Below, piece by piece: positions 1-38,442 of a stretch of 38,442 bases of DNA. The stretch is taken from positions 1-38,442 of the forward strand of contig DATLAJ010000140.1 in NCBI GenBank assembly GCA_035527515.1, in the 5' to 3' direction. How positions within the stretch are numbered: the stretch's first letter is position 1; each line of letters begins with the position of its first letter. The notes beneath the pieces were generated by a model. That model had not been told where the DNA came from and did not search any database. It saw only the letters and a program-made list of their open reading frames with translations. This stretch comes from a bacterium. Its GTDB lineage: Bacteria; B130-G9. The position numbers were made by a program, and so were the translations under genes.

Positions 1-533
1 ACAAATATGCACCGGGGGCACACGGCCGGCGGCGTCGGAAGGAGTCGGACTATCGAGTTCGGCTTCGGGAAAAGCAGAAGGTTCGGCTTTACTACGGACT
101 TCTGGAGCGGCAGTTCAAGAAGACCTTCGTTGAGGCGGAACGCATGCGGGGCGTTACAGGCGAGAATCTTCTGCAAATTCTTGAGCTAAGGCTTGACAAC
201 GTTGTGTATCGCGCCGGGTTTGCAGTATCACGTTCTCAGGCCAGACAGCTTGTGGGACATAGGCATTTTCAAGTTGACGGCAGGGTCGTGAACATTCCGT
301 CCTATAGGTTACGGCCTGGTCAAGTGGTCTCGGTGCGTGAGAAGAGCAGGGAGAAAAAGCACTGTCCCGTTTTCAACGCAATGGAGACCATGGGGAGCAG
401 AGGCAAATTTCGGCCCCGTTGGTTGGAGGCCAATGATGAGGAGTTCACGGTGTTCGTTAGGGAGCAGCCCAGGCGAGAGGACATCGTTGATATCCCGATC
501 AAGGAGCAGTTGATCGTGGAGCTCTACTCTTAG
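1..533 (+). CDS. rpsD: 30S ribosomal protein S4, 5'-truncated by the window edge
   Basis: S4 binds 16S rRNA early in 30S assembly and in many bacteria also represses its own operon. The frame is open from base 3, so the N-terminal part lies outside the window. Visible hallmarks are HGRRRRK, LREKQKVRLYYGLLERQF, GENLLQILELRLDNVVYR and the S4 RNA-binding fold SRSQARQLVGH...NIPSY, ending in the family's typical LIVELYS. An internal ATG at 144 is not a true start, because the conserved sequence continues upstream of it. The gene lies 82 bp before rpoA, the usual S4-alpha-L17 order of ribosomal operons. Identification is certain. Confidence 0.97.
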   Translation, partial: KYAPGAHGRRRRKESDYRVRLREKQKVRLYYGLLERQFKKTFVEAERMRGVTGENLLQILELRLDNVVYRAGFAVSRSQARQLVGHRHFQVDGRVVNIPSYRLRPGQVVSVREKSREKKHCPVFNAMETMGSRGKFRPRWLEANDEEFTVFVREQPRREDIVDIPIKEQLIVELYS

Positions 534-615
534 TAGTGGCGTTTTGGCCGTTCTGCATTGTGCAGGACGTGGCAGGGGATTTGGCAGTTGTCCGTAACTG
601 GAGGGCAGAAATAGG

Positions 616-1896
616 ATGCATTGGAAAGGGATAAACAAGCCCAAGGGCTTTGTCACACAGGAGGCTACCCAGTTTTATGGGAGATTCACGGCGGAGCCTT
701 TTGAACGCGGGTTTGGAGTTACCATTGGCAACTCGCTCAGAAGGGTGCTTCTGTCCTCCTTGAAGGGGTGGTCGGTAACGGCCGTCGAGATAGAGGGCGC
801 TCAGCATCAATTCTCGGCTGTGCCGGGCGTAGTGGAGGACGCGACAGAGATAATCCTGAACATTAGGAAATTGAGGGCGAAGCTCTCGGTGTTTCACCCC
901 AAGGTGGTTTACTTAAGCGCCAAAGGCCCCCGGAAAGTGACAGCTGCGGACATAAAGCCTGACCCTGACGTGGAGCTGCTCAGCCCTGATATCCACATCG
1001 CGGAGCTGGACGAGGGAGCTAAGCTTAACCTTGCCATAAGAATCGAATATGGCCGCGGATACGTGCCCGCTGAGCAGCACGTTCTTGATGATCTGCCAGA
1101 GGGTTGGATAGCCGTTGATTCAGTTTTCTCGCCAATCACGAAGGTCGATTTCAGGGTTCAGAACGTTCTGCATCTTCAACGCGCCGACTATGACCGGCTT
1201 CTTCTTGAGGTCTGGACAGACGGAAGCATCGACCCGCTTGATGCAACTGCGCACGCCTCGAAGATACTGAAGGACATCTTTTTGAACTTCATTACGTTTG
1301 AGGAGCCGGCGGAACCTGAGGAGGAGGAGAAGAGGGAGGAGAAGATTGAGATCAATCCGAATTTGAAGAAGAGCATCGAGGAACTGGACCTCGGGTCGAG
1401 GCCGATGAATTGCTTGCGGGCGACCAAGATTGTTTCTGTGGCTCAGCTAGTAAGCAAGACAGACCAGGAACTTTTGAAGTTGGAGAACTTTGGCAAGGAG
1501 TCGCTTCGGGAGGTTAAGAAGGTCTTGGCAGAGCTGGACCTTGGCTTGAGCCAGGACCTGAGTCAGATCGAGGAGCTAGAACCGTATCTGCAAGCAGGGC
1601 AAGGTGCGGAGGAAGAGCTGGAAGAAGACGGACCGCCGGAGAAGGCCGAGCCGAACAAGGAAGCTAAGGCGGGAAAGGCAAAACCCCGGAAGCGGGCGCC
1701 CAGCACCAGTAAGTCCAAACAGCCGGACGCCAAACAGGAGGAGCCTCAGGAGGAGGAGGAGTCGCAGGAAAAACAGCAGCAGGCAGCCTCACCTCCCAAG
1801 AAAAAGCGGGCAAGGACGCCGCAAAAGAAGGAAGCTCCAGCGGTTGCGGCTAGCCCTGAGAGTCAAGAAGGTGAACAGGGAGAAGAGAGCAAATGA
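616..1896 (+). CDS. rpoA: RNA polymerase alpha subunit with extended C-terminal tail
   Basis: Alpha dimerises to scaffold RNA polymerase assembly, and its C-terminal domain contacts UP elements and activators. The N-terminal domain (about residues 1-235) is typical, with YGRFTAEPFERGFGVTIGNS and LRRVLLSSLKGWSVTAVEI. The C-terminal domain (about 245-317) carries LGSRPMNCL and the helix-hairpin-helix region LLKLENFGKESLREVKK. A low-complexity tail of about 105 residues rich in Glu, Lys, Gln, Pro and Ala follows, making 426 aa against about 330 in most bacteria. A ggagg lies about 11 nt before the ATG. The stop overlaps rplQ by 4 nt (ATGA). The tail looks disordered and its role is unknown. Confidence 0.97.
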   Translation: MHWKGINKPKGFVTQEATQFYGRFTAEPFERGFGVTIGNSLRRVLLSSLKGWSVTAVEIEGAQHQFSAVPGVVEDATEIILNIRKLRAKLSVFHPKVVYLSAKGPRKVTAADIKPDPDVELLSPDIHIAELDEGAKLNLAIRIEYGRGYVPAEQHVLDDLPEGWIAVDSVFSPITKVDFRVQNVLHLQRADYDRLLLEVWTDGSIDPLDATAHASKILKDIFLNFITFEEPAEPEEEEKREEKIEINPNLKKSIEELDLGSRPMNCLRATKIVSVAQLVSKTDQELLKLENFGKESLREVKKVLAELDLGLSQDLSQIEELEPYLQAGQGAEEELEEDGPPEKAEPNKEAKAGKAKPRKRAPSTSKSKQPDAKQEEPQEEEESQEKQQQAASPPKKKRARTPQKKEAPAVAASPESQEGEQGEESK

Positions 1897-2285
1897 GGCA
1901 CAGGGTCTCTGGGAGGAAGCTTAGTAGAGATACCGCGCATAGGACAGCGCTATTGCGCAATCTTGCGACTGCGCTGTTCAGGCATGAGCGGATATGCACC
2001 ACACTGGCCAAGGCAAAAGAGACGCGCCGTTTCTCTGAGCGCCTCATAACTCTTGGCAAGAAGGACAGCTTGCACGCTAAGCGGCTCGCAGCGAGGCATA
2101 TCTCGGACAAGGCTGTGCACAAGAAGCTGTTCACCGAGATAGCGCCCAGGTTTGTGGACCGCCCAGGCGGCTACACGAGGATGTTCAAACTTGGCCGCCG
2201 GCAGGGCGATAGCGCCAGCATGGCTCTTATTGAGCTTGTTGAGAGGGCGCCCGAGGAGAAGGCCAAGAAGAAGGCTAAGAAGTAG
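1893..2285 (+). CDS. rplQ: 50S ribosomal protein L17
   Basis: L17 sits near the peptide exit side of the large subunit. The 130-aa product begins MRHRVSGRKLSRDTAHR, continues RTALLRNLATALFRHERI and contains the conserved GGYTRMFKLGRRQGDSASMALIEL near the C terminus (split motif, residues about 95-120). Its length is normal for the family apart from a short Lys-rich end. The ATG overlaps the rpoA stop by 4 nt, indicating translational coupling, and this is the last gene of the ribosomal operon. The following 220 bp (2286-2505) hold no gene or clear terminator. Confidence 0.97.
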   Translation: MRHRVSGRKLSRDTAHRTALLRNLATALFRHERICTTLAKAKETRRFSERLITLGKKDSLHAKRLAARHISDKAVHKKLFTEIAPRFVDRPGGYTRMFKLGRRQGDSASMALIELVERAPEEKAKKKAKK

Positions 2286-2505
2286 GCTCTAGCGTGTCAT
2301 GTGTGAGGGCAGCAATGCTTGTCGATCACTTGACTTTGTTGACGTGCCGGATTCGTGCTATCTCGCTTGAGCAGAGGCCCGTAGCGCACATATAGTTGTG
2401 GAGATTGGATTGATCCAACGCGTCTTAAAGGCCAGATTGACTTAAGATACTAGTTGTGCTTTGACGGGCAGGGCGCTTTTTGAACGCTGACCGGGAGCTA
2501 GTGGT

Positions 2506-3486
2506 GTGATAAACATAGGGTGCGTTGGCTCTGGGGCGTGGGGAAGGAACCTTGTGCGCACGTTTGCCGCCCTTCCGCGCTGCAAGCTGCTTTACTGCTG
2601 CGACGTCGATCCTGAAGTCCGGCGAGGAGTAGCGAAAGCATATCCCAGCTGTAAGGCAACGGCGTCATTTGCTGACGTTCTACGGGATGATGCGGTTGAT
2701 GCTGTCGCCATTGCATCGCCGGCCAAACTGCACTACGAGCAAGCAAGGGCTGCGCTTCTTTCTGGCAAGCATGTCTTTGTCGAGAAGCCGATGTCGCTCG
2801 CCTCACGCGATGCTGAGAGCCTAATCGAGCTTTCAGAGGGCAGAGGTCTTACGCTGATGGTTGGCCACCTTCTGCTCTATCATCCGGCAATTACGAGGTT
2901 GAAGGAGCTCATTCGGGCTGGGGAGCTGGGCGAGGTCTATTATCTTTATTCCCAGCGGACGAACCTCGGCAGGGTCCGGTCGGACGAGAGCGCGCTTTGG
3001 AGCTTCGCACCGCACGATCTCTCCGTTGCGATGTATCTTTTGGACGAAGAGCCTACAAGTGTCTCAGCGGACGGTCAGGCCTACTTGCAGTCGGGGATTG
3101 AGGACGTTGTGTTTCTGACGCTTCACTTCCCAGGCGGCAAGATGGCACACGTCCAGGTCAGCTGGCTGGACCCGCACAAGGTGAGGCGCTTGACGGTTGT
3201 GGGCAGCGAGAAGATGGTTGTGTTTGACGATGTTGAGTCGATGGAGAAGCTGAAGATATATGATAAGGGCGTCAGGTTGCCGTCTTATGATTCCTACGGG
3301 GACTCGATTACGGTGCGGTTCGGGGACATCTACTCGCCTAGGATAGATGTTAAGGAGCCGCTTGGAATAGAATGCGAGCATTTCCTAAGTTGCGTGGAGT
3401 CGGGCGACAGGCCGCTCACAGACGGAAGAGACGGTCTGAGGGTTGTCAGAGTGCTTGAGAGGGCAGATCAGGCGTTGAGGCAATGA
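2506..3486 (+). CDS. Gfo/Idh/MocA-family oxidoreductase, probable UDP-GlcNAcA 3-dehydrogenase (WbpB/WlbA-like)
   Basis: An NAD-dependent sugar dehydrogenase of 326 aa. The Rossmann nucleotide-binding motif GCVGSGAWGRNL is at the N terminus and the family's EKPMSL loop is near residue 97. The GTG start at 2506 has gggag about 9 nt upstream. By context it should oxidise C3 of UDP-N-acetylglucosaminuronic acid: the next genes encode an acetyltransferase, an aminotransferase and a UDP-sugar 6-dehydrogenase, the set that makes UDP-2,3-diacetamido-2,3-dideoxyglucuronate in Pseudomonas and Bordetella. Family assignment is firm. The exact substrate is inferred from the neighbours, and another nucleotide sugar is possible. 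Confidence 0.85.
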   Translation: MINIGCVGSGAWGRNLVRTFAALPRCKLLYCCDVDPEVRRGVAKAYPSCKATASFADVLRDDAVDAVAIASPAKLHYEQARAALLSGKHVFVEKPMSLASRDAESLIELSEGRGLTLMVGHLLLYHPAITRLKELIRAGELGEVYYLYSQRTNLGRVRSDESALWSFAPHDLSVAMYLLDEEPTSVSADGQAYLQSGIEDVVFLTLHFPGGKMAHVQVSWLDPHKVRRLTVVGSEKMVVFDDVESMEKLKIYDKGVRLPSYDSYGDSITVRFGDIYSPRIDVKEPLGIECEHFLSCVESGDRPLTDGRDGLRVVRVLERADQALRQ

Positions 3487-3487
3487 G

Positions 3488-4090
3488 ATGACAGAGGAGA
3501 TGACGGCGCGGCAGAAGGGCTATTTCGTTCACGAGACGTCGGCTGTGGACCCCGGGTCCGAGATAGGCGAGGGCACACAGGTCTGGCACTTCTCACACAT
3601 AATGGCCGGAGCCAAGATTGGGAAGCGCTGCAAGCTGGGACAGAACGTTTTTGTGGCGAAAGGCGCTGTTCTTGGCGACAACTGCAAGATTCAGAATAAT
3701 GTGTCGCTTTACGAGGGGGTTATTCTCGAGGACGACGTGTTCTGCGGGCCATCGATGGTTTTCACGAACGTCAAGACGCCCAGATCGGCGGTCGTGCGTA
3801 ACACGAGCAGCGACTATATTCGGACGATTGTAAAGAGAGGCGCCTCGATCGGGGCGAACGCCACGGTCATCTGCGGGGTTACGATTGGCCGCCATGCTTT
3901 TGTCGGGGCAGGGTCGGTTGTGAGTCGGGACGTGCCCGATTATGCGCTGGTTTATGGCGTGCCGGCGGTTGTGAAGGGTTGGGCCTGCGAGTGCGGCGTG
4001 CGGCTTGTCTTCTCAAGCGATTGTGAGGCTCGATGTCCCGAGTGTGGGCGCGAATACGTAATTGAAGGAAGGACAGTGAGGAGGCGATAG
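3488..4090 (+). CDS. Left-handed beta-helix sugar N-acetyltransferase (WbpD/WlbB-like)
   Basis: A 200-aa hexapeptide-repeat acyltransferase, expected to acetylate the 3-amino group of UDP-2-acetamido-3-amino-2,3-dideoxyglucuronate from acetyl-CoA. The repeats are visible throughout, for example IGEGTQVWHFSHI, IGKRCKLGQNVFV and the block IGANATVICGVTIGRHAFVGAG (non-contiguous motif near residues 120-140). The C terminus carries two Cys pairs, CEC and CPEC, forming a small zinc-ribbon-like tail often found in this subfamily. The start is 1 bp after the preceding stop and the stop overlaps the next gene's GTG. The function is well supported by family and by cluster. Confidence 0.87.
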   Translation: MTEEMTARQKGYFVHETSAVDPGSEIGEGTQVWHFSHIMAGAKIGKRCKLGQNVFVAKGAVLGDNCKIQNNVSLYEGVILEDDVFCGPSMVFTNVKTPRSAVVRNTSSDYIRTIVKRGASIGANATVICGVTIGRHAFVGAGSVVSRDVPDYALVYGVPAVVKGWACECGVRLVFSSDCEARCPECGREYVIEGRTVRRR

Positions 4091-5202
4091 TGCAGGTTCC
4101 ACTGCTTGACCTAAAGCCACAGTTCGCGAAGATAAGGGATGAGGTCAAACAGGCCATAGACAGGGTTTTGGAGACGCAAGTGTTCGTGCTTGGCCCTGAA
4201 GTGCAGAAGCTCGAACAGGAGGTCTCCGAATACAGCGGAGCCAAGTTCGGCGTGGGGTGCGCCTCGGGAACGGACTCGATCCTTCTGAGCCTCATGGCGG
4301 CTGGCGTGTCGCTCGGGGATGAGGTGATAACCACGCCCTACACGTTCTTCTCCACGGCTGGCTCAATCTCTCGTGTCGGCGCCATCCCCGTATTCGTCGA
4401 TATTGACGCAGAGACCTACAACATCGATCCCTCGCTGATCGAGTCCCGGATAACGCCCAGGACGAAGGCTCTCATCCCCGTCCACCTTTTCGGTCAGTGT
4501 GCCGACATGGGTCCCATTCTTGAGATCGCCGACGAGCACGGCCTTTATGTCATAGAGGATGCGGCGCAGTCGATCGGTTCAAAGACCAAGCTCGATGGCG
4601 CGTGGGCGGCTGCGGGTGCGATGGGTCATTTGGGTTGTTTCTCGTTTTTCCCGAGCAAGAACCTTGGCGCTTACGGGGACGGGGGGATGGTCGTGACCAA
4701 CGATGAGGGCCTAGCCGAGAAGGTTCGGATGCTTCGCGCTCACGGCAGCAAGCCCAAATACCATCACAGTCTCATCGGCGCAAACAGCAGGCTGGACGCA
4801 ATTCAGGCGGCAGTGCTAAGGGTTAAGCTGAAGTACCTCGATGGTTGGAGCGATGCTAGACGGCAAAACGCTGGGTTCTACGACGAGGCGTTTGCCGAAA
4901 GCGGGATCGAGAGCCCGAAGGTGCGCGATGGGAACCGTTCGATATACAACCAATATGTGATACGGACAGAGGCTCGGGATAGGGTGATGCGATACCTCAA
5001 GGAGCACGGTGTGGGGTGTGAGGTGTACTACCCTGTGCCGCTGCACTTGCAGAAGTGTTATGCATTTTTAGGATACAATATGGGCGATTTTCCAGAATCG
5101 GAGGCGGCGGCGCGTGAGACGCTCGCTCTGCCTATCTACCCTGAGCTTGCAGACGAGCAGCTGAGCTACGTTGTTAAATGTGTGTTGGAGGGGTTGAAGT
5201 GA
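4090..5202 (+). CDS. DegT/DnrJ/EryC1-family sugar aminotransferase (WbpE/WlbC-like)
   Basis: A PLP-dependent aminotransferase of 370 aa that would convert the 3-keto UDP-sugar to the 3-amino sugar with glutamate as donor. It opens VPLLDLKPQFAKIRDEV, the standard start of this family. It contains CASGTDSILLSLMAAGV for cofactor binding, VIEDAAQS with the PLP-ring Asp, and FFPSKNLGAYGDGG with the Schiff-base Lys at about residue 190. The GTG start overlaps the preceding TAG by 1 nt, and its TGA overlaps the next GTG. Together with its neighbours it forms the WbpB/E/D/A set. Confidence in the family is very high and in the substrate good. Confidence 0.88.
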   Translation: MQVPLLDLKPQFAKIRDEVKQAIDRVLETQVFVLGPEVQKLEQEVSEYSGAKFGVGCASGTDSILLSLMAAGVSLGDEVITTPYTFFSTAGSISRVGAIPVFVDIDAETYNIDPSLIESRITPRTKALIPVHLFGQCADMGPILEIADEHGLYVIEDAAQSIGSKTKLDGAWAAAGAMGHLGCFSFFPSKNLGAYGDGGMVVTNDEGLAEKVRMLRAHGSKPKYHHSLIGANSRLDAIQAAVLRVKLKYLDGWSDARRQNAGFYDEAFAESGIESPKVRDGNRSIYNQYVIRTEARDRVMRYLKEHGVGCEVYYPVPLHLQKCYAFLGYNMGDFPESEAAARETLALPIYPELADEQLSYVVKCVLEGLK

Positions 5203-6524
5203 AGGATCAGCTGATTGCCAGAATAAAGGGCAGGCAAGCTAGGGTTGGGGTTGTTGGACTTGGATACGTCGGGCTGCCGCTTGTGCACGAGTTCTCCACT
5301 CAGGGCTTCACCGTAACGGGCTTTGACATAGACCGTCGCAAGGTTGACATGCTCAACGCGGGCAAGAGCTACATCGGGCACATACCGTCGGAGAAGATCG
5401 CGTCGCACATTCAGAGCGGCCGGTTCAGCGCGACTATGGATTTTGACAAGCTTGCGGAGACTGATTGTATTATTATTTGCGTCCCCACGCCGCTGACGGC
5501 GATGAAAGAGCCTGACCTATCCTACATCGAGGGCACGGCCAAGAGCATCGCGACACGTCTCAGGAAAGGGCATCTGGTTGTTTTGGAGAGCACAACTTAT
5601 CCTGGCACCACGAGGGAAGTTGTCCTGCCGATACTCACGGCCCATAACGACCTAGAGGTGGGGAAGGACTTCTTTCTTGCCTTCTCGCCAGAGAGGGAGG
5701 ACCCTGCTAACAAAAAATTCTCGACTGGGACGATCCCAAAGGTCGTTGGCGGGCTAACGCCGAATTGCACCGCGCTCGCGGACGTTCTTTATTCGTCAAT
5801 TGTGCAGGAGACTGTTGTCGTGTCGTCCGCCGAGGTCGCAGAATCGACCAAACTATTGGAGAACATCTATCGGAGCGTGAACATAGCGCTCGTCAACGAG
5901 CTGAAGATGCTCTTCACGCGGATGGGTATCGACGTTTGGGAGGTTATTAGGGCGGCATCGACAAAGCCATTCGGCTTTCACGCCTTCTATCCGGGGCCAG
6001 GGCTGGGTGGGCACTGCATCCCGATTGACCCGTTCTACCTGTCTTGGAAGGCGAAGGAGTTTGATTTCGCCACGAGGTTCATCGAGCTAGCGGGCGAGGT
6101 GAACACGTCAGTGCCGTACTACGTGGTGGAGAGGCTGACGCTCGCTTTGAACGAGCGCAGAAAGAGCGTCAACGGCTCAAAGGTCCTGGTTCTTGGCGTC
6201 GCATACAAGCCGGACGTGGATGACATCAGAGAGTCACCAGCGATGCAGATAATGGAGCTGTTGATGGAGCGTGGGGCTGAAGTTTCCTACAACGATCCGT
6301 TCATTCCCGAGCTCCCGATGATGCGGAAATACAAAATCCCGAAGTCCTCCGTCGAGTTGAGCGCGGAGGCCCTCGCAGAGGCGGACTGCGTCCTGGTGGT
6401 TACAGACCACAGCGTCTATCGCGAAAAGGCCCAGTTCATTGTGGATAACGCCTCGCTTGTGGTCGATACTCGCAACGCGACGAGTGCCGTCAAGGAGCAT
6501 CGGGAGCGGATAGTCTCTGCGTAG
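5199..6524 (+). CDS. UDP-N-acetylglucosamine 6-dehydrogenase (UDP-Glc/GDP-Man dehydrogenase family, WbpA-like)
   Basis: An NAD-dependent enzyme of 441 aa that oxidises C6 of a UDP-sugar twice to the uronic acid. The Rossmann motif GVVGLGYVGLPL is N-terminal. The active-site block GPGLGGHCIPIDPFYL contains the catalytic Cys at about residue 273, and the C-terminal domain has the family's VLGVAYKPDVDDIRESPA. I chose the GTG at 5199: ggagggg lies 5 nt upstream and the GTGA overlap matches its neighbours. An in-frame ATG at 5178 has no ribosome-binding site. This enzyme logically supplies the UDP-GlcNAcA used by the three upstream products. An epimerase (WbpI) is not present in the window. Confidence 0.9.
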   Translation: MKDQLIARIKGRQARVGVVGLGYVGLPLVHEFSTQGFTVTGFDIDRRKVDMLNAGKSYIGHIPSEKIASHIQSGRFSATMDFDKLAETDCIIICVPTPLTAMKEPDLSYIEGTAKSIATRLRKGHLVVLESTTYPGTTREVVLPILTAHNDLEVGKDFFLAFSPEREDPANKKFSTGTIPKVVGGLTPNCTALADVLYSSIVQETVVVSSAEVAESTKLLENIYRSVNIALVNELKMLFTRMGIDVWEVIRAASTKPFGFHAFYPGPGLGGHCIPIDPFYLSWKAKEFDFATRFIELAGEVNTSVPYYVVERLTLALNERRKSVNGSKVLVLGVAYKPDVDDIRESPAMQIMELLMERGAEVSYNDPFIPELPMMRKYKIPKSSVELSAEALAEADCVLVVTDHSVYREKAQFIVDNASLVVDTRNATSAVKEHRERIVSA

Positions 6525-6548
6525 AACCGCTGTCGTGTTAGGCCGCCC

Positions 6549-8309
6549 ATGATTCAGAAGCTGCGACTCGCGTTCAAGCTGATGTGGCGGCACCGTCTGC
6601 TGACGCTAGCGTTTGTCATCTCCGCGAGTCTCAGGGCCGGCTTGATTGCTGTGTTTTTCAAGCTGATACAGAGTTTCCTGAAAAAGGCCTTGGGCGCCTC
6701 GGCCGCGGCTAGCTCCGAGGGTCTCTGGCTGAAGCTGGCAGGCGTCGCCGGCATCATACTCGTCTGCTGGATCGGCCGCAGCGCGGCTGATTACTACGCG
6801 AAAGTGCTTCAGGCCGAGCTCGGCCGGCGGGTTGAGATGGGGCTGCGCCTCGATCTCGTTGAACACCTCTTGAAGCTCTCTCTTGGTTTTTTTAACCGTT
6901 ATAGCAAGGCGCAGATACTACGCGCTGTGAACACCGATGCCGCCTCGCTAAGGCTGTTGGTGCACCACACCGCTGGGCTGGTCATTTCCTCGATTCAGGT
7001 TGGGAGTTTGTTCGTTGTGGCTCTCACACTCGACCCGGTTCTTGCGATGTGGGGCCTGATTGGCCTGCCATTTGCCATTTTTCCGTTGATGCGCATAGGG
7101 TCATCCATATACAAACATGCTGAGGAGAGCCGATTTCAGGGCGTAACGATAACAAACCTTCTGTTTCAGGTTCTCTCGGGGATAAGGATCGTCAAGGTTT
7201 TCCAGGGTGAGCATCGCGAGGCGAAAGCCTGCCATAGATCGGCAATGGCGCTCCTAAAGGCGTCGATGGGCATCGTGAAACGTCAGTCAACAGCCGCCGT
7301 CCTACTTGACAGTCTAAGCGGCTTCGGCATCTTTTTTGTCATCATACTTGGTGGGATGCGGGTGTCGGCCGGCAAGATGGACATCCCGGCCTTCATTATC
7401 TTCATCGTTGCGCTTCAGGTCGTTCTGGGCAGCACAAGGCAGATACTCAACGTCTATTCCCAGATTAAGATCCAGAGCGTTGCCATTGATAAAATAGACA
7501 TGTTTCTCGCAGAAAAGCCCGAGATCAAGGACGGCAAGGACGCTGTGGCATTGACCGCACCTCCGCGAACAATGCAGTTTCAGAACGTAGGCTATTCTTA
7601 CGATTCAGAACCTGTTCTGAGGAATGTTAGTTTCACCGTCAAGTCAGGTGAGACGATTGGCATCGTTGGGCCGTCTGGTGTTGGCAAGACAACACTGTTG
7701 AACCTTGTGGCGAGGTTTTTTGATCCCACAGAAGGGAGGATTCTCCTAGATAGGACAGACTTGAGAAAAATCAAGGTCAACGACTTGATGAGAAACCTCG
7801 CAATTGTTACTCAGGAGCCATTCCTGTTTCAGGTTTCACTGATGGAGAATATACGCTATGGCCGGCCTGACGCGACAGACGAGGAAGTCCGGGCCGCGGC
7901 CCAGGCTGCTAACATACATGACGACATAGCCTCGTGGCCAGATGGATATGACACGGTGATAGGCCCAACCAGGGCGGACGTGTCGGTCGGGCAGAAGCAG
8001 CGTATCAACATCGCAAGAGCAATCCTCAAAAACGCTCCGATATTGCTTCTGGACGAGGCGACGAGCGCGCTGGACTCCAAGACCGAAAGGCAGGTGCAAG
8101 AGTCGCTTGATAAGCTTATGCAGAAGTGCACCACCCTAGTCGTGGCGCATCGTCTCTCGACGCTTCGTGAGGCGGACAAGATACTTGTCCTTGCCAAGGG
8201 AACTGTTGAGGCGTTCGCGCCTCACGAGGAGCTTCTGAAGACGAGCCCGACGTACCAAGAGCTCTGGAAGGCACAGCAACGGCAGACGAGGCAAACCAGT
8301 GAGCAATAG
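6549..8309 (+). CDS. ABC exporter, fused membrane and ATPase domains (MsbA/PglK-like)
   Basis: A half-size ABC exporter of 586 aa. The first 320 residues hold about six membrane helices, and the rest is an ATPase with Walker A GPSGVGKTTLL, Q-loop IVTQEPFLF, Walker B ILLLDEATSALD and H-loop AHRLST. The signature loop, usually LSGGQ, reads VSVGQ, which is unusual; position 3 (Gly) contacts the ATP gamma-phosphate in known structures. It lies 24 bp after the dehydrogenase gene, so it is probably the last gene of this sugar-nucleotide operon. It may flip a lipid-linked glycan (as PglK does) or lipid A core (as MsbA does). The window cannot decide between them. Confidence 0.88.
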   Translation: MIQKLRLAFKLMWRHRLLTLAFVISASLRAGLIAVFFKLIQSFLKKALGASAAASSEGLWLKLAGVAGIILVCWIGRSAADYYAKVLQAELGRRVEMGLRLDLVEHLLKLSLGFFNRYSKAQILRAVNTDAASLRLLVHHTAGLVISSIQVGSLFVVALTLDPVLAMWGLIGLPFAIFPLMRIGSSIYKHAEESRFQGVTITNLLFQVLSGIRIVKVFQGEHREAKACHRSAMALLKASMGIVKRQSTAAVLLDSLSGFGIFFVIILGGMRVSAGKMDIPAFIIFIVALQVVLGSTRQILNVYSQIKIQSVAIDKIDMFLAEKPEIKDGKDAVALTAPPRTMQFQNVGYSYDSEPVLRNVSFTVKSGETIGIVGPSGVGKTTLLNLVARFFDPTEGRILLDRTDLRKIKVNDLMRNLAIVTQEPFLFQVSLMENIRYGRPDATDEEVRAAAQAANIHDDIASWPDGYDTVIGPTRADVSVGQKQRINIARAILKNAPILLLDEATSALDSKTERQVQESLDKLMQKCTTLVVAHRLSTLREADKILVLAKGTVEAFAPHEELLKTSPTYQELWKAQQRQTRQTSEQ

Positions 8310-8363
8310 GCTGGCACGGGACGACAGAGTATAGGGTCTGTGAGAAGATTAACTCCAAGGGTC

Positions 8364-9452
8364 TTAGGAGGCCGGACGGATGATCTCCTTGATCTTGCTA
8401 GCTCCATCCGTCAGTCGCTGCTTGAACTCGATGATTCGCTTACGCGTCTCATCCTGAACCGCAGTTCGATTGGAGGCGAGCCACTCAGAGAGGTTGACCA
8501 GGTGATCGACATCCAGCGCGTCTGAACGAAAGGAATACTTCTGAAGGTTGAGCGAGGCCATGAAATCCCGGCACTTGGGTCTATACTCAATCATTATCGA
8601 GGGGACCCCGGCACAGAGAGCAGTTACGACCGAGTGAAGCTTCATTCCGATGAACGTGGTGCAGCGTTCACAGACGTCGAGCGCATGTTCTACGTCGGTC
8701 GCGATGAGATGGATCTCGGGCTCGTGTATTCCGATCAGTTTAGCCAGTGCGGTTATGCTATCCATGTCATAAGGCCATACGCACAGGAACAGGATTGTCC
8801 AACCCCTTGAGCGAAGAGCCCTGCACACTTGCGCGATTCTATCTAACATCTCATCTTCTGTCCCCCACACATTACCGCGGGAGGTGCCGACATTGACCCC
8901 GAGAAGCTTCTCCTCGGCCGTTGTGCGGTAAGATTCCCTCGCCAAAATGAGGGCAGAATCGCCCACGACCTCCACATTTTGCAGCCCAGCCTCCTTGAGA
9001 ACACCGGCACCCATCGGGCCGCGGACCCCCACGAACTGTGCCTGTCGCAGCAGCTCAACCCACGCTCGGAGATCATCTTCCCAGTCCTTTTGACCCGCAG
9101 CCCAGAACTCAGGATTGGCAACGCCAGTGCCCAGACAGAATCTCGTAGGACACTCCTTGACTAGCCTGGCGAACTCTCTGAGATAGCCTTTGTCTCGGTT
9201 TATTAGAGTGCCCCCGCCGAGGCAGCCCGCGGGGAATACTTCCCGGCCAGTTAATCTTTTATATAGCGCTTTCTTGCCCGGCGAGAGGTGAAAAAGCGGC
9301 ATGAAATGGTAACCTGCGAACAGCCGCTTGTATGCCTCGAGCAGCATCTCGTCGCCCAGGTTCTCGTGGCCAGTCCAGCCGATATAAGCGATGCGGCGTT
9401 TGAACGGGTTGCCCAGCTCCCAGTATATTTTGGCCTTCTTTAGTAGCTTCAT
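8364..9452 (-). CDS. Polysaccharide pyruvyl transferase family protein (CsaB-like)
   Basis: A 362-aa member of the polysaccharide pyruvyl transferase family, which transfers pyruvate from PEP to cell-surface sugars as a ketal. Evidence is the N-terminal IAYIGWTGHENLGDEMLLEA, the CLGGGTLINRDKGY block and the C-terminal FIGMKLHSVVTALCAGVPSI with EYRPKCRDFM. I chose the ATG at 9452, which has a gggga about 10 nt upstream; an in-frame TTG at 9473 would add seven residues. It is the last gene of a minus-strand trio with a glycosyltransferase and a methyltransferase, and it converges on the ABC exporter. Some family members act in bacillithiol or other pathways, so the acceptor is unknown. Confidence 0.85.
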   Translation of the reverse strand: MKLLKKAKIYWELGNPFKRRIAYIGWTGHENLGDEMLLEAYKRLFAGYHFMPLFHLSPGKKALYKRLTGREVFPAGCLGGGTLINRDKGYLREFARLVKECPTRFCLGTGVANPEFWAAGQKDWEDDLRAWVELLRQAQFVGVRGPMGAGVLKEAGLQNVEVVGDSALILARESYRTTAEEKLLGVNVGTSRGNVWGTEDEMLDRIAQVCRALRSRGWTILFLCVWPYDMDSITALAKLIGIHEPEIHLIATDVEHALDVCERCTTFIGMKLHSVVTALCAGVPSIMIEYRPKCRDFMASLNLQKYSFRSDALDVDHLVNLSEWLASNRTAVQDETRKRIIEFKQRLTDGASKIKEIIRPAS

Positions 9453-9530
9453 TGTGTATCTTCCCCGGACCAAGAACTTGTTGCTCGTGCACGATGATCA
9501 GTCGATTCTATCGTGCTCCAGCGCGATCTT

Positions 9531-10766
9531 TTATCTATTCGCAACCTCTTTATAGAACTCCAAAAACCGCGCGGCTTGTTGCTCAAGAGTGAATCCCGCC
9601 AGAACTCGCTTTCTGCCCTGGGCGCCCATTCTGACCCGCAGGTCCTCATCACCAGCCAATTCACAGATTCTATCCGCAAGCGCTTGGGGATCGCGCGTCG
9701 GAACGACAAAGCCAGTAACGCCCTCCTCGAGCGCCTCGGCCGTTCCTCCGGCGTCTGTGCACACTACCGGCACTTTGAAGCTCTGGGCCTCTAGAACGGT
9801 GTTTGGGAGCCCTTCCCGCACCGACGACTGTAGGTATATGTCTGTTTGACGCAATAGTGGTAGTATCTTGTCTCTTGGCAAGTCCCCATGGAACTGCACT
9901 GCACCCTCCAAGCCCATTTGCCACACCGCATAGCGCAGCGCATCCCGGAGCGTGCCGCCGCCCACAATGTCGTAGCGCAATTTCACACCGCGCTGTGCGA
10001 CGATTGATGCGGCCTTCAGACCGTATTCATATCCTTTTCCCCAATCCAATCGACCAACACTGAGTAGTCTAAGTGCACTTCCTGTCCCGTCCTTGGGCGG
10101 CGGATATGGTATGCAACCACGGTCAAAAACCGCAGGGTCCACTCCGGGAAGGATCACTCTGCCTCGCGACTCGGAAAGCCCAAGCTCTCTTGCCCGCAGC
10201 ATCAGTGCCTCGGACACGAAATGCACGTCGTCTGAGACCTGAAGCAGAGTTTTGCAGGTATCTGCGTTGAACAGCGAATTGACAAATAGGTCTGCTCCCC
10301 TGAAGCTCACTATGACCTTAACCCCCAGAGCCTTCTTTAGGAGGATGAGATCGAGCAGCTCTTGGGCAAGCCAACCATCCTCGAGGTGCACAATATCGAA
10401 GCCCTCGCCGAAATAGGGAAGGAGCCTTCGCAAACACCCGCCTGCTTTGCGGCTCAATCCGTGACGAGCGAAAATTGCGGCGATCAGCTTTGAAGTTTTC
10501 CCTGGAGACGTCAGGCCCTTTCGCAGCAAACCACCGCCCAGCTCGATTGTCGATCTCCATATTGAGGTCTTCTTTCGGAGGTATTTGACCCGAGATGGGT
10601 AGCGCGCCAAGGCGGCCCTCTCTGGGGGGTATGTGCATTGCCGATATAGAAACAGCGTTATATCCAGACCGCGCTTGAGCAACGGCTCAAACTTCCTAGC
10701 AGGGAAGGTCGGCGCCGCGCCTCCGACGCTTGCCACCCTCAGCTCAGGTCTGGTGCGCCCTGTCAT
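9531..10766 (-). CDS. Glycosyltransferase family 4 (GT-B fold)
   Basis: A 411-aa retaining glycosyltransferase of the GT4 type. The N-terminal half contains GFDIVHLEDGWLAQELLDL and VIVSFRGADL. The C-terminal donor-binding domain has LLSVGRLDWGKGYEYGLKA and the family's SVREGLPNTVLEAQSFKVPV, with the E-x7-E type motif (EGLPNTVLE). The protein is presumably cytoplasmic and uses an activated sugar nucleotide; the donor cannot be read from the sequence. The ATG start at 10766 is 3 bp after the stop of the upstream methyltransferase, so the two are co-transcribed. Confidence 0.88.
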   Translation of the reverse strand: MTGRTRPELRVASVGGAAPTFPARKFEPLLKRGLDITLFLYRQCTYPPERAALARYPSRVKYLRKKTSIWRSTIELGGGLLRKGLTSPGKTSKLIAAIFARHGLSRKAGGCLRRLLPYFGEGFDIVHLEDGWLAQELLDLILLKKALGVKVIVSFRGADLFVNSLFNADTCKTLLQVSDDVHFVSEALMLRARELGLSESRGRVILPGVDPAVFDRGCIPYPPPKDGTGSALRLLSVGRLDWGKGYEYGLKAASIVAQRGVKLRYDIVGGGTLRDALRYAVWQMGLEGAVQFHGDLPRDKILPLLRQTDIYLQSSVREGLPNTVLEAQSFKVPVVCTDAGGTAEALEEGVTGFVVPTRDPQALADRICELAGDEDLRVRMGAQGRKRVLAGFTLEQQAARFLEFYKEVANR

Positions 10767-10769
10767 TCT

Positions 10770-11579
10770 CTATAGTCGCGCGGTCTCATGAACGGGGGAT
10801 GTTTCTGAACGGTCTTGAGCCTTCCGCACGATGAGCATGTGCCGGATCTGTTTATGGTCAACCCATTCGCTGTTATTCAGGACGAATTCCCTGGCGACCC
10901 TAATAGGGTCTTGGTGCCTGAAATTGGGGTCGAAGCTGGCATCATGCATCACCAAATAACCGCCGGGCTTGATGAAGGGAGACCACTCGAGAAAATCGCG
11001 CCGAACCGACTCGTAAGAATGGTTGCCGTCGATAAATAGTAGGTCTATTGGCCTATTCCAATCGCTAGAGAAATCGGTGCTGTAGCCCCTGAGCGCTCTC
11101 ACATGTTTGTAGGAGCCGTATCGCTTGATATTGTGGATGAACTGCTCGAGCAGCGGGACATCTGTTTTCTGGCTCACGTCGTGGTAGTGCGCTGCTGACG
11201 ATGGATCACCGTCCGCATTGAATGGGTCTATGCAGAAGAGAACAGCCCCCTTTTTGTTCTTTATCGCGCGCGAGAGCACAACAGATGATTTCCCAAGCCA
11301 AGAGCCTATTTCCACCAGAACCGGACTGATGTCGGGCAGACTCTTGGCCACATCGTAGAGAGCAACGGCATGGTCCTCGGGAAACCCGCTTGGGACGAGA
11401 CGGTGTCCATAGATTGAGTAGTGGCGGAGTCCGTATTTCCTGAGCCAATACAACCTGTCCATCGCCCTCCGATGACGCGTCTTGAGCCATCTCCTGAACG
11501 CATAATACGCGCTCCTCGCCGTCCGGTAGCCCCCCTTGCCCAAAACAGTTTGTAGGCTCGTCTTAAGGAATCCTTTCAT
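10770..11579 (-). CDS. Class I SAM-dependent methyltransferase (Methyltransf_24-like)
   Basis: A 269-aa protein with a SAM-binding fold. Motif I is LVEIGSWLGKSSVVLSRAI, followed by LFCIDPF, and a later strand reads DLLFIDGNHSYESVRRDF. The next block, SPFIKPGGYLVMHDA, is typical of this group of surface-glycan and macrolide-type methyltransferases. The N-terminal 60 residues are basic and hydrophobic-poor and may hold the protein near the membrane. An agcagg lies about 6 nt before the ATG. It is first in a three-gene minus-strand operon and probably methylates a sugar of the same polysaccharide. The acceptor is not known. Confidence 0.83.
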   Translation of the reverse strand: MKGFLKTSLQTVLGKGGYRTARSAYYAFRRWLKTRHRRAMDRLYWLRKYGLRHYSIYGHRLVPSGFPEDHAVALYDVAKSLPDISPVLVEIGSWLGKSSVVLSRAIKNKKGAVLFCIDPFNADGDPSSAAHYHDVSQKTDVPLLEQFIHNIKRYGSYKHVRALRGYSTDFSSDWNRPIDLLFIDGNHSYESVRRDFLEWSPFIKPGGYLVMHDASFDPNFRHQDPIRVAREFVLNNSEWVDHKQIRHMLIVRKAQDRSETSPVHETARL

Positions 11580-11927
11580 AATAGACCTGCTACTTGCCCC
11601 AAAAAACTACGTCTGACCGCGCCCGAACCTGTCCTCTTGGGCCTCTAAGGCTCTCATCATTCATTCAGAATCTACAACGATTTGCGGTGCACTTCAAGCG
11701 CCCGGGCGCCCTGGGGGGTGGTCTGAGAACCTGGCGCCAAAAAAGAGTTGAGTTCTGACCTCGAGATTGAAAGAATCTCCTCTGCTATGAGTTCCGATTT
11801 CAGCATGTAATTGCCTGCTGGCCTTTGCTGGGATGACAATGGAATTGGCGGGGCAAGGCGGGCGCTCAGATAGGTTCCGGGTGGATTCGTGATTAGGCCT
11901 TAGCTGGGTTAGGGAGCTCCCAGGTTG
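11580..11927. other. Divergent intergenic region
   Basis: These 348 bp separate a minus-strand operon from a plus-strand glycosyltransferase run and should carry promoters for both. I see no convincing coding frame and no clean promoter pair. A perfect 12-bp palindrome, GCGCCCGGGCGC, lies at 11698-11709. Nothing else can be supported. Confidence 0.5.
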
Positions 11928-13169
11928 ATGGACGCTTTGGAAGATACTGTCGAGCGAAAGCCGAAAGTGAGCATCGTTATCCCCGTGTATAACGATGAGG
12001 CGCACATCGCAGATGCGATCGAAAGCGTGCTGGGGCAAACCCTGAGGGAGATTGAGATAATAGTTGTTGATGACGGCTCGACCGACGGGACTTGCGCTGT
12101 GCTCAGGGGGTATGAGGGCCGTATCACGTGCCTGACGCAGAGCAATTCTGGCCAGGGGGCTGCGCGAAATGCTGGCATCCTTGCCAGCGGAGGCAGATAT
12201 GTTTGCTTTCTGGATTCGGACGATACCTACATGCCCAACAAGGTCGAAGTGCAGTCAGCATTCTTGGATGAACACCCGGATGTGGGGCTCTGTTACAGCG
12301 GTTGGCTTGACGTGGACGTTGAAACTGGGCGTGTGCTCAATGATTACTCTGATGTGAAACCTGAAGGCGATCCTACTACAAACGTGTTCCCTCCCCACTT
12401 CCCGTATTTTGCGGCGCTCTTGCGGAGAGAATGGCTGGAGAGAGTTGGGGTCTTTGATGAGCGATTCAGGAACGCTGAGGATACAGACCTGTGGTGGCGT
12501 CTGTGGGCCGCAGGGTGTGTCTTCCGGCGTGTAAAGGGGGTCCACGCGGTGCGCGGCGTGAGACCTGCAAGCTTATCGAGAAACGTGCCCCAGGCCTGCA
12601 AGTCCACGCTTATTGTATACCGGAAGTATTTCGCCATGATTGGCTCGAGAGCGAGTCGCGCGGTTCGCATACGCAGACTAGCTGGAGTCTCAATGAAGTT
12701 GGCAGGGCATTACATTGTGAAGGGGGATATCGATCACGCTGAACAAGCACTCAAAGATGCTCTGCGATACGACCGGCATCTCCTGGGCGAGCGCACATAT
12801 TGGCTACAGTTGCTCGGGCAGCTTGACCTGAAGTATCCGTTTGCCGAGGGCGAAGGGATCAAGAGCTTCACATCCGTCTGGCGGCAGCTCAAAGCCCTTA
12901 TCAGCGATGTTCTGGGCGGCAGAGATAGTCGCACAGAACCAGAAGGCTTGCGGAAAGCAACGTGGGCCCTGGCATACGCACTCTCACTCCACGCAGCCAT
13001 CTCTGGGAGGTTGTTTCAGACGCTTAGGTGGTTTATTGTGGGGACACTGAAGGGTCGAGTGGCGCACGCGCCGGGTTTTGCCTGGCTGCTTGTCAGGAGA
13101 TTCTATGGTCGAGCGACACCGTCGCCAAAGGACCGAGTCACCGGGCGCCGAGCGGACCTCTGTCTCTGA
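11928..13169 (+). CDS. Glycosyltransferase family 2, first of three paralogues
   Basis: A 413-aa GT-A enzyme. The N-terminal 220 residues carry the family signature VSIVIPVYNDEAHIADAIES, VVDDGSTDGT, the nucleotide-binding FLDSDDTYMPN, and the ED-type acceptor motif NAEDTDLWWRLWAAGC. The C-terminal 190 residues are helical, including LRYDRHLL and QLDLKYPFAEGEG, and are shared with the gene at 13978. The ATG at 11928 is preceded by a TTG codon in frame; gggag lies 8-11 nt upstream of either. No membrane helices are evident, so it is probably cytoplasmic or peripheral. It heads a plus-strand polysaccharide run. The sugar donor cannot be deduced. Confidence 0.88.
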   Translation: MDALEDTVERKPKVSIVIPVYNDEAHIADAIESVLGQTLREIEIIVVDDGSTDGTCAVLRGYEGRITCLTQSNSGQGAARNAGILASGGRYVCFLDSDDTYMPNKVEVQSAFLDEHPDVGLCYSGWLDVDVETGRVLNDYSDVKPEGDPTTNVFPPHFPYFAALLRREWLERVGVFDERFRNAEDTDLWWRLWAAGCVFRRVKGVHAVRGVRPASLSRNVPQACKSTLIVYRKYFAMIGSRASRAVRIRRLAGVSMKLAGHYIVKGDIDHAEQALKDALRYDRHLLGERTYWLQLLGQLDLKYPFAEGEGIKSFTSVWRQLKALISDVLGGRDSRTEPEGLRKATWALAYALSLHAAISGRLFQTLRWFIVGTLKGRVAHAPGFAWLLVRRFYGRATPSPKDRVTGRRADLCL

Positions 13170-13218
13170 AGAATGGAGTTTAATTCACTAATGTTCAGCA
13201 CCTGTGGAGCCAATTGCG

Positions 13219-13920
13219 ATGAATAGAACTCTACGTCGGCTTCGTAGAATCCTGAGGAGTGTAGCGGCGAGGGCCCGAGGCGCGGATAAGACAAAGGCTG
13301 CTCACGAGCTAAAATACTGGAAATCGCGCAAGGCAAATGAGGGGACCTTATCTCACAACCACTACGCGTTCTTCTATACGACACATTTTGGTCTCGACGA
13401 GGCCTTTTTCCACGGCAAAAAAGTTCTAGATATTGGGTGCGGCCCTCGAGGCAGCCTGGAGTGGGCTGACATGGCCTCCGAGCGTGTGGGTCTGGACCCG
13501 CTTGCGGATTCATATCGAGCGCTGGGGATTGACAGGCACAAGATGACTTACGTCGCCTCAGGGGCAGAGCAGATTCCTTTTGGCGACGGCTATTTCGACG
13601 TTGTGTGTTCTTTCAACTCGCTCGACCACGTGGATGACCTTGACCGGACGGTGGGCGAGATAATCAGAGTCCTCGCCCCAGGCGGTTTATTCCTTCTCTT
13701 GACGGACGTTAATCACGATCCCACAGCTTGCGAGCCGATAGCGTATTCCTGGGACGTCATTGAGAAGTTTCTCGCGCAGATGGAGCTGGTAGAGGAGAGG
13801 CATTTCGAGAAATCATCGCGAGGCATGTACGACAGCATTCGGGATGGGATTTTCTACGATCAGGATAACACGCAGAAGCGCTATGGGATTCTGTCGGCGA
13901 AGTTCAGGAGGAAGGAGTGA
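13219..13920 (+). CDS. SAM-dependent methyltransferase (Methyltransf_11-like)
   Basis: A 233-aa methyltransferase. Motif I is KVLDIGCGPRGSLEWADM, followed by VGLDPLADSY as the acidic end of strand 2. A later segment reads VCSFNSLDHVDDLDRTV and then IIRVLAPGGLFLLL, the post-motif strand seen in small-molecule methyltransferases. The first 35 residues are strongly basic. I chose the ATG at 13219 because ggag lies 8 nt before it; the in-frame GTG at 13204 has no ribosome-binding site. It lies between two paralogous glycosyltransferases, which suggests it modifies the same glycan. The target is unknown. Confidence 0.84.
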   Translation: MNRTLRRLRRILRSVAARARGADKTKAAHELKYWKSRKANEGTLSHNHYAFFYTTHFGLDEAFFHGKKVLDIGCGPRGSLEWADMASERVGLDPLADSYRALGIDRHKMTYVASGAEQIPFGDGYFDVVCSFNSLDHVDDLDRTVGEIIRVLAPGGLFLLLTDVNHDPTACEPIAYSWDVIEKFLAQMELVEERHFEKSSRGMYDSIRDGIFYDQDNTQKRYGILSAKFRRKE

Positions 13921-13977
13921 GGTTCGCACCTTGTGGACGGCTCGAGCAAAAGCAAGTGACGTGTTTGGTTGAAGCGG

Positions 13978-15231
13978 ATGTGCAAGCTAGTCAGTGTCAT
14001 AATTCCTGTCTATAACGACGAGCAGCACGTCGCGGACGCCATCGAGAGCGCCCTTTTGCAGACGTTGAAGGACGTTGAGGTGATTGTAGTTGACGACGGC
14101 TCGACCGACGGAACGCCCGAGGTCCTAGAGAAGTATGAAGGACGCATCGTCCACATCAGGCAGGAGAATCGCGGCCTGCCCGGCGCGAGGAACACCGGAA
14201 TAAAGGCCAGTCGCGGCAAATATCTTTGTTTCCTAGACTCGGACGACACGCTTCTACATCGGAAGGTTGAGGTTCAGGCGGCGGTATTGGAGAAGGAGCC
14301 TGAGGTCGGGTTATGCTACGCCGGCTGGCTCGATGTTGACATTGTAACAGGCAAGGTTCTTCGCGATTTCTCGCTTGCCAGGCCCGAGCATGACTCCAAT
14401 AGCGACGTGTTTCCTCCCCATTTCCCTGTCTTCTCGGTGATGGTGCGCCGCGAATGGTTCGACAAGGTTGGCCTGTTTGACGAGCGGTTAAAGGCTCTTG
14501 AGGATTCCGACATGTGGTGGCGGCTGTGGGCGGCGGGCTGCGTTTTTCGGCGGGTCAAGGTTGCGGTCGCCCGTCGGGGAGTCCGACCGGGAAGCATGTC
14601 GCAGAACGTTCCCGAGCACTCCAAGTGCGCCCTCTTTGCCAATAGGCAGCACTTCGCGAGGATGGGCCATCGTGCGCCTCGTCCGGTCCGGGTCCGCAAG
14701 TTAGCCTCGATCTGGATGAAGCAGGCAGGATACTATTTGAGCCGCTCGGAGCCTGATCTCGCTGTGGATTCGCTGCTCGAGGCACTGCGATACGATCGCC
14801 GGTTGCTTGAGTCGCCGATGCACTGGGTCCCTTTGGTAAGACAGCTAGACCTGAAGTATCCGTTGGCCAAGGGCAATGGCATCGAGGATTACAGTGCGGC
14901 CTGGCGGGGGATCGTCTCGGCCGCGCACGATGCTCTGGCTCGGAAGCTAGCTAGGAAGCGTGATAGTCGGCACTACGGCGGTGGTCTAAGCCCGGTGAAA
15001 TCAGCGCTGGCCTATGCGATGTCCCGTCAGGCGTTCTCGACTGGCAGGATTTATCAAGCCTTCAGATGGCTGGCAGTTGCGCTAGTTGATGGTCGGGGAC
15101 ATCTGCCTCAGCAGGTGGACTGGGCCACGCTCAAGAGGTTCACGAGGCACATATCGGGTCGGGCGTCCACTGCACTTGCCCGAATAGCTCGCAAGATGCG
15201 CAGAAGCAGTTCGACTGGGCCGGGCAAATGA
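13978..15231 (+). CDS. Glycosyltransferase family 2, second of three paralogues
   Basis: A 417-aa GT-A enzyme closely resembling the product of the gene at 11928 over its whole length. Shared blocks are VSVIIPVYNDEQHVADAIES, VVDDGSTDGT, FLDSDDT, the acceptor region LEDSDMWWRLWAAGC, and in the C-terminal part LRYDRRLL and QLDLKYPLAKGNG. The ATG at 13978 was chosen over a TTG at 13969; neither has a strong Shine-Dalgarno. The 3' end overlaps the next gene by 4 nt (ATGA). The full-length similarity points to local tandem duplication, with the two copies now separated by a methyltransferase gene. Confidence 0.88.
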   Translation: MCKLVSVIIPVYNDEQHVADAIESALLQTLKDVEVIVVDDGSTDGTPEVLEKYEGRIVHIRQENRGLPGARNTGIKASRGKYLCFLDSDDTLLHRKVEVQAAVLEKEPEVGLCYAGWLDVDIVTGKVLRDFSLARPEHDSNSDVFPPHFPVFSVMVRREWFDKVGLFDERLKALEDSDMWWRLWAAGCVFRRVKVAVARRGVRPGSMSQNVPEHSKCALFANRQHFARMGHRAPRPVRVRKLASIWMKQAGYYLSRSEPDLAVDSLLEALRYDRRLLESPMHWVPLVRQLDLKYPLAKGNGIEDYSAAWRGIVSAAHDALARKLARKRDSRHYGGGLSPVKSALAYAMSRQAFSTGRIYQAFRWLAVALVDGRGHLPQQVDWATLKRFTRHISGRASTALARIARKMRRSSSTGPGK

Positions 15232-16475
15232 TGGCGGGTGGCGAGCTGGACGGTCTGAAGCGACCGAAAGTCAGCATCATCATTCCTGTCTATAACGACG
15301 AGGCGCACATAACGGACGCCATCGAGAGCGCCCTTGCGCAGACGCTTTCTGACGTGGAGGTCGTGGTCGTCAACGACGGCTCGACCGATGGGACGGCGGC
15401 GATCCTCGAGCGATACAAGGACAGAATTGTTATTGTAACGCAGGACAACGAGGGCGCCGGCTCTTCCCGGAATGCGGGCATCAGGGCCAGTTGCGGCAAG
15501 TACCTGTGTTTTTTAGACTCTGACGATCGATTTGCTCTCGATAAGGCGGAGGTTCAGGCGGGCTATCTCGACAAGACCCCTTCCGTTGGCCTGGTTTATG
15601 GGGTCTCGAGCGCGATCGATTCGCGCGATGGGCGGACCATCAAGACGTTCCGGGTGGAAGACTCCACGTCAGACCGCAGCACAGGCCCGTTCCCGCCCTT
15701 CTATCACACTTCTGCCTTTCTTGTGCGGCGGGAGTGGCTTGAGAAGGTCGGCGGCTTCGACGGGACAATGCGCTGGTCCATGGACACCGACTTGCGGTTC
15801 AAGCTCTGGGCGGCTGGGTGCAGGTTCATGCCTCATCGGGATGTTGTAGCCTTCTACACAGTCAGAACGGGGAGCCTTTCTGGGAATCCGGCAGAGCAAT
15901 GGGCCATGCACCTGAAGGCCCTGAGGCGGCATTTCGAGGCGATGGGCGATGCGGTCCCGCAGCGCGTCAAGAACGAGCATCTGGCGACGACCTGGCTCAG
16001 GATAGCGTGCGGCCATCTCGTCCACAGCGATACCGCAATGGCTCAGGACGCGATCAAGACGGCGCTTGGGCATGAACCAACTCTGTTTGAGAGATATGAG
16101 AGCTGGGCGCTGGTCATATACTACCTGGACCCCACGTTCCCGCTGCCGGACTCGAGCTGGTTCCCGAAGTTCGGCGAGATGTGGCAGCGGATCGCCTCCT
16201 TCGTAAATCGTGACGAGATAGGGCCTGAGCGACGGCTTTGCCACAACGAGCGCAGGAAGAAGGGCGCCCTTGCCTATGCCATCTCAAGGCGAGCTTTTTT
16301 TAGGAGACGAGGGTTGGCAGCTAGATGGTGGCTCCTTCGGACGCTGGTGCTGCTTGGAGGGAGATGTCCGCGCGATGCGCATCTGCGGCATGTCTTTCAG
16401 ACTGTTATCGGCCCCTGGCTCACCAGCCTTGTGGTTCTGGCGCTGCCAATACTGCGAAAGGTCAAACGCCAGTGA
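15228..16475 (+). CDS. Glycosyltransferase family 2, third and most diverged paralogue
   Basis: A 415-aa GT-A enzyme. The N-terminal domain matches its two upstream paralogues: VSIIIPVYNDEAHITDAIES, VVNDGSTDGT (Asn in place of the first Asp), FLDSDDRFALDK and the acceptor block WSMDTDLRFKLWAAGC. The C-terminal helical region keeps only scattered identity, such as ALAYAISRRAF and the LDPTFPLPDSSW segment. The ATG overlaps the preceding stop by 4 nt. Divergence in the second half suggests a different acceptor while the donor fold is kept. The donor sugar is unknown. Confidence 0.87.
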   Translation: MMAGGELDGLKRPKVSIIIPVYNDEAHITDAIESALAQTLSDVEVVVVNDGSTDGTAAILERYKDRIVIVTQDNEGAGSSRNAGIRASCGKYLCFLDSDDRFALDKAEVQAGYLDKTPSVGLVYGVSSAIDSRDGRTIKTFRVEDSTSDRSTGPFPPFYHTSAFLVRREWLEKVGGFDGTMRWSMDTDLRFKLWAAGCRFMPHRDVVAFYTVRTGSLSGNPAEQWAMHLKALRRHFEAMGDAVPQRVKNEHLATTWLRIACGHLVHSDTAMAQDAIKTALGHEPTLFERYESWALVIYYLDPTFPLPDSSWFPKFGEMWQRIASFVNRDEIGPERRLCHNERRKKGALAYAISRRAFFRRRGLAARWWLLRTLVLLGGRCPRDAHLRHVFQTVIGPWLTSLVVLALPILRKVKRQ

Positions 16476-16586
16476 ACGGGGCTGGGGCGTGAGCGGCGTA
16501 GCGAATGCAGGGGCGTGGTCTTGGGCTGGGTCATTTATGTCATCATGACGAAATCGTCTGTGCTAACATCTGACTGAGCGATAACA

Positions 16587-17729
16587 ATGAGAATCCTCAT
16601 CGCAAGCTCGCTGCATTCTATTGATGATCCCAGGGTGTTTCAGAAGGAAGCAGTCTCCCTTGCCAAGCGATATGACGTCCACCTTGTCGGCGTCGGAGAG
16701 CCGGCGGCGGACCTGTTGAAGGCCAAGGGCGTTGAGCTTCATCCATTCGAGCGAAAAGGCGGCAGACTGCGCGGGACGTTGAGAGCTTACCGGCGGATTT
16801 ACAAATGCTATCGAGAAGTCAGGCCGGACATCTTCCATTTCCATGACCCCGAGCTCGTGCCGATGGGTCTTTGGCTGAGCGTTTTTGCTGGATGCAAGGT
16901 TGTTTATGACGTTCATGAGGACGTTCTGAAGACGCTTGCCAAGAAAAGCTGGGTTCCTCAATTGCTCAAGAGACCGCTGGCGTGGTTGTTCGGCCGGCTG
17001 GAGATGGTGGCTGTTCGGCGATTTGAGCTCGCAGTTGTGGCCGAACCTTACGCTATGCAGCGCTTCTCCGGTCCCAACGCAGTCCTCGTCAGGAATTACT
17101 TCCCACTGTTTCGGGACAGGCCGAGAGAGGTGTTTGATGGGAGCCGTCCGCTGCGGCTCATATACGTCGGGAGCCTGACTAAAATGCGAGGTGTGTCGAG
17201 TTTGGTTGAGGCGCTTGATCTTATGAAGACTCCGGCCCAGCTCTCGCTTGTCGGTAGGTTTCACAGCGAGAGCTTCAGAGACGAGGTTCTCTCTGGTCGC
17301 ACGAACGTTGAGTATCTTGGGTGGGTATCGCTGGACAAGGTATTTAACTATTTGCTTGATGCGGACATCGGCATGAACTGCGTTCTGCCCGCGCCCAGCC
17401 ACCATGAGATGCTGGGCACTAAGGTATTTGACTACATGGCCGCGCGGCTGCCGATCATAGCGTCCAACTTCTCGGTCTGGCCGGAGATCATCGAGAAGGC
17501 CGGCTGCGGCGTTTGTGTCGATCCGAGTGACCCCAGGGCGATAGCAGCTGCGGTGGATGAGCTTGCAGGCGCCCCTGAGCGGCTCGCCTCAATGGGCGAG
17601 GCTGGCCGGCGGCTTTTTGAGGAGAAGTATAACTGGCCGCTTGAGGAGGCTAAGCTGCTCGAGGCGTATTCGAGGCTTGGATTGGCCGGGGGTGGGAATC
17701 CGAAAGCAGAAGGTGGGAACAAGGTATGA
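16587..17729 (+). CDS. Glycosyltransferase family 4 (GT-B fold)
   Basis: A 380-aa GT-B enzyme. The N terminus reads MRILIASSLHSIDDPRVFQK, the acceptor half contains DIFHFHDPELVPMG and KVVYDVHEDV, and the donor half contains LIYVGSLTKMRGVSSLVEAL. A later motif, MLGTKVFDYMAARLPIIAS, corresponds to the donor-phosphate region, and the C-terminal FEEKYNW is typical of this family. It starts 111 bp after the previous gene and overlaps the next by 4 nt. It probably adds a sugar to the same surface glycan. The substrate is not readable. Confidence 0.87.
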   Translation: MRILIASSLHSIDDPRVFQKEAVSLAKRYDVHLVGVGEPAADLLKAKGVELHPFERKGGRLRGTLRAYRRIYKCYREVRPDIFHFHDPELVPMGLWLSVFAGCKVVYDVHEDVLKTLAKKSWVPQLLKRPLAWLFGRLEMVAVRRFELAVVAEPYAMQRFSGPNAVLVRNYFPLFRDRPREVFDGSRPLRLIYVGSLTKMRGVSSLVEALDLMKTPAQLSLVGRFHSESFRDEVLSGRTNVEYLGWVSLDKVFNYLLDADIGMNCVLPAPSHHEMLGTKVFDYMAARLPIIASNFSVWPEIIEKAGCGVCVDPSDPRAIAAAVDELAGAPERLASMGEAGRRLFEEKYNWPLEEAKLLEAYSRLGLAGGGNPKAEGGNKV

Positions 17730-18787
17730 TGGACTCGCCTGCCAAGAGCGGCACACGGCCAGCGGTCTCGGTCGTTATCCCCATGCGCAACGAGCGAGAG
17801 AGCATCGGGGTGAACTTGGACGCACTTGCGGCGAGCGACCTTTCGAGGGAGCGCTTCGAGATAATCGTTGTGGATGGGATGAGCGACGATGGCTCCGCGG
17901 AACTTGCCGAGCAGAAGCTGCTAAAAATGGGTAATGGGCGAGTCATCAAGAATCAGAGGCGGATCACCCCGGTCGCTCTGAACTTGGGCGTTGAGGCAGC
18001 GCGGGGCGATGTAGTCGTCATTCTTGGTGCTCACAGCGCCGTTTTTCCCGACTTTCTGTCCAAGAATCTCGAGACGCTTGAGCGCACGGGCGCGGATTGC
18101 GTGGGCGGCACGCTTGTCCAAGGGCATGGGGAGACGCTTCTTGCTGACGTCATCAATGTTGCGCAGAACTGTCCGTTCGGGTCCGGAGGCGCTGGTTTCA
18201 GATACAGCGACAGGCCGGCATACGTGAACACCGTGCCATTTGGGGCCTACCGGCGGGAGGTTTTCGACAAGGTCGGTGGGTTCAACGAGTCCCTCTACAA
18301 AGGTCAGGACGCGGAGTTCAACTTTCGCATGGTTGAGAATGGCCTGAAGATATACTACTCCCCAAAGATCAGGACGCTCTATTTCAGCCGCGCCTCGCTC
18401 GGCCGCCTCTTTCGGCAGTTTCTGGCAATGGGCTGGTCAAAGGTCTTCATCTTTCACCTGCACCCACGTCTGCTGCGGGCCTATTACTTCCTTCCTCTTT
18501 TGTTCGCAGCGGTAGTGATCGTGGTTCTGGCTCGCCTGCCGTGGGCGTCTGGCGAGGACCTATGGGTTTACTGCGGGGCGGGTATATCTTACATCTTGCT
18601 CTCTATTATCTTTGGCCTTAGCTACGCACGGCAGAAGAGAATAACGCTCTCAGGCAAGGCCCGCGCGGCCGCCTTGTTTCCGCTCTGTTTCTTTCTGATG
18701 CACTTCGGATATGGTTTGGGGATTGTCAAAGGTCTGCTGGACCTTGGACTTCACTGGGGCAAATGGAGGCGCGCAGATGTGCATTGA
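17726..18787 (+). CDS. Membrane-associated glycosyltransferase family 2 (ExoA-like)
   Basis: A 353-aa GT2 enzyme with C-terminal membrane segments. The catalytic domain has VSVVIPMRNERESIGVNLDA, IIVVDGMSDDGSAELAE, a variant DxD region VVILGAHSAVF and the acceptor motif YKGQDAEFNFRM. Three or so hydrophobic helices follow, around residues 250-275, 282-302 and 315-340. Succinoglycan ExoA-type enzymes share this layout and act at the inner membrane on lipid-linked sugars. The start overlaps the preceding stop by 4 nt (ATGA), with aaggtggga upstream. It is the last gene of the polysaccharide run. Confidence 0.86.
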   Translation: MMDSPAKSGTRPAVSVVIPMRNERESIGVNLDALAASDLSRERFEIIVVDGMSDDGSAELAEQKLLKMGNGRVIKNQRRITPVALNLGVEAARGDVVVILGAHSAVFPDFLSKNLETLERTGADCVGGTLVQGHGETLLADVINVAQNCPFGSGGAGFRYSDRPAYVNTVPFGAYRREVFDKVGGFNESLYKGQDAEFNFRMVENGLKIYYSPKIRTLYFSRASLGRLFRQFLAMGWSKVFIFHLHPRLLRAYYFLPLLFAAVVIVVLARLPWASGEDLWVYCGAGISYILLSIIFGLSYARQKRITLSGKARAAALFPLCFFLMHFGYGLGIVKGLLDLGLHWGKWRRADVH

Positions 18788-18802
18788 ATCCGTAGCTTGC
18801 AG

Positions 18803-18856
18803 GTCCCCTTTTCACGGCTAATGAGGCACCAAGCGGCCGCTGAATGAAAAGGGGAC
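18803..18856. repeat. 12-bp inverted repeat between convergent genes
   Basis: Perfect arms GTCCCCTTTTCA (18803-18814) and TGAAAAGGGGAC (18845-18856) enclose 30 bp. A second small hairpin, CATG-CTCCCTGGAA-CATG, follows. The site lies between convergent genes and could terminate transcription in both directions. The A/T runs lie inside the stem rather than after it, so this is not a textbook terminator and it may be a dispersed repeat. Confidence 0.5.
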
Positions 18857-18935
18857 ATGCTCCCTGGAACATGCCCCCTAAAGTCTAGCCGTTTGCCTTC
18901 GGGCTCACGCAACCCGCACGCAACCTGGGTATGCG

Positions 18936-19505
18936 CTACTTCATTTCACACGGTCCGCCGCCCATTCGCCCAGGCCCGTCTCGTCTGCGCATCTTCTCGC
19001 CTCTGATGTGCTCCTTGATGCGCTGAAGCTTCTTCATCCATCTAGTATGGAAGAGGATGAACTTCGCCTGCTGCGTTACCGAGAGTTTGGACATTATCTC
19101 ATCCCGGCCTTTGCCCTGCTCGTCCTTCATCTTATCTCGCGCGGACGTGATTTGAGCGATGTACTTCTTCAGCTTTTTCTCGTCAGGCTTATCGTTCCCG
19201 AGCTCCAGCTTGATCCCTCGCAGCGATTCTCGGATCGCTTTTTGATGTTCAACTTTCGCCTTTTCATGCTTCTCGATAATGGACGCTATATCGAGCGCCT
19301 GCTCCTTCGCCAGCTCGAGCTCCTTCGTCAGCTCCATGAGATAGACAGTGGACAACATGTCCTTTGCCTCGTCTCTCTTGCCCTTGGATGGTTCGTCATC
19401 CCCACAAAAACCAAAGCCCATGCCCGGCTGTGCGAAAGCCACGCCCAGACAGAACACCACAGCCACAACGACCGTCGCCATGCATCTATGCTTTGTTCTC
19501 AGCAT
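18936..19505 (-). CDS. Spy/CpxP-like periplasmic protein
   Basis: A 189-aa exported protein. A signal peptide with hydrophobic core VVVAVVFCLGVAFA ends near residue 25. The mature part is helical and highly charged. It has LELAKEQALDIASIIEKHEKAK in two halves, followed by LSVTQQAKFILFHTRWMKKL, which resembles the LTPEQR-type motifs of the Spy/CpxP/LTXXQ family of metal- and stress-related periplasmic chaperones. The C terminus is rich in Arg, Gly and Met. The ATG has ggagaaagg upstream. It follows an anti-sigma and a sigma gene in the same direction, so it is likely a target and possibly a feedback partner of that pair. Confidence 0.7.
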   Translation of the reverse strand: MLRTKHRCMATVVVAVVFCLGVAFAQPGMGFGFCGDDEPSKGKRDEAKDMLSTVYLMELTKELELAKEQALDIASIIEKHEKAKVEHQKAIRESLRGIKLELGNDKPDEKKLKKYIAQITSARDKMKDEQGKGRDEIMSKLSVTQQAKFILFHTRWMKKLQRIKEHIRGEKMRRRDGPGRMGGGPCEMK

Positions 19506-19574
19506 TTTTCCTTTCTCCTGTTTTGTTTAGTTGGTTCACGCTGCAAAACGGTCTCTCACGTTTCTGGCAGTTCG

Positions 19575-20306
19575 TTAACTTCCATTCCCAATGTTGCCCA
19601 ATACTTCACGTATCGCTGATTGCATCTCCGCTGGTGATGCGTCAAGTATGTCTGAGTAGTAGCCATTGATACCCCACATATCGGAATGCTCTCTTATCTC
19701 CGAATCAATGGCCTCGGAACCTGCCTCGTCTAGGTTGCTTTCCGAAGTGATCGCATCGAGCACTGACTCCGGGTTTGACGCATCGATCGATTCACCGTTT
19801 TTCTCTGCAAGTATTTTCTCTACACCAGCCATTACGGATGCGATCTCGCCGCTTGTCCACTGGTCTTGCGTCTGGTCAGTCCACAGGCGATACAGGTCTG
19901 AATTGTCCGAGATCAAGCGCTGCTCAGAGCTAGTGAACCACAGCAAGGAAAAGACCAGGACGAAGCCCACAATAATCACGGACGAGAGCGCAAACACGAG
20001 CCTCGGTTGAGGCTTCAACAAAGGCCTCAGGAACTCGGCAAGCCTCGACAAAACGCCCTGACGAGCGGGTTCGGCCATCTCATCGCGCAGCCTGGTGAGC
20101 GTTTTCTTCTCGATTCGCTCCCACTCTTCGTCGGTCAACGAGGCAGGCGCCGCTTTCAGCACGTCGTGAAGCGCCCTCGCCTCATCTAGCTTCCGGCCGC
20201 AGTTCTTACATGAGGCCACGTGGTCCTCGAGCTCACGGCGCTGCTCGCTCCCAAGAGTGCCCAGAACATAATCGTCAAACAGATTCTCGCAGTTTTTACA
20301 GTTCAT
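19575..20306 (-). CDS. Zinc-binding anti-sigma factor, membrane-spanning
   Basis: A 243-aa protein. The N terminus carries the zinc anti-sigma signature DHVASCKNCG (H-x3-C-x2-C) preceded by CKNCENLFDDYVLG. One membrane helix, FALSSVIIVGFVLVFSLLWF, lies near residues 105-124. The C-terminal 110 residues are acidic and presumably periplasmic, where they may sense the envelope signal. It starts 9 bp after the sigma factor stop, the usual sigma/anti-sigma arrangement. In known members the zinc domain holds the sigma factor inactive until released. No protease cleavage site can be identified. Confidence 0.85.
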   Translation of the reverse strand: MNCKNCENLFDDYVLGTLGSEQRRELEDHVASCKNCGRKLDEARALHDVLKAAPASLTDEEWERIEKKTLTRLRDEMAEPARQGVLSRLAEFLRPLLKPQPRLVFALSSVIIVGFVLVFSLLWFTSSEQRLISDNSDLYRLWTDQTQDQWTSGEIASVMAGVEKILAEKNGESIDASNPESVLDAITSESNLDEAGSEAIDSEIREHSDMWGINGYYSDILDASPAEMQSAIREVLGNIGNGS

Positions 20307-20315
20307 CTCAGTTGC

Positions 20316-20867
20316 CTACGCAAAATCCTTCAAATACTTACGAAGCTTCTGCATCGCGTGGTGAAAATTCGCCTTGGCCGCACCCTCGGAACATCCGAGC
20401 GTCTTAGCCACCGTGGCATAGTCCATCCCATCATAGATACGCATGACAAGCACCGCACGCTGCCGTGGGGGCACCTTATGGATCGCGGCCCGCGCTGCCT
20501 CCTGTATCAAGACTGCATCCTCGTCCGCGACCGAGGTCGATCGCACCTCAGCCCATTGGCCCGGCTCAAGCAGCGTCTCCCGACGTGATTGCCTCGACTT
20601 CAAGTGGTTCAACGACATGTTCACCGCAATCCTATACGCCCAAGTGTAGAAGCTCGAGCGGTGGTCGAACGAGGAGAGCTTCTGGTATATCTTGAGAAAG
20701 ACATCCTGTAGAAGCTCCTCCGCTCCGTCCCTGTCGCCCACGATTCTCTCGATCGTGCCGTAGAGGGGCCGCCCAAATCGCTCAAATAGGTGCTCAAACG
20801 CCTGATCATCGCCTTTTTGTGCTCTCCTGACTATATCATCCAATTCGTCTTCATTTCGTCTTGCCAT
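20316..20867 (-). CDS. ECF-type RNA polymerase sigma factor
   Basis: A 183-aa sigma70-family ECF factor with regions 2 and 4 only. Region 2 is seen in FEHLFERFGRPLYGTIERIV, the DRDGAEELLQDVFLKIYQKL block and FYTWAYRIAVNMSLNHL. Region 4 includes PPRQRAVLVMRIYDGMDYAT and the helix-turn-helix GCSEGAAKANFHHAMQKLRKYL (in two parts). It is first in a three-gene minus-strand operon with an anti-sigma factor and a Spy-like protein, suggesting an envelope-stress regulon. A sigma70-like promoter precedes it (20885-20913). Autoregulation is common for this class but no second promoter is visible. Confidence 0.9.
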   Translation of the reverse strand: MARRNEDELDDIVRRAQKGDDQAFEHLFERFGRPLYGTIERIVGDRDGAEELLQDVFLKIYQKLSSFDHRSSFYTWAYRIAVNMSLNHLKSRQSRRETLLEPGQWAEVRSTSVADEDAVLIQEAARAAIHKVPPRQRAVLVMRIYDGMDYATVAKTLGCSEGAAKANFHHAMQKLRKYLKDFA

Positions 20868-20884
20868 ATCAGTCTCGAGGCCAT

Positions 20885-20913
20885 GTTATAGGATATAGAC
20901 AGACCAAACTCAA
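20885..20913 (-). promoter_or_regulatory. Probable sigma70 promoter of the sigma/anti-sigma operon
   Basis: Read on the minus strand: TTGAGT (20913-20908), a 17-bp spacer, then TATAAC (20890-20885). It lies about 18 bp upstream of the sigma factor start codon, so the leader would be very short. Confidence 0.55.
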
Positions 20914-21117
20914 AGAAAGTTTAACATAGCTCGCGGGATTCTCGAACCTGTCGTCAGCCGCCGCTCTTAAAAACTACTCGTCAGGCGATAAAGAAGAACA
21001 GAGAAGAGCATCTGTGGCCGCATCTGTCGTCGCGTTCCCTGGGCTCTCATCTGAGACCTGACCGCACTCCATCCGGGGAGCCCCTTTTGATCAGCAGGTC
21101 CCCGATAGCTTCTGAAG

Positions 21118-21438
21118 CTACGTTATCTCGATGCCTTTCGGCTTGACCTCCTGCCCTACGAACGTCCCAGGGCCCATCGCCTCATACTCCGCATACGTGT
21201 ACCCAAGCGCCTCGATCGGTTCGAACATCCCGGCAGTTGAGTCGCCTAGAATGCACTGTCGATCCCAAAGGTCCATGCCCTCGAAATGATCGGATATCAC
21301 GATGAGATCGATGTCGCTGTATTCCTGGGCAGTGCCAGCACTGTATGAGCCGTACAGGATTATCCTGCTATTCCGGATGCCGGTCTTGTTCAGTCCGGCC
21401 CTAAATCTTAGAACTGTCTCATGGATTCTCTTATCCAT
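21118..21438 (-). CDS. MNT-type nucleotidyltransferase, antitoxin of an HEPN-MNT pair
   Basis: A 106-aa minimal nucleotidyltransferase. The polymerase-beta motif is intact, with ILYGSYSAGTAQEYSDIDL giving Gly30-Ser31 and Asp42-x-Asp44. In characterised HEPN-MNT systems this protein neutralises the HEPN RNase, in some by AMPylating or polyadenylylating it. The start overlaps the upstream HEPN gene by 31 bp, so they must be translated together. The final 25 residues are unusual and end GIEIT. The length is normal for minimal MNT proteins. A small palindrome, AGCTTC-A-GAAGCT, lies at the stop codon but without a T-run. Confidence 0.87.
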   Translation of the reverse strand: MDKRIHETVLRFRAGLNKTGIRNSRIILYGSYSAGTAQEYSDIDLIVISDHFEGMDLWDRQCILGDSTAGMFEPIEALGYTYAEYEAMGPGTFVGQEVKPKGIEIT

Positions 21439-21815
21439 CTGATCGCCTCTATTGTTTTATCGAGGAACCCTTGCGTTCTGTCATGGTCAAATGTCCTTCG
21501 AATATCCTCTTGGTCCTCAGGATATCGCGTAGGAACGCTCAGCATATTCATACGTCTCAGAAAGGTCAATGTCTCAGCAGGCGGGCATAATCCGCTCAAC
21601 TTCAGAAGATGCAGAAGATGATGCGTCTTTGGCGCCAGCTGCCCTGTCTTATGGATAACCGCGGCTTTCAACATCTTCTCAATGGCCAGATGGCAGAAGA
21701 AGATAGCCCAGAGATGTCTCCCGGAATCAAGCTGTTGCTCGGCAATCCTCAGTGCCTCCTCCGCACCATCTATCCATACTTGAGGCCTATCGTGGCCAGA
21801 TGACTCGTCACTCAT
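21408..21815 (-). CDS. HEPN domain protein, putative RNase toxin
   Basis: A 135-aa HEPN-domain protein of the PF05168 type. Characteristic segments are AEEALRIAEQQLDSGRHLWA, FFCHLAIEKMLKAAVIHKTG and APKTHHLLHLLKLSGL, with SVPTRYPED near residue 95. An R-x4-H arrangement is present at R106-H111 (RRTFDH), close in spacing to the catalytic R-x4-6-H of HEPN RNases but not in the canonical sequence context. It overlaps the downstream MNT gene by 31 bp and is itself overlapped by 4 bp with an unknown upstream gene. Toxin activity is inferred from the pair; some PF05168 proteins are not nucleases. Confidence 0.85.
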   Translation of the reverse strand: MSDESSGHDRPQVWIDGAEEALRIAEQQLDSGRHLWAIFFCHLAIEKMLKAAVIHKTGQLAPKTHHLLHLLKLSGLCPPAETLTFLRRMNMLSVPTRYPEDQEDIRRTFDHDRTQGFLDKTIEAIRWIRESMRQF

Positions 21816-22294
21816 TGCTCTTCTTTCTCGCCTTGGAGCGCCTGGAGCACTCTGGCAACGTCTTCCCCTGGCCCACTCATGTTGAAAGAATCGTAGTCCT
21901 TTCCGCGCGTCCTCACAATGTTGACGTTGACTTTGTGCGCTTCTGCCGCTCTTGCTCTTTTCTGATCAAGCCATCTGCGAAACTCGGAATGGACAATGGG
22001 GAGGGCAACCGTGGTAAGCACCAGTACTACTCCTAAGCAGTCTTCAACAGATTCCCTCACCAGGTACCTGTCTGGGGACCGCACAAGGCCAATATCCTGG
22101 GGGTCGGCGCATCTCAGACCGGCTCCCTTCAGACAAGTGCTCAATTCTATTTGCTCATGTGTCTGATATAGATCCTCAGGCTTCTGAGCCGATAAGATGT
22201 TCTCCGGCAGGCAAAGAACATCATATCTCTCAAGATGTTCGGGAGATATACCGAATTTTCTCATTTGAGATTCAAGGATGAGCCCTACACCCAT
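21812..22294 (-). CDS. Unknown protein coupled to the HEPN-MNT pair
   Basis: A 160-aa protein I do not recognise. It has a hydrophobic stretch CLGVVLVLTTVALPIVHSEF near residue 92, which may be a buried helix or membrane segment. A basic run WLDQKRARAAEAHK follows, and then a beta-type stretch VNVNIVRTRGKDYDSFNMSG. Four Cys are scattered without a clear metal pattern. I chose the ATG at 22294, preceded by aaaggg; an ATG at 22315 in frame has no ribosome-binding site. It overlaps the HEPN start by 4 bp (ATGA), and a promoter lies upstream, so it is the first gene of a three-gene operon. The function is open. Confidence 0.7.
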   Translation of the reverse strand: MGVGLILESQMRKFGISPEHLERYDVLCLPENILSAQKPEDLYQTHEQIELSTCLKGAGLRCADPQDIGLVRSPDRYLVRESVEDCLGVVLVLTTVALPIVHSEFRRWLDQKRARAAEAHKVNVNIVRTRGKDYDSFNMSGPGEDVARVLQALQGEKEEQ

Positions 22295-22346
22295 TATGTT
22301 TCCCTTTCTTGGCATCCTAGCGAGAGATATGCATCGCTGTTAATTT

Positions 22347-22374
22347 CAATATAGCCTCTCAGAACCGGGCGTCA
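22347..22374 (-). promoter_or_regulatory. Probable sigma70 promoter of the HEPN-MNT operon
   Basis: On the minus strand TTGACG (22374-22369), a 16-bp spacer and TATATT (22352-22347) lie about 50 bp upstream of the first start codon. Confidence 0.6.
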
Positions 22375-22691
22375 ATATCCAAGGAGCCTATGCCGAAATG
22401 CCTCGATGATTGCATACTCGTGAGATATTATCCTGCTTCGCGACGGCTGGCGGGGTGCCGCAGTCATGCTGGAACGACGCCAGCATGTAATAGAAGTTGC
22501 GGAGGGGGTGTGTGGGGAGGCGCAACGGCGTCCCCCCACCTTGTCAATCTTTCGGCTGCCGGCGCAGAACAGGCCTTCTGGTGTTTTGCGATAAGCGGTT
22601 TGGAAGTAGATCAACGCGCAGGCGGGGGTCGGCTTATTTCGGGCTCGAGCAACGGTGATAGAAGCTTGGAGGTGTTTTTGCGAAAAGCTTG
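22375..22691. other. Intergenic region upstream of the 23S promoter
   Basis: I find no gene and no part of a 16S rRNA here. Two hairpins are visible: CATGCTGG...CCAGCATG near 22462-22485, and a G-rich/C-rich stem GTGGGG...CCCCAC near 22510-22542. The latter could be a dispersed repeat. Confidence 0.5.
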
Positions 22692-22720
22692 TTGACAATA
22701 TGGAGCGCGGGCACTATTGT
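22692..22720 (+). promoter_or_regulatory. Strong sigma70 promoter of the 23S-5S unit
   Basis: A consensus TTGACA at 22692-22697, a 17-bp spacer, and TATTGT at 22715-22720. Transcription would start near 22727, about 100 bp before mature 23S. This shows that 23S and 5S can be transcribed without an upstream 16S. Confidence 0.72.
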
Positions 22721-22739
22721 TACTTTGCTTGTGCAGCTC

Positions 22740-22772
22740 CGCCTCAAGAAGGCGTGGCCTTGATCTTTGACA
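22740..22772 (+). promoter_or_regulatory. boxB-like hairpin and boxA-like antitermination element
   Basis: A hairpin CGCCT-CAAGA-AGGCG (22740-22754) precedes TGATCTTTGACA (22761-22772), which differs from the rrn boxA core TGCTCTTTAACA at two positions. The order hairpin then boxA is the same as in rrn leaders. This supports an rRNA-type antiterminated transcript. Confidence 0.6.
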
Positions 22773-22807
22773 TTGCTTTTCTGGAAAAGGTTTATGGAGC
22801 ACAGCGC

Positions 22808-22828
22808 GTAAAGGACATTGCGCGTTGT

Positions 22829-22835
<7 letters not shown>
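22808..22835 (+). other. 5' arm of the 23S processing stem
   Basis: Bases 22820-22835 pair with 25845-25830 over 16 positions, three of them G-U. An outer GTAAAG (22808-22813) pairs with CTTTAC (25850-25855). Such a stem flanking 23S is the usual RNase III substrate. Confidence 0.6.
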
Positions 22836-25838
<3,003 letters not shown>

Positions 25839-25902
25839 AGCGCGCATAACTTTACAGCAGCTCCATAGACCTCTTCTGAGAAGCAATCTTAGCAAGAAAG
25901 TT

Positions 25903-26019
25903 TCTCGGCGGTCATAGCGAAGGGGGCACGCCCGTTCCCATTCCGAACACGGAAGCAAAGCCCTTCTGCGCCGATGGTACTGCCCTCCTTAGGGGTGGGA
26001 GAGTAGGACGCCGCCGAGA
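25903..26019 (+). rRNA. rrf: 5S ribosomal RNA
   Basis: A 117-nt 5S rRNA. The terminal helix pairs TCTCGGCGG (25903-25911) with CCGCCGAGA (26011-26019). The internal CCCGTTCCCATTCCGAACAC and GGGTGGGAGAGTAGGACGCC blocks are diagnostic. It lies about 65 bp after 23S, in the same direction, and is followed directly by a T-rich run. Confidence 0.95.
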
Positions 26020-26031
26020 TTTTTCTTTTTG
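26011..26031 (+). terminator. T-rich terminator after 5S rRNA
   Basis: The 3' strand of the 5S terminal helix runs straight into TTTTTCTTTTT (about 26020-26030). The GC-rich helix plus the T-run should end rRNA transcription here. Confidence 0.6.
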
Positions 26032-26184
26032 TTGCCCCACCGACATGCTTTCTTGATACATGAAAACCAATAACTGCTTGCGCATTATTATCCCTACAGC
26101 GATGGCGAACAGAGCAGATACGAATGAAATCGCGAGTCAAAGGGGTAGCCGGTGACATCGATTCCTGAGCAGTCGGGGGAGTAA

Positions 26185-26533
26185 GCCCAATACGATCTGG
26201 ATACGGCGCGAGCGATGCCCAAGAGTGGTCGGCTCCTGTACGTTTTGTTCTGCTGCCAACAGGCGGTCGAGAAGATGCTCAAGGGCATAATCGCCAAATG
26301 GACCGAGGCATTCCCTCCTCGACTGCACAACCTGATTCGATTGGCCGAGCCATGCGGCACTAGATTTGGGGCAGGATCGAGTGAAGCTCTTGGAGGAGCT
26401 CTCGGGATACTACATCCAAACGCGCTAGCCGGATGAGATTCCTTCTCTTTCGGGGGATCTAACGCGAGAAGCGTCTCAGCGAGTTCTCAAGAAAACGGAG
26501 GCAATGGTGGAGTGGCTGTCATCGATGATCTGA
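26185..26533 (+). pseudogene. Broken HEPN-domain gene
   Basis: Remains of a PF05168-type HEPN protein. One frame encodes AQYDLDTARAMPKSGRLLYV, CCQQAVEKMLKGIIAKWTEA and PPRLHNLIRLAEPCG. After a frameshift near 26355 a second frame gives VKLLEELSGYYIQTR, then a TAG at 26427-26429 where this family usually has Tyr (TR-Y-PDE). It continues PDEIPSLSGDLTREASQRVL and VEWLSSMI to a TGA at 26531. A TAA also interrupts the frame just before AQYDL, so no intact start remains. The family is the same as the HEPN gene at 21408, but the sequence is clearly different. No MNT partner is nearby. Sequencing error alone would need several independent faults. Confidence 0.75.
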
Positions 26534-26549
26534 TTCTTCGTCGGGCACG

Positions 26550-26569
26550 GGCCGGGCGCGGCGCCTCAC
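26550..26569 (+). repeat. 20-bp direct repeat, copy 1
   Basis: GGCCGGGCGCGGCGCCTCAC, identical to 26811-26830 and 261 bp away in the same orientation. The two copies bracket a cluster of four palindromes. Nothing like it is seen elsewhere in the window. Confidence 0.85.
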
Positions 26570-26641
26570 CTGACCCTCCCCGGAATCCCCTATTTGAAGG
26601 TGAGATTCGTAGGTTGAGATGTACGTGCGGGTCATCCGGAT

Positions 26642-26806
26642 CCCCCGAATGAATTCGGGGGTTAGGATCATGGTAGCCTTTTGCATCGCCTCGGCTGAAG
26701 CCGGGCGATGAGGCGGTAGCGTGCCATTTCGCACTCGGATCCACCGCATTTCAATGCGGTGATATAGATCGCTCTGATTATATTAACACCCGAATTCATT
26801 CGGGTG
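26642..26806. repeat. Cluster of four palindromic hairpins
   Basis: Four near-perfect hairpins fall in 165 bp. They are CCCCCGAA-TGAA-TTCGGGGG (26642-26661), CATCGCC...GGCGATG (26684-26710, with an inner GGCT/AGCC stem), CACCGCAT-TTCA-ATGCGGTG (26742-26761) and CACCCGAA-TTCA-TTCGGGTG (26787-26806). The first and last have nearly the same arms but complementary loops, so they are inverted copies. This resembles REP-type extragenic palindromes. Short open frames on the minus strand across it are probably not translated. Confidence 0.75.
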
Positions 26807-26810
26807 ACCT

Positions 26811-26830
26811 GGCCGGGCGCGGCGCCTCAC
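26811..26830 (+). repeat. 20-bp direct repeat, copy 2
   Basis: Exact second copy of the sequence at 26550-26569, lying just beyond the palindrome cluster. Confidence 0.85.
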
Positions 26831-26901
26831 TCCTCATCTTTCCTCTCTTCATTCGGAGTTCAAACGCACGACGCCCCGACGTGAAATGTTCTGGCTGGGT
26901 G

Positions 26902-26978
26902 TGGTACGCCCAAGAGGATTTGAACCTCCAACCTACGGATCCGTAGTCCGTCGCTCTATCCAATTGAGCTATGGGCGC
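26902..26978 (-). tRNA. tRNA-Arg (anticodon ACG)
   Basis: A 77-nt cloverleaf on the minus strand. The acceptor is GCGCCCA paired with TGGGCGT. The D-arm is GCTCAATTGGATAGAGC. The anticodon stem ACGGA/TCCGT encloses CTACGGA, giving ACG, read as inosine-CG for Arg. The T-arm is GGAGG-TTCAAAT-CCTCT. The 3' CCA is encoded. A strong promoter lies 22 bp upstream. Confidence 0.95.
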
Positions 26979-26999
26979 ACATCTAGCCCTACGACTGGA

Positions 27000-27028
27000 A
27001 ATGTAGGGACGTTTTGGGCTAGTGTCAA
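27000..27028 (-). promoter_or_regulatory. Promoter of tRNA-Arg
   Basis: On the minus strand TTGACA (27028-27023), a 17-bp spacer, and TACATT (27005-27000), just upstream of the tRNA. It is a near-consensus sigma70 promoter. Confidence 0.7.
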
Positions 27029-27180
27029 GTGTTCGAGAAGGGTCGGCGATTGATGCATGTCTGGTGGCCTCTGCATGGACATCGGTTGAGCTGCTTTGGG
27101 CGGCTTAAGATTTCGCGACACAGTTCGACAAGTTACGAGGATTGTAATGGGTAACTCCAAACAAGAAGGGGATCTGAGGC

Positions 27181-27425
27181 ATGCCGAGGTCTCTCCTAGT
27201 TGATTTTCGTCCAGTGCTTGTGCGCATGGCCACCAGCGAGGTCATGCGGACGATGGTTGGTGGGAAGATTATATGGAAGAGAAGAACATCAATTCCCACA
27301 GTTGTCCAGGGACACGGCCGAAAGACCAGTCACCGGGAATCAACAACTATATCGTTAAGCCTTTCACCCCCATGAGGCTGAAACAGAAGCTGGAGGCGAT
27401 GCTTCAGCAGCGTGGCAAGTCATGA
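27181..27425 (+). pseudogene. Decayed response-regulator receiver gene
   Basis: The 5' part reads MPRSLLVDFRPVLVRMATSE, resembling the first strand and helix of a CheY-type receiver, but the second acidic residue of the usual VDD is Phe. The 3' part, in another frame, reads GINNYIVKPFTPMRLKQKLE and ends AMLQQRGKS, which is the receiver's last strand with the conserved Lys-Pro and the final helix. Only about 245 bp remain against about 370 for a receiver. The central part with the phosphorylated Asp is missing or scrambled, and a frameshift separates the two ends. The stop overlaps the FapA-like gene by 4 bp, so the ancestral gene pair was coupled. Confidence 0.72.
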
Positions 27426-28840
27426 CACCGCTACATACCCAAGCGAAAACAATGGATTCCGCATCCGAAACCAATTGCTTCAATCTTGTGGTCTCTGAGG
27501 ACAAGATGCTGGCCGTCCTCGAGGCGTATGCGCCCATCGAGATTGACGAGGAGCAGGTTATAGGTTTTCTGGAGAAGGAGTCCGGAATAGCCAATGCAGA
27601 CAGAGAAGCTGTGCGGATATTCTTGGAGAAGTGCGCGAGTTCAGACGGCGAGGTGAGCGTTCCAGTCGCGCAGGGCACCGAGGCAGAAGATGGTCAGGAT
27701 GGATACATCGACTGGGCTTTTGATGCAGAGAAAGAGTCGCCCGGGGAGAACGACAGGATCGACTGGCGGAACCAAAACAAGGTGTGGTCGGCCGACAAGG
27801 GCGAGTTGATAGGCAGTCTTGTTCCGGCAGTGGAGGGGCACGACGGGGTGGACGTTTATGGGAAGCAAGTCCCCGCCAAGCCCGGCAAGCCAGCGACGCT
27901 CAACGCAGGGCCAAACGTAACAGTCTCGAAAAACGGCACGAAGTTCTTGGCTGAGGTTGCAGGGATGGTGGTGAGAAAAGGAAGCACCGTCAGGATCGAT
28001 CCTGTGTTGAAGGTAAGAGGAAATGTTGATCTTGACTGTGGCAATATCGATTTCAAAGGAGATGTAACGATTTCGGGGAATGTTCTTGATCTTTTTGTCG
28101 TAAAGGCCACCAGAAACATCACGATCGGTGGATACGTTGAGGCTGCGACTGTGGAGTCTGGGGGCAATCTCACAATCAAGGGGGGTGTTTCTGGGAAGCG
28201 CATATGCACCATTAGCTCCAGTGGCGATTTGCACGCCAAATACATTGACTATGCCAGGGCTAAGTGCAACGGAGACCTTATCGTTGACGTCGAGGTGATT
28301 GACAGCAACGTAGAGACACTCGGCTCAGTCCTCGTGAAACAGAAGGGGATAATCGGCGGCCGCGTGGTTGTGGCTCGTCAGCTCGAATCCCCAAACCTGG
28401 GCTCAGATGCGGGGACGCCAACCACGATCGTTGCGGGGCATGATAGTGCGCAGGTCTCTCGGCTCGATATGCTTGCCGTGAAGACACAGAGCCTGTCAGT
28501 GAAAATCAAAGGTTTGGCTAATAAGGTGGCGGTCTTAGATAGGGTTAAGGACCGCCTTCCAGCCCACAAGCGAGGGCTCTTGACCGAGATGTCCAACGAG
28601 CAGGCCGCCAGCGAAAAGGAGCTCGAGCAGGTCAGGACCGAGGCTAGGGAGCTTGTCGACGAGAATAGAGAGCTGCTTGCCAACGCGTCGGTCAAAGTTA
28701 AGGGGATGGCCTATCAGGGCCTGGTAGTCGAGATGGGCGGGACGAGAAAGCAGTTCTTTGAAACGACGGAAGGTCCGTTCGAGATGAAGTTCGACGTCGC
28801 CAAGAAGAGGATACTACTGCTTAGCGAAAAGAAGCGATGA
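27422..28840 (+). CDS. FapA-like (DUF342) protein
   Basis: A 472-aa protein of the DUF342/FapA family. The core (about residues 120-330) is a series of Gly/Asp-rich beta repeats, including NKVWSADKGELIGSLVPAVE, GVDVYGKQVPAKPGKPATLN, VDLDCGNIDFKGDVTISGNV and GGVSGKRICTISSSGDLHAK. This is a polymerised right-handed beta-helix-type fold. A coiled-coil helix region follows (about 345-430), then a C-terminal beta end. Members have been linked to flagellar assembly and polar regulation (FapA), but no flagellar genes are in view. The ATG overlaps the stop of the decayed response regulator; an ATG at 27452 is an alternative start. Confidence 0.85.
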   Translation: MTPLHTQAKTMDSASETNCFNLVVSEDKMLAVLEAYAPIEIDEEQVIGFLEKESGIANADREAVRIFLEKCASSDGEVSVPVAQGTEAEDGQDGYIDWAFDAEKESPGENDRIDWRNQNKVWSADKGELIGSLVPAVEGHDGVDVYGKQVPAKPGKPATLNAGPNVTVSKNGTKFLAEVAGMVVRKGSTVRIDPVLKVRGNVDLDCGNIDFKGDVTISGNVLDLFVVKATRNITIGGYVEAATVESGGNLTIKGGVSGKRICTISSSGDLHAKYIDYARAKCNGDLIVDVEVIDSNVETLGSVLVKQKGIIGGRVVVARQLESPNLGSDAGTPTTIVAGHDSAQVSRLDMLAVKTQSLSVKIKGLANKVAVLDRVKDRLPAHKRGLLTEMSNEQAASEKELEQVRTEARELVDENRELLANASVKVKGMAYQGLVVEMGGTRKQFFETTEGPFEMKFDVAKKRILLLSEKKR

Positions 28841-29049
28841 GCGGCTCAGACTTATGAAAAACATGGGAGCAAGTCTTGGGTCAGTAGCCAATGAGGCCAT
28901 AGGACTAACATAGTCATCTCAAAAAACGTGATCATCAAAACAACGACCAAAATCACAAATTCAATTATGACCCAGCCTCCGTGAGCCGCCCCTACAAACC
29001 TGGTCGCAATTCGGCCCGGCCGGGCCAGATTCCCCCTGATGCGACCTCC

Positions 29050-29943
29050 TCACCCCCTCGGGTGGAACTTCTCGTGCAGCGCCTTGAGGCGATCCTTTGC
29101 GACGTGGGTGTATATCTGCGTGGTGGAGAGGTCTGAGTGGCCGAGCATCATCTTGATCGACAAGAGATCGGCGTCGTTCTGTAGAAGGTGCGTTGCGAAG
29201 GAGTGGCGCAAGATGTGGGGATAGACCCTCTTGTTCAGGCCGCACTCCGCCGCGTAACGCCTGATCATCTCCCACACAAACTGCCTCGACAGTCGCTTCC
29301 CTCTTTTCTGTGGGACGTAAAGGTAGGGCGAGGTCCTCTCCTTCATTAGCAGCGGGCGGCCCCGCCTCAGGTATTCAGCCGTCCACTTGACAGCCTCGGC
29401 CCCGATCGGTATCAGCCGTTGCTTCGCGCCTTTGCCCGTGCACCGAACGAAGCGCTCAGGAAGGTTGAGGCTCGTCGTGCAGAGGTCGCACAGCTCCGAT
29501 ACGCGCATCCCCGTGGCGTACATCATCTCCAGCATCGACTTGTTGCGCAGGCCTGGCGGCTCGGAGACATCAGGTGCGTTCAAGAGCGTTTCGACCTCCT
29601 CTGATGTTAGGCAGCTGGGAAGGTGGACCCATTGCCTGGGCGATTCGATGTTGGCCGTCGGGCATTTCTCGAGCATGCCTTTCAGGACGAGATACCTGTA
29701 AAAATGCCTCAGGCAGGACAATACACGGCGTGACGAGACGGGGGAGAGGCCCTTCTCCATGAGGTAGGAGAGAAATGCCTCGATGTGACGCGGCTCGACC
29801 TCGTCCAGTGGGACTTCGTCTAGGTAGTTGCTGAACGCATGGAGGTCTCGCCGGTAGCTCTTTGCTGTGTTGACTGAGAGTCCCTTTTCGGCAAGTAGAT
29901 AGGAGACGAAGGAACCTATCAGCGGGTAGTCGTCGAGGGTCAC
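29050..29943 (-). CDS. Tyrosine recombinase, XerC/XerD type
   Basis: A 297-aa site-specific recombinase. The N-terminal SAM-like DNA-binding domain has YLLAEKGLSVNTAKSYRRDL. The catalytic part carries MYATGMRVSELCDL with the first Arg, HILRHSFATHLL with His and Arg, and LGHSDLSTTQIYTHV with the later His and nucleophilic Tyr. The length matches XerC/XerD exactly if the GTG at 29943 is used, and this GTG overlaps the upstream stop by 4 bp. A longer frame from a TTG at 30027 would add 28 unconserved residues. It probably resolves chromosome dimers; no phage or integron genes surround it. XerC and XerD cannot be told apart here. Confidence 0.92.
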   Translation of the reverse strand: MTLDDYPLIGSFVSYLLAEKGLSVNTAKSYRRDLHAFSNYLDEVPLDEVEPRHIEAFLSYLMEKGLSPVSSRRVLSCLRHFYRYLVLKGMLEKCPTANIESPRQWVHLPSCLTSEEVETLLNAPDVSEPPGLRNKSMLEMMYATGMRVSELCDLCTTSLNLPERFVRCTGKGAKQRLIPIGAEAVKWTAEYLRRGRPLLMKERTSPYLYVPQKRGKRLSRQFVWEMIRRYAAECGLNKRVYPHILRHSFATHLLQNDADLLSIKMMLGHSDLSTTQIYTHVAKDRLKALHEKFHPRG

Positions 29944-30260
29944 TGGCTTTGCTTGGAGACGTTCGGGAGGCTGGACCTTACGGTCAAACCCCAGAGCGCA
30001 CCCATTGTCAGGGCGGCGGCGAGGCAAGCGAGCATGCTCAAGAGGCTCGAGAGGCCGTTTTCATGCGACAGCCATGAGTAAAGGAGCGTGAGGAGGACAG
30101 CGAACGGGCCGAAAAGGCCGATTGCGAAGCCCAAGCGAGCCCCGGAGTCGGGATGGGGCTTCTGCACTGAGCAAAGCCTCCCGACTAGTGCGGTCACAAA
30201 AGGTAGCCCAAGAGCTGCAAGCAAGCAGCGTGCGGATAATAGGCTATTGCTCACTGTCAC
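29940..30260 (-). CDS. Small multi-pass membrane protein of unknown function
   Basis: A 106-aa hydrophobic protein with three likely membrane segments: CLLAALGLPFVTALVGRL (about 12-29), LGFAIGLFGPFAVLLTLLYS (about 43-62) and LLSMLACLAAALTMGALWGL (about 72-91). I do not recognise the family. The start is a GTG at 30260, with another GTG two codons later. The stop overlaps the recombinase GTG (GTGA), so the two are translationally coupled, which supports it being a real gene. Its role is unknown. Confidence 0.6.
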   Translation of the reverse strand: MTVSNSLLSARCLLAALGLPFVTALVGRLCSVQKPHPDSGARLGFAIGLFGPFAVLLTLLYSWLSHENGLSSLLSMLACLAAALTMGALWGLTVRSSLPNVSKQSQ

Positions 30261-30297
30261 GGCTCATTAGTGGGGTTCATTGAGGAACACTTCATCT

Positions 30298-31704
30298 TCA
30301 GTGGACGAGTTTCTTGTCCCTTTCCCAGTCGAGAGGTCTGCTACGCGCAGTTGTGTGGCAGACTTCGCAGACTCGCAGGGTGGGTTTTCTGAGCCGTATC
30401 CTGCTGTTATCAAGGTGCATGCTTGCTGGCCCGTGGCACGCCTCACATTGCACATTAGCCAGTTGGGGCGTATCCTGCTGATTGAGATAGCCTTGAGAAT
30501 CCGCGTAGCCCGTGGTATGGCAGCGGAAGCAGCCGGGGTCTTTGTCCTTACCCATTTTGACGAGCGTGGCCATAGCGTTGGCGTGCCTCGTCTTGCTCCA
30601 TCTGTCATAGATATCCTTGTGGCATTTGGCACAGGACTGTGAACCGACATATCTTGGCCGAAAGTTCGGTAGATTCTTGGCCTCCGTGGTTTTTTTGGAC
30701 GAGGTCCTCTCTGCATTTTTCTTGCGAGTGATCTCGTCCCCTCTTCTCTTGGCGTCCCTTATCATCCCCTCGATGGTTCTGTCCTTCGGGAATTTATCGT
30801 CTATTGAAACGAGCTCGCCGGAGTGTGTCTTGACCTTGTGCCCCTTGACGTCGAAGGTGAGGGTGAGCTTGCCCGCCTGTTTGCCACGAGCGGCGCATTT
30901 GAGCAGTATCGTGTCCGTTCCCTGGACGACCTCAGGCTTGTAGAGGCGCCGCATGTTGCCGGATATGAGGAAGAGGTTGATGCCCTTGACCTCGCTGGTG
31001 AGCTTTCGCGCCATCTGCATCTCCATGTTGCCCATCCCGATTATCATGTCGCACTTCCTGCTCAATTCCCCGACGATGCTCTCTGCGGTGGTGATCGGGT
31101 CCAAAAACTCGACTTTCTCCTTGTCTTCTATGCTCATGGAGCGGCCGGAGTCGGTCGCCGCCACGCCGAATATACCTATCTTGATCCCGCTGTGTTTAAC
31201 CCCTAGGGTGCTCTTCTCACCGAAGGTCTTGATGACATAGGGTTCGAAGATGGGCTTCTTGGTGGCCTTATCGACGACGTTGGCCGCCAAGAACGGGAAG
31301 GAGGTCTCCTTGCTGCTATTTTTCAGGTACTCGAGGCCATAGGTAAACTCCCTCCTGCCGAGGTTCAGGCCGTCGTAATGCAGCATCCCATAGACCTTCA
31401 GCAAGAGCTCGGTGTATATCTCGTCGCGCTTGCTTTTGCCGCCGAAGGCATCGCCGGCTCCCAATACTAGGAAGTAGCTCCCTGAGTTAGCCTTCCTTGT
31501 GGAATCTATGAAGCCTGCTCGACCAGCAAGCCCACCTTCTTTGTGCTTTCAGCCGCAGGGGGCGATTGCACCCCAGGTGTCGCTGGAATAGACGATAGCG
31601 AGCTTGAACTCGTCCGGCTTCTTAGCACTAGTGGAGACGCCCAGCAGGATACCCGCCGCAGCAATCAGGCTCAGGAATATGGCGACATACCAGTATTTGC
31701 GCAA
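30298..31704 (-). CDS. Exported tetraheme cytochrome c with UshA-like domain; TGA codon likely selenocysteine
   Basis: A 468-residue product if the TGA at 31551-31549 is read as selenocysteine (residue 52). The TTG start at 31704 has gaggag 6 nt upstream. An N-terminal signal segment (YVAIFLSLIAAAGILLGVS) is followed by KLAIVYSSDTWGAIAPCG, the TGA, then KHKEGGLAGRAGFIDSTRKA and LVLGAGDAFGG. This is the start of a UshA/5'-nucleotidase-like metallophosphatase fold, where I expect PCGC before GGLARR, so the TGA replaces a Cys. Residues 358-450 hold four CxxCH heme sites (CAKCH, CFRCH, CEACH, CEVCH) and a cytochrome c554-like pattern. Protein similarity continues unbroken across the TGA. Without recoding it would be a broken gene. 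Confidence 0.75.
31511..31533 (-). promoter_or_regulatory. Candidate bacterial SECIS hairpin
   Basis: In the mRNA, GGGCUUGCU (31533-31525) pairs with AGCAGGCUU (31519-31511) over 9 bp including three G-U pairs, closing the 5-nt loop GGUCG. The stem begins 15 nt after the UGA and the loop lies 24 nt after it. The loop contains GGUC, as does the SelB-binding loop of E. coli fdhF SECIS. Spacing and loop both fit bacterial selenocysteine insertion. Confidence 0.65.
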
Positions 31705-31754
31705 CCGTAACTCCTCTTCAAATGCAGTTAGTCTTAGTGCCCCACCCCACAGGA

Positions 31755-31783
31755 AATATAACTAGCGGGCCCAGAATTGTCAA
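31755..31783 (-). promoter_or_regulatory. Strong promoter of the cytochrome gene
   Basis: On the minus strand TTGACA (31783-31778), a 17-bp spacer and TATATT (31760-31755). The transcript would start near 31748 and have a leader of about 44 nt, so the TTG-initiated frame lies wholly within it. Confidence 0.7.
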
Positions 31784-31830
31784 CATATTGGCAAATGGGG
31801 TTGTTCCCTGAAGGCTCTGAGAGACGACAG

Positions 31831-32577
31831 CTACATCTTGTGCACTGTCTCCAAGTATAGCCTCTCAAGCGAGGATATCCTCTCGGCAGACTCCTTCTCC
31901 GATTCTTGGGCCGGCAAACTCTCGCCAACCACGCGGCCGGCGTTGATGATTATGACCCGGTCACAAGTTTTTGCCACGTCGGCAAGAATATGTGACGATA
32001 CGATCAGCGTCTTTTCGGTCCCCAGCCTGGAGATGAGCTCTCGCGTCTTTACAATCTGGTCAGGGTCTAGGCCAGCTGTCGGCTCGTCAAGTATGACCAA
32101 AGATGGGTCGTGCACGATCGCCTGTGCCAGGTTCAACCGCTGCCCATACCCTTTGGACAGCTTTCTGGTAATCATATCTCTGACGTCGCCAAGGCCAGCC
32201 GCAGATATGACCGTTTCCACACGGTCGTGAAGCTCAGGCCGGGGTACATCCCGCAGCCGTGCCCAGAACCCAAGGTATGCCGTAACGGTCAATTCACGAT
32301 ACAGCGGGGGCTTTTCAGGCATGTAACCAATCTTCCTGATTGCATAGTCGCGCCGCGAGGCTACGTCCGTGCCCTCGATCGATACCCGCCCAGAATCCTG
32401 CCTCAAAACGCCTGCGATTATCCGCATTATCGTCGTCTTGCCAGCCCCGTTTGGCCCAAGAAGGCCCACGGTCTCGAACCGCCTGACTGCGAACGTCACC
32501 CCCGAAAGGACCTCTCGCTCGCCGAACCATTTAGAGACCCCCGTTACCTCGATTGCGTTCTGGACCTCCTCGCTCAT
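31831..32577 (-). CDS. ABC transporter ATP-binding protein (ABC-2/GldA type)
   Basis: A 248-aa ATPase. It shows Walker A LLGPNGAGKTTIMRI, Q-loop GYMPEKPPLY, signature LSKGYGQRLNLAQAI, Walker B LVILDEPTAGLDPDQ and H-loop VSSHIL. The GYMPE and SKGYGQR variants are characteristic of ABC-2-type exporters such as GldA, rather than of MlaF. I chose the ATG at 32577, which overlaps the cas6-like stop (ATGA); the longer frame to 32634 adds residues lying within cas6. No permease is present here: the next gene is the cytochrome with its own promoter. The partner must therefore be elsewhere. Confidence 0.9.
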   Translation of the reverse strand: MSEEVQNAIEVTGVSKWFGEREVLSGVTFAVRRFETVGLLGPNGAGKTTIMRIIAGVLRQDSGRVSIEGTDVASRRDYAIRKIGYMPEKPPLYRELTVTAYLGFWARLRDVPRPELHDRVETVISAAGLGDVRDMITRKLSKGYGQRLNLAQAIVHDPSLVILDEPTAGLDPDQIVKTRELISRLGTEKTLIVSSHILADVAKTCDRVIIINAGRVVGESLPAQESEKESAERISSLERLYLETVHKM

Positions 32578-33338
32578 GTGCCCCGCGCCTCGACCATGCC
32601 AAAACCGATCGAGTTCTTCTCGCCGAATCCGCACTCGTATCCTACTCGGACCAATTCCTTGCTTCCGTCCACGGTGAACGGGCAGAGCACGCCGCGAACC
32701 TTGATGCCCTTGAAATTGATGAGTCTGGTTATTCGTTTTCTCCGTGCAGCGTAGTCTGCGTCGAAATTCATGCCGAAGCTCTCATCGGACGGCGGCTTGC
32801 CAAAGATCAGCTGGTGTTTTCTCTTGAGGTTCACCCGCACCGCCTCGACGAACTCCTTGCCCGGGGCGAGGTACCTTATCGGGTTTTTGGTGGAATCAGC
32901 GTCCCAAATAGATACCGTTATCGGGCTGAGGCACACAAATTGCACAGGCAGCTTGAAGGAAGGCTCGGGTATCTGCTCGACCTTCTGACCCGTCGCCCGG
33001 ACTCCCGCGACCGTCAATTCCGGGTCTTTGCTGAAGCCGGCGAGGAGGTGGGCAATGAACTCCTCCTTTGCTGAACTCACGCACCAGCTGAAGTCCTGGG
33101 CCTCAAGATGCAGCCATTCGCCGAGAACGCGTCTCTTGCTGACCTGAAGCTGTGAGAAACAGAAAAGCTTATACACGCGGTTGTTCATTCGGTACCCCTC
33201 ATTGTGCAGGAAGTCCGCGTAATCGCTTGAGGAGAGCGCCAGCCAGCGATACACGGCCGAGACAAGCCAGCTGTTGTAGTTGACCGGTATCCTTTGCCCG
33301 GCAGGTCCCTCGAGCCGGAAGCGAAGCCTTACTCTCAT
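32574..33338 (-). CDS. cas6: CRISPR-associated endoribonuclease Cas6
   Basis: A 254-aa RAMP-fold protein. It has the Cas6 N-terminal pattern RIPVNYNSWLVSAVYRWLAL, then DYADFLHNEGYRMNNRVYKL and FCFSQL. The C terminus has RGVLCPFTVDGSKELVRVGY followed by the glycine-rich GFGEKNSIGFGMVE, the diagnostic loop of the family. Candidate catalytic residues are Tyr30, His45 and Lys57, close in number to Tyr31, His46 and Lys52 of Pyrococcus Cas6. In CRISPR systems Cas6 cuts the repeat RNA to release guides. Here no array, cas1-2 or effector gene is in the window. Its ATG (ggagg 8 nt upstream) follows the MCE gene and its stop overlaps an ABC ATPase, so it is an integral gene of that operon. Confidence 0.9.
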   Translation of the reverse strand: MRVRLRFRLEGPAGQRIPVNYNSWLVSAVYRWLALSSSDYADFLHNEGYRMNNRVYKLFCFSQLQVSKRRVLGEWLHLEAQDFSWCVSSAKEEFIAHLLAGFSKDPELTVAGVRATGQKVEQIPEPSFKLPVQFVCLSPITVSIWDADSTKNPIRYLAPGKEFVEAVRVNLKRKHQLIFGKPPSDESFGMNFDADYAARRKRITRLINFKGIKVRGVLCPFTVDGSKELVRVGYECGFGEKNSIGFGMVEARGT

Positions 33339-33341
33339 GGT

Positions 33342-34487
33342 CTATTCCTCCGGCTCCTCCTTGCCGGCCTGCTTCTTTCTTTTTTCCGACTCCTTTTTGC
33401 CCTTTTTGATTAGGTGACGGATGAACCAGCTCTTCTTGGCGCCTTTGAGAAGGTCTCTGAGATCGTCGTAGATCAAGGGATCGTTTATGAGCTTGCCGAG
33501 CGTGCCCTGGCCAGAATCGATCTTGTGAGCGACGCTGTTAAGCGTGGCAGATGCCTCGTTAAGGCTTCTTATCGCGCCCGTCAGGTCCTCAACCATCTTG
33601 GCGCTGCCCTCCTTGCTAATCAGCTTGGGTAGAAGCCCCTCGCCGGACTGAAGGGTGGCCAAGAGCGAGTTGAGGCTGCGGGCCGAATCGCCAATGTCAA
33701 CCGCCAGTCGCTCGTAAAGCGCATCATCCTTCACGAGCTTGCCTAGCGTTCCTGTCCCTCCCTGGATGCCCGCTATAATGCGGTCTAGCGAAGAGATCAC
33801 GCCGGCCAGGTTATCTCGCGTGTTCCTGTCATAAAGCAGCATTCCGAGCGTGCCTTTGCCTGTCTTGATCTCATCGAGGACCGCATTGAGCTTTTGGGTT
33901 GCGCTCTTGAAATTGTCCATTGCCCCTTTGACGTCGATCTCCTCATTAACGATCGCACCCGCAAGGCCCTTCCCCTCGTCGATTTTCTTGAGTATCTGCG
34001 CAAGCGACTCGGACCCCTCGTCAAGCTGTTTCAGAACGCTCTGACCGCGTTTCAGCACAGCGTTGTAGTCTACCGGCTCCACAGACTTCAGTATGCTTCC
34101 GTCTTCCACCACCGGCTTGTCGAAACTGCCCATCGTTATCTCGATGTATTTGTCGCCCAAAAGACCCATCGTCTCGATGCGAGCCTTTGAGTCCGCTCGG
34201 ATTTTGTCCTGGACACGTCTTTCGATAAGTAAAGTTACTCTGATGCGACTCCCGATCGGGTCAAGGAGCAGCTCGATGTCCTCCACCGATCCGACGTCAA
34301 CCCCCTCGAGCATCACCGGGGCTCCGGCCACGAGCCCACTCACCCGTGCAAAATACGCCCATAGCCTGTATTTTGGCTCGAAGATACGGCTTTGTTCTCC
34401 AACAGAGAAAACAAAACCAGTAAACAGTGCAATGCCGACAATGAGGAATATGCCGACCCTTATTTCAGGTTTGCTAAGTCGTTTCAT
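33342..34487 (-). CDS. MCE-domain protein (MlaD-like lipid transport)
   Basis: A 381-aa inner-membrane-anchored periplasmic protein. A single N-terminal helix, IRVGIFLIVGIALFTGFVFS, precedes the MCE domain (about residues 35-115), which contains VSGLVAGAPVMLEGVDVGSV and a later LGDKYIEITMG. The C-terminal 200 residues are helical with at least five repeats of the form G-x-G-x-L-x-x-L/I (GKGLAGAIV, GKGTLGMLL, GTGTLGKLV, GEGLLPKLI, GQGTLGKLI), suggesting a coiled tube-like extension. The last 25 residues are Lys/Glu-rich. The ATG at 34487 was chosen over a TTG at 34520. Lipid transfer across the envelope is the usual role. MlaE-type permease and lipoprotein genes are not present. Confidence 0.88.
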   Translation of the reverse strand: MKRLSKPEIRVGIFLIVGIALFTGFVFSVGEQSRIFEPKYRLWAYFARVSGLVAGAPVMLEGVDVGSVEDIELLLDPIGSRIRVTLLIERRVQDKIRADSKARIETMGLLGDKYIEITMGSFDKPVVEDGSILKSVEPVDYNAVLKRGQSVLKQLDEGSESLAQILKKIDEGKGLAGAIVNEEIDVKGAMDNFKSATQKLNAVLDEIKTGKGTLGMLLYDRNTRDNLAGVISSLDRIIAGIQGGTGTLGKLVKDDALYERLAVDIGDSARSLNSLLATLQSGEGLLPKLISKEGSAKMVEDLTGAIRSLNEASATLNSVAHKIDSGQGTLGKLINDPLIYDDLRDLLKGAKKSWFIRHLIKKGKKESEKRKKQAGKEEPEE

Positions 34488-34649
34488 GTCAGGCCTACCG
34501 ACATTGAGTAGCTCTTCCAAACAACCAATACGCGACCATCAACATCCTAACGAAATGCCGTGCGCTTTTCAAAGCTACTGCTCTTGAGGCGCGCCTGTCA
34601 TCTGCCGATAACGGGCCAAGATCAAGGACTGGCCGCGACGACAGAAGCA

Positions 34650-35588
34650 TCAGTGAGCAGCGTCAAGACCCTTCACAGTGCTCAGGTTAACTCCGTCGAA
34701 GTCAACGTTCACGAGCGTTGCGCCACTGAAGTCGGCGCTCTCAAGGTGGACGTTGGCGAAGGAGCAGTTGGTCAAGCTTGCGCCTGCGAAGGATGAGAAG
34801 TTCAGATAGTCCTCGTCGAAGGAGCTGTCCGAGATATGTGCAGAGGAGAAATCACATCTGGACAGATTCGATTTTGAGAGATCGCAGTTTTCTATCCATG
34901 AGCTTACGAACGATGCGCCGGCCAGATTGGCTTTTGTAGCGGTCAAGTTCCGAAGCAGTGCTTGCCTCAAAGAAGTTCTGAGCAACGTTGCGGACGTGAG
35001 ATCACAGCTGATCACGACGGAGCTGTCCATGATTGCGGCTTTGAGGTTAGTGCCCCTGAGGTTGGTCTGGCGTAAGTAGGCGCCCACCATAGACGATGCT
35101 TTCAAGGATGATTCCTCAAGGGTGCAACGCGTTAGGTTTGCCCCATCCAGGCAAGCGTCCGAGAGGTCGCAGAAGGAGAGAACAGATGACTTCAGGTTGG
35201 CCTCCTTAAAAACTGCACGGATGGCGTAGGCGTGCTTCAATTGTGCACCCGTTAGATCTGCCCGCTGAAGATACGCACTCGGCAGGAACGCCGCAACAAG
35301 CCGTGTATGGCGGAGCGAGGCGCCGTAAAAGCTCGTGTAGGTGAGGTTGGCGGCGGAAAGGTCCGCGTAGTCCAGCTTGCAGAACGTGAGCCTGGAGAAA
35401 CTCAGGTTGATCATTCGAAGGTCTGCGCCCTGAAGGTCGTTGTTGTCAAGAAAGGCTAGCCTCAGGTCAGCCTGCTCGGCGTGGATGTTCCTGAGCTCCT
35501 TTTCGGTTAGGATCAGTGAGCCGAATCTCTTCCCTTCTTTGAGGGCGAGCTCCAGGTCGTTCTTGGAGATAACGGTTTCATTGGTCAA
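34650..35588 (-). CDS. Pentapeptide-repeat protein
   Basis: A 312-aa protein made almost wholly of pentapeptide repeats of the A(D/N)LxX type, for example ADLRMINLSFSRLTF, ADLSAANLTYTSFYGASL and TNLRGTNLKAAIMDSS, running from about residue 45 to the C terminus. Such proteins fold into a right-handed quadrilateral beta-helix. Some mimic DNA and protect gyrase, but most are uncharacterised. The N-terminal 35 residues (SKNDLELALKEGKRFGSLIL) are not repeat. The start is a TTG at 35588 with aagagg about 8 nt upstream; no in-frame ATG precedes the repeats. No function can be deduced from the neighbours. Confidence 0.85.
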   Translation of the reverse strand: MTNETVISKNDLELALKEGKRFGSLILTEKELRNIHAEQADLRLAFLDNNDLQGADLRMINLSFSRLTFCKLDYADLSAANLTYTSFYGASLRHTRLVAAFLPSAYLQRADLTGAQLKHAYAIRAVFKEANLKSSVLSFCDLSDACLDGANLTRCTLEESSLKASSMVGAYLRQTNLRGTNLKAAIMDSSVVISCDLTSATLLRTSLRQALLRNLTATKANLAGASFVSSWIENCDLSKSNLSRCDFSSAHISDSSFDEDYLNFSSFAGASLTNCSFANVHLESADFSGATLVNVDFDGVNLSTVKGLDAAH

Positions 35589-35701
35589 TTGTCATACCTC
35601 TTGTCGCAAGTTAAGGCCTCCTTCGCGCTGCCGCACCGGTCGGGATGATTCGGCCGGTCTCAAATTCAAGATGACCGCATCTTGTGGCCGTAACAGCTCT
35701 C

Positions 35702-36406
35702 CTACCCCACCGATGGTTTCATCCCCTTGATTTTCTCAAGGGACTCCGTGCAGCCAGCGAGGATAAGTATGTCGCCCGGCTTGACGGCTGTTCCCTTGTC
35801 CGGGAAGACGACCTCGCAGTCCTCGACCTTGGGCTTTTCCTGAGAAGAAAGATGTCTGACCGGCCTTCTTAGAAACAGCACCTGAGCCCCGTATTTGGCT
35901 CGCATGTCGAGGCTCTCAAGATGATCGACGACGAATTTGGCCGGCGCTACTAGCTCGAGAATGCCGAAATTGTCTGCAAGCGGAATCTGGTCATAAACGT
36001 TCGACGAGGATATGCTCGAGGAAAGGCGCTCGGCAACTTCGCGCTCCGGAAAGACGGTCTCTGTTGCGCCGACCTTCTCAAGTATCGTTTTGTGGTCACT
36101 GCTGCTTGCCTTGACGACGATCTTCTTGATGCCCATCTCTTTAAGATACATGGTAGCGAGAATGCTGGCGGCCATGTCCCTTTCGTTCAGGCCGATTATG
36201 ACGGCCTCAACGTCCGCAATGTCGGCCTCGTTGAGAAACTCCTTGTCCGCTGCGTTGGCGGTCATTGCGCTGGAGACGAAGTCCTTAACCTTCTGGATTT
36301 TCCCGGGGTCCCTATCGATGACCAGCACCTCGTTGCCTCGAGCCATCAGGCTTTTGGCCACATACTCGCCGAACGAGCCCAATCCAATGACGGCAAATTT
36401 GCCCAT
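35702..36406 (-). CDS. TrkA/KtrA-type potassium channel regulatory subunit
   Basis: A 234-aa cytoplasmic RCK protein that gates the TrkH/KtrB channel by binding nucleotide. The Rossmann part begins FAVIGLGSFGEYVAKSLMAR with EVLVIDRDPGKI providing the ribose-binding Asp. The second half (about residues 130-225) is the RCK-C domain, ending with DILILAGCTESLEKIKGM. A single Rossmann and RCK-C unit (about 220 aa) is the KtrA size; E. coli TrkA has two. It starts 1 bp after the channel gene's stop with ggggtgag upstream, so the two are one operon. Confidence 0.93.
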   Translation of the reverse strand: MGKFAVIGLGSFGEYVAKSLMARGNEVLVIDRDPGKIQKVKDFVSSAMTANAADKEFLNEADIADVEAVIIGLNERDMAASILATMYLKEMGIKKIVVKASSSDHKTILEKVGATETVFPEREVAERLSSSISSSNVYDQIPLADNFGILELVAPAKFVVDHLESLDMRAKYGAQVLFLRRPVRHLSSQEKPKVEDCEVVFPDKGTAVKPGDILILAGCTESLEKIKGMKPSVG

Positions 36407-36407
36407 C

Positions 36408-37784
36408 TCACCCCACCATGACGTTTTCTTCAGGGAAAGAATACTTCGCTGTGCGGGCCCGCGCGGCGACCAACGTCGCGATCGTCAACGGCCCTAACCT
36501 GCCCAAAAACATCAACAATATGATCACCAGCTTGCCACCAGAAGTCAAGGTAGAGGTGATACCAGTGGAAAGGCCCACCGTCCCGAACGCACTTGCCGCC
36601 TCGAAGACAATCTGCATGAACGAGGGGTCAGTTTGATTGTCCCTCTCTAGCACAAGCAGCATCAGAATCAAGATGGCCAGCACGAAGATCGAGAGCGAGA
36701 CGATTGCCAAGCTCTTGTTGATCACGCGCTCAGGGATTCTCCTTCCCAGGACGTTAACGTGGGACCTGCCTCTTATCCTTGCGATGGCGAAGAGCACGAT
36801 CAGGGCGAACGTTGTAGTCTTTATGCCGCCGCCAGTTGAACCAGGCGAGGCCCCGATGAACATCAGAAGCGTCAGGAGGAAGAGGGATGCATCGCTCAGG
36901 TTTGACGTAGGCACAGTTGAGAAGCCAGCTGTCCTTGCGGTCGCAGACAAGAAGAGCGAGGCGCTGAGGGAATGCGACACGTCCATTCGCTCGAAGAGGT
37001 GGCCGTTCTCCAAGAGGAATAGCCCCAACGTGCCTAGAAGCAGAAGGCCAGCGGTAACTCCAAGCACGATTCGCGTGTGCAATGTGAAAAGAGGGGCTCT
37101 CTTCAGCTGCCGCCCTGTCAGTTTCCTTTTGAGCCCTGAGATAAGGTCAAGGATGACGAAGAAGCCCAGGCCACCCACGATCAAAAGCGCCATGATCGTC
37201 ATCGCTATCGTGGGGAACGAGCCAAGTTTCTCGAGATTAGTGTCGAACGTCGAGAAGCCAGCGTTACAGAAGGCTGAGATGGAGTGGAAGACCGCGGTTC
37301 CGTAAGCTTTCTGGCTTCCGACGATAGGTCTGAAGGCTGGATACAGGATGGCCGCTCCAACCGCCTCGGTGAGGAACGTGAAGAGGACGGCATAGATGAC
37401 CACGACAGGGAGCCTTTTTGTGCGGACTGGGTTGAGTGTGTCCCTTATTATTGCACGTTCTCGCAGCGATAAGGACCTCCCGAACAGCATTGTCATGAAG
37501 ATGCCGGCGGTCATGATCCCGAGGCCGCCGATCTGAATAAGGATTAGAATGATTGTCTGTCCTACGACCGTGAAATGGCTCCCTGTTCCGACCACAACCA
37601 GCCCCGTAACACACGTCGCTGACGTCGCAGTGAAGAGGCAATCGATATAGTCAGTGTGGCCGGTAACTGACGAGAATGGCAGGTACAACAGGATCGAGCC
37701 AACCAATATCGCCCCCGCAAAGCTCCCAGCGAGAACCTGCGAGGGAAGAAACGCTTTAGAACTGACCCTCATCCTACTTGGCAT
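36408..37784 (-). CDS. TrkH/KtrB-family potassium uptake channel
   Basis: A 458-aa integral membrane protein of the TrkH/KtrB/HKT superfamily. Four pore-loop motifs can be seen: FTATSATCVTGL, ISAFCNAGFSTF, GASPGSTGGGIKT and EAASAFGTVGLSTGI, each with the selectivity-filter Gly. The length and N terminus (LAGSFAGAILVGSILLYLPF) fit KtrB. The channel needs the TrkA/KtrA subunit encoded directly downstream. The ATG at 37784 has no strong Shine-Dalgarno; an in-frame ATG at 37772 is possible. The role is potassium uptake and turgor control. Confidence 0.93.
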   Translation of the reverse strand: MPSRMRVSSKAFLPSQVLAGSFAGAILVGSILLYLPFSSVTGHTDYIDCLFTATSATCVTGLVVVGTGSHFTVVGQTIILILIQIGGLGIMTAGIFMTMLFGRSLSLRERAIIRDTLNPVRTKRLPVVVIYAVLFTFLTEAVGAAILYPAFRPIVGSQKAYGTAVFHSISAFCNAGFSTFDTNLEKLGSFPTIAMTIMALLIVGGLGFFVILDLISGLKRKLTGRQLKRAPLFTLHTRIVLGVTAGLLLLGTLGLFLLENGHLFERMDVSHSLSASLFLSATARTAGFSTVPTSNLSDASLFLLTLLMFIGASPGSTGGGIKTTTFALIVLFAIARIRGRSHVNVLGRRIPERVINKSLAIVSLSIFVLAILILMLLVLERDNQTDPSFMQIVFEAASAFGTVGLSTGITSTLTSGGKLVIILLMFLGRLGPLTIATLVAARARTAKYSFPEENVMVG

Positions 37785-37939
37785 AAAGCAAGGCTACCCC
37801 CCGTCCAGAGCGATTGCAAGGAGCGCATCTAAGAAGGTTTTGGAGAGCCTAAGGACGAGGCACATCTCCCGCTCAATCTGCCCCTTCCAGTAACTCAGCA
37901 GCAGAGGCTCTCCGCTACGCTACGACCCCATGTCATGCT

Positions 37940-38149
37940 GTGGTGCAAGTGGGACACGCTGGGTCATGTCCTAGCTTTCCTGTAAATAAGGAGTGGCGCA
38001 CGCCCGCGGAGGTGTATTTTGACAACCGGGAGGTGATTGGCGGCTCGGATGCCACTTCTGCCGTAACTGTGGTCGGGCTACGCTCTCCCTCCGTTACGGC
38101 AGACCAATCAGGACATCTCCACCTTAATTTGACCGATTCGTGGTCTTGA
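37940..38149 (+). pseudogene. Remnant of an integrase-type transposase 3' end
   Basis: A short frame contains VNKEWRTPAEVYFDN, which matches the C-terminal (Y)RTPAEVYF motif common in IS481/IS3-type rve transposases. The catalytic DDE part is missing and the surrounding sequence is not coding. The rest of the frame overlaps an inverted repeat and is not conserved. The family is suggested by one motif only, so the assignment is tentative. Confidence 0.4.
38035..38109. repeat. Long inverted repeat, possible IS end or hairpin
   Basis: TCTGCCGTAAC (38057-38067) and GTTACGGCAGA (38093-38103) are perfect 11-bp arms with a 25-bp loop. Outside them GATTGG (38035-38040) and CCAATC (38104-38109) also pair. 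It directly follows the transposase motif and may be an insertion-element end. The rest of 37785-38349 shows no gene. Confidence 0.6.
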
Positions 38150-38349
38150 CAATGGGGATAGCTTTAATCTGATGGTTGTGTAACTACATCTGTATGGGCC
38201 ATTTTCGGCTTTTTTTCGTCGCAGAGCGATAAGCCCTGAACGATTCGGCCCAAGCGCCAACGAAAGCCAGGTTCCGTGGTTCCCATTGCTCGCCTCTTGC
38301 CAAAACCTTCCTCTCATTAGTATTGTTATACTCGTTGAATGAGCCAAGT

Positions 38350-38422
38350 GGGGTTGTGGCGCAGTTGGGAGCGCGCCTGATTCGCATTCAGGAGGTCGGG
38401 GGTTCGAGTCCCCCCAGCTCCA
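38350..38422 (+). tRNA. tRNA-Ala (anticodon CGC)
   Basis: A 73-nt cloverleaf. The acceptor GGGGTTG pairs with CAGCTCC and includes G3-U70, the alanine identity pair. The anticodon stem CCTGA/TCAGG encloses TTCGCAT, giving CGC. The T-arm is GGGGG-TTCGAGT-CCCCC. CCA is not encoded (the next bases are CT). A TATACT at 38327-38332 is a possible -10 without a good -35, and a short T-run follows. Confidence 0.94.
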
Positions 38423-38442
38423 CTTTTTAATCTGATGAGATT

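Follow-up and report, generated by a model that had tools for sequence, protein, structure and literature searches.

Genomic context of the UshA-like tetraheme gene

The DNA analysed here (the window, 38,442 nucleotides) carries on its minus strand, at 30298..31704, a gene of 468 codons for an UshA-like tetraheme protein, very probably a selenoprotein, with a TTG start and a TGA stop; the assignment rests on its translation and on its score against the family model NF041198. An earlier note on this DNA had described the frame from 31704 to 30298 as open save for one TGA and as preceded by a strong ribosome-binding site and a sigma-70 promoter, and the frame, an RBS-like site and a promoter-like site are all present. 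Translation yields a single internal stop, the TGA of codon 52 (31551-31549), in the context SSDTWGAIAPCG-stop-KHKEGGLAGR. An RBS-like GAGGAG lies directly upstream of the TTG, and a consensus scan finds the sigma-70-like promoter TTGACA-17-TATATT (31755..31783, minus strand), which agrees with the consensus at 11 of 12 positions and alone is no evidence of function. The first 28 or so residues (31621..31704, minus strand) form a putative signal peptide or N-terminal membrane anchor, as judged from the sequence and from a helix at residues 5-21 of the structural model; the protein is probably exported. The translated frame also contains four CxxCH motifs.

Upstream of the gene lies a Mla-like ABC cassette of MlaD, Cas6-like and ABC ATPase genes, and downstream lies xerD. 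One orthologue-bearing genome of the same phylum (G002) has, as read from translations, the same order of a MlaD-like gene, a 254-residue gene at the Cas6 position, an ABC ATPase gene and a tyrosine recombinase gene; a tyrosine-recombinase gene is likewise found downstream of the orthologue in a second genome (G003). The Cas6-like gene itself (32574-33338, minus strand), between MlaD and the ABC ATPase, scores 126 bits against TIGR01877 (cut-off 58.65), and the gene in its place in G002 (L122:3607-4371) is of the same length. No other Cas6 and no cas1 was found in the genome that contributed the window, and this Cas6 has apparently been recruited outside CRISPR. Elsewhere in the window, 22829-26019 (plus strand) holds 23S and 5S rRNA genes; no 16S match was found in the window, and the rRNA genes may therefore be unlinked.

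Domain architecture and the former metal site

The protein was earlier described as an UshA-like domain joined to a tetraheme cytochrome, and both parts are borne out. The UshA-like domain, of metallophosphoesterase fold, spans approximately residues 34-340 (30685..31605, minus strand). An AlphaFold2 model, built without hemes or metals and with a mean pLDDT of 90.5, finds its best Foldseek matches in the CD73 and UshA 5'-nucleotidases (E ~1e-23). The C-terminal domain (30345..30645, minus strand) is similar to tetraheme cytochrome c554, with 70.3 bits to PF13435 and the heme motifs CAKCH, CFRCH, CEACH and CEVCH. The PCGU motif, with the in-frame TGA as its last codon, follows immediately on the first strand of the UshA-like domain, which is the first metal-ligand strand.

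While the fold is that of UshA and CD73, most of the canonical metal ligands are gone, as alignments to UshA and of family columns show. DxH of UshA is replaced by DTW, GNHE by GRRE and a later His by Asn. Of the whole two-metal set (DxH, GD, GNH, H, GHxH), D42 and D85 are kept, and the remainder reads DTW, GRRE, GN and GNMR. Those ligand changes that were compared also occur in the orthologues. Across the family, the Asn of GNH is mostly Glu and the His of DxH mostly Lys or Arg; some aligned relatives do keep part of the His set, 32 of the 58 having His at column 226, so that other members of the family may retain some metal binding or hydrolytic activity. By contrast, the 58-row alignment shows no variation at C50, at G51, at position 52 (Cys or Sec) or at any CxxCH residue of the heme motifs. 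With the ligands lost and these residues invariant, the conserved chemistry appears to be that of the CGU motif plus the hemes, not that of a phosphoesterase site.

These observations bear on the alternative of a selenoprotein that is catalytically active as a periplasmic hydrolase, either a nucleotidase or a thiosulfohydrolase like SoxB, its Sec lying within or close to the metal site. The UshA/CD73 fold, family-level sequence matches to the SoxB and UshA models, and the location of PCGU just past the first metal-ligand strand speak for such an enzyme. Against it stand the replacement of most DxH, GNH and GHxH ligands, in the orthologues as well for the changes that were compared, and UshA and SoxB model scores that are far below the cut-offs. 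An active hydrolase is thus an unlikely reading of this gene.

Decoding of UGA codon 52

The reading preferred here, that the in-frame TGA (31549..31551, minus strand) encodes selenocysteine, draws first on comparison with relatives. Three further genomes from the same phylum were compared, and two of them contain an orthologue. The two orthologues, from other genera of the same family, are 69% and 63% identical to the window protein, and both have the same TGA in the same context, PCG-stop-KHKEGGLAG. Third codon positions absorb most of the changes between the window gene and these two on both sides of the TGA, so selection acts at the protein level along the entire frame. A larger set of 84 tetraheme sequences joins the window protein and both orthologues to relatives in many phyla. 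At the equivalent of codon 52, 63 of them have TGA, 20 have Cys and one has CGT for Arg, in keeping with the earlier expectation that homologues would carry Cys at residue 52. The Arg of that one tetraheme relative (L106:509-1567) may reflect either an error or genuine loss of the Sec/Cys residue.

The genome of origin (3.47 Mb, 95.6% complete) possesses the machinery for selenocysteine insertion, which the earlier note had named as a check in the form of selA, selB, selC and selD. A tRNA-Sec is found above the gathering score and is identified by ARAGORN as tRNA-SeC with anticodon TCA; selB scores 320.6 bits (352.8 with a C-terminal piece), above its cut-off, selA 560 bits and selD 360 bits. 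The selD gene (contig C59, 14500-17500 region) has an in-frame TGA of its own, between SGAG and AAKIGP, and so represents a second selenoprotein; Sec or Cys is common at this site of SelD. A working Sec system is thereby supported in a phylum that is sparsely sampled (4 genomes).

Downstream of the TGA is the hairpin proposed in the earlier note, a candidate SECIS (31508..31538, minus strand). It reads GGGCTTGCT-GGTCG-AGCAGGCTT; its 9-bp stem starts about 15 nt after the TGA, and the apical loop GGUCG starts 24 nt past the codon. The 31-nt stem-loop alone has a folding energy of -12.7 kcal/mol (z -3.1), reached by none of 200 shuffled sequences; the z-score of a wider segment of 55 nt is about 0, which makes folding energy a weak argument by itself and conservation a better one. 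The loop is identical in sequence and position in three orthologues, the window gene included. In the 12 codons 3' of the TGA, codons for the same residue are identical in 9/11 and 10/12 cases in the two orthologue comparisons, versus 133/298 and 120/268 (~45%) elsewhere in the gene, a depression of synonymous change with Fisher p of 0.027 and 0.015. In the stem of the G002 orthologue, inspected by eye, one pair has gone from G-U to A-U and is still paired, and a second substitution disrupts a pair. Hairpins were scored as SECIS-like if the apical loop lies 12-36 nt after the codon and has a G at its first or second position; such a hairpin is predicted for 56 of 64 Sec genes, for 12 of 28 homologues with Cys and for 33% of controls with shuffled codons. 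No SECIS in the window reached the gathering score in an Rfam search. Many relatives differ from the window gene in that the loop of their fold is GGA or GGC, is shorter and lies at 28 nt.

The TGA might instead be a real stop, or a sequencing or assembly error, and the gene a pseudogene or truncated. The assembly is indeed a draft of 183 contigs, but an identical TGA in the PCG_KHKEGG context occurs in independent genomes of two other genera, constraint in the orthologue comparison extends over 416 codons past the TGA, and the full Sec machinery is present; because independent genomes share the TGA, the pseudogene reading is rejected, and a stop or an error at this codon retains a negligible probability. 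Selenocysteine at codon 52 is the reading to be adopted, with UGA, as predicted from these sequence comparisons, in all likelihood decoded by SelB via the downstream stem-loop. Annotation that does not allow for Sec decoding would cut the UshA-like gene short.

Relationship to described selenoprotein families

The gene product is a bona fide member of a selenoprotein family that is already known, NF041198 (UshA_like_PCGU, "UshA-like (seleno)protein"), a curated equivalog model with a cut-off of 275 bits. The family corresponds to the UshA-like selenoprotein of COG0737 that bears a CxU motif. The whole protein scores 286.9 bits, and 279.3 bits when the genome is searched with translation continued past the stop. 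The match covers profile positions 8-269 and 344-514 of 519, and therefore both the UshA-like and the heme regions. The protein has the traits of the family, namely an N-terminal PCG-Sec/Cys motif and an UshA-like domain followed by a C-terminal multiheme domain. Within the family it is somewhat divergent, and has GRRE where most relatives read GE.

The earlier note had called the gene a candidate new selenoprotein and stated that no selenoprotein of this type had been described. Neither statement holds, as the NF041198 model already encompasses both domains and published tables include the family. The Global Ocean Sampling selenoproteome of 2008 (PMC2398784) includes an UshA-like CxU selenoprotein and counts 76 forms with Sec and 92 with Cys; the UshA-like CxU family is listed in a 2022 review (PMC9312934) and is tabulated with the accession NF041198 in a 2026 review, which also lists the multiheme selenoprotein ExtKL (PMC13188914). 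An identity of only ~24-32% to relatives outside its own phylum might suggest a wholly new family, but that reading is refuted by these tables and by the curated model, whose equivalog cut-off is passed over both domains and which all 58 aligned sequences match, and it has scarcely any probability left. With the family already in databases and reviews, the gene is a good further example of it and not a discovery, and an UshA-like tetraheme selenoprotein is now supported in this phylum as well.

Two other families are related more distantly. NF049981 (UshA-like (seleno)protein family 2) matches weakly, over the N-terminal 90 residues (55.6 bits versus a cut-off of 140), and the protein is not a member. 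Multiheme c-type cytochrome (seleno)protein ExtKL (NF040886) is similar in being a selenoprotein with c-type hemes; the match is weak and confined to the heme region (33.3 bits versus a cut-off of 250), and the window protein falls outside this family too.

A possible role in periplasmic redox chemistry

No established function for the UshA-like PCGU family was found in the literature consulted. Some indication may come from gene neighbors of relatives. A DsbA-like gene lies directly downstream on the same strand in 11 relatives, mainly PCGC-type Nitrospirota. The DsbA link thus comes from Cys-type relatives, while the window locus itself is flanked by the Mla-like cassette and xerD. Clustering of the genes around the relatives produced numerous clusters in the wrong frame where genomes are GC-rich; Pfam confirmed a small number of neighbors, among them LptD, HU and the DsbA-like gene. 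The pairing of LptD with HU looks like lineage synteny and not like a functional link. In the genome of origin, an 810-residue paralogue (contig C151, 5227-7656, minus strand) combines an UshA-like domain of PCNC type with GILT/DsbA-like domains in one chain.

The loss of phosphoesterase ligands, taken with the DsbA-type neighbors and the thiol-reductase fusion, suggests a periplasmic CGU redox centre, and the neighbors and the GILT/DsbA fusion would be consistent with a relay of periplasmic thiol or selenol redox equivalents to the hemes. In the likeliest scheme, a fold of the UshA/CD73 type has lost most of its two-metal phosphoesterase site and bears Cys-Gly-Sec after the first strand, where the CGU motif would act as a periplasmic selenenylsulfide redox centre. 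Its partners in electron exchange would be a thioredoxin-fold protein or a thiol/disulfide substrate on one side and the C-terminal tetraheme domain on the other. A tentative proposal is that PCGU proteins are redox enzymes derived from a metallophosphoesterase that no longer works as such, in which CGU lies close to where the metals were once bound and is coupled electronically to a tetraheme chain in covalent attachment. The full mechanism, which sets the CGU centre between a thiol/disulfide or thioredoxin-fold partner and the hemes, is likewise conjectural. If true, the PCGU family would link periplasmic thiol/selenol chemistry to multiheme electron transfer; for so widespread an UshA-like family, loss of the phosphoesterase site and thiol-oxidoreductase neighbors provide a testable redox hypothesis.

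Further UshA-like genes accompany those described above. Near the PCNC paralogue on contig C151 a second UshA-like protein is encoded, without hemes and with RSSC where PCGU would stand, and related genomes have counterparts of both. One Eisenbacteria contig (L040) contains three UshA-like tetraheme genes, with KCGU, RCGC and PCGC motifs, so that Sec and Cys forms are adjacent. At two other loci (L063 and L077), a heme-less UshA-like PCA-TGA gene adjoins a tetraheme PCG-TGA gene, and the two perhaps constitute a two-gene selenoprotein pair.
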